A stretch of DNA of 64,000 nucleotides from Tepidanaerobacteraceae bacterium (GTDB taxonomy: Bacteria > Bacillota > Thermosediminibacteria > Thermosediminibacterales > Tepidanaerobacteraceae). Of the stretch, positions 1 through 64,000 are shown piece after piece. The stretch spans positions 62,001-126,000 of the forward strand of contig JANLFP010000010.1 of the NCBI GenBank assembly GCA_024655905.1, given 5' to 3'. The first letter of the stretch is position 1, and the number at the start of each line of letters is the position of its first letter. Both the position numbers and the translations under genes were made by a program. The notes below the pieces were generated by a model, which ran no database searches, was not told where the DNA came from, and saw nothing but the letters and a program-made list of their open reading frames with translations.

Positions 1-327
1 CAAAAATCTCGAATCCACGCCAAGAAACCTACTATGGTCAAGGACCTGCCATCCGTTTAGCACCAATACCCTGCCGCTGGCCTGCAGGTCCTTCACGGTG
101 GTCTCTTCCACCGCAAGAGTTGTAACACCTGACGCCTTCAACTCACTCAACACTTCTTCCGGGCTTTCATGGACCACTGCCGCCAGCATGGTCACCTCTC
201 CGGCGGGAACGGAAATCTCCACGTATTTCCCCTTTGCCTCCGCGGAAATCTTTAAAGCCAGCAAATATGCGGATATAATAACAGATGCAATCAGCAAAGC
301 AGTCAGCAGTCTTTCTACCGTTTTCAT
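1..327 (-). CDS. DUF5693-like membrane-anchored protein, N-terminal part
   Basis: The minus-strand frame opens with ATG at 327, behind a GGAG-type ribosome site and 3 bases after the end of the upstream glycosyltransferase, and runs off the window edge, so only about 109 N-terminal residues are seen. Residues 5-27 form one hydrophobic segment (LLTALLIASVIISAYLLAL), followed by an extracytoplasmic-looking part containing ESPEEVLSELKASGVTTLAVEE. This beginning and the neighbourhood (GT4, O-antigen ligase, DUF4330) fit the DUF5693 family, which in Clostridia usually sits beside csaB. The family name is recalled rather than searched. The function is unknown; a role in surface polysaccharide assembly is inferred from context. 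Confidence 0.6.
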   Translation of the reverse strand, partial: MKTVERLLTALLIASVIISAYLLALKISAEAKGKYVEISVPAGEVTMLAAVVHESPEEVLSELKASGVTTLAVEETTVKDLQASGRVLVLNGWQVLDHSRFLGVDSRFL

Positions 328-330
328 CCC

Positions 331-1428
331 TTATTCTCCTGTCTTCCGGAGTATTGTATCATATATCTCCATCGTTTTTTCAGCCATAGTCCGGGCGGAA
401 AACTTTTCAAAGACGGTGGCTCTGGCAGCCTGACCGAGCGAAAAAGCGGCTTGCTTAGATGACAATATGTTTATTATGGCTTCCGCCAGAAATTTTTCAT
501 CTTTGGGCGGCACGAGAAGCCCGTTCACACCGTTTTTTACCACTTCAGGAATTCCCCCGGCTTCAGTGGCAACCACCGGTTTTCCCAGAGCCATGGCTTC
601 CAGAAGCGCAAGGCCCATGCCTTCGCTGACAGAGGGAAGCACAAAGACATCAAAATCAGCAACCAGGCTTTCCACATTCTCATGATAGCCCAAAAAATCC
701 ACATTGCTCATTATTCCCATTTCATCTGCCAGATTTTTTAACTTATCCCTCAGCGGTCCATCCCCCACAATGACCATTCGGGCTTTCGGAAAACTTTTCA
801 GCACCCTCATCATGGCCTTTATGGCGTATTCATACCCTTTTTCAGGCACCAGCCTGGCTACTGTGCCGATTATTGGACCATCGGCAATGCCGAATTCTTT
901 TTTCAAACGGGGTTCAACCCCGCCGAATTTCTCCACATCTATGCCATTGTATACTATTTTTATCATGTCAGCGGGAACGCCGTTTTCTATAAGACTTATC
1001 TTTACCGCTCTCGAAATGGCTATAATGCAGTCCGTAAAAACGATTGAAACTATTTTTGCAGCCATCCGGTGAAAAAAATCCTTTTTTCCGGCGCCAAGGC
1101 CGTGGCGGGTGAGCACCACCCTGCGCCCTGACAGCCTGCCGGCTATACGCCCTGCAAAACTGGCGTGAGTGTGCACAACATCGATTTTTTCCGAAAGAAT
1201 TATATCTCTGATTTGCTTAATGTGCTGCAATTTCATCGATTTTTCTCCGCCGGAAATTGTAAAAACCTTTATGCCCATATTTCGCAGCAGTCTTTCCAGC
1301 TCTCCGCCCGACGGGCAGGCTGCCAATAATTCATAGCGCCCGAAGTTCCAGGCTGAAACAAGATTGATGAAATATCTCCCAGCACCGCCTATATTCGTAT
1401 CGGTTAGGACATGGAGAACTCTTTTCAT
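331..1428 (-). CDS. Family 4 glycosyltransferase (GT-B fold)
   Basis: The 365-residue protein has the GT4 layout: an N-terminal Rossmann half starting KRVLHVLTDTNIGGAGRYF with the acceptor-side glycine loop, and a C-terminal half with IIGTVARLVPEKGYEYAI and the nucleotide-sugar binding E-x7-E region in PSVSEGMGLALLEAMALGKP. It should transfer a hexose from a nucleotide-sugar to a lipid-linked or surface glycan on the cytoplasmic membrane face. Its start codon overlaps the stop of the O-antigen ligase gene by 4 bases, so they are translationally coupled. Donor and acceptor cannot be told from sequence. Length is normal for the family. Confidence 0.88.
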   Translation of the reverse strand: MKRVLHVLTDTNIGGAGRYFINLVSAWNFGRYELLAACPSGGELERLLRNMGIKVFTISGGEKSMKLQHIKQIRDIILSEKIDVVHTHASFAGRIAGRLSGRRVVLTRHGLGAGKKDFFHRMAAKIVSIVFTDCIIAISRAVKISLIENGVPADMIKIVYNGIDVEKFGGVEPRLKKEFGIADGPIIGTVARLVPEKGYEYAIKAMMRVLKSFPKARMVIVGDGPLRDKLKNLADEMGIMSNVDFLGYHENVESLVADFDVFVLPSVSEGMGLALLEAMALGKPVVATEAGGIPEVVKNGVNGLLVPPKDEKFLAEAIINILSSKQAAFSLGQAARATVFEKFSARTMAEKTMEIYDTILRKTGE

Positions 1429-3332
1429 GCCATTGCTCCCTCATTCAAAGCTTCTTCCCGCCGAGCAGCCAGTGCGGATGTCATGCCGAAAACCAGCCAG
1501 AAATCCATTACAATCCTGGGGCTGAACCACACATAGTCGAACATGCCGTGTAAAAGGTGCCCTGCCAGGGCTCCCACCGCTGCCGCAAGCAAAAAGGAAT
1601 GCCAGGTATCTTTTCCGATGCAGTTCACGGCTCTTGAAAAACCTGCAATTATCATCCAGATAAATGTCAGAATCCCGGCCACGCCCATCTCAATCCCCAT
1701 TTCCAGGTAAAGGTTGTGGGCGTGAAGCGCCGGAGTCCCCGCTATCATATAATCCCTGTATACCCTGGAAAACGCAGTAAGTCCCAGACCCGCGCCGGCA
1801 ATCCAGTAATCCTTTATCATCCTGATGGCCGCTATCCATATGGTCACCCGAAAGGCATTTGAACTATCCTCCAGGCTTCCTATGCTTGCAATGCGGTTTA
1901 CCACCACCGAAGGCATGAAAAGCGGGGAAACAAAGCCAAGCAATATCAACCATATCAACAGTCTAGGCTCTTTTATGGCAGCAAACACCAGCAGAGCCAG
2001 AACCAGCCCCAGCCACGCTCCTCTGGAAAATGTAAGCACCAGACAGATTGCAAGCACCCCGGTTATTGCAGAAAAAAGCAACTTTCGGCCGAGTTTTTCG
2101 CCAGCAAACAGCATCCCCAAAGCCATCGGTATTGCAAGCGCCAGATACTCCGCAAGGACATTCGGGTTTTCAAGAGTGGCATATACCCTGGTGGCCAGCT
2201 CCGGAAACTGCTTTACATCCACCCATGCTATGGCTGTGGGAACCTTGATGAAGAAATACTGGTAAATTCCGTAGGCGGAAAGCAAAAGAGCCGACATCAT
2301 CTGAAAAAACAGCGCCGTTTTTAATATAACCCTGTCCCTCATCAAAATAGCCGAGGAATAGAATGCCATGAAATACGCCGCATAGAGGGGCAGGGTTTTC
2401 AAGCTCTCGGACCTCATCACGGAAAACACCGCCGACACTGCCGCCACTGCCATAAACATGAGAGCGGGAATTATTGCAGCGGGCATATCCATGTCGAATT
2501 TGTCGCAATTCAACAAAAGGCTTGCGAACACAAGTCCTATTACAGCCACGCTGTAAGCTGTGGGAGCGAGCGGAAGCATGAAGACGGCCAGATAGAGCCC
2601 ACACCAGGGCTTAATATATATGAGGACCGATAAGAATATGAGTCCGAAAAGTTTAATAAACGTTATTGCGGGCAGAAAATAATAAAACGAGCCTATTATG
2701 GTTCCGACCCCTGCCAGCAGCCATCGGTCAGTTTTATCAAAAGCGCTGCCCCGAATCCCCGAACCGGCTTTGAAAATTACTTTATCGCTTTCATCAATCA
2801 TGAAGCACATGGCTTCGGCCAGAATGCTTGTACGCAAAAGCCTCTCAAGGTTTACATTTATAAAAGCCATTGCGAATGAAACAGCCAACAAAATAAGCCT
2901 AAAAACCAATGCTTTCAAAGTAAAACTGGAAAATAGAGCCTTCAATGCCGTCGAAGACAGCGTTGCGAAAAACAGAAAGCATCCCAAAACCGGCAGAGGC
3001 CTTTCCATAAAAAGGCTTTCAGCCCTTAATGAAGTTCTTAGCAAAAGGCTGCCTCCGATCATGCGGTTCGCATGATTTATTCCTTTTTTAAGCAGTGGCA
3101 CCGCACAGGATATGGGTCTAATAATCCTGCTGCGGTTTACGGCGGACTTTTCCCAATGGCTGTCAAGGGAAAGAAGCTTAAAAAAGCTCCCTGCCGCTGC
3201 AACCGACAAATATTTTATAAAGCGGGCGATCAAATTGCAGAAAACGCTTCCCGCATATATTTCAGGTTTTGAAGCAGCCGTCAGCATTTTCATGAGCAGG
3301 CTGTCTTTGATCCAACGGTCTATCATTTCCAC
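1425..3332 (-). CDS. O-antigen ligase / polymerase-like membrane protein
   Basis: This 635-residue protein has about a dozen hydrophobic segments and, towards the C-terminus, the Wzy_C-type region with AENPNVLAEYLALAIPMALG and a large loop near residues 480-540 holding GAGLGLTAFSRVY and HAHNLYLEMGIEMG. These are typical of O-antigen ligases/polymerases, which move undecaprenyl-linked glycans outside the membrane. The first 150 residues are an extra, weakly hydrophobic part not usual for the core domain. GTG at 3332 is the likely start, with GAGGAG nine bases upstream. The gene lies between DUF4330 and GT4 in a surface-glycan cluster. Whether it polymerises or ligates is unclear. Confidence 0.82.
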   Translation of the reverse strand: MEMIDRWIKDSLLMKMLTAASKPEIYAGSVFCNLIARFIKYLSVAAAGSFFKLLSLDSHWEKSAVNRSRIIRPISCAVPLLKKGINHANRMIGGSLLLRTSLRAESLFMERPLPVLGCFLFFATLSSTALKALFSSFTLKALVFRLILLAVSFAMAFINVNLERLLRTSILAEAMCFMIDESDKVIFKAGSGIRGSAFDKTDRWLLAGVGTIIGSFYYFLPAITFIKLFGLIFLSVLIYIKPWCGLYLAVFMLPLAPTAYSVAVIGLVFASLLLNCDKFDMDMPAAIIPALMFMAVAAVSAVFSVMRSESLKTLPLYAAYFMAFYSSAILMRDRVILKTALFFQMMSALLLSAYGIYQYFFIKVPTAIAWVDVKQFPELATRVYATLENPNVLAEYLALAIPMALGMLFAGEKLGRKLLFSAITGVLAICLVLTFSRGAWLGLVLALLVFAAIKEPRLLIWLILLGFVSPLFMPSVVVNRIASIGSLEDSSNAFRVTIWIAAIRMIKDYWIAGAGLGLTAFSRVYRDYMIAGTPALHAHNLYLEMGIEMGVAGILTFIWMIIAGFSRAVNCIGKDTWHSFLLAAAVGALAGHLLHGMFDYVWFSPRIVMDFWLVFGMTSALAARREEALNEGAMA

Positions 3333-3362
3333 GGATGAAAACTCCTCATCAAATTAAATTCT

Positions 3363-3848
3363 TTAATCGAGTACCTTTATACCCATAACAGTGGTGATTA
3401 CGGCATAGATATTTGTCTTGACGCTGAGCTGAGTGCCTATGCGCACTTCGCTGTTGCCCACCACCACGGCATTTTCTCCTGCAGTTCCGGTGCCCACCAG
3501 AGTGACGTATACATCCTTTAATATCGGATTTGGATAGTTTACCACACGTCCATCGGCAGTATTTACAAGGGTGTCGGCGGGTTTCACTTCAACGTTCGTG
3601 ACCTTTCCCAGCACGAGGTTTGTTTTGGTTTCCCTGACAATATCCCCCACCTTTATGACGCTGGACGTGGCTTCCCTTACATCTTTCACAAGCAGGGTTA
3701 TCTGGATGTTTCTTGTCTGAACCCCGGCGGGTTTAATCTGAGATTTTGCTACATATCTGCCCGCCACCCCCAGGATAAGCAAAATAACCAGCAAATCGAT
3801 AATATTTATGATCCCCAAAACCCTGCCATTGTCGTCAATGAGTCTCAT
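3363..3848 (-). CDS. DUF4330 family membrane-anchored protein
   Basis: The product has 161 residues. The N-terminus is RLIDDNGRVLGIINIIDLLV followed by a single membrane helix (VILLILGVAGRYV), and the rest is a beta-rich extracytoplasmic domain. This opening is characteristic of DUF4330, a family with no established function that travels with glycosyltransferases and O-antigen ligases in Firmicutes. ATG at 3848 follows a GGAGG site by six bases and lies inside the 3' end of the next glycosyltransferase gene (14-base overlap), so the genes are one transcription unit. A structural role in glycan export or assembly is inference only. Confidence 0.75.
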   Translation of the reverse strand: MRLIDDNGRVLGIINIIDLLVILLILGVAGRYVAKSQIKPAGVQTRNIQITLLVKDVREATSSVIKVGDIVRETKTNLVLGKVTNVEVKPADTLVNTADGRVVNYPNPILKDVYVTLVGTGTAGENAVVVGNSEVRIGTQLSVKTNIYAVITTVMGIKVLD

Positions 3849-4977
3849 GTTTAACCTCCTCTAAAACCTTATGGTATACTTCAATTATTCTATCGGTCAT
3901 CGCCTCAATAGAAAAATAACTGCTTACAGCCCGCCTCCCAAACTCACCCAGTTTACGGCATTCTTCGGGATTTGCCAGAAGCCGTTTTATCGCCTTCGCC
4001 AGTACAGAAGCCTCGGTTTTCTTATCGGAGCCTCTGCCGCTGAAATTGTGCTCCATGGCCGGTTCAAAATTCTCCGGCGTCAATATGCCCGTAAACCCGG
4101 CTTCACCTGCTATTATCACAGGCTTTTCCGTGGCCATGGCTTCCAGTGCCACTCTTCCCACGCCTACCGCAACATCTGCCAGATTCATCAGGCGGGGTGT
4201 ATCAAGTCTGGCTCCTGTGAGGATGACTTTCCTATCCTTCACGCTGTCGTTGTATTTTTCAGCCATTGCTTTGATGTCTTCATACTTGTCCCCTTCTCCG
4301 ACCACTATCAGCTTTGCCGAAGAAAATTCTTTTTGAACTTCGGGGAGGGCTTCGATTAGTCTGAGGGCTATCTCCCCCCTGGCTCCCATGAGCCTGCTGA
4401 CGTATACGATTCTATAGTCTTCCGGCCCGATCCCCAAATCCTGCGCCACTTGGCTGGAATCCACGCCGGGATTGAACTTTTCCATATCTATTCCGTTTGG
4501 TATAACAGAAATTTTACCGGCGTCCACTTTGAAATTTTTAATAAGATGTTCTTTCACATCTTCGCTCACAGCAATGATTCTGCGCCCCCATGTGGTCAGG
4601 AATCCCATCCCCCAGCTGGTGGAATATATCCCGTGAGACGTGGTGATGTACGGACACCCGGTATAATATGTAACCCATTGTGAAACCCATGCCGGTATTC
4701 GGGCATGGGCGTGAATTATGTCCACCCCAAATTTTTTAACAATACCGGAAAGACCCATGGCAGAACGAATAAGGCTTGAAGGCGATTTGCTGTCAAGGGG
4801 CAGTGCGAAATGGTCTATACCGCTCTTTTCGAGCTCCGCTGTCAGCCTTCCGCCATGAGAAGCTATTATTACATGCACGCCGCGCTTTTTCAGTTGTTGA
4901 GCCAGAGAAACGGCATGAGTTTCAGCCCCGCCGGCATCCAGCGCCATCAAGGCCAGCAGTACCGTAAGCCTCTCCAT
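3835..4977 (-). CDS. Family 4 glycosyltransferase
   Basis: The 380-residue GT-B enzyme starts with LTVLLALMALDAGGAETHAV, the usual GT4 glycine-rich acceptor-side loop, and carries YVSRLMGARGEIALRLIEAL and a DVAVGVGRVALEAMATEKPV donor-binding region with the second conserved Glu. A longer frame reaches 5055, but the ATG at 4977 has a GAGAGAGG site 8 bases upstream and matches the family's N-terminus, so I chose it. It is the first gene of the DUF4330/O-antigen ligase/GT4 block. The predicted role is sugar transfer onto a surface polysaccharide; donor specificity cannot be judged. Confidence 0.85.
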   Translation of the reverse strand: MERLTVLLALMALDAGGAETHAVSLAQQLKKRGVHVIIASHGGRLTAELEKSGIDHFALPLDSKSPSSLIRSAMGLSGIVKKFGVDIIHAHARIPAWVSQWVTYYTGCPYITTSHGIYSTSWGMGFLTTWGRRIIAVSEDVKEHLIKNFKVDAGKISVIPNGIDMEKFNPGVDSSQVAQDLGIGPEDYRIVYVSRLMGARGEIALRLIEALPEVQKEFSSAKLIVVGEGDKYEDIKAMAEKYNDSVKDRKVILTGARLDTPRLMNLADVAVGVGRVALEAMATEKPVIIAGEAGFTGILTPENFEPAMEHNFSGRGSDKKTEASVLAKAIKRLLANPEECRKLGEFGRRAVSSYFSIEAMTDRIIEVYHKVLEEVKHETH

Positions 4978-5044
4978 TAAAAAAGCCTCTCTCTCGAGAA
5001 AATTTGCTAGAAAAAGTATATCATCACGACAATTGAAAGTAAAG

Positions 5045-5497
5045 TTATTTGACAACCGTAAAATTGCCTCTCACCAGCAATACGACGTCGGTCTGGGCTG
5101 CAAGACCACGTCCGTCATCCCTGGGAACCAGGAGAAGATGGTTTTGAGGAATTTTTTCGCCTTTTTTTAAGTCTTTTCCTGCAGTCAAATCCGACAGACC
5201 TCCGCCTGCACTGTCAACCACCGCAGCCTGGCCGCTTCTCAGAATGATTTCGGTACCTTTTCCCCCGGCGATGCTTTCCCCCTTCTTGAGGCTGACCACT
5301 TCCAGACTTTCAGACCCTCCGGCTTTCGTATCCACATACTGTTTCATATTCATCATGAGCTTTTCCACATAACTTTTTGTTACAAGCGGGTCGCTCTCGG
5401 AGCCCGGTTGGCCCACATCTGCTCTAACTGACAGTGCAAAAAAGGCAAAGGCCGCTGCGGTCATCGCAAGAATTATTATCTTTCCATGTTTTTTCAC
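5045..5497 (-). CDS. Small exported protein of unknown function
   Basis: The 150-residue product starts at GTG 5497, seven bases after GGAGGT; upstream in-frame codons lack a ribosome site. Residues 1-24 are a signal peptide (KKHGKIIILAMTAAAFAFFA, cleavage near VRADVG). The mature part has TKSYVEKLMMNMKQYVDTK and then a beta-rich region in which a Gly-Gly rich stretch is followed by LLLVPRDDGRG. The TKSYVEKL-containing helix resembles short stretches of S-layer-associated and spore-coat-associated exported proteins in Clostridia, but I recognise no family. It lies at the head of the surface-polysaccharide block, so an envelope role is plausible. Confidence 0.7.
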   Translation of the reverse strand: MKKHGKIIILAMTAAAFAFFALSVRADVGQPGSESDPLVTKSYVEKLMMNMKQYVDTKAGGSESLEVVSLKKGESIAGGKGTEIILRSGQAAVVDSAGGGLSDLTAGKDLKKGEKIPQNHLLLVPRDDGRGLAAQTDVVLLVRGNFTVVK

Positions 5498-5639
5498 ATC
5501 TGCCACCTCCAAAAAGACCCTCCTGCGAAATTCGCTGTTCCATGCAGTTTTTCGCTTTCGGGCCACCGCTGAATATAAACGCGATATATATTTTCGACAT
5601 AAACATGCAAATTTCCTGTCTCAAAATATATTATTTTCT

Positions 5640-6944
5640 TCAGTTCAGCAGCCCTGCTATGGCTGCTCCAATCAATGTCGCGTTTTCGGCCTTAATAAAT
5701 TCGCAATAACTTTGTTTTTCATCATTTAAAAAAGTTTTGATATAATATTCAAGCTTGTTTTTAAAAAGCTTGAATTTATAAAAGGTCGTTCCTTCGGCCG
5801 TTATGCATACGGGCTTGCACGGGTTTTTGCCCTTCCCCATTTTAAGTATAATGGACGACAGGTTTATCGCTGCAAGTTTGGCCGCTCTTTCCACAATTTC
5901 ATCTATTATATAGAACAAAGTGAAATAATCTTTCTCTTCGGAGCAGCACTTTGAAAGTACATTTTCGGAATAGGGATAATACAAAAATTCGTTTACATCT
6001 TTTGTATCAATATAATCAATGCAATTAATCTTATCGGCAAACTGTGCAGAAAACAATCCGTCCCCAGCCGCTTTTTTCAAAACCTTCAGCAAAAGCCCCC
6101 CCTGATATTTGCCGGCCATCATCTTTTCAAATTTATACGTTCCGGGATTTGCGGTCTCTTTGTCAAACTCTTCATCCATCAAGCCTTGCGGTATTTTATC
6201 ATAACCACCCGACTCTATGTTTATTATGGTGGAACCATCCTGAGGCAATAAATCATGGGCTTTTTTTATGTTACAGTTTTCCTCGATATAGCATGTATTG
6301 GTTCCCGTACCCAAAATAAATCCTATGTAACTTTCGAATGCCCTATCCATATGCACGGCTTTTCCTCCCAACAATGTGGCCACAGTGTCATTGAGCAGGA
6401 CAATTTTTTTATCCGCATCGCATCCCATGCCCCTCAATGTTTTCAGGAGGCCATCCCCTATTAACTCGCCTACCAAATCTTTAACTTCAACCTCCTTGCT
6501 GAACTGCAGCAGTATTCCGTCTTTATTCGGGAGTATTTCGGTGGGGTACGAAAAGCAAAAACCGATTTTCTGACTCTTATTCAGTACCGGTTTTATATAT
6601 CCGGCAATTGTCGCAAAAAATTCTTCCTTCGATATCTCTCCCTGCGTTCCGGGCATCGGATGCAGCCTGTAATCTTCCATAATCGGCTTAATTTCTTTGT
6701 TGAAATGGACGACAGCCGTTCTGAAGTTAGTGCCGCCCGCATCCATCACTATAACCGGTTCTTGTAATGGCAACTCGCCGTCCACCGTTATATATGTGGG
6801 CAACATTTTAAGTGAACTCTTCTGACCTTCAAGCCCTTTTCCCATTTCTTCAATAAAAGTTTTGCAGCTTTGCTCCATATCAATGCTTTCGTGATCCATG
6901 CCGCAGCTCTGTAAAAATAGCTTTACTTCAGACCGTTTGTGCAC
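5640..6944 (-). CDS. Hexokinase of the eukaryotic-like hexokinase fold
   Basis: The 434-residue protein begins at GTG 6944, eight bases after AGGAGG. It shows the phosphate-1 loop VIVMDAGGTNFRTAVV, the sugar-binding region GFCFSYPTEI, catalytic Asp in LLNDTVATLLGG, and the adenosine-side motif GFILGTGTNTCYIE. This combination matches the hexokinase_1/hexokinase_2 family seen in yeast and a minority of anaerobic bacteria, rather than the ROK or Glk glucokinases common in Firmicutes. It would phosphorylate glucose or related hexoses with ATP in the cytoplasm. It appears monocistronic, between the surface cluster and the AOR operon. Substrate range is not readable. Confidence 0.85.
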   Translation of the reverse strand: MHKRSEVKLFLQSCGMDHESIDMEQSCKTFIEEMGKGLEGQKSSLKMLPTYITVDGELPLQEPVIVMDAGGTNFRTAVVHFNKEIKPIMEDYRLHPMPGTQGEISKEEFFATIAGYIKPVLNKSQKIGFCFSYPTEILPNKDGILLQFSKEVEVKDLVGELIGDGLLKTLRGMGCDADKKIVLLNDTVATLLGGKAVHMDRAFESYIGFILGTGTNTCYIEENCNIKKAHDLLPQDGSTIINIESGGYDKIPQGLMDEEFDKETANPGTYKFEKMMAGKYQGGLLLKVLKKAAGDGLFSAQFADKINCIDYIDTKDVNEFLYYPYSENVLSKCCSEEKDYFTLFYIIDEIVERAAKLAAINLSSIILKMGKGKNPCKPVCITAEGTTFYKFKLFKNKLEYYIKTFLNDEKQSYCEFIKAENATLIGAAIAGLLN

Positions 6945-7044
6945 GATGCACTCCTCCTCTCTTTTTATACCCAAATAATTCCTGATAAATAACTTTCGCC
7001 ATCCGACTCCGAATTCCTTCTTGAAAAATGCTTGCTTAAAAATA

Positions 7045-7074
7045 AAGGGGCAGCGTCTACGCCGTCCCTATTAA
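7045..7074 (-). terminator. Intrinsic terminator of the AOR operon
   Basis: Read on the minus strand, GGGACGGCGT-AG-ACGCTGCCCC forms a GC-rich hairpin with one mismatch and is followed by TTTATTTTT. It lies just after the stop codon of the last AOR-operon gene and before the hexokinase promoter region. Confidence 0.7.
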
Positions 7075-7105
7075 TTCATTGCAATATTTGCCCTTCATTA
7101 TCTTT

Positions 7106-7849
7106 TCATTTTCGATATGAAGCAGCCATTTTTTCTCCCGCTATCCTTTTCCTGCATTTTTCGCAGAACGAGCAGCATTTATCTTCTCCATATTTTTTCT
7201 TCATATATTCGATATGCTCCCGCGTAGCAAAATATTCTCCGCATTTTTCGCACCTTACCAGCTCGAAATCTTTATTCCACAAATGCCTAATGCCGTTTTC
7301 ATCCAGCATTTTTATTGCTCCTGTTGGGCAAACGAAGGCGCATGCTCCGCAGCCTATGCACGCTTCTGAAGCCTCATCAAAAGGTGTGGAAACTTTCTTT
7401 TCAATCCCCCTGTTCACGGTGGATATGGCCGATATGCCCGTTTCGTCGCAGGCGCGGACGCATAGCCCGCATAGAATGCAGTTCTCTTTATCGTCGCCCG
7501 AAAACCTCGTTTCGGGCAAAAGGCCGTATTCCTGCCGCAGTTTTTTTATGAATTCATTGTTCGGAGCCCTTGCAGAAAGCAGGCGTATTATATTCTTTCT
7601 CATGCGCTGTATTTTTTCGGAGTTGGTGAATACTTGCATTTCTCCGGTAACGGGAAATACGCATGAAGTGACGACTTTTTTCCTGCCGCCTTCTTCCACC
7701 TCGACAATGCAAAGCCTGCAGGTAGCTTGACCCGGAAGGGCATCGTAATGGCAAAGGGCCGGGATTTGGATGCCGTTTCTTCTGGCAACGTTCAGGACAT
7801 ATTCACCGTATTGGGCCTCGCACTTTTTGCCGTCTATGATTATTTCCAC
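7106..7849 (-). CDS. NuoG-N-terminal-like Fe-S subunit (HydA-like without H-cluster domain)
   Basis: The 247-residue protein starts at GTG 7849 behind GGGAGGG formed by the end of the NuoF-like gene. Residues 1-75 are a [2Fe-2S] ferredoxin domain (CHYDALPGQATCRLCIVEV). Two [4Fe-4S] motifs follow, CILCGLCVRACDE and CIGCGACAFVCPTG, then a C-terminal Cys-rich tail (CEKCGEYF, CCSFCEKCRKR) that may bind zinc or another cluster. This is the electron-wiring half of NADH-dependent hydrogenases and formate dehydrogenases without catalytic domain. Together with the NuoE/NuoF-like proteins upstream it should carry electrons between flavin and AOR. I recall such subunits in bifurcating AOR (Wor/Bfu-type) complexes; not verified. 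Confidence 0.8.
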   Translation of the reverse strand: MEIIIDGKKCEAQYGEYVLNVARRNGIQIPALCHYDALPGQATCRLCIVEVEEGGRKKVVTSCVFPVTGEMQVFTNSEKIQRMRKNIIRLLSARAPNNEFIKKLRQEYGLLPETRFSGDDKENCILCGLCVRACDETGISAISTVNRGIEKKVSTPFDEASEACIGCGACAFVCPTGAIKMLDENGIRHLWNKDFELVRCEKCGEYFATREHIEYMKKKYGEDKCCSFCEKCRKRIAGEKMAASYRK

Positions 7850-7851
7850 GA

Positions 7852-9663
7852 TTAAGCCCTCCCTCTTGTCTTCACGGCGCCAAACCTGCACGCATCCATG
7901 CAGCTGCCGCATTTGATGCATTTTGATTCATCAATGGCAAAGGGTTGCCTCGGCTGCCCCTCGATGGCTCCTGATGGACAGCTCTTTCTGCAGAGCCCGC
8001 ATCCTTTGCACAGAGCTTCATCGATATAGTATACCGTCAGGTTTTTGCATACACCGGCAGGACATGTCTTATCATTTACATGGGCCAGGTATTCGCCTTT
8101 AAAATAGCGAAGGGTTGTAAGCACCGGATTGGGAGCCGATTTGCCCAGACCGCACAGGGAAGCCTCTTTTACTGTTTCGCCGAGTTCCGCAAGAGTTTCC
8201 AGGTCATCCGGCCGACCCCTACCCTCGCATATGTCGTTTAATATTTCCAGCATCCTTCGTATGCCCTCCCGGCATGGCACGCATTTGCCGCACGATTCCT
8301 CAGACAGAAATTTGAGATAGTACCTGGCCACATCCACCATGCATGTTCTGTCGTCCATCACTATCATGCCGCCGGACCCCATCATCGAGCCAACCCTATC
8401 CAGAGAGTCGAAATCCACCGGAATATCTATTAGGCTTTCCGGTATGCAGCCTCCTGAAGGCCCCCCGGTCTGAACGGCTTTGAACTTCCTGCCTTCTGCT
8501 ATTCCCCCGCCTATATCGAAGATGATATCCCTGAGAGTCATTCCCATGGGGACCTCTATGAGGCCTGTGTTTTTTACCTTGCCCACCAGTGAAAAAACCT
8601 TTGTCCCCTTGCTTTTTTCAGTGCCTATTGAACCGAACCATTCAGCGCCCCTGTTTATGATTACCGGGATATTGGCCCAGGTTTCCACATTGTTCAGCAC
8701 GGTGGGTTTGCCCCAAAGCCCTTTTTCTACCGATCGGATATATTTCGCCCGCGGTTCACCCACCTTCCCCTCAATGGAAGCCATTAAAGCGGTGGATTCT
8801 CCGCAAACAAAGGCTCCTCCGCCTCTAACAATCTGAACGTCAAAATCGAAATCCGAACCCAGAATGTTCTTTCCCAAAAACCCTCTCTCGCGCGCCTGTT
8901 CAATAGCATGCAACATGTTCCTGATGGCAAGAAAATATTCATCCCTTATATACATGAAGCCCTCATGGGAACCCACCGCGTATGCGCCAATCGCCATGCC
9001 TTCGATTACGCTGTGCGGGTCGCCTTCCATTATGCACCTGTCCATGAAAGCACCCGGATCTCCTTCATCTCCGTTGCAGATTACGTATCTGGGGGAATCT
9101 TTCATGCGGGCGCACTGGCGCCACTTGCGGCCAGTGGGGAATCCTGCCCCGCCCCTTCCGCGAAGTCCCGACTTTTCTATTTCTGAAATGACCTCATCAG
9201 GGCTAAATTCGGATAAAACCTTTTCAAGTGCTTTGTAGCCGCCACGAAATATATAATCCTCTATGCTGAAAGGGTCTATTTCTCCCACATTTCGGAGCGC
9301 TAGTTTCATCTGTTTCCCGTAAAACCGCGTTTCCTTCGGCGAAAGCACCTTCTTGTTCCGCGAAGGCTCATGATAAAGCAGCCTTTCAACCACCTGACGG
9401 TTCAAAAGCGTTTTCTCCACAATTTCCGGCACATCGGAAACCTTTACGCAGGTGTAAAAAATGTCGTCCGGCTCTATCCTAAGCATGGGGCCTTTTTCGC
9501 AAAGGCCCTGGCATCCCGTTGCCTTTATCGTGGTTTTTACATCGACCTTTATATCTGTCTTGCTAATCCTAGCTTTCAGCTCTTCATACACATCCAAGCT
9601 GTGATTGGAAAGACACCCCGGACCGCAGCATACCAGAACGGTCCTGTTATCACGCTCGCTCAT
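7852..9663 (-). CDS. NuoF-like NAD(H)/FMN Fe-S subunit of the AOR complex
   Basis: The 603-residue protein has an N-terminal thioredoxin-like [2Fe-2S] domain (CCGPGCLSNHSL), the FMN/NADH-binding core with GLRGRGGAGFPTGRKW and ICNGDEGDPGAFMDR, a [4Fe-4S] site SCGKCVPCREGIRRM, and a C-terminal two-cluster ferredoxin (CKGCGLCRKSCPSG, CIKCGSCMDACRFG). This domain order equals HydB/HndC of bifurcating hydrogenases. ATG 9663 is preferred over the upstream TTG because GGGAGG lies seven bases before it. The gene overlaps the NuoE-like gene by 14 bases. Predicted role: exchange of electrons between NAD+ and the AOR, probably with ferredoxin as second partner. Confidence 0.88.
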   Translation of the reverse strand: MSERDNRTVLVCCGPGCLSNHSLDVYEELKARISKTDIKVDVKTTIKATGCQGLCEKGPMLRIEPDDIFYTCVKVSDVPEIVEKTLLNRQVVERLLYHEPSRNKKVLSPKETRFYGKQMKLALRNVGEIDPFSIEDYIFRGGYKALEKVLSEFSPDEVISEIEKSGLRGRGGAGFPTGRKWRQCARMKDSPRYVICNGDEGDPGAFMDRCIMEGDPHSVIEGMAIGAYAVGSHEGFMYIRDEYFLAIRNMLHAIEQARERGFLGKNILGSDFDFDVQIVRGGGAFVCGESTALMASIEGKVGEPRAKYIRSVEKGLWGKPTVLNNVETWANIPVIINRGAEWFGSIGTEKSKGTKVFSLVGKVKNTGLIEVPMGMTLRDIIFDIGGGIAEGRKFKAVQTGGPSGGCIPESLIDIPVDFDSLDRVGSMMGSGGMIVMDDRTCMVDVARYYLKFLSEESCGKCVPCREGIRRMLEILNDICEGRGRPDDLETLAELGETVKEASLCGLGKSAPNPVLTTLRYFKGEYLAHVNDKTCPAGVCKNLTVYYIDEALCKGCGLCRKSCPSGAIEGQPRQPFAIDESKCIKCGSCMDACRFGAVKTRGRA

Positions 9664-10132
9664 TTTCAAGCCTCCCGTATTCCGCCAGGATATCCCTCAC
9701 CATTGACGGTGCAACCCTGCCGTAAAACCTGTCATCTATGACCATGACCGGCGAAACCGCACAGGAGCCCAGGCAATTGACGGTCTCCAGGGAAAATTTA
9801 CCGTCCCCGGTTGTTGTTCCGGGGACGATGTTCAATACTTTTTTTATTTCATCTATTATCACCTGAGAAGATTTTATATGGCATGCTGTACCGTCGCAGA
9901 CTTTAATGACGTGCTTCCCTTTTGGTTTCAGGCTCAAAGCCTTGTAAAAGGTGGCCATGCTGTATAGCTTGCTCAAAGGGACATCGAGATAATCCCTCAC
10001 CATTTCAAGGGATGCCCTGGGGATATAGTTGTAATGTTTCTGTATATCCTGCAGTATTGCCAGCAGGAAACGGCGTTCCGGGGGATAGTGTTCAAGTATG
10101 GCTCTTACATGTGAAAAGTCCTGCAGTTCCAT
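9650..10132 (-). CDS. NuoE-like [2Fe-2S] subunit
   Basis: The 160-residue thioredoxin-fold ferredoxin has the NuoE signature: PPERRFLLAILQDIQKHYNYIPRAS-type opening, VCDGTACHIK and later NCLGSCAVSPVMVIDD give the four cluster cysteines in the usual C-x4/5-C ... C-x3-C spacing. It partners the NuoF-like subunit, shuttling one-electron equivalents. ATG 10132 follows AGGAGG by eight bases, right after the MoaD-like gene. Length matches the family. In an operon without hydrogenase or formate dehydrogenase catalytic subunit, its presence beside an AOR is the feature that suggests an NAD-linked multi-subunit aldehyde oxidoreductase. Confidence 0.88.
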   Translation of the reverse strand: MELQDFSHVRAILEHYPPERRFLLAILQDIQKHYNYIPRASLEMVRDYLDVPLSKLYSMATFYKALSLKPKGKHVIKVCDGTACHIKSSQVIIDEIKKVLNIVPGTTTGDGKFSLETVNCLGSCAVSPVMVIDDRFYGRVAPSMVRDILAEYGRLENERA

Positions 10133-10136
10133 AAGA

Positions 10137-10406
10137 TTATCCTCCTGCCACTATAGGAAATATGGATACTTCATCGTCTTTATTAAGCGCGGTATCAATC
10201 CCGCCGGTAAAGTATACATTTCTGCCGTTTACAAGGATTATAACTTCGCCTGTTATTTCATTGCCCCTGAAAACCTTGTCTCTGAAGGCTTTGCCGTATT
10301 CATCGCAAAGTTCCCGCAGCAGCTGTCCTACATTTGCCGCGCCCTTGATTTGGATTTCTTTTATCCGCGTTATATCTCTTATATTGCCGAAAAACTTCAC
10401 TTTCAT
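10137..10406 (-). CDS. MoaD-like sulfur carrier (ubiquitin fold)
   Basis: The 89-residue protein begins KVKFFGNIRDITRIKEIQIK and ends in a Gly-Gly C-terminus (FPIVAGG), the hallmark of MoaD/ThiS sulfur carriers, which are activated as thiocarboxylates. ATG 10406 has GGAGGG eight bases upstream; upstream in-frame codons are less likely. Next to an AOR gene this carrier should supply dithiolene sulfur for the tungsto- or molybdopterin cofactor. Dedicated MoaD paralogues beside AOR genes are common in anaerobes. Confidence 0.82.
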   Translation of the reverse strand: MKVKFFGNIRDITRIKEIQIKGAANVGQLLRELCDEYGKAFRDKVFRGNEITGEVIILVNGRNVYFTGGIDTALNKDDEVSIFPIVAGG

Positions 10407-10564
10407 GCCGCTTGCCCTCCATACCATCAGGCGCATTGAATTCGGCCATCTTCCGCAGCTGTATTAGTTTCCAACCAGAATCCTATTATTTTATTATTTT
10501 CTAACCCCGTTTTACAAATTCCGGCTTCTATCAATGTCCGGTTCTTCCGATATCCGGCCTCCCA

Positions 10565-12370
10565 TTATATGGACAGCTCCGCCAGCTTTTCTTCCGTCGG
10601 AATGCCTTCCTCGTTCCATCCGCGCACGCTGTAATATTCGGGCAGCATTTTTTCAAGCTCCACCACTTTGCCCTTTGCCGGCCCCGAGGGCATAGGCTCT
10701 TTCAAAAGCCTTGGCGGCAGTGTGTCATCCTCTGACGTAAAACCAGCGGCTATATTGAACAATCTTTCCAGGTTCCAAATTCTTTCACCGGCTTTCAGGA
10801 TTTCTTCATTGGATGCATCAAAGCCTACAGCATCCCTCAACATGGATGAAATCTCCGGAAGTCCTATTGCAAAGGTTGTAAAAAGACATATGCCTGCAGA
10901 ATCCACCACAGCGGTCAGATCCTGGAAGGTCTTGAGCCACGCCGCTTTATCGGTAGTTACCAGTGGGTCAAGTTTTTCGGGTATCCCGAGAATCTCCGGA
11001 GAAGTCATATAACCCCTCACATGGCATCCGCCTCTGTTGGAAGTGGCATATTCAAGCCCCATGCCCTGAGCGCCTCTTCCATCGTATGCAGGCATTTCCT
11101 GCTTCTTCACCGACATGGAAAGTTCGGGGTGCCCGAAGCTTTCGGCCATCCTGTAAGAGCCCATAGCCAATCTTTCACCAAAGCCTTCGCGCATACCCGT
11201 CAACCTGGTAAGTTCAACAATGGCATCGGCATTTCCGAACCTCAAATCCATACCCGCGATTTCCCGGGAAATGATCCCCTTTTCGTAGAGTTCCATGGCG
11301 CATGCTATCGTGGTGCCCATTGTGATGGGGTCCAGGCCCAGCTCGTTGCAGATGAAGTTGGCTTTGCATATAGCCGCCAGGTCCCTCACACCGCAACTTG
11401 CTCCATATGCCCATCCGGGCTCGTATTCCGGCCCTTCTCCAAAGCCCTTGAACCTGCCTTCCGGTACTCTTGTAACCCTGCCGCAGCCTATCGGACAGCC
11501 GAAACAAGCCTTGTTCCTTACAAGATATTTTTCCCGCAGAGTTTCGCCGCTGATATCTTCGGCATACTCATATACTCCGCCATCCCTCCAGTTCCTGGTG
11601 GGAAGGGCCCCCACCTGATTTACCACATTTATCAGGATTTCTGTACCATAGGTTGGCAGACCGTTTCCTGTCACCGGATGTTCCTTCAGCTTCTTTCTGG
11701 CATCCCTGCAGGCAGCAAGGAAATCGTCGGTCCTTGCCACTTCCACCGACTTTGATCCCTTTACGGCAACCGCTTTGAGATTCTTTGAACCCATAACGGT
11801 TCCCATGCCGGAGCGCCCCGCAGCTCTGTGCTTATCGTTCATCACGGTTGCAAACAACACCATTTTTTCACCTGCAGGACCAATGCATGCCACTCTGGCA
11901 TCATCGGCGGTTTCCTTTAAAATCTCATCGGTAGTTTCAAAAACATTTTTCCCCCAAAGGTGTTCCGCGCTTCTCAGTTCCACCAGATCATCATGTATCC
12001 ACAGGTACACGGGCTTTTCCGATTTCCCTTCAAAGATAATGCCGTCATACCCTGCAAACTTCAGCTCAGGCCCAAAATGACCGCCGGAATTTGACGATCC
12101 GATGGTGCCCGTGAGAGGCGCTTTCGAAACAACCACATACCTGCCCGAAGTGGGCGCAAAAGTTCCCGTTAGAGGACCTGTCATGAAAATCAGCTTGTTT
12201 TCCGGACTCAGCGGGTCCACTTTGGGATCGACTTCATTCATCATGATTTTAGTCGCCAGCCCTCTGGCGCCAATATAGCTGCTGGCGTCTTTAGTATTTA
12301 TAGCCTCTTTTTTTATTGTCCCGTCGCTCAAATTCACCCTGAGCACTGTTCCGGTCCATCCAAACATCAT
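10565..12370 (-). CDS. aor: Aldehyde:ferredoxin oxidoreductase (tungsten-pterin AOR family)
   Basis: The 601-residue protein is a full-length AOR. The N-terminal domain binds the bis-pterin ([43 protein letters not shown]). The [4Fe-4S] cysteines appear as [10 protein letters not shown] and a distant Cys in [10 protein letters not shown], and [13 protein letters not shown] is the typical pterin/metal-proximal region. It oxidises an aldehyde to the acid, passing electrons to the partner Fe-S proteins. The start overlaps the ferredoxin stop by 4 bases (ATGA). Tungsten rather than molybdenum is assumed from the family. The microcompartment pathway further along makes propionaldehyde, a possible substrate, but this is inference. 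Confidence 0.93.
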
Positions 12371-12846
12371 TGGTTCACCTCCCCGAATAATTCCTTGAAT
12401 CTTTCAGCAATAAGCTTTTTCCTGGAAAGATTTGACGGAGTGGCCTCTTTGTACTGAATGGCCCCTGACGGGCAATATTCCACGCATTTCGGCTCTCCTC
12501 CGCACAGGTCGCATTTTACAACCTTTCCTTCCGCTGTGCTGAAACTGATGTTGCCGAGCGGGCATGCGCTCACGCACATCTTGCACCCGATGCACCTGTC
12601 ATCGTCAATGAGTACGGTGCCATCAATCGTTCTCGTTATGGCCGATACCGGACATACCTTCATGCAGGATGGGTCCTCGCACTGCATGCACATGATGGGA
12701 ACCGATACCGCCATATCCTCGAATGCCAGCACCGATACCCGGGAACTTTTAGGATTGAACGCCTGCATCTTGCCGAAGGAGCAGATGAGTTCACAGCTCC
12801 TGCAGCCGATGCATTTGTCAGGGGAAATGGTCAGGATTTTGCTCAA
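12367..12846 (-). CDS. Four-cluster ferredoxin subunit of the AOR complex (WorS/HycB-like)
   Basis: The 159-residue protein has four [4Fe-4S] motifs in the HycB/DmsB arrangement: [44 protein letters not shown] and [17 protein letters not shown]. Such polyferredoxins take electrons from the AOR catalytic subunit and pass them on to flavin subunits. It is the first gene of the AOR operon and starts at ATG 12846 after a GGAGG-type site. A close analogue (49541-49933) precedes the second, broken AOR gene in this window. Confidence 0.9.
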
Positions 12847-12896
12847 TTTTCACTCCTCCTTATCTTTTTTATTTATATATATAATCCGGGTATTTA

Positions 12897-12936
12897 AGTA
12901 AAAAAGTTCACCCACTTTTTAAAAGCAGATGAACTC
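12897..12936 (-). terminator. Leader-embedded intrinsic terminator before the AOR operon
   Basis: On the minus strand AGTTCATC pairs with GGGTGAACT across a loop of about 15 bases and is followed directly by TTTTTT. It lies between the structured leader and the first AOR-operon gene, so it can act as the expression platform of a transcription-attenuating riboswitch. Confidence 0.7.
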
Positions 12937-12938
12937 CT

Positions 12939-13020
12939 TTGCAAACCGGCAGGTATGAGGATTTCTCCCGCATGCCCTATCGGCCCATAAAACCTTCCCC
13001 GGCTTTCATGGGCTCGGAGA
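12939..13020 (-). ncRNA. Structured leader RNA upstream of the AOR operon, candidate Moco/Tuco-type riboswitch
   Basis: On the minus strand an outer stem UCUCC/GGAGA encloses a 9-bp hairpin, CCCAUGAAA paired with UUUUAUGGG, whose loop holds CCGGGGAAGG. GCCGAUAGGGC and CAUACCUGCCGG follow, and the CCGG there could pair with the hairpin loop. An intrinsic terminator comes next. The position in front of a tungsten/molybdenum-pterin enzyme operon suggests the Moco/Tuco class, but I cannot confirm the class from memory of its consensus. An unassigned class is equally possible. The RNA-like architecture with terminator is the solid part. Confidence 0.55.
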
Positions 13021-13184
13021 ACATTCAAAAATTAATTTCATTTCAATTCTATTTTATTTATATTCTACGTTTTATATAATATTCCTTCTTTTTTTGAAAA
13101 AATATTTTTTTATAAAGTTTGATATCATTTGCATTTTTGCTCAATTCGGTTATGATCGGGAAATTATTTTATGAAAAATCGTCC

Positions 13185-13213
13185 TTGTATAATAATAAGT
13201 TTTGGCATATAAT
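13185..13213 (+). promoter_or_regulatory. Sigma-A type promoter of the aminotransferase gene
   Basis: TTGTAT at 13185-13190 and a perfect TATAAT at 13208-13213 are separated by 17 bases. Transcription would start near 13220, about 60 bases before the ATG at 13281. Confidence 0.7.
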
Positions 13214-13280
13214 GAATAAAAATGTGAATCCACGTTTTTCAAAAAACAAGCATACAACCTTGAATGGGGGTTGATATATA

Positions 13281-14405
13281 ATGAACATCAAGACTTTCAG
13301 CGTGGAAAGATGGATGAATTCCTATGAACACGGCGCCTTCTACAACCTTGCCGAGACCGATGCAAAGGCTTTCACCCTGGACGAACTCCTTTCTCTTGGA
13401 AAGAAATTTGAAGTTCTGGACGAATTGCTGCGCGTAAAGATTAGTTACAATCCCACTACCGGCAGTCAATCCCTGCGGGAAATAATCTCATCTTTTTACA
13501 AAGGCACCGGCCCCGAAAACATCCTCATCACAACCGGAGCCATTGAAGCGGATTTTCTTGTAACCAACTCCCTGGTCGAACCCGGAGACACGGTCATCGT
13601 TCAATTTCCGGCATATCAGGCCCTATATTCCACCGCAGAAGCCAGGGGTGCCCGCATTAAGCATTGGAACATGAGCATCGACAGGAGCTATGAACCGGAT
13701 ATCGATGAACTCAAAACCCTTATAGACGATAATACTAAAATGATAGTCCTCAACATCCCCCACAACCCAACCGGTGCTGTAATATCCGAAGAACAGCTTA
13801 AAGCCATTCTTTCGTGGGCTGAGGATGGAGATTTCTGGGTGCTCTGCGATGAGGTGTACCATGATTTCACCCTGGAACCCGGCGCGGTACCGCCATACGG
13901 GCGCACTTTAAGCAAAAAAGCCATCAGTGTCGGAAGCATGTCCAAGGCTTACGGCCTGTCGGGACTGCGCTTGGGTTGGATAGCCGCTCCCGAGGACCTT
14001 ATCAACCGATGCTGGTGCTGGAAGGATTACACCTCCATCAGCAACTCGCCCATAAATGATTTCCTCGCAGCCTTTGCCCTGAAAAACATAGAAAAGGTCA
14101 TGGACAGAAACCTTGGCATCGCACGGCAGAATCTTGAAACGCTCTTGAAATGGTTTAAAGAACATGCTGATTTCTTTGACTATGTCAAGCCCAGAGCCGG
14201 GGTTTTGACTTTTCCCCGCGTCAAGAACATTTCAATGACTACAGAAGAACTTTGCAAAAAACTTTTTGAGAAAGAGGGCCTGCTCATGGTCCCCGGTGAA
14301 TGTTTCGAAATGCCTGGCTACCTGAGGATAGGATTCGGAAATGACAGCAAGATGTTCCAGACCGGGCTTTCCATTTTTTCCTCGTTCTTAGATTCACTGA
14401 GCTAA
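13281..14405 (+). CDS. PLP-dependent class I/II aminotransferase
   Basis: The 374-residue fold-type I protein has the expected order of sites: LITTGAIEADF near residue 95, the aromatic stacking region FPAYQAL, the Asn of NIPHNPTGAV, Asp/Tyr of CDEVYHDF, and the Schiff-base lysine in GSMSKAYGLSGLRLGW. It transfers an amino group between an amino acid and a 2-oxo acid in the cytoplasm. Family members with this sequence style are annotated broadly as aminotransferases (including capreomycidine-synthase-like); the substrate is unknown. It is the first of three plus-strand genes and has its own promoter. A GGGGG site lies ten bases before ATG. Confidence 0.88.
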   Translation: MNIKTFSVERWMNSYEHGAFYNLAETDAKAFTLDELLSLGKKFEVLDELLRVKISYNPTTGSQSLREIISSFYKGTGPENILITTGAIEADFLVTNSLVEPGDTVIVQFPAYQALYSTAEARGARIKHWNMSIDRSYEPDIDELKTLIDDNTKMIVLNIPHNPTGAVISEEQLKAILSWAEDGDFWVLCDEVYHDFTLEPGAVPPYGRTLSKKAISVGSMSKAYGLSGLRLGWIAAPEDLINRCWCWKDYTSISNSPINDFLAAFALKNIEKVMDRNLGIARQNLETLLKWFKEHADFFDYVKPRAGVLTFPRVKNISMTTEELCKKLFEKEGLLMVPGECFEMPGYLRIGFGNDSKMFQTGLSIFSSFLDSLS

Positions 14406-14499
14406 AATAGTTTTTCATTTGTACCTTTCATATTTAATTTTTTTGTAATATACTTGTTATTGGTTTTAATATTTAAAATTAAATGCGGGAGGTTTTATA

Positions 14500-15429
14500 A
14501 TGCCTTTGGCAACATCAAAAGAAATGTTTAAAAAAGCTTATGAAGGCGGGTATGCAGTCGGCGCCTTCAATGTAAACAACATGGAAATCATCCAGGGCAT
14601 CGTGGAAGCAGCAAAAGAAGAAAAAGCTCCATTAATCCTGCAGGTATCGGCCGGCGCCAGAAAATACGCAAAGCCAGTATACTTAAGGAAGCTCGTAGAA
14701 GCTGCCATAGAAGACACGGGTCTGCCCATAGTGCTGCATCTTGACCACGGCGAAAATTTCGAAATATGCAAAGCCTGTGTGGACGACGGCTTCACCTCGG
14801 TCATGATCGATGGCTCCAAACACCCATTTGAGGAAAATATAGCCATTACCAAAAAAGTCGTGGAATACGCCCATGAAAGAGGCGTTGTAGTCGAAGCGGA
14901 GCTTGGAAAACTGGCAGGCATTGAAGATAGCGTTAATGTGTCCGAAAGAGAAGCCACCTTTACCGACCCCGACCAGGCCGTGGAATTTGTAGAAAGGACA
15001 GGCGTGGACTCGCTGGCGGTGGCCATAGGCACCAGCCACGGCGCATATAAATTCAAGGGCGAACCCAAACTCGATTTTGACCGGTTGGAAAAAATAACAA
15101 AGATGCTCCCCGGATTTCCCCTGGTGCTCCACGGAGCTTCCACGGTGCTCCCCGAATTCGTGGAGGCGTGCAACAAGTACGGCGGAAGCATCCCCGGCGC
15201 AAAGGGTGTACCCGAAGAAATGCTAAAGAAAGCCGCAGGGATGGGGGTCTGCAAGATAAATATTGATACCGATTTGCGCCTTGCCATGACGGCTTCGGTT
15301 AGGAGATACCTGGCGGAAAATCCATCGGAATTCGATCCGAGAAAATATCTCGGAGCGGCCCGGGATGCCATAAAGGAAATGGTGCGGCACAAAATTAAAA
15401 ATGTTCTGGGCTGTGATGGGAAGGCATAA
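14500..15429 (+). CDS. fba: Class II fructose-1,6-bisphosphate aldolase (ketose-bisphosphate aldolase)
   Basis: The 309-residue zinc aldolase contains the metal-binding and active-site motifs LHLDHGENF (catalytic Asp and first His), VVEAELGKLAGIED, GTSHGAYKF (His ligand), LHGAS (His ligand) and INIDTDLR (phosphate binding). It cleaves or forms fructose 1,6-bisphosphate or a related ketose bisphosphate. Length is normal for the FbaA-type class II group of Firmicutes. It starts at ATG 14500 after GGGAGG. The 95-base gap to the aminotransferase stop probably holds its own promoter, though I cannot name one convincingly. Tagatose-bisphosphate aldolase is the main alternative. Confidence 0.92.
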   Translation: MPLATSKEMFKKAYEGGYAVGAFNVNNMEIIQGIVEAAKEEKAPLILQVSAGARKYAKPVYLRKLVEAAIEDTGLPIVLHLDHGENFEICKACVDDGFTSVMIDGSKHPFEENIAITKKVVEYAHERGVVVEAELGKLAGIEDSVNVSEREATFTDPDQAVEFVERTGVDSLAVAIGTSHGAYKFKGEPKLDFDRLEKITKMLPGFPLVLHGASTVLPEFVEACNKYGGSIPGAKGVPEEMLKKAAGMGVCKINIDTDLRLAMTASVRRYLAENPSEFDPRKYLGAARDAIKEMVRHKIKNVLGCDGKA

Positions 15430-15472
15430 GTGCGCCCAAAAGACTAGAGCAATAAAGCGAGGATGAAATGAT

Positions 15473-16831
15473 ATGAGCATCGCGTCACTTGCTGCAAATC
15501 TTCCGGAAGATATACAAAATCTTGTAACTTACGGCGATTTCAAAGGCGCCGCAAGACTCATCGATTTAAAGCTCAAAAAAAATATAGGCGACATGTTGAA
15601 AGACCGGCTTATTTTCGAAAAAGAAAGGCTAAAAAGGCTTGAAAAAGAATACATATATTCTTTTGAAGAAGCCTTAAAGCTAGCATCTTCCGAAATACGC
15701 GACTTCACAGGCGAGGAGCTTGAATTGCTGAGGGATGAAGGTTATGCCGACTGGGCTTTCATAAACGGCAGACTGAGGTTTCACAGGAGATTTCTTGAAA
15801 ATATAAAGAAGACCCTTCCTGGAGTAAAGGGCCGGTTAATCAATCCGCTGCAGGACCCTGACAAAGAATCGGTTTTTCTGGATTCAACAGTAAAAAGCAT
15901 CATCGAGAATGGAAAAAAAGCTTATCGCATACACGTAAAAACCGGCGTAAAACTAAAAAAAGAAGCTGAAAGGCCTGGAGAAACGGTAAGGGTCTACCTC
16001 CCCATACCTGCCGCCGAAAAAGGCATAAAAAACATCAAAATATTAAATACATCTCATAAACCCGCCTTCATATCGCCGGATTATCACCAGTCAAGGACCA
16101 TTTACTTCGAAGAAGAATTAAAAGGCGGCGATATGTTCACGGTGGAATATTCATTTGAAAATCACGTATGCTTCACAAAACTCGATTACAATGAAGCGAA
16201 AGCCGAACAGCCGGATTTTTATACGGATGAACTGCTGCCGCACATCGCCTTTACACCTTATCTGAAAAATCTTGCTGAAACAATAGTCGGAAATGAAAAA
16301 AATCCGCTGAAAAAGGCCCGGATGATATACGACTATATAACCTTAAATGTAAAATATTCTTTCGTAAGGTCATATTCAACAATACTGAACATTCCTGAAT
16401 ACGCCGCACTTAATTTGAAGGGCGACTGCGGCGTCCAGGCCCTGCTTTTCATAACCCTGTGCAGGATTTGCGGTGTCCCCGCCAGATGGCAGTCAGGCCT
16501 TTATATAAATCCCTACCATATAGGTTGCCACGATTGGGCACAGTTTTACATAGAACCTTACGGATGGCTGTACGCCGACCCGTCTTTCGGAGGAGGCGCG
16601 CTTAGAGCGGGCAATCAGGAGCAGTGGAATTTTTACTTCGGCAACATCGATCCCTTCAGAATGCCTGCCAACTCAGAGTTTCAGCAGGAATTTACACCGA
16701 AGAAAGCATTCCTGCGCTCCGACCCGTATGACAACCAGGAGGGAGAAATAGAATACAAAGATGGCAACGTGTATTCAACTGAATTTGACTCAATAATGGA
16801 AATAATAGACATTCATGAAATTCAAATTTAA
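15473..16831 (+). CDS. Transglutaminase-like (TgpA/SirB-type) domain protein
   Basis: The 452-residue protein has a helical N-terminal half (about 130 residues, charged, coiled-coil-like KERLKRLEKEYIYSFEEAL), a beta-rich middle region, and a C-terminal transglutaminase/protease-fold domain. The catalytic triad is visible: Cys in LKGDCGVQALLF, His in GCHDWAQFYIEP, Asp in YADPSFGG. No signal peptide or membrane helix is seen, so it is likely cytoplasmic. Bacterial members are mostly putative cysteine proteases or transpeptidases with unknown substrates. It lies 43 bases after the aldolase and ends in an intrinsic terminator, so it is probably cotranscribed with fba. Confidence 0.82.
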   Translation: MSIASLAANLPEDIQNLVTYGDFKGAARLIDLKLKKNIGDMLKDRLIFEKERLKRLEKEYIYSFEEALKLASSEIRDFTGEELELLRDEGYADWAFINGRLRFHRRFLENIKKTLPGVKGRLINPLQDPDKESVFLDSTVKSIIENGKKAYRIHVKTGVKLKKEAERPGETVRVYLPIPAAEKGIKNIKILNTSHKPAFISPDYHQSRTIYFEEELKGGDMFTVEYSFENHVCFTKLDYNEAKAEQPDFYTDELLPHIAFTPYLKNLAETIVGNEKNPLKKARMIYDYITLNVKYSFVRSYSTILNIPEYAALNLKGDCGVQALLFITLCRICGVPARWQSGLYINPYHIGCHDWAQFYIEPYGWLYADPSFGGGALRAGNQEQWNFYFGNIDPFRMPANSEFQQEFTPKKAFLRSDPYDNQEGEIEYKDGNVYSTEFDSIMEIIDIHEIQI

Positions 16832-16889
16832 AATAAAAGCCCTGCTCTGCTTTTTCGCTATCCGTTTTGCAATTGCTTTATACTTTCCC

Positions 16890-16920
16890 AAATCGATTGT
16901 TCATACAATCGATTTTTCTT
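16890..16920 (+). terminator. Intrinsic terminator after the transglutaminase-like gene
   Basis: AAATCGATTG, a six-base loop, CAATCGATTT and a T-rich tail form a near-perfect rho-independent terminator. The left end of the insertion sequence begins right after it. Confidence 0.85.
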
Positions 16921-16987
16921 TGTATAACGAAAACCACCTGCTATGCAGGTGGTTCCAAAAAGCTTATAGCTATGAGTAGAAATAAAA

Positions 16988-17044
16988 AACCTCCTTTGTT
17001 AGAATAGATGCAGGTCTGTCAACCGCATCAAAACAAAGGAGGTT
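16988..17044 (+). promoter_or_regulatory. RBS-sequestering hairpin in the IS200 leader
   Basis: AACCTCCTTTGTT at 16988-17000 is an exact inverted repeat of AACAAAGGAGGTT at 17032-17044, with an inner stem GATGC/GCATC. The right arm contains the GGAGG ribosome site of tnpA (ATG 17052), so the hairpin should block translation. IS200 elements are known to silence their transposase in this way. Confidence 0.85.
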
Positions 17045-17051
17045 ATCCAAA

Positions 17052-17525
17052 ATGGATAATGAAAGTTTATCACATACCAAATGGAATTGTAAATATCACA
17101 TAGTATTCGCACCGAAGTATCGAAGACAAGTAATATATGGGAAAATAAAGGCTGATATAGGGAAAATATTAAGGAAACTATGTGAATACAAGGGTGTAGA
17201 AATAATAGAAGCAAATGCCTGCAAAGATCACATACACATGTTGGTCAGTATTCCACCTAAAATTAGTGTAGCACAATTTATGGGATATTTGAAAGGAAAA
17301 AGTTCGCTGATGATATTTGATAGACATGCAAATTTAAAATATAAGTATGGGAATCGACAATTTTGGTGCAGAGGATACTATGTAGATACAGTGGGTCGCA
17401 ATAAAAAGGCAATAGAAGAATATATCAAGAATCAGTTACAGGAAGATATAGCAAGTGACCAAATAAGCTTAAAAGAATACATTGACCCGTTTACGGGTGA
17501 GCCGGTAAACAAAGGCAAAAAATAA
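17052..17525 (+). CDS. tnpA: IS200 Y1-family transposase TnpA
   Basis: The 157-residue HUH single-strand transposase has the metal-binding HUH motif as KDHIHMLVSIPP and the catalytic tyrosine in CRGYYVDTVGRN. It begins with the usual IS200 opening SLSHTKWNCKYHIVFAPKYR. Length is full for the group and the frame is intact, so the element may be active. It would excise and insert single-stranded DNA at its subterminal hairpins. Expression is probably held down by the leader hairpin over its ribosome site. Confidence 0.95.
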   Translation: MDNESLSHTKWNCKYHIVFAPKYRRQVIYGKIKADIGKILRKLCEYKGVEIIEANACKDHIHMLVSIPPKISVAQFMGYLKGKSSLMIFDRHANLKYKYGNRQFWCRGYYVDTVGRNKKAIEEYIKNQLQEDIASDQISLKEYIDPFTGEPVNKGKK

Positions 17526-17682
17526 AAATGCCCCTTTAGGGGCAGCCTGAAAAAATACGCGGTTGGCAGACCATTCAACGAGCCTTAAGGCTCAGCCAGT
17601 AAATGCCCTTATAGGGCTAGTGCAAACCACCCGCTAAGCGGGTGGTGATGATTTTTCCAAAACATGTAGTTTTCGACGATGA

Positions 17683-17727
17683 AAAAAGAGCACTGCTCAA
17701 AAGTTCAATTTGCTCAATTGAGGCTTT
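17683..17727 (-). terminator. Probable terminator of the DEAD-box helicase gene
   Basis: On the minus strand TCAATT-GAGCA-AATTGA and then GAGC-AGT-GCTC are followed by TTTTTT. The final stem is only four base pairs, so the call is moderate, but the site is 20-60 bases after the helicase stop codon. Confidence 0.45.
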
Positions 17728-17743
17728 GCACTGTGCATAATTA

Positions 17744-19063
17744 CTATACTGCCTGCCGGGATTTGTCTTCATCCTCTTTGCCTAGAACAATCTTAAGAAG
17801 TGCGGCCGCCAAGTCTATAGAAGTATATTCTTCCTCTATCAGCTTCTCTATCAATTCCTTGTATTTTCCAAGGCCGCCTTCCTCTACAACTGCTCTTAAT
17901 TTTTCCAGCAATGAATTTGCTCTGGTCTCTTCTACTTCAGACAAAGAAGGAACGTTTATTCGCATTATTTTGGTTCCGGTATATCTTTGAATGTCCTTCA
18001 GTTTATATATATCCCTTCCCACTGAAAGGCTGAAAGCTTTTCCCTGCCTTCCTGCCCTACCCGTCCTGCCTATCCTGTGCACATAATATTCTTCGTTTTG
18101 TGGTATATCGTAATTAAAAACCGCATCAACCCCGCTTACATCAAGACCTCTCGCGGCTACATCCGTAGCAACCAGTAAATCAATGGAACCATTCCTGAAT
18201 TTTTCCATAACCCTGTCCCGCTGAAATTGGGATAAATCTCCGTGAAGCCCTTCGGCAAGATATCCCCTGGCCTGAAGTTGAAGCAAAAGCTCGTCTACTT
18301 TCTTTTTGGTATTGCAAAAAATCAAGGATAGATTGGGATTGTAGAAATCAATCAAACGGGATAGTGCTTCCAATTTCGATTTTTCTTTTACTTCCACGTA
18401 GTACTGCTCAATGCTGGGAACCGTCAGCTCTTTGTGTACTACTTTTATAAATCTGGGGTTTTTCTGATATTTTTTTGCCAGTTCTATGATGGGCCCGGGC
18501 ATTGTGGCGGAAAACAATAAAGTTTGCCTATCATTCGGCATATCCTGCAAAATTTTTTCAATATCTTCCCTGAAGCCCATATCCAGCATTTCATCCGCTT
18601 CATCCAGCACTGCCATCCTGACCTGATTCAATTTTAAGGTGCGCCGCCTCATATGGTCCAGAACCCGGCCAGGAGTGCCGATAATTGCCTGAACGCCCTT
18701 TTGCAGGACCTTTATCTGCCTTTCTATGGGCTGGCCGCCATAAACAGGCAAAATGTCAATGCCATGCTTGTATTTTGACAGTTCCTTCAATTCTTCCGAC
18801 ACTTGAATGGCAAGTTCTCTGGTAGGGGTCAGGATTACTGCCTGAACTTTTTTATTCCCCGGGTCTATCCTGTCCAGCAGCGGAATCCCAAAAGCCGCCG
18901 TTTTTCCGGTACCGGTCTGTGCCTGCCCCACGATGTCTTCTCCATTGAAAATATGCGGTATGGCCTGGGCCTGAATGGGAGTGGCTTCTTCGAAACCCAT
19001 TTCGTCAATGGCCCTTTGTATTTCCTTCGATATGTTCAGATCTTCAAATTTTGTTTGTATCAT
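17744..19063 (-). CDS. DEAD-box ATP-dependent RNA helicase (CshA/DeaD type)
   Basis: The 439-residue protein holds all helicase motifs in order: Q motif around TPIQAQAIP, motif I AQTGTGKT, Ia PTRELA, Ib GTPGR, II DEAD, III SAT, IV LIFCNT, V ATDVAARGLDV and VI HRIGRTGRAGRQG. It unwinds short RNA duplexes with ATP and in Firmicutes acts in ribosome assembly, RNA decay and cold adaptation. The C-terminal extension after the core is short (about 60 residues) and charged, without the RNA-recognition domain of DbpA/YxiN. ATG 19063 lies behind AAAGGGG. It appears monocistronic. CshA-like is the best subgroup guess. Confidence 0.93.
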   Translation of the reverse strand: MIQTKFEDLNISKEIQRAIDEMGFEEATPIQAQAIPHIFNGEDIVGQAQTGTGKTAAFGIPLLDRIDPGNKKVQAVILTPTRELAIQVSEELKELSKYKHGIDILPVYGGQPIERQIKVLQKGVQAIIGTPGRVLDHMRRRTLKLNQVRMAVLDEADEMLDMGFREDIEKILQDMPNDRQTLLFSATMPGPIIELAKKYQKNPRFIKVVHKELTVPSIEQYYVEVKEKSKLEALSRLIDFYNPNLSLIFCNTKKKVDELLLQLQARGYLAEGLHGDLSQFQRDRVMEKFRNGSIDLLVATDVAARGLDVSGVDAVFNYDIPQNEEYYVHRIGRTGRAGRQGKAFSLSVGRDIYKLKDIQRYTGTKIMRINVPSLSEVEETRANSLLEKLRAVVEEGGLGKYKELIEKLIEEEYTSIDLAAALLKIVLGKEDEDKSRQAV

Positions 19064-19462
19064 ATGTTGCCCCTTTCATTTTTTCGAACACTTTTTTTAA
19101 TCCTTTCCTCTAAAAATCAGTATTTGCACAATTAAATCAAAAAATAACAGTTAAACGTATTTTAATGTGCAAATGCCGCTGGTTAATTGTAACAGAAAAA
19201 CACTTTCTGCACAATAGCGCATTTTGTAAAAGATTGGTGATGTTAAATATCTTGATTAAAAAAGTAACTTCCACCCCCATTCTTTTGGACTGTGGAAGTT
19301 ACTTTTTCAATCAGGTAGAAATGAATAAAGAAGGCCCTCCGTTGACAATTTAACAGAGATACTGGCTGCCCAACGCATCAGCAACCAGGATTGCATTGTA
19401 AACAATTTCCGGCGTTACAGGGAAGGGCATATTATGGATGGAAACAAATTCGAGCAGTTTTA
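19064..19462. other. Intergenic region between helicase and microcompartment operon
   Basis: This 399-base gap holds the helicase leader at one side and the strong pdu-operon terminator at 19259-19307. I see no credible gene; the short open frames on the plus strand (for example 19165-19353) lack ribosome sites and family resemblance. Confidence 0.6.
19259..19307 (-). terminator. Terminator of the microcompartment operon
   Basis: AAAAGTAACTTCCAC and GTGGAAGTTACTTTT form a perfect 15-bp stem with a 17-base loop and A/T tracts on both sides, so it can stop transcripts from either strand. It lies about 155 bases after the pduT stop. Confidence 0.88.
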
Positions 19463-20008
19463 TTAAACTATCTGATTCATCAGCGCCGGATTGATGTTGC
19501 TTATGACTGCATGGGATACCAGCAACCCTTGCTCAACATTTTGTATTCCGCTGGAAACTGCCGCTTTTACTGCGTCGATTTCCCCTGTCAGAATAACAAT
19601 GGATTTCCCGCCCATCCCGCGGGCTATCCTGATTTCCGGAAGAAACACATTTCCACCTTTGACGGCGGCATCAGCCGCTTTTATCGCCGATGCCACGGTA
19701 AACGTCTCTATAAGGCCCAGGGAACGGCCCAACTTTTCGCTGGAGGCTGTGCCCGAAAGCGCAGGGATTATCGATTGATGTATATTGGGCAGGACGAATT
19801 CATCCACCACTCCGTCTCGAAAGGCTTCTTTACCCGCTGCTATAGAGTTTTTAACGGCGCTTACATCACCGGAAATCAATATAATGAATTTTCCCGGGCA
19901 CACGCTGGTGGCCAGCAGAAGTTCCACCTGTGAGGCTTTCATCATTGCGTCGGCAGCTTCCACCCCACGGGTTATTTCTCTGAATTCCAGCAATCCTATG
20001 GTCTTCAA
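19463..20008 (-). CDS. pduT: PduT-like tandem BMC-domain shell protein (trimer)
   Basis: About 181 residues with two BMC domains in tandem (GLLEFREITRGVEAADAM and GLIETFTVASAIKAADAA), typical of trimeric BMC-T shell proteins. TTG 20008 follows GGAGG by seven bases and is a better start than ATG 20026 inside the pduS gene. The first domain keeps the SVCPGK sequence of PduT. However, the cysteine that carries the pore [4Fe-4S] cluster in characterised PduT (in the second domain, in a VAACISAAD-like stretch, as I recall it) is Ala here (VASAIKAAD), and the protein has no second cysteine. Last gene of the operon. Confidence 0.87.
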   Translation of the reverse strand: MKTIGLLEFREITRGVEAADAMMKASQVELLLATSVCPGKFIILISGDVSAVKNSIAAGKEAFRDGVVDEFVLPNIHQSIIPALSGTASSEKLGRSLGLIETFTVASAIKAADAAVKGGNVFLPEIRIARGMGGKSIVILTGEIDAVKAAVSSGIQNVEQGLLVSHAVISNINPALMNQIV

Positions 20009-20022
20009 AAAATCGCCTCCGA

Positions 20023-21348
20023 TCATCTATTGGAGATTGTTATATAGTCCGGCCCGATTCTTGCAACAATGCCGCCGATGCTTGCATGAAGGTTTGCTCC
20101 GAGTTTTCCTTCGGGGATTCGGCCGATGATATCGCCTTTTTCAACCTTCTGCCCTTCCTGAACTGTGGGATAGGCCGGTACTCCTGCATGCTGCTTCAAG
20201 GGCAATGTAACTTCGTCGACTTCTATTTTCGTTTGCATCAGTGCGGCATGATTTGCGGCATATTCGTCCATGCCTATCCTGGTCAGGAGTTTCTTTGCAG
20301 GAAATTTCCGCCAAGCTCTTTCCTTCATCTGTGCAAGCGCCGGCGTTTTATCATATTTTATTCCTTTTTGCTGCATGGTTTTTTTGATTTCCACATTTAT
20401 TGCTCTGGGACTGAGTCCCATGGGGCACGCTATTTCACAAAGCCCGCATTCCGAACATATCAAAGCAGTTTTCAGCGCGGTCACATCGGATATGCCATTA
20501 GCCACAGCGCGCATAATCCTGTGAGGCTCCAGCGCATGCCCAAGCAGGCGCCTGGGACAAAGCTCCGTGCATTCTCGGCACTGGCAGCAGGCGGACCTCG
20601 CCCTTATTATCTGGACATGAAGGTTTATCTTTTTTGACAGCCAGGGATGGGTGCCGGCAGGAATAGCCAGCAATCCGGAGGTAGTCTTGGTGACCGTACT
20701 GTCCATGCTGGCCGTTTTTCCCATCATGGGACCGCCGTCGAAGAGCAGAAAGTCTCTTACCATCGTTCCGCCTGCCATTTCAAGCAGCTTTTTGAATGGT
20801 GTTCCAAGCGGCACATTGACGGTCACCGGATTTTTGACAGCTCCGCTCACGGTCACGTATTTGTCCGTAACTGCAATATGCTTTACGGCCCTGGATATGT
20901 TGTACAGCGTCTCCACGTTCTGCACCACCGTATTTACGTCAATCGGTATTCCGGCTTCCGGGATTTTTCTCCCCAGAACATCATAAACCAGCACATGTTC
21001 ATCACCTGCAGGATAAAAATCATCTAACAGAAAAATGCTTATCCGGGGCTCTTTTTGGATTTCTTTCTCGATTGCAGCCAGGCTTTCCCTGTATTTCTTT
21101 TTTATGGCGACAATTCCCTTCTGTGCCCCTGTAGCCTCCATGGCCAGGTTCAAACCGTCTATGACCGCATCTGCGCTGTATTTCAGCAGCTCCTGGTTGT
21201 TTGCCAGCAGGGGCTCGCACTCAGCGGCATTAGCTATCACCACATCGCATCTTGCGGCGAGTTTAACGTGGGTGGGGAATCCGGCTCCTCCCGCGCCCAC
21301 AACCCCGGCAAGTTCTACTGCCTTTATTATTTCCTGTCTTTCAGCCAA
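20023..21348 (-). CDS. pduS: PduS, RnfC-like flavin/Fe-S cobalamin reductase
   Basis: About 441 residues. The N-terminus has the flavin/NADH-binding glycine loop GVVGAGGAGFPTHVKL shared with RnfC and NuoF, followed by an SLBB-like region. Two [4Fe-4S] motifs follow (CCQCRECTELCP and CSECGLCEIACPMG), and the C-terminal 60 residues form a barrel-sandwich domain. PduS uses NADH to reduce cob(III)alamin so that PduO can adenosylate it, and it binds the shell protein PduT. TTG 21348 lies six bases after GGAGGG; GTG 21363 is the alternative. In this operon it is also the only obvious electron-transfer protein. Confidence 0.9.
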   Translation of the reverse strand: MAERQEIIKAVELAGVVGAGGAGFPTHVKLAARCDVVIANAAECEPLLANNQELLKYSADAVIDGLNLAMEATGAQKGIVAIKKKYRESLAAIEKEIQKEPRISIFLLDDFYPAGDEHVLVYDVLGRKIPEAGIPIDVNTVVQNVETLYNISRAVKHIAVTDKYVTVSGAVKNPVTVNVPLGTPFKKLLEMAGGTMVRDFLLFDGGPMMGKTASMDSTVTKTTSGLLAIPAGTHPWLSKKINLHVQIIRARSACCQCRECTELCPRRLLGHALEPHRIMRAVANGISDVTALKTALICSECGLCEIACPMGLSPRAINVEIKKTMQQKGIKYDKTPALAQMKERAWRKFPAKKLLTRIGMDEYAANHAALMQTKIEVDEVTLPLKQHAGVPAYPTVQEGQKVEKGDIIGRIPEGKLGANLHASIGGIVARIGPDYITISNR

Positions 21349-21363
21349 ATTAACACCCTCCAC

Positions 21364-22752
21364 TCATACAATCCTGAAACCATCCACCAGCACGCATCTT
21401 CTTTGTCTGGTGAATGTTCTGGCTGAAGTAACGCCCTCTCCGGTGGGTCCCGCTATGGTAAAGGTGGCGAATCCTTCTCCGCCCATCCCTATACCAGCAT
21501 AAGACGGTGCATTTTTTACAAAAATAGTGGTTTGAATTCTTCTGGCGAAATTGGTCATGTTGTCTACGTTCTTAGAATGCATGACAGCCGTGTGCTTATT
21601 GCCGCCTTCTGCCCTGACAGCAAGTTCGATGGCGTCTTCGACGGTGGGAACTTTTACGACAGGCAGCACGGGCATAAGCTGTTCATGATACACCAGCGGA
21701 TGGTCCGGCCCCACTTCCATTACGGCAAGACGCACATCCGGCCCCACATCTATGCCTATTTCCCGGAGAATTGCAGCCGCATCTTTGCCTATAAGTTCTT
21801 TGTCGATTTCGCCGGACCCGATTATTCTTTCAGTCAGTGCGTCAATGTCTTTGCCCCGGAGGATATATGCCCCTTCTCTCGAAAATCTTCCCATGAGCTT
21901 TTCGGCGATGGATTCCACTGCAATTAATTCCTTTTCCACGATACACGGCAGGTTGTTGTCGAAACTGGCGCCGCACACTATGTCGTGGGCGGCCTTAACA
22001 AAATCGGCTGTTTCATCGACCACCACAGGCGGATTGCCCGCCCCGGCGCCTATGGCTTTTTTGCCCGATGACAGGGCCGCCTTTACAACTCCCGGCCCTC
22101 CTGTGGCGGATATCAGATGCACTCCGGGATGGGCAAAGAGCCTGCCGGCGGTTTCAATTGTCGGCTCGCTTATGCTGCACACCAGGCTGTCGGGGCCTCC
22201 AGCCTTTGTAATAGCACTGTGGATGATTTCGACGGTTTTGTTGCAGCAATTCTTAGCTTTTGGGTGAGGGTTGAACACAACTGCATTTCCCGCCGCAATC
22301 ATGCTTATGCTGTTGTTTATCACGGAAGCGATAGGGTTGGTCACCGGAGTTATTGCCGCAATTACTCCAAAAGGCGCCATCTCCACAAGGGTCAATCCGT
22401 GGTCACCGGTCCAGGCTGTGGTCATTAAATCTTCTGTGCCCGGGGTTTTTTGAGCGGCCAGTATATTTTTCACCACTTTATCCTCAACCCTGCCCATGCG
22501 GGTTTCTTCCACAGCCATTTCTGCCAGAATCCGGGCATTGTTCAGACAGGCTTCGCGGATTGATTTAATGATTTGTTCCCTTTTTTCCAGATCCAGTAAA
22601 GCAAATCTTTTTTGCGCCCGCCCGGCAGCTTCCACGGCGTCGTCCACATTTTCGTATATTGCTTTGTCAGATCGGGTATTTTTGGATTTCGCTTCTATTT
22701 CCTCCAAAATCTTTTTCGCCACTATTGAAACAAATTTTTCGTCAACAGCCAT
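21364..22752 (-). CDS. pduP: PduP, CoA-acylating propionaldehyde dehydrogenase
   Basis: From ATG 22752 (AAGGAGG upstream) the product has 462 residues, the normal PduP length; the open frame extends further up without a better site. Residues 1-20 form an amphipathic encapsulation helix (VDEKFVSIVAKKILEEIEAK). The Rossmann part contains AAITPVTNPIASVINNSIS, and the catalytic thiol is Cys in NNLPCIVEKE. The enzyme converts propionaldehyde, CoA and NAD+ into propionyl-CoA and NADH inside the microcompartment, feeding PduL. It lies between pduO and pduS. Confidence 0.93.
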   Translation of the reverse strand: MAVDEKFVSIVAKKILEEIEAKSKNTRSDKAIYENVDDAVEAAGRAQKRFALLDLEKREQIIKSIREACLNNARILAEMAVEETRMGRVEDKVVKNILAAQKTPGTEDLMTTAWTGDHGLTLVEMAPFGVIAAITPVTNPIASVINNSISMIAAGNAVVFNPHPKAKNCCNKTVEIIHSAITKAGGPDSLVCSISEPTIETAGRLFAHPGVHLISATGGPGVVKAALSSGKKAIGAGAGNPPVVVDETADFVKAAHDIVCGASFDNNLPCIVEKELIAVESIAEKLMGRFSREGAYILRGKDIDALTERIIGSGEIDKELIGKDAAAILREIGIDVGPDVRLAVMEVGPDHPLVYHEQLMPVLPVVKVPTVEDAIELAVRAEGGNKHTAVMHSKNVDNMTNFARRIQTTIFVKNAPSYAGIGMGGEGFATFTIAGPTGEGVTSARTFTRQRRCVLVDGFRIV

Positions 22753-22830
22753 TTGCGCAAAAACCTCCTTCTTTAAGGTTATTGGACGCACCTCCTTTTC
22801 TGAGGTATTGCTCCGGGGAGGCAACGTCCA

Positions 22831-23799
22831 CTAGATAGCTTCCAATCCCGCCCGTGCCACTTCGATATCCTCGTCCACGCTTCCGCCGCTCACTCCTATG
22901 GAACCGACAACTTCCCCTTCGGACCATATGGGTATGCCACCGCCGAAGATAATAATCCTGCCGCCCGCAACCGAATTAATGCCATAAAGCTGCCCTCCCG
23001 GTGCTGCCAGTTTTGCCAGCTCCTCTGTTGGCATTTTCATTACCGCAGCCGTGAAGGCTTTGTCTTTTGCTATCTCCACGCTGGCCAGCAGGGCTTTGTC
23101 CATGCGGTGAAGCGTTATCAGACATCCTCCCTGGTCCGCCACCGCTATTGCCATGGGCTTTTTTATCTCCTCCGCCTTTTTTCTTGCAGAATCCGTTATT
23201 TTCAGAGCAATGTCAAGCGTTAATTTTTTTATATCACCGCTCATTTCCATCGCCATCCTGACTTTTTTTGTTATGGCCAATATCATTTCTTCCTGTTCTT
23301 CCAGCAATGCCATAGCATAAAGAAGGTCGGACAACCTGTTTAAATATTTTAATAGCTCCGGCCTGATTTTGCTGCGGGCTTTCAAAACCGCCGCCCGGCG
23401 CTCCGCCCGGCGCACCACAGTTCTTGCCATATGAAGCAAAGCCGAAGAAATATACGGGCCCGGGACAATGAAATCCCTTTTAAAGGCAATCCTACTCATA
23501 ATTTCATCTATGGTTGTTTCCATCCATTCAATTTCGGAAAGCTCTATTTTCCTTTTGAGAAGTTTTTCGGGTTCAGGACAGGCCAGTTCCGACCCCACTA
23601 AAAACAATTCTTCCTCTACTCTTTTTAAAACATTTTGGACAACTTCGCGCTTTGCTTTGCTTCTTGCCATGGCTACAACCGCAACGGCCTCGTCAATAGT
23701 TCCGTAAGCTTCCACCCTGATATCGAACTTGGCCACTCTTTTTCCCCCGATTAAACCCGTCTGACCTTCATCGCCGGTTTTCGTGTATATGGTTGTCAT
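22831..23799 (-). CDS. pduO: PduO, cobalamin adenosyltransferase with GlcG/HbpS-like C-terminal domain
   Basis: About 322 residues. Residues 1-185 are the PduO-type ATP:cob(I)alamin adenosyltransferase (TIYTKTGDEGQTGLIGG; RRAERRAAVLKARS near the active site; LNRLSDLLYAMAL). Residues 190-322 are the DUF336/GlcG-like domain (IAVADQGGCLITLHRMD, GGIPIWSEGEVVGSIGVSGG), known as the heme-binding second domain of full-length PduO. It regenerates adenosylcobalamin for the diol dehydratase, using cob(I)alamin from PduS. ATG 23799 is preferred over GTG 23808 at the end of pduN. Confidence 0.93.
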   Translation of the reverse strand: MTTIYTKTGDEGQTGLIGGKRVAKFDIRVEAYGTIDEAVAVVAMARSKAKREVVQNVLKRVEEELFLVGSELACPEPEKLLKRKIELSEIEWMETTIDEIMSRIAFKRDFIVPGPYISSALLHMARTVVRRAERRAAVLKARSKIRPELLKYLNRLSDLLYAMALLEEQEEMILAITKKVRMAMEMSGDIKKLTLDIALKITDSARKKAEEIKKPMAIAVADQGGCLITLHRMDKALLASVEIAKDKAFTAAVMKMPTEELAKLAAPGGQLYGINSVAGGRIIIFGGGIPIWSEGEVVGSIGVSGGSVDEDIEVARAGLEAI

Positions 23800-23804
23800 C
23801 GCAT

Positions 23805-24080
23805 TCACCCGCTTATCTCGATATCGTCGATAATGCCTATTACGGCGGCGTTAACAGGAGCGTTTGAATCTGCCATAACCTTGCCCGCGGCACTGCCTGT
23901 AACAAGCAGCACCAGCTCCCCCTTGCCTGCGCCCACAGTATCTACCGCCACCACGATATCCTTTGCGTCATCCTCCTGGAGATTGCTGTTTAAAGGCTTA
24001 ACGATGAGGAGCTTTGAACCGATTAATGTATCGTTCTTTCTGGTTGCCACCACCGTGCCTATCACCCTGGCAATCTGCAT
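23805..24080 (-). CDS. pduN: PduN/EutN/CcmL-type pentameric vertex protein (BMC-P)
   Basis: The 91-residue protein opens QIARVIGTVVATRKNDTLIG, typical of the EutN/CcmL OB-fold family that caps the twelve vertices of the icosahedral shell. It also has LLIVKPLN and VAVDTVGAGKGELVLLVTGS, the conserved pore-side strand region. Length is standard. It sits between the flavoprotein-like gene and pduO, matching its order in pdu operons. Confidence 0.93.
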   Translation of the reverse strand: MQIARVIGTVVATRKNDTLIGSKLLIVKPLNSNLQEDDAKDIVVAVDTVGAGKGELVLLVTGSAAGKVMADSNAPVNAAVIGIIDDIEISG

Positions 24081-24092
24081 AAATTTCCTCCT

Positions 24093-24878
24093 TCACTCCC
24101 TGATTACCTGCAAATTGTTTTCTCTTATGGCATCAAGGGCTAGCGGCGTGATTACGGCGCCTTTCGGTATTGAAATCCTGCACCCTTCACCTGCATGGGG
24201 CATTATATCCCCGCGGGTGATGACTTTTCTTTCTATTCTTATGGATTCACTTTTCATTCCGTAGAGAAAATTTTGCCGGGGCTTGCCATAAAGTAGAGAA
24301 GTTATGGCTCCGCATAATTCTTTTGCTCTGCAAAATTTTACACCGTACCCGGAGAGTATGCTTATATTTTCTTCCAGAGCAGTTTTCAGGGCGCCATTGG
24401 TCCATATGAATCCTAGCTTTTCCCACGCCTCCAGCCTGGGGTCTGCAGCATCCAGGGCGCTCAACACCGGGATGCCCATCATGAGCGAGTCTATAATCAA
24501 CTGCGATGCATATGTATCCAGAAATAGTCTTGCAGCTTTTGCTGCCGTATTTCTGGTGAGAACTCCCACCACCACCAGGTTATAGGAGGTTAAAAAATCC
24601 TTAAAAGATTTTATTCTGTCTTTCCCTTCGACTATTATCCCTGCTGCATTCAGTTCTTTGGAAATCGAAGCGACATCGTGAATTTCCGCAGCCGATTTAG
24701 AAAACAGGATATCGCAATTCAAATCATTGTCCGAAACCGCCATTTTTATTTCATGTAAGGCATCGGCAAATCCTCCCATGCCTCCGGTAAAAACCACCAA
24801 CAGTCTTTTATTCATAAATCTGGATACAATTTCTTCCACAATCTTTCTTATTTTCAGTTCCATTTCTCCAGAATTCAT
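24093..24878 (-). CDS. Flavoprotein-like microcompartment protein of unknown role
   Basis: The 261-residue protein has a short amphipathic N-terminal helix (MELKIRKIVEEIVSRF) resembling encapsulation peptides, then a Rossmann-type flavoprotein fold (RLLVVFTGGMGGFADALHEI; LVVVGVLTRNTAAKAARLFL). The C-terminal tail, ISIPKGAVITPLALDAIREN, is of the kind that ends several eut/pdu accessory proteins. I connect it with the 'ethanolamine utilization protein' TIGR02536-like family of Firmicutes, from memory. It occupies the place of PduM in other operons but is longer. Role unknown; an FMN-dependent luminal or cofactor-handling protein is possible. Start and stop abut eutJ. Confidence 0.6.
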   Translation of the reverse strand: MNSGEMELKIRKIVEEIVSRFMNKRLLVVFTGGMGGFADALHEIKMAVSDNDLNCDILFSKSAAEIHDVASISKELNAAGIIVEGKDRIKSFKDFLTSYNLVVVGVLTRNTAAKAARLFLDTYASQLIIDSLMMGIPVLSALDAADPRLEAWEKLGFIWTNGALKTALEENISILSGYGVKFCRAKELCGAITSLLYGKPRQNFLYGMKSESIRIERKVITRGDIMPHAGEGCRISIPKGAVITPLALDAIRENNLQVIRE

Positions 24879-25712
24879 TCAATCACTCCCCTTGGGACAC
24901 AACAGGGCTATTCCTAGCGGCGTGACATACAAGGGATGATTCGGAATATAGGTCCTTATCCCCACTCTTTTCTCCACCACATCCTTCAACCCTTTCAACG
25001 AACTGGCCCCTCCCACAAGGTAAATAATATCTATATCAAACTGCGACACATGTCTTTCTATAATGCTCGCAACCTTCTCCATAACGGGATGCAGAATTGG
25101 AAAAAGTTTCGCCTGGTTGGTCTCGTCAAGCTTTATATCTTCAGCCTCTTCAAAGGAAATATTATAATGCCCCGCAATCACCAGTGTAAAATGCGTGCCG
25201 CCTGTTGGTTCGTCCGCCGTGTAAATCTCTTTTGCATCCTTAATCACTGAAATGCCAGTAGTACCGCCCCCTATGTCCACCACCGCTCCGTCGGCAATGC
25301 CCAGCACCTTTGCTGCCGCCTGCGGTTCCCCAAGCACATCCAGCACTTCAAGCCCGCTGGATTCCACCACGTACTTTGTGGATTTGCAATCCGCAAACGT
25401 GGTGCCGGGAGGCACTGCGCAGGCTGCATATTTGAGCGGCCGGCCTAGGTTTTCTTCCAGCTCTTCCACCATTTTTGAAACTATGGTCCTGGCTCCCACA
25501 AAATCCACCACCAGGCCGTCTTTTACCACCTGAGCCTTTTGAATCTTGCCGGCAACCGGATTGTCTTCGCTGTCGAGGACCGCTGTTACGATGTTTGCGG
25601 TCCCCAGATCCACCCCAACTCTCAAATCCCCCTTCGGCTTGCTGACTTTACCCGCCAGACAATCGGCAAAGGCCTGACATAGCCTTTCACCGCAACTAAT
25701 ATCCACCTTCAT
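24879..25712 (-). CDS. eutJ: EutJ-like actin/Hsp70-fold chaperone
   Basis: About 277 residues from ATG 25712, the usual EutJ length; upstream ATGs overlap the pduL end. The sugar-kinase/Hsp70 nucleotide-binding signature is clear: RVGVDLGTANIVTAVLD (phosphate 1), VVDIGGGTTGISVI (phosphate 2) and IIYLVGGASSLKGL (adenosine). EutJ proteins are presumed ATP-dependent chaperones of microcompartment assembly or of the cobalamin enzyme; no reaction is established. Its presence in an otherwise pdu-type operon is common in Firmicutes. Confidence 0.88.
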   Translation of the reverse strand: MKVDISCGERLCQAFADCLAGKVSKPKGDLRVGVDLGTANIVTAVLDSEDNPVAGKIQKAQVVKDGLVVDFVGARTIVSKMVEELEENLGRPLKYAACAVPPGTTFADCKSTKYVVESSGLEVLDVLGEPQAAAKVLGIADGAVVDIGGGTTGISVIKDAKEIYTADEPTGGTHFTLVIAGHYNISFEEAEDIKLDETNQAKLFPILHPVMEKVASIIERHVSQFDIDIIYLVGGASSLKGLKDVVEKRVGIRTYIPNHPLYVTPLGIALLCPKGSD

Positions 25713-25726
25713 GCGCTCATCCTCTC

Positions 25727-26377
25727 TCATAATAGAAGGCATACCGTATCCCCGCTTTCAATTCCGGCGGCATTGGCTTCATCCGTATCCACATGCATTT
25801 CAAGAACATAGCGGGGAGATACCCTAACAAGGACATTGTCAAAGATGACTTTTCTTTCTCCATCGGTCCTTACCTTCACCAGGTCTCTGTCTTTAAATCC
25901 CATTTTTTCCGCCAGATTCTGCGGCATGTGTATATGTCTTTCTGCAAGGATAACCCCTTTTTCTATCTTCAGTCCTCCGAGGGGGCCCACCAGTATGCAG
26001 CCCGGCGTGTTTTCATGGTTCCCGGAATCCCTCACGGGCGGACTCAGGCCGAGTGTATATGCATCGGTCCTGGATATTTCCACCTGAGTCGCTTTGCGGG
26101 GCGGCCCCAGCACCCGAACATTCTGGAGTATGCCTTTTGGTCCCACCACCATTACCGTCTCTTTTGCGGCAAATTCGCCGGGCTGCATGAGTTCTCTCAC
26201 GGGGGTGAGTTTGTAATTCTTCCCGAAAAGAAATTCGATATGTTCAGGGCATAAATGTACATGGCGTGCAGAAACATTGACCGGCAGATTTAAACACTTG
26301 GATTGTTTTTCCAGCAGATAGCGCTTTATTGTTTCTCTTATTGCATCTTTTAAATCCGAATCCATATCCAAACCCAC
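25727..26377 (-). CDS. pduL: PduL phosphotransacylase (phosphate propanoyltransferase)
   Basis: The 216-residue (or 212-214, depending on start) protein has an N-terminal encapsulation helix (SDLKDAIRETIKRYLLEK) and the PduL zinc motifs VNVSARHVHLCPEH and LAERHIHMPQN plus MHVDTDEANA. It converts propionyl-CoA and phosphate to propionyl phosphate, recycling CoA within the shell. GTG 26377 touches the ribosome site; TTG 26371 lies seven bases after GAGGTG and ATG 26365 is also possible. No propionate kinase (PduW) is present nearby to use the product. Confidence 0.92.
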   Translation of the reverse strand: MGLDMDSDLKDAIRETIKRYLLEKQSKCLNLPVNVSARHVHLCPEHIEFLFGKNYKLTPVRELMQPGEFAAKETVMVVGPKGILQNVRVLGPPRKATQVEISRTDAYTLGLSPPVRDSGNHENTPGCILVGPLGGLKIEKGVILAERHIHMPQNLAEKMGFKDRDLVKVRTDGERKVIFDNVLVRVSPRYVLEMHVDTDEANAAGIESGDTVCLLL

Positions 26378-26384
26378 TCACCTC

Positions 26385-27011
26385 TTAGTCGTTCCCGTAG
26401 TGAATGCACAGGGAGCGGGGTTCTCCCTTTTTTCTCGGGCATTTCGGGTCCCTGCACAGATTGCAGGTGGCCGTTTGTTCATTTTCTTCGCCAATCTTAT
26501 TTTGGATTTCCTCTTGAACATCCTCTTCCTGAATATTTCTTTGTTCATCATTCATTCGCTCATCTTTATGTGATTCCAATTCGTTTCCATCCGAATCACA
26601 TTTTGACTCTTCTTTTACTTCTAGATTCCGTCTTGTTGCTTCTTTTGCATCATTTTCATTTTCGCCGCATTTTTCATATTCAGCTTCCCATCCTGCTGGA
26701 ACCACGGCAGGAGTTGTTTTCTGGATTTCTCCCGATTTATCTTCGGTAAATATGCACAGTTGTTCATGGGGCCTCGGAATGACATGAACCGCCGCCACAA
26801 CTCCCACGCGGGAAGCTGCCGCTGAAGCTGCGGCTACGGCAGCTTTCACTGCTGAAACGCTCCCCTCCAGCTTTATGGTGGTCAGCCCCTGCCCTTTTGC
26901 CAGTTCATAACCCAGAAGTCTTACATCAGCAGCCTTTAAGGCCGCATCGGCCGCTTCCACGGCCGGGATGAGACCTTTTGTCTCTATCAACCCCAATGCT
27001 TCCGTCTTCAC
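26385..27011 (-). CDS. pduK: PduK-like BMC shell protein with Cys-rich C-terminal tail
   Basis: About 208 residues. Residues 1-90 are a BMC-H domain ([20 protein letters not shown] ... [13 protein letters not shown]). A low-complexity acidic linker rich in Glu, Asn and Lys (about residues 100-180) follows, and the tail has [13 protein letters not shown] plus a final Cys before IHYGND, a likely metal or Fe-S site. This layout is that of PduK. GTG 27011 follows AGGAGG by six bases and matches the normal BMC N-terminus; ATG 27044 has a poorly spaced site. The tail may hang on the inner or outer shell face; its role is unknown. Confidence 0.87.
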
Positions 27012-27144
27012 ACTTTCCCTCCTTTTGCTAATATTGGGGGACATGCCTCCTCTTCAGATGTTAAGGGTCAAGCCTCCTTTTTGGCAGGAAACTTGCGGGA
27101 GGCGAGGAGTGTCCGCATCATATGGAGTAGAAGGAGGAATGCCC

Positions 27145-27501
27145 TTAATATAATTTCAGCGGCATTATCTTGGCGAGGCGGGCCGCATTGCACCCGATTA
27201 AGCGGTAATCTTTGCCATCCTGCAGCCCGGGGAATATCTTCATAACGGGATTGCCCGGAGGCATTCGCTTGTGCTGCAGAAGACATTTTCCATCCGAGGA
27301 AATGCCAATCCCTATGCCGAGCCTGGATTCCCTGGCGGCACTTATCGCCAGGGATTCGACATCGTCATTTGATGTCTTTATTTCTGCGGGGACTCCCTCC
27401 TCCTCCAGCCCCTGCTGTATTAGCTTGAGTTCGGTGGAAACTTTTTCGGGATTTTCACAGCAAATTATTATGGAAGGTTTTATATCTTCAAAGCCTCTCA
27501 T
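27145..27501 (-). CDS. pduH: PduH, small subunit of diol dehydratase reactivase
   Basis: The 118-residue protein has the DdrB/PduH pattern: PSIIICCENPEKVSTELKLI at the start, EEEGVPAEIK, GIGIGISSDGKCLLQHKRMP and a final helix with GCNAARLAKIMPLKLY. It pairs with PduG to exchange damaged cobalamin out of diol dehydratase. The gene overlaps the pduG end by 4 bases. About 130 bases without a gene follow before pduK. Confidence 0.92.
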   Translation of the reverse strand: MRGFEDIKPSIIICCENPEKVSTELKLIQQGLEEEGVPAEIKTSNDDVESLAISAARESRLGIGIGISSDGKCLLQHKRMPPGNPVMKIFPGLQDGKDYRLIGCNAARLAKIMPLKLY

Positions 27502-29312
27502 GCTTTTTCACACCCCGATATGACAAGACCTGTGGCCACGGCATTTCTGGGGCCTTCGCTCCCCCTGATGTTGCCCCTGCCGGCAACTATGCCGTATCCC
27601 GCCAGAGCATCGGAAATCATTTCCGGAATCTCGAAATCCAGTGCCGAGCCTCCCACCAAGACCACAAAGTCCACCATTCTGATATTGCCCGCCGGTGCCA
27701 CTTTTGAAAGAGCCCTCAAGGCATTTTTTATGAAAACCTCTTTCTTTGCCTTTCTTCGAACACTTCTTATTTTTTCCAGGTTCAGTTCCGGCGGAAGCGG
27801 CACCAGGCCATTTTCCTTAAGAAGCACTACCCTCGCAAATGCTTTTGGATCAATAGGTTTTTCGAAAAATTTTACCGTTCCATCTTCCAGCCTGATAGAA
27901 AAGAGGCTTTCAACTTTTGCAGCCGGATACCTTTTTATATCCTCGACAAGGCCTCTGTCATTTACGCCCAGTTCCGCCGCAATGAGCATGTTGACCATTT
28001 CCCCTGCTCCAGCCATATGAACTGCACTGATTTTATTGTCCTTGTTTATGAATGCCGCATCGGTGGAACCCCCTCCCAGATCCAGTATGGCCAGGGGCGA
28101 AGCGGCGCCGGGAGTGGTCAGAGCCCCCAGGATGGCCATATGGGCCTCGATGCCGCCTATCTCCACAGGCACTCCTATCTCGTCTTTAATCTTTTGCGCA
28201 ACTCTTTCCATGGGCAGCCTGGAGCTTTTCACCATGGCAGCGAGAGCCACCGCATCTTCCGAAAAAAATTCGTTGGCCAGTCCTCCTTTAACCTTCTGCT
28301 GCACCAGGGTATCTACAGCAAGAATATCCTGTATTTTGATGTCTTTTGGATCCTGGCCCGTCACCGCAGACATGGTCCCGCGAACCTTGGCAAGAAGACC
28401 GCCCACATTGGTTCCGGCGCTGCCTTCCACATCCGCAAGCGGCCACAGCCTCTCGACCAAATCCATTATCGCATCCGCCCCGTTTTCCACATCTACGGCG
28501 CCCTTCGCATTCTCTCCCCTTATCAGAAGGGTGCCTGCAGGAATCTTTCTTTCCTTCACATCTCCCAGAGGCGTCCTTATAACCACTGCGGACCTGTTTC
28601 CTATAAGGGCTCTGGCTATCGGAACGATGCTTTTTGTCTCCTCCGGATTCAGGCCAAATTGAGTGGCTATTCCGTACGGATTGGACAGGGTGCTGATGGT
28701 GAATCCGGGCTCTGCCACTTCCACCACCGCCGCCATATTCAAAGGCACCTTCTCAATGAGGCTCACTTCGTCCACTACGGGTATTCTTTTGGCCAGCCTG
28801 TTGGCTATGAGCACGCCGTCGTCTTTTTGAACGATGGCGCCGTTGACATGGACTCCCCTTGTCAGAGCGCTGTTTATAATGCCGGCTGCATCTTCAAAAT
28901 CAACATTTTTCGGGACTATAACTATAACATCTTCTCCGGGCTTGCATTCATCGATTTTAAAAATGGGGGTAGTAACACCTACCCCCAGCCCCACTCCGCC
29001 CGGTGTGGACGGGTTATGCCCTATCATCGTGGATTCCGTAATTATCGTTTCTGTTATGGCTTCCATGGCCACATCGGCAATCACGGGAGTGGCTTCATTT
29101 ATCATGAGAACATTAATGTCTCCGATTTTTATCCCGGCCTTTCTTGCCGCATCTTCAAGGGCAATCCTTACTCCCACCACATTGTCGGGCGTGCCTTTTA
29201 TTCCCGTTGTAGCCGATATTCCGCTGGCCATGAACACGGGCCGATTTCCGCTGATGTTCGCCAGCGCCACTTCCGTGGTGTTGTTGCCGATGTCGGCGCC
29301 CGCAATTATCAT
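27498..29312 (-). CDS. pduG: PduG, large subunit of diol dehydratase reactivase
   Basis: The 604-residue protein matches DdrA/PduG in length and motif order: the actin-like ATPase loop IIAGADIGNNTTEVALANIS at the N-terminus, TGIKGTPDNVVG, the long middle part, LAILDLGGGSTDAAFINKD (phosphate 2 loop) and FVVLVGGSALDFEIPEMISD. With PduH it uses ATP to release inactivated cyanocobalamin-like cofactor from PduCDE, after which PduO/PduS restore AdoCbl. ATG 29312 follows GGAGG. Confidence 0.95.
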   Translation of the reverse strand: MIIAGADIGNNTTEVALANISGNRPVFMASGISATTGIKGTPDNVVGVRIALEDAARKAGIKIGDINVLMINEATPVIADVAMEAITETIITESTMIGHNPSTPGGVGLGVGVTTPIFKIDECKPGEDVIVIVPKNVDFEDAAGIINSALTRGVHVNGAIVQKDDGVLIANRLAKRIPVVDEVSLIEKVPLNMAAVVEVAEPGFTISTLSNPYGIATQFGLNPEETKSIVPIARALIGNRSAVVIRTPLGDVKERKIPAGTLLIRGENAKGAVDVENGADAIMDLVERLWPLADVEGSAGTNVGGLLAKVRGTMSAVTGQDPKDIKIQDILAVDTLVQQKVKGGLANEFFSEDAVALAAMVKSSRLPMERVAQKIKDEIGVPVEIGGIEAHMAILGALTTPGAASPLAILDLGGGSTDAAFINKDNKISAVHMAGAGEMVNMLIAAELGVNDRGLVEDIKRYPAAKVESLFSIRLEDGTVKFFEKPIDPKAFARVVLLKENGLVPLPPELNLEKIRSVRRKAKKEVFIKNALRALSKVAPAGNIRMVDFVVLVGGSALDFEIPEMISDALAGYGIVAGRGNIRGSEGPRNAVATGLVISGCEKA

Positions 29313-29326
29313 GCTTTCATCCTCCG

Positions 29327-29848
29327 TTATTCCATGCCTTTCAATCTTTTTCTCTTCTCGTATACATCCGCCGCCTCACGGACAAGAGCGGCGCAAACGG
29401 AAGCATTGTATTTTTTATCCAGTTCTTCGGCTATATCGAGGAGTTCCTGCTTGCTTGATCTGTATGGGCGAAGAGCCGTATATATCTCCAGAATGCGTTC
29501 ATCTGGAACCTTCGTCAGTTCCGCTGCCCTTCTCAGATTTCCGGCAAGCTGCGTTCTGCCAGCGGCTTCGGCGACTTGCGCCTGCAGAAGCAGAGTTTCT
29601 GCCGTAATCCTGAAATCATCTGCACCGATACTTCCTTTCATTACCTGCTCCAGAGTTATATCGTCCAGACTTTTGCCGGTGGATGTTTTGATGAGGTCCT
29701 TCCTCTTTTCGCCAATGGGATAGTCGGATTTTGGATTAAAGTTTCTTGCTCCTTTCTCGACAGGGTTTTCTTTAACCGCTACCCCCGAGCCTTTCATTTC
29801 TTTCAATACTTCCCTTATTATTTCTTCTATCATCTTTTCATCCATCAT
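29327..29848 (-). CDS. pduE: PduE, small subunit of B12-dependent diol dehydratase
   Basis: The 173-residue protein contains DYPIGEKRKDLIKTSTGKSL, VMKGSIGADDFRITAETLLL and NLRRAAELTKVPDERILEIY, the conserved PduE/DhaE core. Residues 1-20 (MDEKMIEEIIREVLKEMKG) form an amphipathic helix of encapsulation type, as in other pdu small subunits. It assembles with PduC and PduD into the (abc)2 dehydratase. The start follows the pduD stop by one base. Confidence 0.94.
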   Translation of the reverse strand: MMDEKMIEEIIREVLKEMKGSGVAVKENPVEKGARNFNPKSDYPIGEKRKDLIKTSTGKSLDDITLEQVMKGSIGADDFRITAETLLLQAQVAEAAGRTQLAGNLRRAAELTKVPDERILEIYTALRPYRSSKQELLDIAEELDKKYNASVCAALVREAADVYEKRKRLKGME

Positions 29849-29849
29849 T

Positions 29850-30515
29850 TCAATTACCTCCCCTGCCGAAAGAAACTTTTAATTCAACAGGCTTTGCACC
29901 GGGGGTCACGTAGCTGGTTTCAAAATTGTGCATGACTGCAGCCTTGGCCTGGAACTTCGGCCTTGCCATCTGATCGTTCTGTACAGGAACTGGGGTGGGT
30001 GACTCTCCTTTGGCATACCGGGCGGCGTTCTTGCCTATTTCTCTGTAAGTATCCAGGTTTAAAACCGGACACTGGGGAAAGAGTTCGAGATTGTTGAGCG
30101 GCTGCAAGTCTTTCTGATGAATGACGGTGGTTCCCCTGGATTGAATTCCTATGCCGACACCCGAACCGGACAGTTTTGCTGCAGTATGGGCAATAAACGC
30201 CACATCGGCTGTATGTTTCACCCTGATCAGCCTGGGGCTAAGCCCTTCCTCGGCAATTCCCGCCAGAACCTCCCTCAATATTTCGCTCAGAGGGATTCCG
30301 ACTATATTTTCTTTAAACTTTATCCCGAAAGCGGGCGAGATGCCGACCACGACTTCGTCCTGTTTTATTCCCGCTTTGGCTTCGCCAATTTCTTCAAAGC
30401 CTATATATACGGACTTTCCCGCATTCGCTGGCGTGGGTGAAACTTGGGTTTTACCCTGCAATCTTTTTAATACTTCATTTACGACTTCTTCCACGAGGGC
30501 TTCGCTCGTCATCAT
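29850..30515 (-). CDS. pduD: PduD, medium subunit of B12-dependent diol dehydratase
   Basis: The 221-residue protein has a short N-terminal encapsulation helix ([17 protein letters not shown]), then the medium-subunit core: [40 protein letters not shown] and [20 protein letters not shown], which contact the corrin ring with PduC. Length and ends are normal. ATG 30515 lies 3 bases past the pduC stop. Confidence 0.94.
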
Positions 30516-30518
30516 ATC

Positions 30519-32198
30519 CTATGCCCCCTCCTCTGTATTAAATGATTCGGGTTTTAGCGCTTGAGGAATATCTTTTATCTCCTGCCACCTTTCGGGCGAC
30601 AGCCGGTAACCTGTGCCCGGCCCTTTATAATCATTGGGATTGTTCACGGCCGAGTCTATTTTGAATGCTTTATCCAGTACCGCCGATGTATGCAGGTAAT
30701 CCCCGGCTATTCGCTGCTTCAGCATATTCAGCACATTCTGGGCCACATCGGTATAACCGCTCTCTGCCAGGGCGCGGACTACATCAAGACCGGTGATTCG
30801 CCTCTGCATCATTTCCGTGGCCGCCTTCAAATCCTCATTTACATCCCTTGCAGGCATATCTCTGGAACCGTTGGCGAGTGTGGCTGCTTCCACTTCTTCA
30901 TCGGTAATCGGCGGAAGCCCCAATTTCTTAAACACCGCTTGAAGCGCTTTTGCAGCCTTGTTCCTTACGGCCACGACCTCCTCTTCCGTGACGGGTCTCA
31001 GCCCCCCGTCCACCATCAGGTCCCTCTGAACGGCAAGGTAATCGTCCACATCTTCAATGTCGAAATTGGACCCGGCGAACATATTGTCATAATTGGGCAC
31101 CGCACTGTATCCTGAAAAGATGAGGTCCGTTCCGGCAAGAAGCTGCGGCATCAATCTCGCGGTCCTTCGTATATCGGAATGGGAGAATGTCTGATCATTG
31201 CCGGATGCCACCTCCAGGTCGAGCATCATGGTTATCAAGTTTTCTCCAGCAACCACACGAATGCCGGATGGCACCGCACCCGGTACCCCGATGCAACTGA
31301 TGGAACCGTTTTGCAGCCCCTGAACTCCTGCGGCTTTGGTTATCAATACGCATTTTGCCTCCAGGTACAGCATGGACTTGCCTTCCGCATAACCCATCTG
31401 AACCTCCGAGCCGGTGCCTGAGGTAAAGCGCATCTTAAGTCCTCTTGAAGCATACGCCGATGCCAGGAATGCTTTTGACCACGGTGTGTCGTCGCCGTCG
31501 ACGAAAACCTGTTCGGTCCCGTATACGGATATGGTTTCCGCATACGAAGTAAGACCCCTCATCCCGATGGTCAATTCGAAGGCTTCTTCCAGGGCGCACT
31601 GAGTCAATACGCCTCCCCTTCCCGTCTGCGCTCCAATCAATAGGGCCAGTGCGTTGAAAGGCGCGTATCTGGTTATGCCGACTGTGGTTTCTTCTTCATC
31701 GAAGCCTCTCAGGGCTCCTTCGGCGGCATCCGCCGCAATGAGCACCGGATTATCCCTCACATTTGTCACGTGGCACTGATTACCCGGTCTCTTTCTAGCC
31801 CGCATCTTTTGCATGGCCATCATGATCTCCAGGATGTTCATCTTGTCTATCACATCCACAATCTTGGCCGGAGTCAATCCTTTGGATATCTCCAGGACTT
31901 TCTCTCTGGGGATGTTTATGTCTACCAGCATGCGGGCGATTTCCACGCTATCCATGGCCATTGCTTTTTCAGCCGCTTCTATATCTATTGCGTAATCGGC
32001 GATAAATCTCTCTATCATGTCGAAGTCTTCCCGCAGTTTGCCATCCATTTCCACTATTTTTCCGTTCTGGATTTTGATGCTTGGTTTTGGATCGTTTGGG
32101 CTCCCGATTGCTATGAGACCCACTTCGGGCCATTCCGCCACAAATCCATCCTTATTGACCGGTCTTTCTGCCAGGGTTTGAAACCTTTTGGATTTCAA
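30519..32198 (-). CDS. pduC: PduC, catalytic large subunit of B12-dependent diol dehydratase
   Basis: The 559-residue TIM-barrel protein is collinear with the known diol dehydratase alpha subunit. Substrate and K+/Ca2+-site residues are visible: His in NQCHVTNVRDN, Glu in GFDEEETTVG, Glu in SYAETISVYGTE, Gln in AGVQGLQNGSISC, Asp in ASGNDQTFSHSD and Ser in FSGYSAVPNYDN. It dehydrates 1,2-propanediol to propionaldehyde (or glycerol to 3-hydroxypropionaldehyde) by an adenosyl-radical mechanism inside the shell. Sequence alone does not separate diol from glycerol preference; the pdu context favours 1,2-propanediol. Confidence 0.96.
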   Translation of the reverse strand: MKSKRFQTLAERPVNKDGFVAEWPEVGLIAIGSPNDPKPSIKIQNGKIVEMDGKLREDFDMIERFIADYAIDIEAAEKAMAMDSVEIARMLVDINIPREKVLEISKGLTPAKIVDVIDKMNILEIMMAMQKMRARKRPGNQCHVTNVRDNPVLIAADAAEGALRGFDEEETTVGITRYAPFNALALLIGAQTGRGGVLTQCALEEAFELTIGMRGLTSYAETISVYGTEQVFVDGDDTPWSKAFLASAYASRGLKMRFTSGTGSEVQMGYAEGKSMLYLEAKCVLITKAAGVQGLQNGSISCIGVPGAVPSGIRVVAGENLITMMLDLEVASGNDQTFSHSDIRRTARLMPQLLAGTDLIFSGYSAVPNYDNMFAGSNFDIEDVDDYLAVQRDLMVDGGLRPVTEEEVVAVRNKAAKALQAVFKKLGLPPITDEEVEAATLANGSRDMPARDVNEDLKAATEMMQRRITGLDVVRALAESGYTDVAQNVLNMLKQRIAGDYLHTSAVLDKAFKIDSAVNNPNDYKGPGTGYRLSPERWQEIKDIPQALKPESFNTEEGA

Positions 32199-32219
32199 TT
32201 TTTTCCCTCCTTTCCGGTA

Positions 32220-33002
32220 TTAAATATACGGAACTCCGGACGATTTCGGCTCTTCTCCCAGGGTGGACAGCAGCTTTTTGCCAACCTCTCTGGCGGCTAT
32301 AAGAGCCTGACGCACCGCTCCCGAATCGCCGGAAATAAAGAGTATCGCTTCATTGGTAAAGCTGGTCCCCTTTGCTGGGCTGGCATAACCCACAACGTTT
32401 ACTTCGGCGGCTTTGACAGCGGTATCGCAGCATACCACCCCGATTGCAGCGGGTGCTCCGACAATCAATCCAAAAGCCTTGCCGAGAGGGGCGCCGAAGG
32501 CCTTTTCCAGGGCGAAGCTCGCACGAGCGGTGTATTGAAACTCCAGGTGCCCTGCATCATTGGCATAGACGTCGCCGAAAGTCCGGGGAAGTTCCTTTAA
32601 ACACACTTCCACCGCCCTGCGGGCATCCGAAACCTCTTCGGCTCCGAAAATAACCAGACAGCCATGGCCTGCGCCGCCCTTTGTGTCTCTTGCAAGTTCT
32701 ATGGACACTATCTCCGTGTTCGTAGCTTTGACCGCTTCATCCGCAGCCATAATCTGGGGACCAGCGCCGGTCCTCGCGCCTATAATGCCAATCGAACGGT
32801 ATTTTTTGTCAAGATTCATTTTTTCGTGCAGCGTTGAATCCACATTTGCTATGACAAGGCCGATGGTATCGCCTATAGCCGTGCCGACAAACTCCGTAAG
32901 GCCGGGGTTGGAGCAGGCCGGAGATTTTACCTCTCCTTTTTCAGCGGCCGATACCTTGTTCAAAACCTCCTGCACCACCTGCTTGATTACCTGATCCTCC
33001 AT
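32220..33002 (-). CDS. pduB: PduB, tandem-BMC trimeric shell protein
   Basis: The 260-residue BMC-T protein has the two circularly permuted BMC repeats of PduB (VSIELARDTKGGAGHGCLVI and ANVDSTLHEKMNLDKKYRSI), and an N-terminal extension (EDQVIKQVVQEVLNKV) that in PduB tethers the cargo enzymes to the shell. The usual internal restart that gives PduB' is not obvious, because no ATG/GTG/TTG follows the internal AGGAGAGG at about codons 22-26. ATG 33002 lies after AGGAGG. Confidence 0.92.
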   Translation of the reverse strand: MEDQVIKQVVQEVLNKVSAAEKGEVKSPACSNPGLTEFVGTAIGDTIGLVIANVDSTLHEKMNLDKKYRSIGIIGARTGAGPQIMAADEAVKATNTEIVSIELARDTKGGAGHGCLVIFGAEEVSDARRAVEVCLKELPRTFGDVYANDAGHLEFQYTARASFALEKAFGAPLGKAFGLIVGAPAAIGVVCCDTAVKAAEVNVVGYASPAKGTSFTNEAILFISGDSGAVRQALIAAREVGKKLLSTLGEEPKSSGVPYI

Positions 33003-33031
33003 TCTTTCACCTCCTAGAAAATCTTCCGGGC

Positions 33032-33310
33032 TTACTCTGTCTTAGGAAGTATCTTTTCCACATCGCTGTGAGGCCTGGGTATCACATGGACCGACACAAC
33101 CTCCCCCACCTTGCGGGCAGCGGCTGCTCCCGCATCCGTGGCGGCTTTGGTTGCTCCCACATCTCCTCTTACCATAACGGTTACAAGGCCGGAACCAATC
33201 CTTTCATACCCGACGAGTTTCACATTGGCGGCTTTGACCATGGCATCCGCCGCTTCTACAGCGGGAACCAGGCCTCTGGTTTCCACCATTCCCAGAGCTT
33301 CTCCACCCAT
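33032..33310 (-). CDS. pduA: PduA/PduJ-type hexameric BMC-H shell protein
   Basis: The 92-residue protein is a single BMC domain: [40 protein letters not shown] (pore loop RIGSG), and the C-terminal [20 protein letters not shown] typical of PduA and PduJ. It makes the main hexagonal facets and the substrate pore. It is the first gene of the operon; ATG 33310 has GGAGGTG ten bases upstream. PduA and PduJ cannot be told apart here. Confidence 0.93.
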
Positions 33311-33422
33311 ATTGAATTTGCACCTCCATGAATTGTATTTTATATGTTTTATATCATTATTTCTTTTTTGAAGTTCATTTCCCTCTGGACAAAATTGTGT
33401 TTGTTTCTGTATTTTCGCTCAA
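33311..33422 (-). promoter_or_regulatory. Presumed promoter region of the pdu operon
   Basis: This AT-rich stretch between the regulator's terminator and pduA must hold the operon promoter. On the minus strand TATAAA (within TGATATAAAAC) could be a -10 element with only a poor -35 (GAACTT, 17 bases away), as expected for an AraC-activated promoter. No B12 riboswitch was recognised here. Confidence 0.4.
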
Positions 33423-33424
33423 TA

Positions 33425-33454
33425 AAAAATCCCTGCAAAAAATCCTGCAGGGGT
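33425..33454 (-). terminator. Terminator of the two-component regulator genes
   Basis: Minus strand CCCTGCA, an eight-base loop, TGCAGGG and ATTTTTTATT form an intrinsic terminator 50-80 bases after the response-regulator stop, separating it from the pdu operon. Confidence 0.82.
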
Positions 33455-33505
33455 AATCTGTATTTTTCCGACATATCAGCAATTTATTGACATATGGCTT
33501 TTTAT

Positions 33506-35083
33506 TTATGATTTTTCCGTAATCCCTATTCTCTGGCGGTATTCCGTCGGGGGCAATCCCACTATTTTTTTAAAAACTTTGCTGAAGTAGTTTGGATCGG
33601 CATATCCAACTTTTTTGCCTACTTCCGCTATGGTAAGCGAAGGGTTGGTCAAAAATTTTCTTGCCTCTTCCACCCGTGTTCTCGTCAGATACTCGGCATA
33701 GGTGCATCCCATTTCCTTTTTGAACAATTTGCTGAAATAGTCGGGGTTTATATATATAAGCCCGGCAATTTCCGCAAGACTCAGCTCCCGATTGTAATTT
33801 TCTTTTATGTACTGGGCCGCTTGTTTTACAAGATTGCGTTTTGCAGGTTCCCGATTGTTCTCCGCAAACACATCTTCTATAAAGCTTCTGCACCATGACC
33901 TGAGGCTGGAAATGCTCTGGCACCGTCCGAGTTTTTGCAAATGGGAAAAATCCAGATGCCAGTTCTTTTGACCGATGAGGCCTGCCTGGCGCGCGGTCCT
34001 CCAAACAAGGCCTGTGAGCTCCGCCAGTCTTGTCTGGCAAAATATTATCGAACCTCTACTGGATGATACCAGTTTTTTCAATACATCCTCCATGATTTCT
34101 CCGGCCCTGTCTTCCTGCCAGCGTCGTACAGCATCCAGCAATTCTTCTTCTTCTTCAAAACTCACATCTTCTTCAGAACCCATCAGATCCTCGAGCATAT
34201 CCCCTGTTATTATCCTGTTGCCCCCCAGGTAAAACTTGCCCAGTTTTGCAGCCATACACGCTTCCCTATAAACTTTTTTCAGGTTTCCCGCATCTTCGCC
34301 TACTCCTACGGTCACGGTAGTCTGCATTTTTTCTTCTATGCCTTTGCGTATCTGTTCAGCCATATATCTCGGCTCGGTTTTTGACGAAATAATCCCTATC
34401 ACCATTTCTTCACTTAGCGGCAGAATAAATTCAATATCTAGCTCGGCGCATATTTGCTCAATCTGTCTGAATATCTCGTACCGCTCCAGCTCCGCGCCCG
34501 GCGTGGAAGCATCCAAGTCGGCTTCCACCACCAGTATTGAGTCGGGCAGCCTATCTATATCTAGAAGTTCAGCCTGAGCTTTAATAACCGCATCATCCTC
34601 ATAATCTCCCAGCAGCATTGTCGCAAGAATGGATGAGCGCAAAAGTTTGCCGGCCCTTTTTATGGCTTCCCTCAATTCCCTGTCCCGAGCCTGCTTTTTC
34701 TTTTCCTCATCATAAAGCTCAACGATTTTTTGCAGAACCGTACATATCTCTTCGGGCCTGACCGGTTTCAACAAATAATCTTCAGCTCCCATCCGAAGAG
34801 CTTCTTTTGCAAAATCGAATTCGTCATATGCTGTGATGATTATAATCTTTATATTGGGATTTATGCTTTTTATCTCATTGGATGCAGAAAGGCCATCTTT
34901 GCAGGGCATTTTTATATCCATCAGCACTATGTCCGGAAGCAGTTCCCGGGTCTTTTCCACAGCTTCATAGCCGTCCCTAGCCACACCGACCACCTGCAGG
35001 GGAAGCCCCGACCTCTCTATTATGATGGAAAGCACTTCTCTTTCCAGGGATTCATCATCGCAGACAAGCACTTTGTAGGGCAA
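33506..35083 (-). CDS. AraC-type response regulator of the pdu operon
   Basis: The 525-residue protein has a receiver domain (residues 1-125: VLVCDDESLEREVL, phospho-acceptor Asp in DIVLMDIKMPCKDG, Thr in IIITAYDE, Lys in LLKPVRPEE), a long helical linker with a cyclase-like/YesN-type middle part, and a C-terminal AraC HTH pair (ELSLAEIAGLIYINPDYFSK, TIAEVGKKVGYADPNYFSKV). This is the YesN family. It lies 4 bases after its cognate kinase and immediately before pduA, so it most likely activates the microcompartment operon. Confidence 0.9.
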   Translation of the reverse strand: MPYKVLVCDDESLEREVLSIIIERSGLPLQVVGVARDGYEAVEKTRELLPDIVLMDIKMPCKDGLSASNEIKSINPNIKIIIITAYDEFDFAKEALRMGAEDYLLKPVRPEEICTVLQKIVELYDEEKKKQARDRELREAIKRAGKLLRSSILATMLLGDYEDDAVIKAQAELLDIDRLPDSILVVEADLDASTPGAELERYEIFRQIEQICAELDIEFILPLSEEMVIGIISSKTEPRYMAEQIRKGIEEKMQTTVTVGVGEDAGNLKKVYREACMAAKLGKFYLGGNRIITGDMLEDLMGSEEDVSFEEEEELLDAVRRWQEDRAGEIMEDVLKKLVSSSRGSIIFCQTRLAELTGLVWRTARQAGLIGQKNWHLDFSHLQKLGRCQSISSLRSWCRSFIEDVFAENNREPAKRNLVKQAAQYIKENYNRELSLAEIAGLIYINPDYFSKLFKKEMGCTYAEYLTRTRVEEARKFLTNPSLTIAEVGKKVGYADPNYFSKVFKKIVGLPPTEYRQRIGITEKS

Positions 35084-35087
35084 AAAA

Positions 35088-36299
35088 TCACCCTCCCTTC
35101 ATTGTCTTCGGAAATCTCAGGCGCACTTTGGTGCCCATGTTTTCCTGGCTTTCTATCGAAATGCCGTATTCCGAACCAAAGTACCGCTTAAAGCGCAGAT
35201 CCACGTTGGGTATGCCTAGACCGGTTGTATGGCCGTTTTTCTCATGCAAAGGGTTGTTAATTTCATCAAGCTTTTTGGGACTCATGCCTACACCGTTATC
35301 GATAATATCAATGGCAATTGCATTGCCCTCATCCATAGCCTTGATGACCAGCATTCCGCCTTCTTTTTTGTTTTCCAGGCCGTGCTTTATGGCGTTTTCC
35401 ACAATGGGCTGCACGCTCATGACGGGTATGAAAAAATCCAGAAGGGCTTCCGGTATGTCAACTTTTGCCTGAATGCGGTCTTTATATCTTATTTGCTGGA
35501 TATAAAGGTAGTGTCTGATGTAGGATATCTCCTCCCTTAAACTCACGAACTGATCCAAATTTCTTATGGAATACCGCAGCAAACTGGCAAGAGAATATAT
35601 CACGTCCGAGGTTTGCCGGGCGTTTTCCAGATATGCGAGACGGGCGGCCATATTCAGGGTATTGAAAATAAAATGGGGGTTCACCTGGGATTGCAGCGCC
35701 TTCAATTCCAGAGATTTCACCGCGTTTTCCAGTTCGGATCTCCTGTATTGTTCTTCCATTAATCTCTGCTGCATCAGGCTGTTTACACCGAGCTCCACTA
35801 TGTAATTGGAAAAAATATGGAGCATCTCTCCGGCTGAAAGCACCTGGCTTTGAGGCACCAGCTTTATTTCCATAAAAGCTTTCAAATATTCGTCGGGGTC
35901 CAGGCCAAATAATTTGGCTCTTTTTCTGGCGTTTTCAATGGATTTGTCATCCGGCGGACCGATAGACACCTGTCCGCACAGGACATAACCGTAGCATCTT
36001 CCTTCCACTATCAGGGGTGCCGCAAGGTCTACTATACCGCAGTGGCACGGTTCAATGGCAGGTCCTCCTTTTTTCACCGAGAGCTTTCCCAGCCTCGCAT
36101 CGGATGCATAGCATCCCAACTTGCCCCTTTTTGTGGACCTCACCATCATACAGTGTCTTGTGAAATTGCTGGGGTCGGTGATGTTTCTGCCGCGCCGGTC
36201 GGTCATTATGGCGGCGAGCCCGGTGGCTTCCGTGAACTTGTCCAGAATTTCGCGAAGCTTGTGCCTGTTGATTACATCCACCAAATCATAGCTATTCAC
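35088..36299 (-). CDS. PocR-domain sensor histidine kinase (LytS/YesM class)
   Basis: The 403-residue kinase starts with a PocR domain (about residues 8-170; HCMMVRSTKRGKLGCYASD, EPCHCGIVDLAAPLIVEGRC, GYVLCGQVSIGPP), the ligand module of the propanediol regulator PocR. No membrane segment is present, so sensing is cytoplasmic. The kinase part has the His box QVNPHFIFNTLN, N box VENAIKHGLE and G boxes DNGVGM and GLGIPNVDLRF. It should respond to 1,2-propanediol or a related small molecule and phosphorylate the AraC-type regulator. GTG 36299 is the only usable start. Confidence 0.9.
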   Translation of the reverse strand: MNSYDLVDVINRHKLREILDKFTEATGLAAIMTDRRGRNITDPSNFTRHCMMVRSTKRGKLGCYASDARLGKLSVKKGGPAIEPCHCGIVDLAAPLIVEGRCYGYVLCGQVSIGPPDDKSIENARKRAKLFGLDPDEYLKAFMEIKLVPQSQVLSAGEMLHIFSNYIVELGVNSLMQQRLMEEQYRRSELENAVKSLELKALQSQVNPHFIFNTLNMAARLAYLENARQTSDVIYSLASLLRYSIRNLDQFVSLREEISYIRHYLYIQQIRYKDRIQAKVDIPEALLDFFIPVMSVQPIVENAIKHGLENKKEGGMLVIKAMDEGNAIAIDIIDNGVGMSPKKLDEINNPLHEKNGHTTGLGIPNVDLRFKRYFGSEYGISIESQENMGTKVRLRFPKTMKGG

Positions 36300-36670
36300 T
36301 GGCTATTCCCTTCTTTGCAAAATCAATCATGTTTTGCGGGTATATTTATATCAATTTTATATATTCTATAAAATTTCCAAAACTCCTTTTAAAAAATATG
36401 AAGTTTCCGTAACCATTTTGCTTGAACAATATAAAAAGGCGGGGAAAACGACATTTGCGCTTCCGCTTAAACGCAACGAACTTGAAAAAGCAATCCCATT
36501 AGCATGTAAACTTAAACATCCTGCCAATGATGCAAAACGCATCACCATAGGATGATGAAAAAATTTATCTATATTTTCGGGATAGTTGTAAGCCGCAGAA
36601 GAAATGCCGCATTAGCAACAGATGATACTCATAAGATTAATATCGGAGCAGTCCGTGTTTGATGAACAAA
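36300..36670. other. Intergenic region with a possible gene fragment
   Basis: Between the kinase and the tRNA genes lies a 370-base stretch. A plus-strand frame (36395-36555) ends KKAGKTTFALPLKRNELEKA then PLACKLKHPANDAKR and a stop, with amino-acid content like a real protein C-terminus but no proper start; it may be a gene remnant. Nothing else is recognised. Confidence 0.35.
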
Positions 36671-36694
36671 AAAAAACCGTTCTAAAACGGTTTA
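36671..36694 (-). terminator. Terminator of the tRNA pair
   Basis: Minus strand AAACCG, TTTTAGAA loop, CGGTTT followed by TTTTTTG, just after the encoded CCA of tRNA-Glu. Confidence 0.85.
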
Positions 36695-36700
36695 TCCCTC

Positions 36701-36776
36701 TGGTAGCCTTAGGGGGATTCGAACCCCCGTTACCGCCGTGAGAGGGCGGCGTCCTGAACCCCTAGACGATAAGGCC
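36701..36776 (-). tRNA. tRNA-Glu (CTC)
   Basis: A complete cloverleaf can be drawn: acceptor GGCCTTA/TAAGGCT with a G-T first pair, anticodon stem CCGCC/GGCGG around loop CTCTCAC giving anticodon CTC, and T arm GGGGGTTCGAATCCCCC. The 3' CCA is encoded. Confidence 0.95.
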
Positions 36777-36785
36777 ATATAAAAT

Positions 36786-36859
36786 TGGCTGCGGGACTAG
36801 GATTCGAACCTAGACAACATGATCCAGAGTCATGCGTGCTACCGTTACACAATCCCGCA
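36786..36859 (-). tRNA. tRNA-Gln (CTG)
   Basis: Acceptor TGCGGGA/TCCCGCA, anticodon stem CATGA/TCATG around CTCTGGA giving anticodon CTG, T arm CTAGGTTCGAATCCTAG, encoded CCA. It is first in the tRNA pair, cotranscribed with tRNA-Glu. Confidence 0.95.
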
Positions 36860-36885
36860 ACACTGCATCATTTCATGCAAAAAAT

Positions 36886-36914
36886 ATAATAACATATTTT
36901 TATAGGGAAGTCAA
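36886..36914 (-). promoter_or_regulatory. Sigma-A promoter of the tRNA pair
   Basis: Minus strand TTGACT at 36914-36909, 17-base spacer, TATTAT at 36891-36886. The start point would be a few bases before the 5' end of tRNA-Gln. Confidence 0.85.
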
Positions 36915-36989
36915 ATCACTTGTCTTTGAATTTCACCAATTTTATTATATAGTGGTGTAGGTAAATTTGCAAGTGGTTTTTTAATTTTA

Positions 36990-37258
36990 CGCTATAATGA
37001 GCGGCCCTTAAAATCATACCCTATATAGCCCCTTGGCAGTGTTGGATTTCGTTTTGTTTGGCAAACTCATCCGCACTGTATAGCATTATATGTGGTTCGT
37101 TTTCCTCAGTCCGTGGCTTTGATTACAGCTTCCTTCAGCACCCACCTTCGGCGGGCCCCTGACTCACGATAGACACCTTTGCTGTTAAGCTAATTGTCGC
37201 CGCTACCAGCCCCATTGCAGACTTTCACTGCTTAAGCTTCCGCCCATGCCGGACACAC
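36990..37258 (-). mobile_element. Group IIC intron, 5' (domain I) fragment
   Basis: On the minus strand the sequence begins GTGTGTCCGGCATGGGC at 37258, the GUGYG-type 5' end of group II introns. GTGAAAGTCTGC, GCTTAACAGCAAAGGTGTC, GTGCTGAAGGAAGCTGTAA, CGGACTGAGGAAAACGAAC and GGATGAGTTTGCCAAACAAA follow. These match, in order, blocks I recall from the Oceanobacillus iheyensis class C intron. Similarity stops near 37000; no reverse transcriptase ORF or domains V/VI are present, so it is a 3'-truncated relic. It lies directly behind a terminator hairpin, the known target of class C introns. Confidence 0.82.
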
Positions 37259-37261
37259 CAA

Positions 37262-37287
37262 AAAGGCCCGGGGATTATTACCGGGCC
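37262..37287 (-). terminator. Terminator of the hydrogenase operon
   Basis: Minus strand GGCCCGG, TAATAATC loop, CCCGGGCC and TTTTT; it overlaps the hndD stop codon. The group II intron fragment starts just after the T run. Confidence 0.88.
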
Positions 37288-39005
37288 AAAACCCTGGGTC
37301 TTGGGGTGTAATCGGTATGGAGAAGCTCATGAGCCCTGTGGCTCAAGGGCTTTATCAGAAAATCCTTATAAAGCTGCTGCACTGCCGGATTTTCATGGGA
37401 TTTCCTTAGCCTCATGGATTTATCGGCCTCATATATGGCCTGCATGCGCTTTTGTCTTACGTCATTATCCGTGGGAATAATCTGGCCTCCTCCTCCCAAA
37501 CAGCCGCCTGGACATGCCATAACTTCAATAAAATGGTATGTTTTTTGTCCGGCTTTCACGGCTTCGAGAAGCTTTCGCGCATTGGCCAGACTGTGAGCTA
37601 CGGCGGCTTTTAAAATTGTGCCGTTGACGGATACCTCCGCTTCTTTTATCCCGTCAAGCCCTCTTACCGGAGTAAAATTAATGTCTTCCAGCTCCTTACC
37701 GTTCACCAATTCATATACTGTTCTGATGGCTGCTTCCATAACCCCGCCGGTGGCTCCGAATATGACGCCGGCACCGGTGGATATGCCCAGCGGCAGATCG
37801 TATTCCTCGGGCTTCAATTTGGAAATATCTATTCCCATTTCCTTTATCATTCTGGAAAGTTCCCTGGTGGTTATAGCTATGTCTACATCGATGTATCCGC
37901 TAGATACCATTTCCCCTCTCTGAGCCTCGAATTTTTTAGCTGTACAGGGCATCACCGAAACAACAACGATATTTTCAGGGTTGAGCCTTGCTTTTGCGGC
38001 ATAGTATGTTTTTATCAGAGCGCCCATCATCTGCTGCGGAGATTTGCAGGTGGAAAGATTGTCGAGGAATTCCGGATAAAAATGTTCGCAGAATTTTATC
38101 CATCCGGGGCTGCAGGACGTTATGAGGGGCAATTTCCCTCCGGTTTCAAGGCGCTCGATGAGCTCACTGCCCTCTTCCATGATGGTGAGGTCTGCAGTGA
38201 AATCTGTGTCGAATACTCTGTCAAACCCCAGCCTCCGAAGGGCTGCCACCATCTGCCCTGTCACAATACTGCCGGGTTCCAGACCAAAGGCTTCTCCCAG
38301 GGCTACTCTTACCGCCGGAGCCGTCTGCACCACTACAAATTTATTTGGATCTGCCAGGGCTTCAAAAACCTTTTCCGTATCGTCCCTTTCGGTCAAAGCG
38401 CCGGTAGGGCATGCCATGACACACTGGCCGCACTGGCTGCATGGCATACGGTATAACCCCTCGCAGAAGGACGGATCAATGGAGGTCTTGAAGCCACGGT
38501 GATGTGGTTCCAGTATGCCAATGCCCTGGATGTCATTGCACACATTGACGCAACGCCGGCAAAGAATGCATTTATTCGGGTCCCGAACAATGGCGGGGGT
38601 GGTTTCATCCTTTTCGTAACGGGATCTTTCTCCCTCAAAGGGCATTTCGGTAATATTGAGTTGGCTTGAAAGCTTCTGTAGTTCACAATTTCCGTTTCTG
38701 AGGCATGTAGGACATTCCATTGGATGGTTCGACAGAATGAGTTCCAGGATGGTCTTCCGTGCTTTTCTTATAAAGGGAGTATTGGTTCTTACTTCCATGC
38801 CTTCCGCCGCCGGTGTGACGCAGGACGCCTGCAGGGTTTTGGCCCCCTTGACTTCCACCACGCAGAGCCGGCATACTCCCATGGCCTTCAAATCCTCTCG
38901 GTGACAGAGGGTTGGAATGTATACCCCGGCCTTTTTAGCTGCATCCAGGATGGTGGAGCCTTCTTCCACCTGGACATCTACACCGTTTATTTTAAGATTC
39001 AGCAT
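37278..39005 (-). CDS. hndD: [FeFe] hydrogenase catalytic subunit (HndD/HydA type)
   Basis: The 575-residue protein has an N-terminal [2Fe-2S] domain (CHREDLKAMGVCRLCVVEV), the His-ligated cluster motif (HPMECPTCLRNGNCELQ), two [4Fe-4S] motifs (CILCRRCVNVCND, CSQCGQCVMACPTG) and the full H-cluster: L1 ITSCSPGWIKFCEHF, L2 SVMPCTAKKFEAQRGE, L3 EVMACPGGCLGGGGQ. All four cluster cysteines are present, so it should be active in H2 formation or uptake. It is last in an hndABCD-type operon with a bifurcating-type flavin partner. ATG 39005 overlaps the preceding gene by 14 bases. The C-terminal small-subunit-like tail is included. Confidence 0.95.
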   Translation of the reverse strand: MLNLKINGVDVQVEEGSTILDAAKKAGVYIPTLCHREDLKAMGVCRLCVVEVKGAKTLQASCVTPAAEGMEVRTNTPFIRKARKTILELILSNHPMECPTCLRNGNCELQKLSSQLNITEMPFEGERSRYEKDETTPAIVRDPNKCILCRRCVNVCNDIQGIGILEPHHRGFKTSIDPSFCEGLYRMPCSQCGQCVMACPTGALTERDDTEKVFEALADPNKFVVVQTAPAVRVALGEAFGLEPGSIVTGQMVAALRRLGFDRVFDTDFTADLTIMEEGSELIERLETGGKLPLITSCSPGWIKFCEHFYPEFLDNLSTCKSPQQMMGALIKTYYAAKARLNPENIVVVSVMPCTAKKFEAQRGEMVSSGYIDVDIAITTRELSRMIKEMGIDISKLKPEEYDLPLGISTGAGVIFGATGGVMEAAIRTVYELVNGKELEDINFTPVRGLDGIKEAEVSVNGTILKAAVAHSLANARKLLEAVKAGQKTYHFIEVMACPGGCLGGGGQIIPTDNDVRQKRMQAIYEADKSMRLRKSHENPAVQQLYKDFLIKPLSHRAHELLHTDYTPRPRVLAR

Positions 39006-42000
39006 TTTTCACCCCTCCTTCCTGGGATTCTTTAACATCGCATCTCAAGCAGCGGCAAGCTTCCTTATATGCTATTTCTTCCGACATGCCCTGTTCCACT
39101 TCGGCAAAGCTCTTTTTTCTCTCATCCGGGGAAAGTTTTTGTACTGCGTACCTTTCCATCGAGTGTTCATAAATTTCGTATTCGGCTTTCCTAACATATG
39201 TCCTCTTTCTCTTGTACATCTCTCCTCCCAGGAATTTATCTATGGACAGTGCCGCTCTCCGCCCAAAATCTATGGCCTCTATGACTGTGGCAGGGCCAGT
39301 TACGCAGTCGCCTCCGGCAAAGACGCCGGTCAGGGATGTTTCCAGGGTATCTTTATTTACCTGAAGGGTCATATTCTTATTTACCTCAATCCCAATATTA
39401 TTTAAATCAGGCTGTTGTCCTATGGCTGCGATGACACTGTCGACCTTCACCGTAAATTCCGAACCCTCGATGGGGACCGGTTTTCTCCGGCCGCTTCTGT
39501 CGAATTCCCCGGGTCTCATCCTCTGTATCCTGATTTTATCCACCTTTCCATTGCCTCCCAGGATTTCCACCGGAGCGGTGTAGTGGTGGAACCTTATGCC
39601 TTCGGCCAGAGCGTCTTCAATTTCCTCTTTTTGAGCCGGCATCTCTTCCCTGCTCCTGCGGTAAAAGAGGTGAACCTCGCCGGCTCCTTTTCTCAGAGCA
39701 GTCCTCGCTGCATCTATCGCCGCATTACCGCCGCCTATGACTGCTACCCGTTCCCCGAGAGGTACTTCCAAACCTAGATTTACTTTCCTCAAAAACTCCA
39801 CGCCTGAAAATACTCCAGTCAGTTCCTCGCCGGGAATCCCCAGCTTCATATCCCTGTGGGCTCCTATAGCTATAAATATGGCTTCAAAGTTCTGTTTCTT
39901 TAAATCTTCCAGGCTAAAATCTCTTCCGAGGGCCTGATTCAATTTTATCTCGACCCCGACGGATTTTATATGCTCGATTTCCGCCGCCAGGACCTCCCTG
40001 GGAAGCCGGTATTCGGGAATCCCTACCGCCATCATGCCTCCGGCCACCGGCAGAGCTTCAAATACCGTAACGCTGTACCCTTCCCTCGCCAGGTAATAGG
40101 CCGCGGTAAGCCCCGAAGGACCTGCACCGATGATGGCCACTTTTTTACTTTTGAGCGCTCTCAAGGCGGGCTTTTGTGGATTTTTCATATCATAGTCGGC
40201 GGCAAATCTTTTCAATGCCCTTATGGCCACAGGATCATCTATCTGGGATCTGCGACATTTAGACTCGCAGGGATGGTTGCACACCCTGCCGCAAATGGCC
40301 GGGAAGGGGTTGTTTTCCCTTATTATTTCCACCGCTCTGGAATAATCCTTTTGCCTTATGGCGCTTATATAAAGCGGCACTTCCACTCCGGCAGGGCAGG
40401 CGTTCTGGCATGGCGAATCAAAAAGGCTTGCACATACCGAAGCAGGACATTTTTTATATTTTATGTGTGCTTCATACTCTTCTCTAAAATACCTGATGGT
40501 GGAGAGTACCGGGTTCGGAGCTGTTTGCCCCAGGCCGCACAGTGCGGTTTCCTTTATGATATTGCCGGTATCTATGAGCCTCTCAATATCCCCTTCGCGG
40601 CCTTCACCCCTGGTGATGCGTTCCAGAATCTCCAGCATCCTCTTGGTGCCCAGGCGGCATGGGGCACACTTGCCGCAGGATTCGTCCTGCACAAACTGTA
40701 GGAAGAATTTTGCAAAGTCCACCATACATGTATCTTCATCCACTACGATAAGGCCGCCGGAACCCATGATGGTGCCCAGTTCCTTCAATGTCTCATAATC
40801 CACAGGAGTATTCAAATATTCCCTGGGTATGCATCCCCCGGAAGGCCCACCGGTCTGGGCAGCCTTGAATTTTTTACCGCCGGGTATTCCTCCTCCGATA
40901 TCGTATATTATATCCCCCAGACTCGTGCCCATGGGTACCTCCACAAGGCCTGTGTTGTTGATTTTTCCGGCCAGGGCGAACACCTTGGTCCCGGTATTGT
41001 TGGAAGTACCGTATGAAGCAAACCATTCGGCTCCATTCAAGATGATCGGGCAGATATTGGCATAGGTCTCCACATTGTTTATAAGAGTGGGTTTCCCGAG
41101 ATACCCTTCGTTGGCCGGAAATGGTGGTTTTGGCCTGGGCTCCCCACGCTTCCCCTCCACCGATGCTATAAGGGCCGTCTCTTCACCGCATACGAAGGCT
41201 CCCGCCCCCACCTTTATATCAAGATCGAAGTCAAAACTGATCCCCAGGATATTCTTGCCCAGCAGGCCCCACTCTCTGGCCTGGGAAATGGCATGGCTCA
41301 AACGTTCCACCGCCAGGGGGTATTCTGCCCGGACATAAACATACCCCTGATTTGCACCTACGGCAAAACCTGCTATGGCCATGGCTTCTATCACGGAATG
41401 GGGATCTCCTTCCAGGACACTTCTGTCCATGAATGCGCCGGGATCTCCTTCATCGGCATTGCACAGTACATATTTGGGATAGCCTTTAGCCCTGGCGGTA
41501 AAGCTCCACTTCAATCCCGTGGAAAACCCTGCGCCGCCGCGACCCCGAAGGCCTGACTTTTTAATGACATCTATCACTTCTTCGGGTTTCATTTCACTCA
41601 GTACTTTGGTCAATGCCTTATACCCGTCAACAGCTATATATTCCTCTATACTCATGGGGTCTATAAGGCCTGTGTTTCTCAGGGCAATTTTTACCTGTTT
41701 TGCGAAAAAAGGGTTTTCTCTTAACGTGGGGGCAAGCCGACCGTCGTGTTCCCGGGCCACCAGTTCCTCCACTACCTCCCCCATATAGAGATGTTTTTCG
41801 ACTATCTTTGCGGCGCCTTCCGGCGTAACTTTGGTATAGAGCACGCCCTCCGGATACACTAGCACCATGGGGCCCAGATGACAGGGGCCCATGCACCCCG
41901 TTACCACTACTTTGATTTCCTGCGAAAGGCCCATCCGATTAATACCTGAAAGCATTGCTTCCTTTACTTTGAGGCATCCGGATGACATACATCCCCCGCC

Positions 42001-42036
42001 GCCGCATACCAGCACATGGCTTCTGTAAAAATGCAT
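38992..42036 (-). CDS. hndC: HndC/HydB-like NAD(P)H flavoprotein fused to a GltD-like domain
   Basis: About 1014 residues from ATG 42036 (GGGGGAG site). Residues 1-90 are a thioredoxin-like [2Fe-2S] domain (CGGGGCMSSGCLKV), residues 100-540 the NuoF core with GLRGRGGAGFSTGLKW and a [4Fe-4S] SCGKCAPCRLGTKRM. In place of the usual C-terminal two-cluster ferredoxin comes a GltD/NfnB-like half: CQNACPAGVEVP, CGRVCNHPCESKCRR, FAD loop KKVAIIGAGPSGLTAAYYLA, NAD(P) loop RVAVIGGGNAAIDAARTAL and GVFAGGDCVTGPATVIEAI. The fusion gives two flavin/nicotinamide sites in one subunit, suggesting a hydrogenase linked to both NADH and NADPH or ferredoxin. Operon partners are HndA, HndB and HndD. Confidence 0.9.
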   Translation of the reverse strand: MHFYRSHVLVCGGGGCMSSGCLKVKEAMLSGINRMGLSQEIKVVVTGCMGPCHLGPMVLVYPEGVLYTKVTPEGAAKIVEKHLYMGEVVEELVAREHDGRLAPTLRENPFFAKQVKIALRNTGLIDPMSIEEYIAVDGYKALTKVLSEMKPEEVIDVIKKSGLRGRGGAGFSTGLKWSFTARAKGYPKYVLCNADEGDPGAFMDRSVLEGDPHSVIEAMAIAGFAVGANQGYVYVRAEYPLAVERLSHAISQAREWGLLGKNILGISFDFDLDIKVGAGAFVCGEETALIASVEGKRGEPRPKPPFPANEGYLGKPTLINNVETYANICPIILNGAEWFASYGTSNNTGTKVFALAGKINNTGLVEVPMGTSLGDIIYDIGGGIPGGKKFKAAQTGGPSGGCIPREYLNTPVDYETLKELGTIMGSGGLIVVDEDTCMVDFAKFFLQFVQDESCGKCAPCRLGTKRMLEILERITRGEGREGDIERLIDTGNIIKETALCGLGQTAPNPVLSTIRYFREEYEAHIKYKKCPASVCASLFDSPCQNACPAGVEVPLYISAIRQKDYSRAVEIIRENNPFPAICGRVCNHPCESKCRRSQIDDPVAIRALKRFAADYDMKNPQKPALRALKSKKVAIIGAGPSGLTAAYYLAREGYSVTVFEALPVAGGMMAVGIPEYRLPREVLAAEIEHIKSVGVEIKLNQALGRDFSLEDLKKQNFEAIFIAIGAHRDMKLGIPGEELTGVFSGVEFLRKVNLGLEVPLGERVAVIGGGNAAIDAARTALRKGAGEVHLFYRRSREEMPAQKEEIEDALAEGIRFHHYTAPVEILGGNGKVDKIRIQRMRPGEFDRSGRRKPVPIEGSEFTVKVDSVIAAIGQQPDLNNIGIEVNKNMTLQVNKDTLETSLTGVFAGGDCVTGPATVIEAIDFGRRAALSIDKFLGGEMYKRKRTYVRKAEYEIYEHSMERYAVQKLSPDERKKSFAEVEQGMSEEIAYKEACRCLRCDVKESQEGGVKNAES

Positions 42037-42047
42037 TTCTCTCCCCC

Positions 42048-42359
42048 CTATACGTTTGGAATTACCCATTCATTGATTATGGTGCGGTTTTGAATGTGGT
42101 GAAAAACGATGCCCCTTGCCATTTCCGGTGTCACATGGTGATAAGTTACATTCGGAAGTCCTTCCACATGAACATCCACCAGGGGTTCCATAGAACAGAG
42201 GCCTATACAACCGGTGGTTTTTATCCTGACATTATTCAAATTTTTATCCTCTATCTCCTTTTGAAAGGCCGTAAGTACATCTTTCGCTCCCACCGCAATG
42301 CTGCATATGCCGTATCGAAGCACTACCTGTGCATTTGGAGATTCTCTCGGACCTTCCAT
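42048..42359 (-). CDS. hndB: HndB-like [2Fe-2S] ferredoxin
   Basis: The 103-residue protein has a thioredoxin-like [2Fe-2S] fold: VVLRYGICSIAVGAKDVL for the first cysteine region and TTGCIGLCSMEPLVDV for the pair near the C-terminal half, a reduced Cys set as in HndB. It sits between HndA- and HndC-like genes, as in NADP-reducing hydrogenase operons. It is thought to relay electrons between flavin and hydrogenase subunits. Confidence 0.83.
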   Translation of the reverse strand: MEGPRESPNAQVVLRYGICSIAVGAKDVLTAFQKEIEDKNLNNVRIKTTGCIGLCSMEPLVDVHVEGLPNVTYHHVTPEMARGIVFHHIQNRTIINEWVIPNV

Positions 42360-42444
42360 AATGACCCTCCCTTCACGTATTAATTAAAGCGTTCTTTCTA
42401 TCAAACCCATGATAAAATTCAATTTGAGAGCTGTCCCTATTTTT

Positions 42445-43032
42445 CTAAATCGGTGCAAGTCTCCTGCTGGGTTCGGCTGCAAATTTTTCTTTTGTTCTGG
42501 CCTCTTCCCGCTGCTGTCTCATCACCTCGCTGTAATCCCTGAACGGCGGTTCATAGCGGGAAATTATTTCTGTTATATCTTCGGGTTTGAGCCTTGCGTA
42601 AACGTCATCATTTATCATCATGACAGGACCCAAACCGCAGGCTCCCAGGCATCTAATCACATCCAGGGAAAACAGGCCGTCATCGGTGGTATCGCCGGGT
42701 TGTATTTTGAGATACTGGGAAAGTTTTTCGATGATTTTTTCCGCTCCTCTGACATAGCAGGCGGTACCCTTACAGCAGCTTATCTGGTACTTCCCCTTGG
42801 GTTTTAACGAGAAAAAGGCATAAAAGGTAACGATACTGTAAATCTCGCTCAGGGTCACGTTCAGAAGTTCTGACAACCGGACCTGAACCTTTCTAGGTAT
42901 GAATCCAAAGTGTTCCTGGACATCCCTCAGAATCTGAATAAGCTCACCCTTCTTTTTACCGTGTTTTTCTACCTGTTGTTCGACCCAAATGAGGTCTTCG
43001 TCACTGACATCAAAGATATTTTTATCCGGCAT
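42445..43032 (-). CDS. hndA: HndA/NuoE-like [2Fe-2S] subunit
   Basis: About 195 residues from ATG 43032 (AGGAGGGAGTAAA upstream). The NuoE domain is complete: QILRDVQEHFGFIPRKVQVR, SCCKGTACYVRGAEK and RCLGACGLGPVMMINDD carry the four cluster cysteines. A 35-residue C-terminal tail (MRQQREEARTKEKFAAEPSR) is extra and highly charged. It is the first gene of the hydrogenase operon, about 90 bases downstream of the presumed sigma-54 start point. Confidence 0.9.
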   Translation of the reverse strand: MPDKNIFDVSDEDLIWVEQQVEKHGKKKGELIQILRDVQEHFGFIPRKVQVRLSELLNVTLSEIYSIVTFYAFFSLKPKGKYQISCCKGTACYVRGAEKIIEKLSQYLKIQPGDTTDDGLFSLDVIRCLGACGLGPVMMINDDVYARLKPEDITEIISRYEPPFRDYSEVMRQQREEARTKEKFAAEPSRRLAPI

Positions 43033-43135
43033 TTTACTCCCTCCTGTTATAGGTTTCGATGAACACACCCTTCAAACTTTACCGAGTATAGCGTTTTCTT
43101 TGTTCAATCATGGCGTTTCATCATCCTTAAGTTAT

Positions 43136-43151
43136 TGCAAACCTCATGCCA
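43136..43151 (-). promoter_or_regulatory. Sigma-54 promoter of the hydrogenase operon
   Basis: Minus strand TGGCAT-GAGGT-TTGCA fits the -24/-12 consensus TGGCAC-N5-TTGCW with one mismatch and exact spacing. It is about 105 bases before the hndA start. The adjacent gene encodes a sigma-54-dependent activator. Confidence 0.8.
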
Positions 43152-43167
43152 CAAGACAATCCGGCAA

Positions 43168-43208
43168 AATAAAGAGCATTGAGAAATCATCAAAATTTCT
43201 CAATGCTC
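43168..43208 (-). terminator. Terminator of the sigma-54 regulator gene
   Basis: GAGCATTGAGAAAT and ATTTCTCAATGCTC form a perfect 14-bp stem around a 7-base loop, followed on the minus strand by TTTATTTTG. It ends the regulator transcript just upstream of the sigma-54 promoter. Confidence 0.78.
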
Positions 43209-43219
43209 CTGTGCATTAA
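43200..43219. promoter_or_regulatory. Candidate upstream activator site 1
   Basis: TCAATGC-N6-GCATTAA, an imperfect 7-6-7 inverted repeat centred about 60 bases upstream of the sigma-54 promoter -24 element. It is nearly the same as the repeat at 43304-43323. Confidence 0.55.
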
Positions 43220-43303
43220 GGATATTTTATTTTCATCTATTAACTCATTTTTTTAGACCCTCCCCACATCTTCAATTAGCTGCTAGAAGTCTTAAACCTT
43301 TCC

Positions 43304-43323
43304 TTAATGCTCTCCTGCATTAA
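43304..43323. promoter_or_regulatory. Candidate upstream activator site 2
   Basis: TTAATGC-N6-GCATTAA, a perfect 7-6-7 inverted repeat 104 bases (about ten helical turns) from site 1 and roughly 155 bases upstream of the promoter, a usual enhancer distance for Fis-type HTH activators. Confidence 0.6.
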
Positions 43324-43338
43324 AAATGCGATAAAACA

Positions 43339-45996
43339 TTAAATTTGTTTTTCTTTGAATCGATGGAGTTTCCTCACAATGGTGGACTGGTTTACTCCCA
43401 AAAGTTCCGCCATTTCATAGGTGGTATTGCACTGTTTTACCGCCAGTTCCAGCAATTGCTGTTCCACCAATTCCTGAGCTTTCTTTAGAGGCATAATTCC
43501 CTCCACCATTATTTTTTGTAAGGGTGGCTTTTTACCCCTGATAAATTCAGGAAGTTCCTGAATGGTTATACAATTTCTTTCAGAGGTTACCACAAGCCTT
43601 TCTATAAGGTTTTCCAGTTCCCTGACATTTCCCGGCCAGGAATAGTTAACGAGGGCTGTCATGGCATCATCAGTTATGGATTTTGTTATCCCGTAATTTT
43701 TATTAAAATAGGCCATAAAATAATCTATCAATGGTTCTATATCTTCTTTCCGATCTCTCAAGGGCGGCACCACCAGAGGTACCACATTTAAGCGGTAATA
43801 TAAATCTTCTCTAAAAGTGCCCTCTTCCACCATTTTTCTCAGGTCTTTATTGGTGACTGCAATGACCCTTATATCCACTTCAATGGGTTTTGTGCCGCCG
43901 ATACGGGTAAGTTCTTTTTCCTGCAGTACCTGCAGGAGTTTAACCTGCAGGTTAAGGGGAAGGTCGCCTATTTCATCCAGAAGAAGGGTTCCTTTGTGGG
44001 CCATTTCTATCAGGCCGGGTTTACCTTCCCGTCGGGCTCCGGTGAAAGCACCGGTCTCATAACCGAAGAGTTCTGACTCCAGCAAACTTTCGGGTATGGA
44101 ACCGCAGTTGACCTTTATGAAGGGACCTTTTTTTCTGGGACTGTTTTCATGGATAAACCGTGCAATAAGACCTTTGCCTACACCGGATTCACCCAATATT
44201 AAAACCGTAGAGTTAACCGCGGCAACCCGCAAAGCAATTCGCAGCAGTTCCTCTATCACGGGGCTAATGGATACTATTCTTGGTAATGGGCCTTGATTTG
44301 GTTCTAAAGAACTCTGTTCCATATATGTTTTTAGTTTCTCAAAATCCAGCGCCTCTCTGCTTAAATGGTTCAGTTCCGCCATATCCCGGGCGTTTATGAC
44401 CACCCGGACTACCCTGCCTTCCTCATCAAAAATGGGATTGCCTGTAGCCAGCACCTTTTTGCCGGTTCCGGTTTCCTGAATAAGTGTCAGTCTACGTTTT
44501 TCTTTTAGTACCAATTTTGTCAAAGATGGATATATGATGCGGCTTTTTTCAAGGTCATCGGCTTTTAATCCTATGATACTCTCGGGAGATTTTCCCAAAA
44601 ATCTGGCAAAGGCCCTGTTTACGCGCAATGTTTTTCCATCACCGTCGGCTACAAATATGCCGTCATAAGACGAATCTATAATGGCATTCATTTCACGGTT
44701 AAATTCTTCAGTGCGTTTTTTTTCTTTTATCTCCTTTGTCAGCAAAAATGGAAGGCACATGTCAATTTCGGCAATACCGTTATATACCGCCACAGCCTTT
44801 TCCCGACAGGAACTGTAACCACATGCCCCGCAATTTAATTCATCCTGTAGAGAATATTTGTTTGTATAATTCAAGATTTTTCTGATATCTTCTTCCGATG
44901 CAGATTTCAAAGAAACAGCCTTATTTGAATAACGCCGGGTGAGGTCCAATTCCTGCGCATTTTTTATATGCTTCAGATATTCAGAAACCGTATCCCGGTC
45001 TTTATCATTTTTATCTCCTTGCAGTAGAAATTCCTCAACCTTCTCCCTGTTGGCAAAGTAATTGGTATCCTTGAAGTATGGTCCTTCAACACATCCGCCG
45101 CACATGAGAATATCCACAAAATATGGGTTATATTCTCCACTATCTATACTTTCAAGACACGGCAATACATCTTCTTTCTTGTCCACAATCACGGTCTTGC
45201 GGGAAAATTTGAAGGGGTCTTTTAAGGAAAGAAACAAGCCGCCACTTACCGGGAAACCGCGGAAAGCTTTCTGTGGCAATGGACCGTCAAAGCATGAAGG
45301 CTCCAAACGGGTTATGTCTATATTCTTTGTTAAAATCATTTCTTCCAGTTCTTTAAAAGTAAGTACCGCATCCACTCCCTCCACCTGTTTCATCTCATCT
45401 TTTTTTGCTACACATGGACCAATGAACACTACCAATGCTTCTGGATATTCCAGCTTTATCAAACGGCCCGTGGCTATCATGGGAGAGACTACGGGTGAAA
45501 GGTGGGGGATAAGACCGGGAAAATGTTTTTCAACGATATTGACTACCGCGGGGCAGGCGCTGGAAATTAGCGGAGGCTTGAAGCTGCCGTTCAATAGTTC
45601 CTCATATTTTTTTCCGATTAATTCGGCCCCTACCGCCACTTCCCATACTTCATCAAATCCCAAGGTTTTTAAAGCGGCAATGATTTTGCCTGCCATGCCT
45701 TCTGTGAAAGCCGCAGGAAAGCTGGGAGCAAGAATCGCTATTTTATATTCTTTTTGATGTAAAATATCCAGTGTTTTTTCTATGCCGCTTTCTATAGTCT
45801 TTGCGTTTTGGGAGCAGACTTTTACACAATTGCCGCAGGCTATGCATCTTTCACTCAAAACCTCGGCCTGGCCATTTTTCACTCTTACCGCTTTGACCGG
45901 ACAGTGGCGAACACAGGAATAACATTGCTTGCATTTGTTTTTTTCCGTCCACACGATACCCGGCAAGGTCTTTGCCCCCTTTTTATTCAGGGTCAT
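43339..45996 (-). CDS. Sigma-54 activator with ferredoxin, H-cluster-like, Fe-S and PAS sensor domains
   Basis: The 885-residue protein has, in order: a two-cluster ferredoxin (residues 20-65; CKQCYSCVRHCP, CIACGNCVKVCS); a hydrogenase H-cluster-like domain (about 85-325) with Cys147 in SSACPAVVN, Cys195 in GPCVAKKDE and Cys299/Cys302 in MCGGCVEGP, which correspond to the four cluster ligands of [FeFe] hydrogenase; a 4Fe-4S domain (389-415, NCGACGYSSC); a PAS domain (440-545); the AAA+ domain (Walker A GESGVGKG, GAFTGA at 649-654); and a Fis-type HTH ending the protein. L1 and L3 deviate from catalytic enzymes. It most likely senses H2 or redox state and activates the hydrogenase operon. Confidence 0.92.
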   Translation of the reverse strand: MTLNKKGAKTLPGIVWTEKNKCKQCYSCVRHCPVKAVRVKNGQAEVLSERCIACGNCVKVCSQNAKTIESGIEKTLDILHQKEYKIAILAPSFPAAFTEGMAGKIIAALKTLGFDEVWEVAVGAELIGKKYEELLNGSFKPPLISSACPAVVNIVEKHFPGLIPHLSPVVSPMIATGRLIKLEYPEALVVFIGPCVAKKDEMKQVEGVDAVLTFKELEEMILTKNIDITRLEPSCFDGPLPQKAFRGFPVSGGLFLSLKDPFKFSRKTVIVDKKEDVLPCLESIDSGEYNPYFVDILMCGGCVEGPYFKDTNYFANREKVEEFLLQGDKNDKDRDTVSEYLKHIKNAQELDLTRRYSNKAVSLKSASEEDIRKILNYTNKYSLQDELNCGACGYSSCREKAVAVYNGIAEIDMCLPFLLTKEIKEKKRTEEFNREMNAIIDSSYDGIFVADGDGKTLRVNRAFARFLGKSPESIIGLKADDLEKSRIIYPSLTKLVLKEKRRLTLIQETGTGKKVLATGNPIFDEEGRVVRVVINARDMAELNHLSREALDFEKLKTYMEQSSLEPNQGPLPRIVSISPVIEELLRIALRVAAVNSTVLILGESGVGKGLIARFIHENSPRKKGPFIKVNCGSIPESLLESELFGYETGAFTGARREGKPGLIEMAHKGTLLLDEIGDLPLNLQVKLLQVLQEKELTRIGGTKPIEVDIRVIAVTNKDLRKMVEEGTFREDLYYRLNVVPLVVPPLRDRKEDIEPLIDYFMAYFNKNYGITKSITDDAMTALVNYSWPGNVRELENLIERLVVTSERNCITIQELPEFIRGKKPPLQKIMVEGIMPLKKAQELVEQQLLELAVKQCNTTYEMAELLGVNQSTIVRKLHRFKEKQI

Positions 45997-46496
45997 TCTC
46001 GTAAAAAATTAATAAATGAACTTTTATCAAACTGACACGATAGCTAATGAGTAATTAAAGTTATTTTCAGGGTAGTATTAATTGTTAACAATTTTATAAT
46101 TATTATAATACCTATTAATAAAAAATTACAGCTACTATATAATTTTAAAAAGACAAGGGAATCATCATAAGTACGATCAATCCTATAGGATTTATCATTC
46201 TTTAAATGATCGACCAATTTCTTTCTTGGCCGATATAGCACTTTTCTTGACAAGTCAATATTTATAGCTGAAAAAAGGCATATGGTGGCTAAAGATATAA
46301 AGACATTTTTTTGACCTTGTAAAAGGTGATTTTTAACTCCTATTTCCTTGATAGAATATGGTAATAAAATATATAAATGTAAGATATTAACTGGTAATTT
46401 TCTTGTAATCTTTTGGTAAAAAGCGTAGCCGTAGCTGTGGAGATGTGGGCAACGTGATCCTCCCATTTAAATAGGGTATTTTTATATTTGTACCAA
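45997..46496. other. AT-rich intergenic region with a decayed transposase
   Basis: This 500-base stretch is more AT-rich than its surroundings. It holds the leader of the sigma-54 regulator gene (minus strand, start 45996) and the IS30-like remnant described separately. No intact gene is seen. Confidence 0.5.
46140..46270 (-). pseudogene. Degraded IS30-family transposase fragment
   Basis: The minus-strand frame encodes NIDLSRKVLYRPRKKLVDHL followed by KNDKSYRIDRTYDDSLVFL. This resembles the stretch of IS30 transposases where LPRKV-Y-PRKK is followed by GRTYEDFL, ahead of the first catalytic Asp. Flanking codons look random and AT-rich. No terminal repeats or catalytic DDE residues are seen, so it is a relic. 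Confidence 0.48.
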
Positions 46497-46916
46497 TCAA
46501 TTAACGAAAAATGGAATTACTTCAACTCCTGCCTTTTCTAACAGCCTCATTGCCAGTTCATCGGGATAATCTCCCTCATACACTATTCTTGTTATTCCTG
46601 CATTTATAAGCATTTTAGCGCAGAGCGTACAGGGCTGTGTGGTACAGTAAAGGGTAGCTCCTTTGATGCTGATTCCCCAGATAGCAGCCTGTATTATGGC
46701 GTTCTGTTCTGCATGGATACCCCTGCAGAGTTCATGGTGTTGCCCCGAAGGTATATTTAATTCATCACGAAGACATCCTACTTCCTTACAGTGAGTAATC
46801 CCGGTGGGAGCTCCATTGTACCCGGTAGTCATTATTCTCTTATCCTTCACAATGACGACCCCCACCTGCCTTCTAAGGCAGGTGGAGCGTTTTGCCACCA
46901 CATGGGCTATTTCCAT
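46497..46916 (-). CDS. comEB: dCMP/cytidine deaminase family protein (ComEB-like)
   Basis: The 139-residue product from ATG 46916 has the zinc site His-Ala-Glu in [13 protein letters not shown] and the PCxxC part [16 protein letters not shown], with the allosteric/insert region [19 protein letters not shown] of deoxycytidylate deaminases. It deaminates dCMP to dUMP for dTMP synthesis. Homologues begin about ten residues earlier ([13 protein letters not shown]), and those codons are present upstream in frame, but the codon in the initiator position (46943-46941) is ATA, with AAGGGGGT seven bases before it. Either an ATA start is used or the protein starts at Met 46916, lacking its first residues. 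Confidence 0.88.
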
Positions 46917-47100
46917 AAAATAACTGTCCCAGGAAGGTCTTATGATATATACCCCCTTATCACTGTTCCTACCCTTAGAACTGTTAGATAGTAGACGATA
47001 GAGCTTCAGGCTTGTGCATTATCTGAAGATATCATAACATGGATAATGTATGCAGTTCGCAGTCCGCCTTTCGGCTAACATCCCGACTGCCTTAGGCTAG
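46917..47100. other. Gap without recognisable gene
   Basis: Apart from the 5' extension of the deaminase frame, these 184 bases hold no recognisable feature. They border the truncated 3' end of the radical SAM fragment. Confidence 0.4.
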
Positions 47101-48879
47101 TCACTTCTGGTATTCCCTCCCGGCACCGCAGGCCGCAAGTCTCTTATATATGCAGGGACCGTGATATATGTTCACATTGAAGTGATAGAATCTGAATGGA
47201 TTTTTGCCGGAATTTCTCCTCCGCAAATATTCGCGTGCAATTTTTTCATACTGATGGTATATAACCTGTTCATCACTGTCAGCCAGCAGCAAATCTCCCT
47301 TCTTGTCCACCACCGGCTCCACGGAGATTTCCCTGAAGCCCAAATCTGCCATGTGAAATACATCTTCGGCAAAATCCAGGTTTTTGTTGGTAAAAGTGCC
47401 CCTCACATAGTACTCTTTATGATCTTTTTCTCTCAATGCCACCATTTTTGTAATGTTGGGAACAATCATATCATATGACCCGGAGCCATCGGCCCTTACC
47501 CTTATACGATCGTTGACCTCTTTTCGTCCATCCAGGCTCATCACGATATTATCCATGGTCTGACGAAGATAATTAATGGTTTCATCGTTTAAAAGCATAG
47601 CGTTGGTGGTAATGGTAAAATGAAACTTTTTACCGGTTTTTTCTTCAATATTTCTAGCATATGAAACCACTTCTTTTACCGTATCCACCGCCATTAGCGG
47701 CTCTCCGCCGAAAAAATCTATCTCCAGGTTCTTAATATTTCCCGAATGCTCCATCAGAAAATCCACGGCATTCCTGCCAACCTCTTTTGACATCAACTCT
47801 CTCTTGCCGTGATAATCCCCCTTGGACGCAAAACAGTACTTGCACCGGAGATTGCAGTCGTGGGCTACATTCAGGCAGAGAGCTTTTACATAATGCCTTG
47901 CGTACAACTGTTCAATGACAGAGGAAAAGTCCGCCTCAGTATATATCATACGGTTGGCCTTCATAAATATGAGCCATGCTTCATCGTGCTGAGGGCCCTT
48001 GAGGGCAAGGCCGTAACCGCCCTGCATTGCAAGAGACTCTTTTGTCACATATTCAGAATACTCCATTCCCTTGGCTTCCATTCCAATATCATTTAATATC
48101 TTCGGGTCAGCACCGTATTCCCTGACAAAAATCTCTTTCAAACGATGAATGCCCTTGCCGGCAATCTTGCCGAATCCTTCTCCTCTGGCCATCTGGTGAA
48201 TGAGTTCCATGGCTGCTTCTTTATTGCCGAATTTAAGCTCCAAACCGCCGGTTATATCTTTATTTATAATACTCATTTCATAACATTCCATAAGAAAAGC
48301 AATAAGGGTACCCGTAGATATGGTGTCCAATCCGTAGGTATCACAGTAAAAGTTGGCTTCTATAATATATTCGTGGTCGAAAATCCCACAGTTTGAGCCA
48401 AGGCCCGCTATAGTTTCATATTCTGGACCGTCCACGCATACCTTTTTACCCTTGTAGGGACCGGTCTTTAATTCAAAATTATCCACGGCCTTGGCGCATG
48501 CCATGGAACAGCCGTACCAGCATCCATCGGGCATGTTCTGGGTATAATACTTTTTGAATACTTCAGAAGACAGCCTACAAGCTTGCGGATGAGAACCATA
48601 TTTATAATTCATCGTCGGCAGGAGATCGTAATCGTTTATAATTTCTACCAGATGAGAAGTACCAACCTTTCTCATCCTGTTTTGTAAATCGTCAAGTTCC
48701 TTTATTTCCCTGTGAAGCCTGAGGCCTGCATCAATGATTTTTTTCTTATCGGCCGGACCGTTGGTATCACCTTTTACTCCGCTAAATTTTACAATTAATG
48801 CCTTAATCTTCTTGTTTCGAAATACGCTCCCTGCGCCGCCTCGACCCGCCTGTTTAACCCTGGGCACTCCCCTTTTCAC
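47101..48879 (-). pseudogene. Chimera: AOR middle part fused in frame to truncated SCIFF-maturase-like radical SAM domain
   Basis: The 592-codon frame starts inside an AOR gene. Residues 1-306 are AOR core (VPRVKQAGRGGAGSVFRNKK, DGCWYGCSMACAKA, MQGGYGLALKGPQHDEAWLI). From residue 309 the sequence becomes ScfB-like: MIYTEADF, VKALCLNVAHDCNLRCKYCF (radical SAM Cys342/346/349), DFFGGEPLM, NIVMSLDGRKEVNDR. It stops at GPCIYKRLAACGAGREYQK, where ScfB should continue into its SPASM domain. The AOR C-terminal Cys region is missing. The 5' part of the AOR is in another frame (48881-49519). I read this as a deletion product, probably non-functional, though the in-frame join leaves a hybrid protein possible. 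Confidence 0.8.
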
Positions 48880-48880
48880 A

Positions 48881-49519
48881 TCAAAAAACGAAAAAATTCA
48901 GCATTCCGATAAGGGTATTATCCGCCGCACTGCCAGAAGAAACCACCGCTATATTTCTTTTATCTTCTTGTGAATCGGCATACATATTTGTAAACTGTTC
49001 AACAGCTAAGTGCGTGTCTATGGCTTCTTCCGGAGCTTCTTCGATGGTAACATAACCGTTATTTCCATCTATGTATACTATTACGTCTTTTTCCGCTTTC
49101 CCCTGGATCTCGATAGCATCCCATCCGGCAAATTTCAATAGAGGCCCAAAGTATCCTCCCACGTTGCTGTCCACTACAGAACCGGTAGTTGGAGACAAAG
49201 TTACAACTATCGACTTGCCCGCTCCCGGGTATTGTGTAATGCCGCCTATAGGGCCCGAGGATATGATTATTTCATTTTCCGGATCGTCCCACCTTGTATC
49301 GCCTGAAACTGCATTCCATAACAACCATAATCCGAAACCCCTGCCACCTGTAAATATATCTTTCATTTGCTGGGTTACGGGTTTAGACTTTATGGTGTTA
49401 TCCGAAAGATTTATGTAAAGGGTACGGTTTGTATAGCCCCTTTCCACTTTTCCCAGCTCATAATCCATCCTGGCCAGGAGCCTGCGTGCCCTTTTCATCT
49501 CCATAATATTACCGGTCAT
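48881..49519 (-). pseudogene. Second AOR gene, N-terminal part ended by a frameshift
   Basis: From ATG 49519 (GGAGGTG seven bases upstream) 212 residues of AOR pterin-binding domain are encoded: RTLYINLSDNTIKSKPV, GRGFGLWLLWNAVSG, GAGKSIVVTLSPTTGSVVDS, GGYFGPLLKFAGWDAIEI. The frame ends in TGA at 48883-48881 after LIGMLNFFVF. Removing one base from the run of six T (minus strand; 48883-48888) restores the frame into DVKRGVPRVKQAGRGG, the expected AOR continuation. The cause may be a real mutation, slippery-run variation or a sequencing error. It follows a ferredoxin gene as in the first AOR locus. Confidence 0.85.
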
Positions 49520-49540
49520 TCTTTAACACCTCCATTTAAA

Positions 49541-49933
49541 TTATTTTTCTTCCATGTAGATGGCTCCGGTGGGGCAGACCCGTGTACAAGCTCCGCAAGC
49601 TATGCATTTAATCGGTTGATTAATTTGTGCATTTACGAATATCGCATTATTCGGACAAAATCCCACACAAATATAGCATCCAACGCATTTTCCACCATCT
49701 ATCCAAACAGCTCCATTTTTGGCCCGATATAATGCGCCGGTGTTGCATACGGAAATACATTCACCGCAGTGATTGCATACATAGATTTCGTAGCTTCCCG
49801 GTTTTCCCGCTTTCTCTCTTATTCTGATAGCCGATTTCTCCGGATCTGCTACTTTGTGGAAGAGTTTAGAACATTCCATCATGCATGCCCCGCACCCGTT
49901 ACACAGTTCCGGTTTTGTCTTTACAATTTTCAT
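49541..49933 (-). CDS. Four-cluster ferredoxin partner of the second AOR
   Basis: The 130-residue protein has four [4Fe-4S] motifs: CNGCGACMMECSKL, CNHCGECISVCNTG, CVGCYICVGFCPNN and CIACGACTRVCPTG. Like the 12367-12846 protein it should move electrons from an AOR. It lies 21 bases before the frameshifted AOR gene. The ferredoxin frame itself is intact. Confidence 0.87.
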   Translation of the reverse strand: MKIVKTKPELCNGCGACMMECSKLFHKVADPEKSAIRIREKAGKPGSYEIYVCNHCGECISVCNTGALYRAKNGAVWIDGGKCVGCYICVGFCPNNAIFVNAQINQPIKCIACGACTRVCPTGAIYMEEK

Positions 49934-49965
49934 TAAGCTACCCCCTGCACATCAAATTTTCGCCT

Positions 49966-50923
49966 TTAAGAAGGCCCCATGGTCGGCGGCAATTTCTGTG
50001 AAAGATCCAGCATCTGAGATGCTAGCTTTTTCACCTTCTCCCTCAGTTTAAACACGCAATCCGTTTCACTTGCCAGCCCCTGCACTATATCTTCCGCCAG
50101 AGCCCTGCAGTTGGGGCAGCCGCAGCTGCCGCAATCAAGGCCGGGCAATAGCCAGGCTCTCTCCGCCGGACCTACCCCAATTTATGCCTATACCGCAGGA
50201 GCTTTTGAATATGGATTTGAAATTACCATCATCTAAATTCTTTAAGACCTCTCCATAAATGCCCGCCATAGAAAGCACGCCATTAATATGAGATTTGCTC
50301 ATGCCAATGGGTTGTTTTGTAAATGCCACCTTAGCTGGGCATGGGCTTATGAAAAACACCCCAATTTCTTCTTCTTTACATCCATAGGTTTTAATTATAA
50401 CTTCTTTAGCCCTTCGGGCGGCCACTTCAGTCGGGGGTTTAATGGGAATTATATTTTTTATCAGCTCTGGAAATCTCGTTTGTATCAGCCTCAACACCAC
50501 CGGGCAGGCTGAAGATATAAGCGGCCTTATGCCTTTGTTTTTTTCCAGGTGTTCACGTATAGCCAAAGATACTTCTTCTGCCGCTAAGGGCACTTCATAG
50601 ACCTCATCAAATCCGATTTTTATGAGGGCATTCATAATGTTTTCTCTTGTAATGCCCTCTCTAAACTGGGCATAAAAAGCCGGGGCTGTCAGTGCCACTT
50701 TGAATTTGAACTCCCTCAGCTTTTCAAACCCATCTGTGCTGGCGTATTTGGCATTATTGGGACATACTCTTATGCACTCACCGCAATCGATGCACTTATT
50801 TTCCTGTATACTGGCCTTCCCATTTCTTACTCTTATGGCCTCTGTAGGACAGCCTTTTATGCAATTTGTGCAGCCTTTACACTTGTCTACATCCAGACTC
50901 ACCGAATGATAATACTGCCACAT
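49966..50923 (-). pseudogene. H-cluster-domain sensor protein (HsfB-like) with internal deletion and frameshift
   Basis: From ATG 50923 the frame encodes a two-cluster ferredoxin (CKGCTNCIKGCPTEA, CIDCGECIRVCPNN) and a hydrogenase-like domain with Cys140 (SSACPVVLR) and Cys195 (SPCPAKVAF), then GINWGRSGGESLAIARP and TGA at about 50135. The next frame resumes with LPGLDCGSCGCPNCRALAED and LASETDCVFKLREKVKKLA, the usual C-terminus of this family. The segment carrying the third H-cluster loop (CxGGCxGGP) is missing. So one gene has lost an internal stretch and its frame. It overlaps the MinD-like gene by 46 bases. Confidence 0.8.
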
Positions 50924-51746
50924 TTCTCAAAACCTCCGCCGCCGGTCCTGAGGAGTACTCAACCGGTGGAATGCCCTTTGATATGGCTTTTACAACATCT
51001 TCGTCAAAGGGAATTTTCCCTATGACCTCAATGCCTTTATCGATGCAGTACTGTTCGATTTCCCTGCTTTTTTCTTCGGCTAGGTCGAACTTATTGATCA
51101 CTACCTTTACGGCCACTTTAAAATTCTCCGCCAGCTTCAATAGCCTTTCCAAATCATGCAATCCCGAGACGGAAGGCTCCGTCACAATCAATGCCTCATC
51201 GGCCCCGGAAAAGGTGGAAATCACCGGGCAGCCTATTCCCGGCGGGCCGTCGGTGATTATATATTTATAACCTTCTCTTTCGGCTATTTCCCGGGCGGTC
51301 TTTTTTACCAGCGAAACCAGTTTGCCAGAATTTTCCTCGGATATTCCCAGCCTGGCATGGACCATGGGGCCGTATCTGGTGTCGGAAATATACCAGTGGC
51401 CCGAAAGAGTGTCAACCATGTCAATGGCTTTCTGGGAGCAAATATTGCAGCATACCCCGCAGCCCTCGCAAAAAGTGGGGTTTACTTTAAAATCTTCGAT
51501 GGCATCGAAGCGGCATGCCTTTTCACATTTGCCGCACCTTATGCATTTCTTTTCACTTATGCGGGCCTTCTGACTTCCCCAGAACTTAAAGGCGTCTTTA
51601 ATCTTCGGGTTTAAAAGCAGGTAAAGGTCGGCTGCATCCACGTCACAGTCGGTCAAAACCGCATCTTTTGCTAGAGCCGCAAGAGAGGCCGTCACGGTGG
51701 TCTTTCCCGTGCCGCCCTTACCGCTCAAGACAACAATTTCCTTCAT
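50877..51746 (-). CDS. MinD-superfamily P-loop ATPase with inserted ferredoxin domain (1)
   Basis: About 289 residues from ATG 51746. The deviant Walker A is VVLSGKGGTGKTTVTASLAA, switch region TDCDVDAADLYLLL, and DGPPGIGCPVISTFSGAD is the Walker B/switch part. A two-cluster ferredoxin is inserted at about residues 60-115 (CIRCGKCEKACRFDA, CEGCGVCCNICSQKA). Such proteins always come as pairs in anaerobes, probably Fe-S carriers or maturation ATPases; their clients are unknown. It is translationally coupled to its paralogue (4-base overlap) and overlaps the disrupted H-cluster-domain gene. Confidence 0.9.
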   Translation of the reverse strand: MKEIVVLSGKGGTGKTTVTASLAALAKDAVLTDCDVDAADLYLLLNPKIKDAFKFWGSQKARISEKKCIRCGKCEKACRFDAIEDFKVNPTFCEGCGVCCNICSQKAIDMVDTLSGHWYISDTRYGPMVHARLGISEENSGKLVSLVKKTAREIAEREGYKYIITDGPPGIGCPVISTFSGADEALIVTEPSVSGLHDLERLLKLAENFKVAVKVVINKFDLAEEKSREIEQYCIDKGIEVIGKIPFDEDVVKAISKGIPPVEYSSGPAAEVLRNVAVLSFGESGCRQV

Positions 51747-52603
51747 GCCTTCACCCGCCTTTCTATGGCCTTCCATAAGTTGTTAAAGGTCTGCTTAAGC
51801 TCGGGGAATTCTTCAACGAGCAGTCCCCCCCGGGCACAGCAGGCCGCATACCGCCGGTCAAAGGGGATCTTCATCAGAAGGGGAATACCCTGTTCCTGCA
51901 GGTATTTTTCTACTTCATCATCTCCCATACCTGCCCTGTTTATTACGACACCAAAGGGAATCCCAAGTTCCCTGACAACCCCCACGGCCAGCTGCAAATC
52001 GCTTAAGCCAAAGGGTGTGGGTTCGGTCACCAACACACAGTAATCGGCTCCGGACACCGCATTTATCATGGGACACGATGTGCCCGGCGGAGAATCGATT
52101 ATTACCGCAGCCGTTGCAATTGCTGGGCCGCTTTTTATCCGGCTTTTCACTTTCTTGATTACCGGTGGAGCTGAAACCTTGCCGATGGAAAGTGTCCCCT
52201 GGACAAATTCCATGCCTTTCGCAGTGCCCCGCTCCACAAGCCCTATTTCTTTATGTATTTCCGTTATGGCTCCCGCCGGGCAGAGCAGGCTGCATCCCCC
52301 GCAGCCGTGGCAGAGTTCCTCAAACACCAGTATCTTTTTGCCCAGATCTGCCAGGGCGTGATAGGCGCATATTCCAGTACAAATTCCGCAGTGGGTGCAT
52401 TTATCGGAATCTATGGAAGGCACCGGCAGGACAACAGACTCCTTTTCGGTAAATTCGGGCATTAAGAAAAGGTGGGCATTGGGCTCTTCCACGTCGCAGT
52501 CCAACAGTGCCACCCTCATTTTGTCTTTTAATGCAACGGCAAGATTGGCGGCCACCGTGGTTTTCCCGGTGCCGCCTTTCCCGCTGGCAATGGCAATTAT
52601 CAT
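51743..52603 (-). CDS. MinD-superfamily P-loop ATPase with inserted ferredoxin domain (2)
   Basis: The 286-residue paralogue has Walker A IAIASGKGGTGKTTVAANLA, CDVEEPNAHLFL, inserted clusters CTHCGICTGICAYHA and CHGCGGCSLLCPAGA (residues 60-110), and DSPPGTSCPMINAVSGADY. It likely forms a heterodimer with the preceding ATPase and loads or moves Fe-S clusters in an ATP-dependent way (inference from Mrp/NBP35 relatives). ATG 52603 starts the pair. Confidence 0.9.
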   Translation of the reverse strand: MIIAIASGKGGTGKTTVAANLAVALKDKMRVALLDCDVEEPNAHLFLMPEFTEKESVVLPVPSIDSDKCTHCGICTGICAYHALADLGKKILVFEELCHGCGGCSLLCPAGAITEIHKEIGLVERGTAKGMEFVQGTLSIGKVSAPPVIKKVKSRIKSGPAIATAAVIIDSPPGTSCPMINAVSGADYCVLVTEPTPFGLSDLQLAVGVVRELGIPFGVVINRAGMGDDEVEKYLQEQGIPLLMKIPFDRRYAACCARGGLLVEEFPELKQTFNNLWKAIERRVKA

Positions 52604-52652
52604 ATTTTCACCGCCATTTTGAAATTATGCCATTTTGAAATTATCTTGAGCT

Positions 52653-53021
52653 TCAATGGGAGCAGTGTCCGCCATGGTCTCCTTCCTCGTGATCGCACAG
52701 GTTGCCGCTGCCCGCAATATTTCCTTCGAGATATTCCTGTATCACATCGTCCACTCTGCCGGAAACACCGGTTATGGTTTCTATTTTATTCTGGGCGAAC
52801 AGTTCCTGAGCTCTTGGGCCCATGCCCCCGGCTATAATGCAGTTGACTCCTAATTCTGCCAGATACCCGGGCAGGAAGCCGGGCTGGTGACCCGGGTTTT
52901 CAATTATCTTTTTCGAGTTTATCTTGTTTTGTTTTTCGTCCACATCAAATATGGTATACTGGGGACAGTGCCCGAAATGGGCTGAAACTACATTTCCTTC
53001 GGTTGCTATGGCTATCTTCAT
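52653..53021 (-). CDS. NifX/NifB-C-terminal-like (MTH1175-type) protein with His/Cys tail
   Basis: About 122 residues from ATG 53021 (GGAGG nine bases upstream). The core KIAIATEGNVVSAHFGHCPQ and IIAGGMGPRAQELFAQN is the dinitrogenase FeMo-cofactor-binding fold. The tail LCDHEEGDHGGHCSH is metal-binding in character. Members outside nif clusters are believed to carry Fe-S or metal precursors together with the MinD-like ATPases. No nitrogenase genes are here. Confidence 0.88.
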   Translation of the reverse strand: MKIAIATEGNVVSAHFGHCPQYTIFDVDEKQNKINSKKIIENPGHQPGFLPGYLAELGVNCIIAGGMGPRAQELFAQNKIETITGVSGRVDDVIQEYLEGNIAGSGNLCDHEEGDHGGHCSH

Positions 53022-53182
53022 TATGAAATTCCTCCAATCTATAGATTGATTAATATGAAACGTCACCTTTCGAAAATTCATTCTTGTTTGTGCCGCATTT
53101 TACTGCATGGACAATATATTATAGTGTGGAACTTAGTGTAGAAAGTCGCTCTTCTGCCGGAAATGGCTCACTTTTTGTCTTT

Positions 53183-53539
53183 TTACATATGCGGTTTTGT
53201 CGTTGGACCAGAAGCCATGCTCAATTTGCCTTCTTCAAAATGTTCCAGGGCTTGTTTTACGCTCATAGAATGGGCTGTGTATACCTCTATTCCGGATTCC
53301 ATCAATACCCTCATGGCGTTTGGGCCCACGTTCCCGGTTATAAGGGCCGAAGCTTTTTTGTCCGCTATGAACTGGGCCACCTGAACACCCGTGCCATGGG
53401 CGCCGCTTGCATATTCATTTTCCACGGCTTCAAATTGTTTTGTATCAGAATCCGCAAATATAAAATACCTGCAGCGGCCGAATCTTTCATCCACCATGGA
53501 ATCCAAATCACTACCCGAAGATGTAACAGCAACTTTCAT
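53183..53539 (-). CDS. NifX-like dinitrogenase cofactor-fold protein
   Basis: The 118-residue protein shows the same fold: KVAVTSSGSDLDSMVDERFG, RCRYFIFADSDT, HGTGVQVAQFIADKKASALI and GNVGPNAMRVLMESGIEVY. It lacks the His-rich tail of its neighbour. It is part of the MinD/NifX/Mrp neighbourhood and probably handles a metal centre. ATG 53539 is used. Confidence 0.88.
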   Translation of the reverse strand: MKVAVTSSGSDLDSMVDERFGRCRYFIFADSDTKQFEAVENEYASGAHGTGVQVAQFIADKKASALITGNVGPNAMRVLMESGIEVYTAHSMSVKQALEHFEEGKLSMASGPTTKPHM

Positions 53540-53855
53540 AAGTCTAATCCCTCGCTTTTTTAATTTAGGGCTGCCACCCTTTTATGAAAATGCCCCCTCT
53601 TTTCCGACAAAACCGAAATCTTTCCCGAAATATCTTAAAAATATATTTTTGAAGCTGCGTAAAACATGACACCCAGTTGTACCTTGATAATGCTGCACAG
53701 AGCATTATCAAATATGCTTCCAATATGAATAAAAAAATAACCAAATCTTTGTACCTGAGCTCGACTATCAGTGATGAGTTTGATATAATAAAATTGTTTA
53801 AAAGATGTGGCAGGGGCTGGCCGCCATCCGCTCCTGCCAATGAGCCTACCTTTTC
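53540..53855. other. Gap between NifX-like and DUF5320 genes
   Basis: No gene recognised in this 316-base stretch. It contains an inverted repeat TTGATAATGC-N7-GCATTATCAA at 53684-53710 without a T run, which could be an operator or a weak terminator. Confidence 0.4.
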
Positions 53856-54260
53856 TTAGTCCTGGCCTTTTTCTTCATCAGGGCCTTCTTTTTTTGACCT
53901 TTTGAGTTCTTCCAATCTCGCTTCTATTTCTTTCAGCTGTTCTTTTAAGATTTTGGCTTCCTGAGAAAGGGCCTCAGCCTCATATTTTTGTTCATCTTCG
54001 GCGGCAGGATATACCGCCGTAGGGTCAAAAGGGTAATATCCCCTTGCACGAAAAGGCACTCCTGTGGCATAGTAGCGCCTTCTCCATCCCCGGCCTGCCC
54101 CCAGTCCAAGGCCGAGACCAAATCCGAAACCTGCCGCTCTTCTCCAGAATCTCCCGACGGGGTTCATACAGCCCGGTACCGGAAAACCGGCGCAGAAACC
54201 GGCGGCTCTGCCGGTCATGGGGCCAAGCCCTGCGGGTCCTGTTCCATCGCCTCTTGGCAT
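53856..54260 (-). CDS. DUF5320 family protein
   Basis: About 134 residues from ATG 54260 (GGAGGTG six bases upstream). It begins PRGDGTGPAGLGPMTGRAAG, the DUF5320 signature, followed by FCAG, a Gly/Arg-rich low-complexity centre (GFGFGLGLGLGAGRG) and a C-terminal coiled coil (ALSQEAKILKEQLKEIEARL). The family has no known activity but is found beside NifX-like and Mrp genes in anaerobes. A role in metal-cluster handling is guessed from context. Confidence 0.85.
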   Translation of the reverse strand: MPRGDGTGPAGLGPMTGRAAGFCAGFPVPGCMNPVGRFWRRAAGFGFGLGLGLGAGRGWRRRYYATGVPFRARGYYPFDPTAVYPAAEDEQKYEAEALSQEAKILKEQLKEIEARLEELKRSKKEGPDEEKGQD

Positions 54261-54359
54261 GTTTTTCACCTCCTTTCGAAGAATCTCAATTTGAGTCTAA
54301 AATACTAAGTCCGCTGCCGAAGTTGGCTGTCCATCTACGGCAGTCAAGGCGCTTTTTAT

Positions 54360-55199
54360 TTATTTCTTCTTAAGACGTTCAAGATCCTTTACCCATTCTC
54401 CCATATTCTTTATTTCGTCACTATCGTACATCTCTATCTGACCGCTGTCGCACAATTCCGCAAGTCTATGGTCTACCGGCAGGGAACCAAGATATGGAAT
54501 CTGCACCTGCTCTGCAGCTTTGCTCCCGCGGCTTTCACCAAAAATGTTTATCTTCTCGCCGCACTTTGGGCAAATCAGGTAACTGTAATTTTCCACAAGG
54601 CCCAATACGGGAACGCCCATCATTCTGCTCATGTTTATGGCCTTTTTCACTACCATCATAACCAGATCCTGGGGTGATGAGACGATTACCAGTGCGTCCA
54701 CGGGCAAAGACTGCATGACGGTAAGCGGTGCGTCGCCGGTGCCCGGAGGAAGGTCAATGAGCAGAAAGTCAAGGTCTCCCCAAATCACATCGGTCCAGAA
54801 CTGTTTTACCGCGTTTGCAATAAGCGGGCCTCTCCATATGACAGGATCATCCTCATTTTCCAGCAATAGATTCAGCGACATTATCCGAATTCCCGATGAG
54901 CTTTCGGGCGGCATCAAGCCGAAACCTATACTCTCAGGGCGCTTTTTTACACCGAACATCCTGGGTATACTGGGGCCGGTGATATCGGCATCAAGGATGC
55001 CCACTTTATATCCTTTCCTCTGCAGGCTTACAGCCAGAAGCCCGGTTACGGTGGACTTGCCCACTCCGCCTTTTCCGCTCATTATCGCTATTACATTTTT
55101 TATGCGGTTTAATTCGCCTGCGGGGATTTTGTCTTCCTCCGGAGCAGTATGGGCTGTTTTGACACCATCTTTCTGTGCAGTAGCTTCATTTTGATTCAT
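54360..55199 (-). CDS. Mrp/NBP35-type Fe-S carrier P-loop ATPase
   Basis: About 279 residues from ATG 55199. Walker A VIAIMSGKGGVGKSTVTGLL, ILDADITGPSIPRMFGV, LLIDLPPGTGDAPLTVMQSL and the cluster-binding CxxC of YLICPKCGEKINIFG with FGESRGSKAAEQ are all in place. Mrp/ApbC proteins bind a bridging [4Fe-4S] cluster at the dimer interface and deliver it to apo-proteins. A CATATG-type palindrome lies about 50 bases upstream. Confidence 0.93.
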   Translation of the reverse strand: MNQNEATAQKDGVKTAHTAPEEDKIPAGELNRIKNVIAIMSGKGGVGKSTVTGLLAVSLQRKGYKVGILDADITGPSIPRMFGVKKRPESIGFGLMPPESSSGIRIMSLNLLLENEDDPVIWRGPLIANAVKQFWTDVIWGDLDFLLIDLPPGTGDAPLTVMQSLPVDALVIVSSPQDLVMMVVKKAINMSRMMGVPVLGLVENYSYLICPKCGEKINIFGESRGSKAAEQVQIPYLGSLPVDHRLAELCDSGQIEMYDSDEIKNMGEWVKDLERLKKK

Positions 55200-55248
55200 C
55201 AAATACACCCTTTCTTTTTTGATTATTAGGATTTTAAAACCGCAGATG

Positions 55249-55272
55249 CGGCATCAGCATATGACAAAAATG
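55249..55272. promoter_or_regulatory. Candidate DUF134 operator upstream of mrp
   Basis: CATCAGCATATGACAAAAAT resembles the CATATG-centred palindromes at 55863, 55906, 57098 and 57222, but the left arm is weaker. It lies 60 bases before the mrp start. Confidence 0.4.
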
Positions 55273-55393
55273 TTATGGTACATTTTAAACACTAATAAAA
55301 GCTATTTTCGATTTCTCAATGTACAATTTGCCGATGGCCATTTTATTTTCGCTTTATCCCTGCAATTCTTGCAGTATACAAAGTACCAACATA

Positions 55394-55846
55394 TTAATCA
55401 AATGGCCCTCTTTGCCGGCGGCCATGGCACCATCCCCTGCGATTTCCCGCTGGAACCCATTCCGTACTGTGACATTCCGGGCATTCGGGGGCCTGAATAT
55501 TTTCCTTCTGAACTTCCTCCCAGACATGGCCACATTTCAAACACTTCACAAATTGTGAAAAATGATATTTCCCGCCTTCTATTCTAATGGCCTTCCCAGA
55601 TACCAGCGCATCGGCTACTTTACTGTGAGCCGAGTTTAATATCCTGAAGAAAGTCGGCCGGGAAATACCCATTTTTTCGGCGCAATCTTCCTGCTCCAGC
55701 CCCTCGATGTCCTTTAAGCGCAGCGCCTCCAGTTCTTCAACAGTGAGGACAACCTCATCTAGCTGCCTTAAAGGGACTCCTGCAGGCTTGAAATATGTTA
55801 CAACGGGTAAAAATTCAACTCTGCGCCATTTCGGTGGTCTTGGCAC
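55394..55846 (-). CDS. DUF134 (UPF0251) HTH regulator with zinc-ribbon-like tail
   Basis: The 150-residue protein starts [20 protein letters not shown], typical of DUF134, and has a sigma-70 region-4-like HTH ([35 protein letters not shown]). The C-terminal part has [10 protein letters not shown] and CPECHSTEW, a zinc ribbon, followed by [18 protein letters not shown]134 proteins are predicted DNA-binding proteins without assigned targets. Two palindromes just upstream of the gene are candidate autoregulatory sites. Confidence 0.9.
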
Positions 55847-55862
55847 TTTTTCTCTCCTCTCT

Positions 55863-55886
55863 TGTTATGGTCATATGTTTATAACT
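55863..55886. promoter_or_regulatory. Candidate DUF134 operator A
   Basis: GTTATGGTCATATGTTTATA (start of the site) is a palindrome around CATATG, with arms GTTAT and ATAAC. It is 17-40 bases upstream of the DUF134 start codon, consistent with autorepression. Confidence 0.55.
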
Positions 55887-55905
55887 TTCAATTTTATTAT
55901 ATTAC

Positions 55906-55929
55906 TATTATGAACTTATGTCAATAATA
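55906..55929. promoter_or_regulatory. Candidate DUF134 operator B
   Basis: TATTATGAAC-TTATG-TCAATAATA, a 24-base palindrome identical to the site at 57098-57121 except for one base in the centre. Its centre is 43 bases from that of operator A, four helical turns. Confidence 0.6.
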
Positions 55930-55956
55930 ATATTCCTTGAGGAATTTTCTTTCTAG

Positions 55957-56223
55957 TCTGAAATCGGGATATGGTTTGCCCGGCGCTTTGGGAAACGATG
56001 GTCGTATATAGCGGGAGCTGGGGAAGAAACGTATAATCCACCGGAAAAAATAATTTATCTTGACGATTATGCTGTGTTTTTACAAAATTTCACGGCTATA
56101 TCTGCTGAAGAAAAAACCGCTCTATCTGATCTATTCAAACTTGTTACTATTATTCAGGATATTCAGGGCGAACTTCCGGCAACCGACAGCGGTGTCGCAC
56201 CTAGATTCTGTTTTATGTCATGA
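55957..56223 (+). pseudogene. Start-less 3' gene fragment of unknown family
   Basis: An 89-codon plus-strand frame follows a stop at 55954 and has no in-frame start codon with ribosome site. It reads like real protein: IWFARRFGKRWSYIAGAGEE, IIYLDDYAVFLQNFTAISAE, LFKLVTIIQDIQGELPATDS, ending FCFMS. An intrinsic terminator of the same strand follows 30 bases later, as expected for the true 3' end of a gene. I do not recognise the family. Probably the surviving end of a deleted gene. Confidence 0.42.
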
Positions 56224-56255
56224 GATTTAATAGACTTTATATAATATAGATCACG

Positions 56256-56311
56256 TATAGACCACTGGCCGGGAACATCGTTTGTCCCGACCCTGTGGTC
56301 TATATTTTTTT
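56256..56311 (+). terminator. Plus-strand intrinsic terminator
   Basis: TATAGACCAC and GTGGTCTATA enclose a second hairpin (CGGGAACA/TGTCCCG) and are followed by TTTTTTT. It lies after the fragment at 55957-56223. Confidence 0.82.
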
Positions 56312-56333
56312 AAGTCTCAATTGACGGATGCAG

Positions 56334-56969
56334 TTATTTTCCCATGTTTTCAGGAAAAAGTTTGGTTTTGTAATAACCCTTTGAAAGGTAAATGGCAGCC
56401 AGCGGATTATGGCCCAGCACTCTATCTTTAACCGCCAGGACTGTAACCGGCGCCCTTGAGTACTTCATAAAAAGCGAATCATGGCCGACGCAAAGGCCCA
56501 ATACTATATTCAAATCTGTTCCGGCCTTATTTAAGAAATATGCCTGCCCAATAGGGTTGCACATCGGTTCATAAGTATTCGGACGTACTTTTTCATTTTC
56601 TTTTATGTTTATAGTTTCTTTAGGAATACTGCAGTTTTTGCAGACAACAGAATCGACATTAAATCCATTGGCAGTCAGGATGTCAGCCACAGCTTTGGCT
56701 TCGCTGCTAAGGCCTATGCAGAACGCAATTCCCAGGCTTTTAAAACTACACTTTCTGGAAAAATCCATTATCTCTTCTATTCTCGTCTTTTTGCAATAAC
56801 CCTCGCTTTCGACCAATGCCGAAGAATAAGCCAATACGAGATTTCCCTCTTCGAAGTATTTTTTCACTATGTCATCCTTCTTATTATCAAGGCATGGACA
56901 GTTTTTGGGAGCTTTTGACATATCGCCGGTCCTGCATGAATGAATTGCACACTGTGCACAAGAATACAT
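56334..56969 (-). CDS. DUF1847 Cys-rich metal-binding protein
   Basis: About 211 residues from ATG 56969 (GAGGAGTGGAGAAA upstream). It begins YSCAQCAIHSCRTG and contains APKNCPCLD, FCIGLSSEAKAVADIL, VVCKNCSIPKE, MCNPIGQAYFLNKAGTDLNI and GLCVGHDSLFMKYSRAPVTV. This is the DUF1847 pattern of many paired cysteines with a Rossmann-like core. The function is unknown; metal or Fe-S binding is likely. Two CATATG palindromes lie in the divergent promoter region upstream. Confidence 0.87.
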   Translation of the reverse strand: MYSCAQCAIHSCRTGDMSKAPKNCPCLDNKKDDIVKKYFEEGNLVLAYSSALVESEGYCKKTRIEEIMDFSRKCSFKSLGIAFCIGLSSEAKAVADILTANGFNVDSVVCKNCSIPKETINIKENEKVRPNTYEPMCNPIGQAYFLNKAGTDLNIVLGLCVGHDSLFMKYSRAPVTVLAVKDRVLGHNPLAAIYLSKGYYKTKLFPENMGK

Positions 56970-57097
56970 TTTCTCCACTCCTCGCGTTATATTATAATGA
57001 CTTTCCCCATCTTTTGTTAAATACAAATATACAGGCACATTTTTATACAGACGATTATTACCAACAGCCTGACAAGATTATGACAACATTATAATAT

Positions 57098-57121
57098 TAT
57101 TATGAACATATGTCAATAATA
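57098..57121. promoter_or_regulatory. Candidate DUF134 operator C
   Basis: TATTATGAAC-ATATG-TCAATAATA, an almost perfect 24-base palindrome, one base different from operator B. It lies between the divergent DUF1847 and MBL-fold genes. Confidence 0.6.
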
Positions 57122-57215
57122 GCTATCCTGAAAAAATAATCTTTTCAGTAAATCAATTTTTACAATTAATATTTACAGGTAATTGACTTACATCCATAGG
57201 AGCGTTATCATATAT

Positions 57216-57245
57216 TTGAATACTAATGAGCATATGACCATAATA
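57216..57245 (+). promoter_or_regulatory. MBL-gene promoter overlapped by candidate operator D
   Basis: TTGAAT at 57216-57221 and CATAAT at 57239-57244 have a 17-base spacer. The spacer is the CATATG palindrome D (57222-57245, TAATGAGCATATGACCATAA at its core). A protein bound there would block RNA polymerase. Confidence 0.5.
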
Positions 57246-57301
57246 TACCGGGATTATATTTATTAGGTCGGAAATTTAAAAAAAGAAAGAGGTGTATTCT
57301 A

Positions 57302-58135
57302 ATGAAATTAAAAGCCACGGTTCTTTGCGAAAATTACGTAATTTTTAATGAAGGCGCCTTAGCCGAACACGGATGGTCCATATTTCTTGAAACCGACTAT
57401 GGCAATTTTCTTTTCGATACGGGGCAGGGCAAAGCAATTATCAATAATGCGCGAATTTTTAAAATCAACCTATCAACGATTAAAGGCATTATGCTCAGCC
57501 ATCATCACTATGATCATACCGGAGGTCTTCTGGACGTGCTGTCGGTTGCGGGGCCTGCGGATGTATATGCTCATCCCGAACTTTTTAAAGAAAGTTTCTC
57601 CATCAGAAATAAAAAAGTAATACATATCGGGCTTCCCTTTTCCCGTTCAGTCCTGGAAAATAGAGGTGCTCGTTTTCACTTCAATACAGCCTGGCAGGAG
57701 ATTGTGCCGGGGTTGTCAATGACAGGAGAGGTGCCCAGAAAGACAGGCTTCGAAAAGGGGGATAAAGATCTTGTAATTAACACAGGTGACGGTTATGAAC
57801 AGGATCCCATCATGGATGACCAATCATTAGTCATTGAAACAGAAAAGGGCCTTTTTATCATACTCGGCTGTGCACATGCAGGCATAATAAATATTATCAA
57901 CCACGCCATTGAGCGAACTGGCCAAAATCATATTTGCGCCATTATCGGCGGGACCCACCTGGGGGCAGTAAGTGAGGAACAGCAAGAAAAAAGCATCAAG
58001 GCATTAAAGGAATTTGATATCGATCGCATAGGAGTTTCCCATTGCACAGGATTAAAAGCCTCGATGCGCATGGCGCAGGAATTCGGAGAAAGATTTTTCT
58101 TTTGCAATGTTGGAACAATAATAGAGTCCGCTTAA
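57302..58135 (+). CDS. MBL-fold metallohydrolase (DHPS-like subgroup)
   Basis: The 277-residue protein has the metallo-beta-lactamase site HHHYDHTGGLLDVL near residue 64, an upstream Asp in FLFDTGQGKAI, a later His in LGCAHAGIINIINHA and the final His in GVSHCTGL. This arrangement matches the subgroup named after archaeal 7,8-dihydropterin-6-methyl phosphate synthase, widespread in anaerobes with unknown substrates. It is divergently transcribed from DUF1847 and may share its regulation. Confidence 0.88.
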   Translation: MKLKATVLCENYVIFNEGALAEHGWSIFLETDYGNFLFDTGQGKAIINNARIFKINLSTIKGIMLSHHHYDHTGGLLDVLSVAGPADVYAHPELFKESFSIRNKKVIHIGLPFSRSVLENRGARFHFNTAWQEIVPGLSMTGEVPRKTGFEKGDKDLVINTGDGYEQDPIMDDQSLVIETEKGLFIILGCAHAGIINIINHAIERTGQNHICAIIGGTHLGAVSEEQQEKSIKALKEFDIDRIGVSHCTGLKASMRMAQEFGERFFFCNVGTIIESA

Positions 58136-58237
58136 TTCCGCTGCATGTTAAATATTTGCAACATCTCAATCCATAGTCATAAACTATATTAATTGTTTCA
58201 AGCGCTGTTTTTTATTTTGCGACAAATGAAGAATCGT

Positions 58238-58269
58238 CTAAAAAAAAGGCCCTGGTCAAGGCCTTATTT
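58238..58269 (-). terminator. Terminator of the feo operon
   Basis: Minus strand AAGGCC, loop, GGGCCTT and TTTTTTT. It overlaps the stop codon of the FeoB-associated peptide gene and ends the iron uptake operon. Confidence 0.82.
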
Positions 58270-58413
58270 TTTCTCTCTAAGGTGCATTTTGCACTCATTT
58301 GTGCAGCACCCAGCACACCCTGTACATCCCGAGTCCCTAAACTGCCACGAAAAGCGGCGTACCAGAAATGTGCCCGCCAATATTATTATTCCAATTAAAA
58401 ACATGGCTTTCAT
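58264..58413 (-). CDS. FeoB-associated Cys-rich membrane peptide
   Basis: A 49-residue gene that is easy to miss. ATG 58413 lies nine bases after GGAGG. The peptide has one N-terminal membrane helix (AMFLIGIIILAGTFLV) and a Cys-rich tail DSGCTGCAGCCTNECKMH. This is the pattern of the FeoB_associated family, which follows feoB in Firmicutes. It probably helps Fe(II) passage through or assembly of FeoB. It lies 34 bases after feoB and before the terminator. Confidence 0.87.
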   Translation of the reverse strand: MKAMFLIGIIILAGTFLVRRFSWQFRDSGCTGCAGCCTNECKMHLREKK

Positions 58414-58447
58414 TGTTTTATACCTCCATGCGCGACTTTTTTATTAA

Positions 58448-60502
58448 TCAGCTAAATCCCAGGAGCCTGCCGCCCTGGAAAATGAGCGCCGACATAAGCC
58501 ATCCAAGTATCAGGCTGGAGCATACCGCAAAGGCGGTCCAGCCCCAGGAATTGGTTTCCTTTCTTATAGCGCCGATGGTGGCCACACACGGGATATATAG
58601 CAAAGTCATAACCATGAATGCGTAGGCTGAAAGAGGCGTAAAGTGCTGGCGGATTGCTTCTCCAAGGCCTGCTTCTTCCACGCCGTATAAAACCGCCAGC
58701 GTTCCCACAACCACCTCCTTCGCCAGAATCCCGAAAATGAGCGACGCTGCAGCCTGCCATGTGCCAAACCCAGCGGGCGAAAGCACCGGCGCTATCATAG
58801 CTCCCAGCCTGCCGATTAAACTTTCACTGCTGGCATATTCTACCCCAAGGGGCAGGTTTGAAAGGGCCCATATTAGCACAACCACCGAAAAAATTATTGT
58901 TCCTGCCTTTTTTATAAAGGAACTTCCCCTTTCCCACATATGAATAAATAAACCTTTTAAAGTAGGTACACGATACGGTGGAAGCTCCATCACAAAATGT
59001 GACGTCTCGCCTTTGAAAAGGTATTTCTTGAAGATTTTGCCCATAACTATGGCGATAACTATACCCAATAAATACAATGAAAATATTACCCAGCCCTGAT
59101 ATTCTGCAAAAAATGCCCCGGCAAACAGTACGTATATAGGAAGCCTGGCCGCGCACGACATAAACGGATTTATCAATATGGTAATCAATCTATCCTGCCT
59201 GTTTTCAAGAGTTCTGGTGGCCATAATGCCGGGAACGTTGCAGCCGAAACCGATTAACAGGGGTATAAAGGATTTGCCGTGCAGGCCCAGTGCATGCATC
59301 AATCTGTCCATGACATAAGCTGCCCTGGCCATGTATCCGCTGTCTTCCAGTATCGATATGGCAAGAAACAGCAGGAATATGGGCGGGATGAACACCAGTA
59401 CGGATCCCACTCCTCCTATGACGCCGTCGACGATGAAGGAAGCAGCTAAATCAGGAGCGCCCACGTTCTCAGCAATATTCGATACAATGTTGCTCAGACC
59501 CTCAAACAGTGTTTCAACCCATCCTATCATAGGATCGCCAAGTTTGAATGTAAATTGAAATACAGACCACATGGCGAAAAGAAATAGGGGTATGCCCAGA
59601 TAACGGTTTGTCACGACTCTGTCGATTTTGTCAGACAGAGTATACCTCTGTTCCGTAGTCTGATGCCTTCTTACAAATTCCTTTTCCAGGCCGGAGATAA
59701 AGCCGTACCGCCTGTCCGCTATGATTGTCTCGGCATCCTCTCCGGAAATCTCAATTAAATGGCTTTTGCTTTTTTCAAGTTGATCTGACACGTGTTTTAT
59801 AAAATTGTCTTTTTTTATTTCTTCTAAAATACGCTTGTCTTCTTCGAGCAGCTTTACTGCCAGCCAGCGCGGCGGATACTTATTTGCGATTTCCGGGTAA
59901 AGGTATATTATGGATTCTATCTTTGCTATTTCTTCTTCTATTTCCCGGCCGTAATTAATTCTGAAACCGCTTTTCGCCTCTTTTTTCGAGGTCGAAACTG
60001 CCCTTTCTATCAGATCCCTGACGCCTTCATTTCTTGTGGCCACGGTGGTTACAACCGGCACGTCCAGTAAAGCCGATAATCTGGCCGCATCAATTTCTAT
60101 TTTTTTTGCCCTGGCTTCGTCAAACATATTTAATGCCAGCACCACATTCGCATGCATTTCCAGAAGCTGAACGGTCAAGTATAGGTTTCTCTCCAGATTG
60201 GTGGAATCTATTACATTTATGACCACATCGGGGTTTTCTTTCAAAATGTAGTCCCGCGTTATGACTTCGTCTTCGGAATATGCTCCCAGGCTGTAAGTGC
60301 CCGGCAAATCAATCACTCGAAGGATTGTGCCGTCGAAATCCAGCCTGCCTTCCTTTTTTTCCACCGTTACTCCCGGCCAATTCCCCACATGCTGCCTTGA
60401 CCCTGTCAAATCATTGAATAAACTGGTCTTGCCTGAATTGGGATTCCCCACCAGAGCAACGACAATTTCCTTTTCTTTTTTAACGGTGTTCAGATTTTCC
60501 AT
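58448..60502 (-). CDS. feoB: Ferrous iron transporter FeoB
   Basis: About 684 residues from ATG 60502. The N-terminal G domain has G1 [15 protein letters not shown]2 region [16 protein letters not shown]3 [15 protein letters not shown] and G4 LNMFDEA. A helical regulatory spacer follows (residues 170-285), then the membrane part with paired gate regions including [35 protein letters not shown] and [13 protein letters not shown]. It imports Fe(II) across the cytoplasmic membrane. Length is at the lower end of the family, without extra domains. A DtxR-like box lies just before its start. Confidence 0.95.
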
Positions 60503-60518
60503 CAATCTTCCCCCTTAT

Positions 60519-60536
60519 AGTTAGGTTTTCCTAACT
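60519..60536. promoter_or_regulatory. DtxR-like box between feoA and feoB
   Basis: AGTTAGGTTTTCCTAACT is an exact palindrome with TTAGG/CCTAA half sites, like the iron box of DtxR/IdeR proteins. As RNA it would form a 7-bp hairpin before the feoB ribosome site. Confidence 0.6.
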
Positions 60537-60551
60537 TATGATTAAAATTTT

Positions 60552-60794
60552 TTAAGCCTCCTGTACAATAACTTTCTGAGCCATCCCTTGCCCCAGAACC
60601 ATGCGGCTTCCCTCCAGCGCAACGATGAGCGGACCGTGTTCGTTCGCGATGACTCTAATGGTCGCCCCTCTGTTAAAACCCATTTCGATTAATCTCCTGC
60701 GCAAGCCTTCCCCTCCGATAATCTCTTTTATTACGGCCTTTCTACCTGCAGGTACAAGCCCCAGCGGCAATACAGCAGCGGTGTCAGATATCAT
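60552..60794 (-). CDS. feoA: FeoA SH3-fold protein
   Basis: The 80-residue protein has the FeoA pattern: LPLGLVPAGRKAVIKEIIGG, RRRLIEMGFNRGATIRVIAN, GPLIVALEGSRMVLGQGMAQ. It is a cytoplasmic partner that modulates FeoB. Its start overlaps the regulator gene's 3' end by 11 bases. Length is normal. Confidence 0.93.
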   Translation of the reverse strand: MISDTAAVLPLGLVPAGRKAVIKEIIGGEGLRRRLIEMGFNRGATIRVIANEHGPLIVALEGSRMVLGQGMAQKVIVQEA

Positions 60795-61458
60795 CTCGCA
60801 TCACCTCTACAAAAATGCTTGAAGCCTCGTTCTTTCTCAGGGTCAGGTGGTACCCTCTAACCATTATCTCCATCGGGTCTCCGAGAGGCGCTATGCCTTC
60901 CACTAAAATTTGCGTGCCGGGCACGATGCCCATATCCATGATGCGCCGGCGGATCAGGTCTTTTGCGGCAATTCGCATAACTTTTGCTTTCGCACCCGGA
61001 GCAAGTTCGCTCAATGATTTTGCATTGATGACCTCCACATTCTCCATCTCCTTTTCAATTATATTTTTTTCATTAAGCTCGGTTTCAAGAAATTCCACCA
61101 GCTTTCCCATTGTTGCCTGACTTATCACATGTTCCATAAGGCATGCGTCCTTTTCTGCGATTCGGGGGTCTACTTTTAATACTTCGATGAGAAACTTTTT
61201 TAAAATGCGGTGTCTTGTTCGAATTTTTTCCGCCTCTTTCTTTCCCATGGGTGTCAGTTCTACAGGGCCATACTTTTCATGCTTCAGCAGCTTCAACGAT
61301 GCGAGAGTGCTCACCGCCTGAGTCACGCTGGCCTTTGCTATGTTCAATCTTTCTGCCAGGTCCGTGATTCTTACAGTATCGTTTTTTTCCGAAAGATTCA
61401 ATATTACCTCAAGGTAATCTTCCAATGCCGGTGAGATAGAAATTGCTTCGCTCATCAT
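60784..61458 (-). CDS. DtxR/MntR-family metalloregulator with C-terminal FeoA/SH3 domain
   Basis: The 224-residue protein has the winged HTH (TVRITDLAERLNIAKASVTQ, KYGPVELTPMGKKEAEKI), a dimerisation/metal domain with DACLMEHVISQATMGKLVEF, and a C-terminal SH3-like domain related to FeoA (SELAPGAKAKVMRIAAKDL, IMDMGIVPGTQILVEG). It should repress feo genes when Fe(II) or Mn(II) is ample. Autoregulation is likely, because a DtxR-like box lies between its promoter and start codon. Confidence 0.92.
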   Translation of the reverse strand: MMSEAISISPALEDYLEVILNLSEKNDTVRITDLAERLNIAKASVTQAVSTLASLKLLKHEKYGPVELTPMGKKEAEKIRTRHRILKKFLIEVLKVDPRIAEKDACLMEHVISQATMGKLVEFLETELNEKNIIEKEMENVEVINAKSLSELAPGAKAKVMRIAAKDLIRRRIMDMGIVPGTQILVEGIAPLGDPMEIMVRGYHLTLRKNEASSIFVEVMRDDI

Positions 61459-61469
61459 CTCATCTCCAT

Positions 61470-61485
61470 GTTAGGCTAATCTAAC
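61470..61485. promoter_or_regulatory. DtxR-like box upstream of the feo operon
   Basis: GTTAGGCTAATCTAAC, a palindrome with one mismatched half-site base, lies 12 bases before the regulator start and about 36 bases downstream of the promoter -10 box, a roadblock position. Confidence 0.65.
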
Positions 61486-61520
61486 TTTGCAAATGAAATT
61501 CAATCTCATTGTTTAATTAA

Positions 61521-61549
61521 ATATTATAGTAAAAAAACAATTTTGTCAA
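61521..61549 (-). promoter_or_regulatory. Sigma-A promoter of the feo operon
   Basis: Minus strand TTGACA (61549-61544), 17-base spacer, TAATAT (61526-61521). Confidence 0.87.
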
Positions 61550-61661
61550 TAAAAAATGATATAAAAAAGACCGGCTACATATAATCCTGTGCCTATGGTG
61601 AGAGTAGAAATAACAAACATAGGTTTTCAATATCCGATATGCTCCTGAGACCAGGTCTTTT

Positions 61662-61911
61662 TCATTCAGTCAAAGCTTTTTTAAGGTTTTCGAGATTTTC
61701 CTGCATAATTAAAAAATAATCCTCGCCGGCCTTTATTTCTTCAGATGTAAGCCCGCCGATGGGGTTTAATACCAGGGTTTTGGCCCCCACCTCCCGGGCA
61801 AGGCTTTCGGAAAATTTTTGGCTTACCAGGGTTTCAAAGAAAATGTATTTTATATTCTTTTGCTGGCACACTTCGATCAGTTCTGCCATTTTCTTAGGTG
61901 AAGAGGGGGAT
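61662..61911 (-). pseudogene. C-terminal fragment of a ZnuA-like metal-binding lipoprotein
   Basis: About 82 codons encode SPKKMAELIEVCQQKNIKYI, FFETLVSQKFSESLAREVGA and KTLVLNPIGGLTSEEIKAGE, then a final helix NLENLKKALTE. This is the C-terminal lobe of zinc/manganese ABC-transporter binding proteins (ZnuA/cluster A-I). The N-terminal 200 residues with signal peptide are absent; instead the sequence runs upstream into the start of a different gene in another frame. Not functional as such. Confidence 0.78.
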
Positions 61912-62037
61912 TTCAATTTCTTCCGATCTCATCCTTTTTAGTTGCTTTTTTAAGACTGCCTTTTCATCACTTCCGGGTGCATAATTTAAAGTCCGCTCAT
62001 TTTGAGGTCTTTCCAGTTTAAAAATGCCGTTTGCCAT
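61894..62037 (-). pseudogene. N-terminal fragment of 1-pyrroline-5-carboxylate dehydrogenase (pruA)
   Basis: From ATG 62037 (GGAGG upstream) 47 codons encode ANGIFKLERPQNERTLNYAP, GSDEKAVLKKQLKRMRSEE and IEIPLFT, the opening of the PruA/RocA aldehyde dehydrogenase that oxidises glutamate semialdehyde. The frame stops at 61894, where ZnuA-like coding sequence takes over in a different frame. The remaining 460 or more residues are gone. The gene still has its promoter and leader. Confidence 0.75.
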
Positions 62038-62063
62038 TTAAAAATACCTCCTTTTTTTAAGAT

Positions 62064-62097
62064 AAAAAATCCGCCCTGTGGAAATCGCAAGGGCGGA
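62064..62097 (-). terminator. Attenuator-type terminator before the pruA fragment
   Basis: Minus strand TCCGCCCT, short loop, AGGGCGGA, TTTTTT. It lies between leader RNA and the pruA ribosome site. Confidence 0.82.
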
Positions 62098-62254
62098 CTA
62101 CTCTTTTTCCAAATGTTATCCGCACTCTCTTCTTTCCACACCGGGAGGCGCAACCGTTTCCAGCTACACCCTATCGGTCTTAGAACCCTGGACTGAATCT
62201 GTAGGTTGAAAGACTCGAAGAGACTGAAACAGATGACAAATATTTAATTTTTTT
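62098..62254 (-). ncRNA. Structured leader RNA of unassigned class upstream of the pruA fragment
   Basis: From a presumed start near 62254 the minus-strand RNA folds as a three-way junction. P1 pairs CTCT and TCTTTC with GAAAGA and AGAG. P2 pairs AACC/GGTT and TACA/TGTA around a loop with CCAGGGTTCTAAGACC. P3 is GCGCC-TCCC-GGTGT. A terminator stem follows. The layout of promoter, compact multi-stem RNA and terminator is that of a riboswitch or attenuator. I recognise no class with confidence. Confidence 0.5.
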
Positions 62255-62260
62255 AATTTT

Positions 62261-62289
62261 ATTTTAATATACTGAGTGTACCATGTCAA
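62261..62289 (-). promoter_or_regulatory. Sigma-A promoter of the pruA leader
   Basis: Minus strand perfect TTGACA (62289-62284), 17-base spacer, TAAAAT (62266-62261), immediately after the FmdB-like gene. Confidence 0.82.
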
Positions 62290-62296
62290 GCGTTTT

Positions 62297-62512
62297 TTAA
62301 TGGCAGCCGCCGCAGGTGCTGCAGCTGCCTCCGCTGCAAGTGCCAGAACTTGAGGAATCTGAGCCGCCACGGCTTATATACATAAATCCGGTAAAGCGCT
62401 GGCTGGCCGTTCCGCCGCACTCGGGACAGCGGACTTTGTCTTTGTCTTTTATAGAAACAAAATCGCTGAACTGATGACCACAAATGTCGCATTTAAAATC
62501 AAAGGTCGGCAT
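62297..62512 (-). CDS. FmdB-type zinc ribbon protein
   Basis: The 71-residue protein begins PTFDFKCDICGHQFSDFVSI and has VRCPECGGTASQRFTGF, the CxxC...CxxC zinc ribbon of the FmdB/regulatory family. The tail GTCSGGSCSTCGGCH adds five cysteines and is Ser/Gly-rich. Members are small putative nucleic-acid-binding or chaperone-like proteins with no proven role. It lies 14 bases after smpB and is probably cotranscribed with it. Confidence 0.87.
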   Translation of the reverse strand: MPTFDFKCDICGHQFSDFVSIKDKDKVRCPECGGTASQRFTGFMYISRGGSDSSSSGTCSGGSCSTCGGCH

Positions 62513-62526
62513 ATAAATCCCTTCCT

Positions 62527-62991
62527 CTAACTCATATTGTATTCTTTAAAGGCTTTTTCCATCTCGCGCTCGGCATCTTTCCGCTTTATGTCTTCCCGGC
62601 GGTCGTAAAGGGTTTTTCCTTTTGCCACAGCCAGTTCCACCTTAACAAGACCCCGCTCGTTGAGGTAGACCCTCAGCGGAATCAAAGTTACACCTTTTTC
62701 CTTCACAAGGCCGAAGAGGCGGTTTATTTCCCGCCGGTGCATGAGGAGCTTTCTGGTGCGCAAAGGGTCTTTATTGAAGATATTGCCCTTTTCGTAAGGG
62801 CTGATGTGCATGTTGTAAAGAAGCAGCTCTCCCTTTTCCACCCCGGCGTAGCTATCCTTCAGGTTGCCCTTCCCCGCCCTCAGAGATTTTACTTCGGTCC
62901 CGGAAAGAGCAATACCAGCCTCATATGTTTCCAATATATGATAATCATGCCGGGCTTTCCTATTTGTCACCAGATCCCTGGACTTTTTCTC
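62527..62991 (-). CDS. smpB: SsrA-binding protein SmpB
   Basis: About 154 residues from GTG 62991 (GGAGG seven bases upstream), the usual SmpB length; ATG 62997 is only one base from the ribosome site. Motifs: [51 protein letters not shown] and the C-terminal [20 protein letters not shown], which enters the decoding centre. It delivers tmRNA to stalled ribosomes (trans-translation). The ssrA RNA gene itself was not seen in this window. Confidence 0.95.
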
Positions 62992-63304
62992 CACTGCCAT
63001 TCCTCCGCTTATATTGACTGTCAAAAAATCTTTCATTCTTCCGCCATCGCCATTAAAGCAGCATAGGGCTGTTCACCAGTTGCCGAATATGTGCGATGGT
63101 TTTGGGTCCTTGTTTAAAAGATTTCCCATTAATTATATCATAGATTTTATGCCGCCGCAAAAGATTTACATTTGCTCGCTCAGGATTTTCCGGTAAACCT
63201 CATTTTGCCTGGCTTTGCTGGAAAAAGCCAGCTCAAAAACGTATATAATTATATAACCTTTGCGTTGGGAAATTTGGTTCTGATTTTAGGTGAAATATAT
63301 ATTG
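62992..63304. other. Gap with a short C-terminal gene fragment
   Basis: The smpB leader lies at the left. At 63166-63291 (minus strand) a start-less frame reads KGYIIIYVFELAFSSKARQN then EVYRKILSEQM and a stop, with the look of a real C-terminal helix. No family is recognised. No other gene is seen. Confidence 0.38.
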
Positions 63305-63767
63305 CTACAATGACCCTATGACCTCAGAGATGCCTCTGGCCTTGATACGCTTCAATGGGCTTATGACGGAAAGGGCCGTTACGAGCAGGGTGAGAATCCA
63401 TATCAAGATGATCTGGGCCAAAGGAAATCTCCAGACGATGCGAAACGATGAAAGCAAATCCGCAATGAGTGCTCTCTGCAGCATGACTCCCAAAACGCAC
63501 CCGGCGAGGCATCCGGTCAGGCTGTACGTTGCCGCTTCCGCCAAAACCATTTTATCCATTTGGCCGCCTGACATGCCGACAGCCCGCATGACGCCTAAAT
63601 ACCTGGTCTTTGACGCAACGCTGGTATTCGTGGTGTTGATGATGTTCAGAATACTGATTAAAGCAATGACCGCCACAAAACCGTATACAAAAACCGCCAT
63701 TGTAAGAAAAGCCTGGTCAAGCTCGGCATTTTTCTGGCGCGCATCATGGAGCGTTATGGAACTGTCC
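63305..63767 (-). pseudogene. C-terminal fragment of an FtsX-type ABC transporter permease
   Basis: About 154 codons encode TMAVFVYGFVAVIALISILN, IINTTNTSVASKTRYLGVMR, AVGMSGGQMDKMVLAEAATY and a last membrane pair ending LKRIKARGISEVIGSL. These are the three C-terminal helices of FtsX/MacB-like permeases (BceB-type antimicrobial peptide exporters). The N-terminal half is missing and the frame is preceded directly by response-regulator coding sequence in another frame, so it is a truncated relic. Confidence 0.82.
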
Positions 63768-64000
63768 AAGTTCCAGGTCGATTCCGTTTTTTATCACCCT
63801 TCCTTCCAGGAGCTTTACCGTAATCCCGTTTGCCTTCAATTCCGCAGCCTGCTGATTTGCCGGATCGCAGCGCCTCAACACGGCGTTTATCCTGGATATG
63901 AGCTCATTCAGTTTGAAGGGCTTTGTGATATAGTCATCGCCGCCTATATCCAGGCCCATAACGATATTTACCTCCTCATCGGAAGCCGTAAGAAAAATTA
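63744..64000 (-). pseudogene. OmpR-type response regulator fragment, truncated at the C-terminus
   Basis: The frame enters from the right window edge with IFLTASDEEVNIVMGLDIGG, continues DDYITKPFKLNELISRINAV (Lys of the receiver's KPF motif) and GRVIKNGIDLELG, then ends QFHNAP and TGA at 63744. The winged-helix DNA-binding domain should begin here but is absent; the following DNA encodes an FtsX permease tail. The receiver's phospho-Asp lies beyond the window. Confidence 0.8.

Follow-up and report, generated by a model that had tools for sequence, protein, structure and literature searches.

A hydrogenase-like PAS sigma-54 activator with a predicted three-site enhancer in front of the adjacent hndABCD hydrogenase operon

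Many anaerobes encode hydrogenase-like sensory proteins, whose signal and targets are described as unsettled (PMC10084766, PMC8924675). In Clostridiales, sigma-54/EBP regulons were reconstructed by Nie et al. 2019 (PMC6615313), with UAS located 100-250 bp from a TGGCAT-N5-TTGCT promoter and with the Fe_hyd_lg_C activator architecture included. The locus analysed here resembles those regulons in having a one-component PAS activator beside its putative target operon, and several UAS. It differs in that Table 1 of that study, which covers 39 regulons, contains no hydrogenase target, although the motif may figure elsewhere in the same study, for another activator. HydS of group C (PMC10055695, PMC8924675) likewise joins a hydrogenase-like domain to PAS and is encoded beside a hydrogenase; unlike HydS, the present activator has a sigma-54 AAA+ domain and an HTH domain directly attached, and its L3 motif reads C-x2-C rather than C-x3-C. 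The hnd operon of Solidesulfovibrio, which encodes an electron-bifurcating hydrogenase and shares the subunit order hndABCD, is strongly regulated at transcription, with Rex or HydS proposed as the regulator (PMC10084766), whereas here the predicted regulator is a sigma-54 activator, and hndC carries an extra GltD-like domain. The kind of system is known; the particular regulon, the link between motif and recognition helix, and the overlaps of sites with a stop codon and a terminator were not found described in the open-access literature searched.

The window (the whole 64-kb stretch of DNA analysed) carries the activator gene and the hydrogenase operon on the minus strand, with the following features:

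43339..45996, minus strand: activator gene, 885 aa, assigned from Pfam, an alignment of 13 orthologues, and solved-structure and fold matches
43324..43341, minus strand: UAS1, TAATGTTTTATCGCATTT, whose first three bases are the activator stop codon (43341..43339)
43304..43323, minus strand: UAS2, TTAATGCAGGAGAGCATTAA, a perfect repeat TTAATGC-N6-GCATTAA in tandem with UAS1
43200..43219, minus strand: UAS3, TTAATGCACAGGAGCATTGA, TCAATGC-N6-GCATTAA, whose promoter-side half-site is the base of the terminator stem
43173..43209, minus strand: intrinsic terminator hairpin 3' of the activator gene, followed by TTATTTT
43136..43151, minus strand: predicted sigma-54 promoter, TGGCATGAGGTTTGCA, with GG at 43150-43149 and GC at 43138-43137 (GG-N10-GC)
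42445..43032, minus strand: hndA, thioredoxin-like [2Fe-2S] subunit, ATG at 43032, ribosome-binding site AGGAGGG
42048..42359, minus strand: hndB, small subunit, syntenic and homologous
38992..42069, minus strand: hndC, NuoF-like with a fused C-terminal pyridine-nucleotide oxidoreductase (GltD-like) domain, from Pfam
37278..39005, minus strand: hndD, catalytic [FeFe]-hydrogenase subunit, from Pfam

Read along the minus strand, the order is UAS1, UAS2, UAS3, the terminator (which shares the right arm of UAS3), the -24/-12 element and the hndA ATG. In general, sigma-54 RNA polymerase sits at -24/-12 as a closed complex awaiting activation. The sequence-only reading had placed TGGCAT-N5-TTGCA upstream of hndA on the correct strand, and this holds: the element at 43151..43136 is the sole exact match to TGGCAY-N5-TTGCW in the window, where one-mismatch matches to the sigma-54 consensus occur at chance level. 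Its end lies 103 bases from the hndA ATG, and the hndA transcript is predicted to start near 43125. The genome encodes rpoN (PF04552 match, E 2.5e-62).

The same reading described two enhancer repeats farther upstream, TCAATGC-N6-GCATTAA and TTAATGC-N6-GCATTAA. Both are present, and they are the best matches to the 20-mer in the 3.2-Mb genome: TTAATGC-N6-GCATTAA has one exact and one single-mismatch match, UAS2 and UAS3, and all further matches have two mismatches and are as frequent as those of the reversed-motif control. The pair is real, but the count has to be raised, because a third repeat, UAS1, adjoins the distal one and had been overlooked. It is degenerate, with 2 mismatches in the 12-base core, and reads TAA-TGTTTTATCGCATTT from the end of the activator gene, the repeat starting on the stop codon itself. 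In the window, UAS1 and UAS2 are 19 bp apart, centre to centre, the centres of UAS2 and UAS3 are separated by 104 bases, and 59 bp lie between UAS3 and the -24 element.

Conservation was assessed with activator orthologues from eight genomes of the same class and from others elsewhere in the phylum. The order of the window genome includes Thermosediminibacter, since match coordinates and E-value are identical for the T. litoriperuensis genome behind L162 and for G018, a genome of that order. In 23 of the 26 loci tested, hndA lies downstream of an activator orthologue (38-100% identical), and these 23 activator-hndA gaps contain 62 TAATGC-N6-GCATTA sites with up to 2 mismatches. All 26 loci together have 65 sites against about 1.5 expected from dinucleotide shuffles, with 5 as the highest shuffle total; as the loci are related, close relatives included, these shuffle figures, like the Fisher value given below, overstate independence. 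Relatives that share the gene order therefore retain the repeats, as the sequence-only reading required, with at least two sites in 22 of the 23 gaps, and a sigma-54 -24/-12 element scoring at least 10/13 is found in all 23, compared with 6% of shuffles. Among the 65 sites, A3, T4, A15 and T16 never vary, G5, G13 and C14 hardly ever do, and the inner A7/T12 widens the dyad to TAATGCA-N4-TGCATTA. In 13 loci, UAS1 starts exactly on the activator stop codon (one such site has 3 mismatches).

The spacing of the tandem pair is 20.2 +/- 0.9 bp across loci (range 18-22 bp), and the distance between UAS and promoter varies widely among relatives. The 104-base spacing emphasized in the sequence-only reading is correct for the window, but its interpretation as ten turns of the helix does not extend to relatives: the distance is 91 bp in a relative with 98% identity, other loci span 68-123 bp, in-phase spacings are not favoured, and helical phasing was rejected. 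The conserved geometry is the tandem pair of about 20 bp, or about two helical turns.

Paralogous and rearranged loci provide natural controls. Within the class, each of the 8 regulated-type hndA genes has the sites, whereas no site pair occurs within 600 bp upstream of 20 hndA paralogues of the other type, one of which has a single site with 2 mismatches. The second, paralogous hnd operon of the window genome (L217, G000:C22:214500-226000) has no sites. Its HndD is 65% identical, and about 1.3 kb upstream of that operon lies a gene for a hydrogenase-like domain protein that is 29% identical to the N-terminal part of the activator. No sites occur in G007 or at locus L099, where hnd does not follow the activator. 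G420 has two hydrogenase operons; the first lies between the activator and the second, and the second has three sites and a sigma-54 element of its own. In G004, hndA is preceded by sites, UAS3 hairpin and promoter although a different gene adjoins it; the activator was not detected in this 88% complete assembly. In G022, a transposase-like gene separates the activator from hndA, which keeps the sites. The inserted open reading frame (L068, 8330-10075) encodes 581 aa and lies past the activator gene but before the enhancer sites; the end of the activator gene may be altered, because the last residues it encodes, beyond NQSTVV, are unlike those of any orthologue. In G434 (L202), an activator orthologue is followed by the sites and a sigma-54 promoter and then, in place of hnd, by a pair of related genes for membrane proteins, possibly reflecting a change of regulatory target.

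The terminator hairpin (43209..43173) has a folding energy of -23.2 kcal/mol (z -6.1). The proximal repeat does overlap its stem, as the sequence-only reading had observed, and the overlap recurs within this class: a UAS3 half-site lies inside the terminator stem in the window and in G009, G005, G014, G024 and G025, lineages whose stems differ in sequence and keep the pairing. The overlap is also seen in G004; in G432 the UAS3 palindrome is inside the hairpin, and in G434 a terminator-like hairpin arises from pairing between two sites. In the remaining lineages, the terminator is separate from the UAS sites. Because the stem differs in sequence from one lineage to another yet the overlap is kept, even where the activator is not the upstream gene, a dual role can be proposed for UAS3, as an enhancer and a regulated terminator at which activator binding, or the UAS RNA hairpin, would control read-through into hndABCD; we consider this improbable.

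The overlap in several lineages also bears on another proposal, that the palindromes act in RNA, as hairpins or as an attenuator within the activator mRNA's 3' untranslated region, and not as protein sites. UAS3 and the terminator would then be mutually exclusive hairpins sharing one arm, and the repeats do fold (-11.7 kcal/mol for UAS1 and UAS2 jointly and -9.5 for UAS3 alone). However, the UAS3 hairpin that would compete with the terminator is much the less stable of the two, and primary sequence is conserved beyond what pairing demands, with 52 one-sided deviations against 4 two-sided ones. The positions of the sites in G420 and G004, before a second hydrogenase operon and before an hndA with no activator gene upstream, also argue against a function in RNA, as does the correspondence between the sites and the HTH type of unrelated activators described below. 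We regard an RNA role of this kind as very unlikely.

The activator comprises two [4Fe-4S] ferredoxin domains, Fe_hyd_lg_C, FeS and PAS domains, a sigma-54 AAA+ domain with the GAFTGA loop and a C-terminal TyrR/Fis-like HTH (GVNQSTIVRKL); the AAA+ domain with this loop and the C-terminal HTH are hallmarks of bEBPs. In an AlphaFold model (pLDDT 72.6, pTM 0.50) followed by a fold search, only the AAA+ and hydrogenase-like folds were recovered. The likeness to TyrR/Fis-type operators and HTH domains consists of a dyad with a 6-bp spacer and a Pfam HTH_50 match that scores 25.1 bits, below the curated cut-off of 27. The half-site of TyrR boxes is TGTAAA, as compared with TAATGC here. In the recognition helix, N-Q-S-T and the next V are invariant among activator orthologues down to 38% identity.

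For comparison, other sigma-54 activators were collected by a contig scan anchored on the AAA+ domain. The core occurs no more than 250 bp from the stop codon in 14 of 29 EBPs with an [N/D]QS[T/S] helix and in 1 of 80 others (Fisher 6e-9, for loci that are not independent), whereas reversed and scrambled control motifs gave 0-1 occurrences near EBP stop codons. Several sites of the other [N/D]QS[T/S] activators likewise start on the stop codon. Paralogous activators lacking the same upstream sensor (L019-L024, L030, L157 and L195) have the core at or just past their own stop codon, which suggests that an enhancer sited where the activator gene ends is a general trait of the family.

Activators with similar helices carry the same core beside their genes, so that cross-recognition is plausible and this site could also be a target of other [N/D]QST activators. 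The repeats might then be operators of another regulator, such an [N/D]QST activator or a redox regulator such as Rex, with the neighbouring activator targeting DNA elsewhere; for the Solidesulfovibrio hnd operon, Rex is a proposed regulator (PMC10084766). The sites, however, co-occur with this activator and operon orthologue by orthologue. Within the own genome, the core has one more exact match (C22:95812-95829), which falls in a coding sequence, and no further intergenic pair was found; these observations count against another regulator. A larger regulon in this genome was rejected as well, on the exact matches, the remaining hits having one mismatch. The TAATGC dyad is also unlike the Rex operator as generally described. 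Overall, assignment of the repeats to a different regulator appears highly improbable. Autoregulation of the activator was rejected too, there being no site within 3 mismatches upstream of the activator gene in the window. In G290, one site lies about 40 bp before the activator gene.

Comparative sequence analysis establishes the elements, their conservation, and their link to the hydrogenase operon and to the HTH class. That these elements match control by the neighbouring activator was the proposal of the sequence-only reading, and conservation, the controls and the helix link bear it out; control of hndA by this activator is predicted, and we infer it strongly. The hydrogenase-like PAS sigma-54 activator very probably turns on hndABCD through the three-site enhancer at the sigma-54 promoter, with three points counting against this reading: the gap of 59 bp between UAS3 and the -24 element, short for looping, the degeneracy of UAS1, and the variable distance between UAS and promoter in relatives. 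Under this model, the intergenic region 43341-43033 would be the regulatory region of the hndABCD operon, where sigma-54 polymerase would bind at 43151-43136 and stay closed. The [N/D]QST-type HTH of the activator would bind the three repeats TAATGCA-N4-TGCATTA, that is, the tandem pair at the end of the activator gene and the third repeat within the activator's own terminator. A signal received by the N-terminal Fe-S/hydrogenase-like/PAS region, presumably H2, the redox state of ferredoxin or both, would lead the AAA+ domain to assemble on the sites, with looping of the DNA; ATP hydrolysis would then open the promoter and the bifurcating-type hydrogenase would be made.

The nature of the signal can be approached through the sensor region. 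The four cysteines of L1, L2 and L3 are invariant in the 13 activator orthologues. Like group C hydrogenases (PMC10055695), the activator has a PAS domain and a replaced proton-shuttle cysteine, the position being Ala, Pro or Thr where checked. Its motifs nevertheless depart from those of a canonical H-cluster, with GPC for MPC in L2 and C-x2-C for C-x3-C in L3, and on these motifs we do not class it as a sensory group C [FeFe]-hydrogenase. The L3 reading makes a complete H-cluster doubtful, and redox sensing by Fe-S clusters therefore appears as likely as H2 sensing. In the catalytic subunit HndD, both in the window (37278-39005) and in all homologues compared, L1 reads TSCSPGW, with serine replacing the second cysteine of TSCCP, the sequence of the solved hydrogenases compared.

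This analysis gives one hydrogenase-like sensor a defined, predicted DNA target, preserved across much of a phylum, with three sites and a promoter ahead of one neighbouring operon. Because the same layout recurs in distant anaerobes, this is a specific and testable target for a suspected H2/redox sensor, and it allows direct tests of a response to H2, to the redox state of ferredoxin or to another signal. The link between the motif and the recognition-helix class would, in addition, permit target prediction for many uncharacterised clostridial sigma-54 activators.
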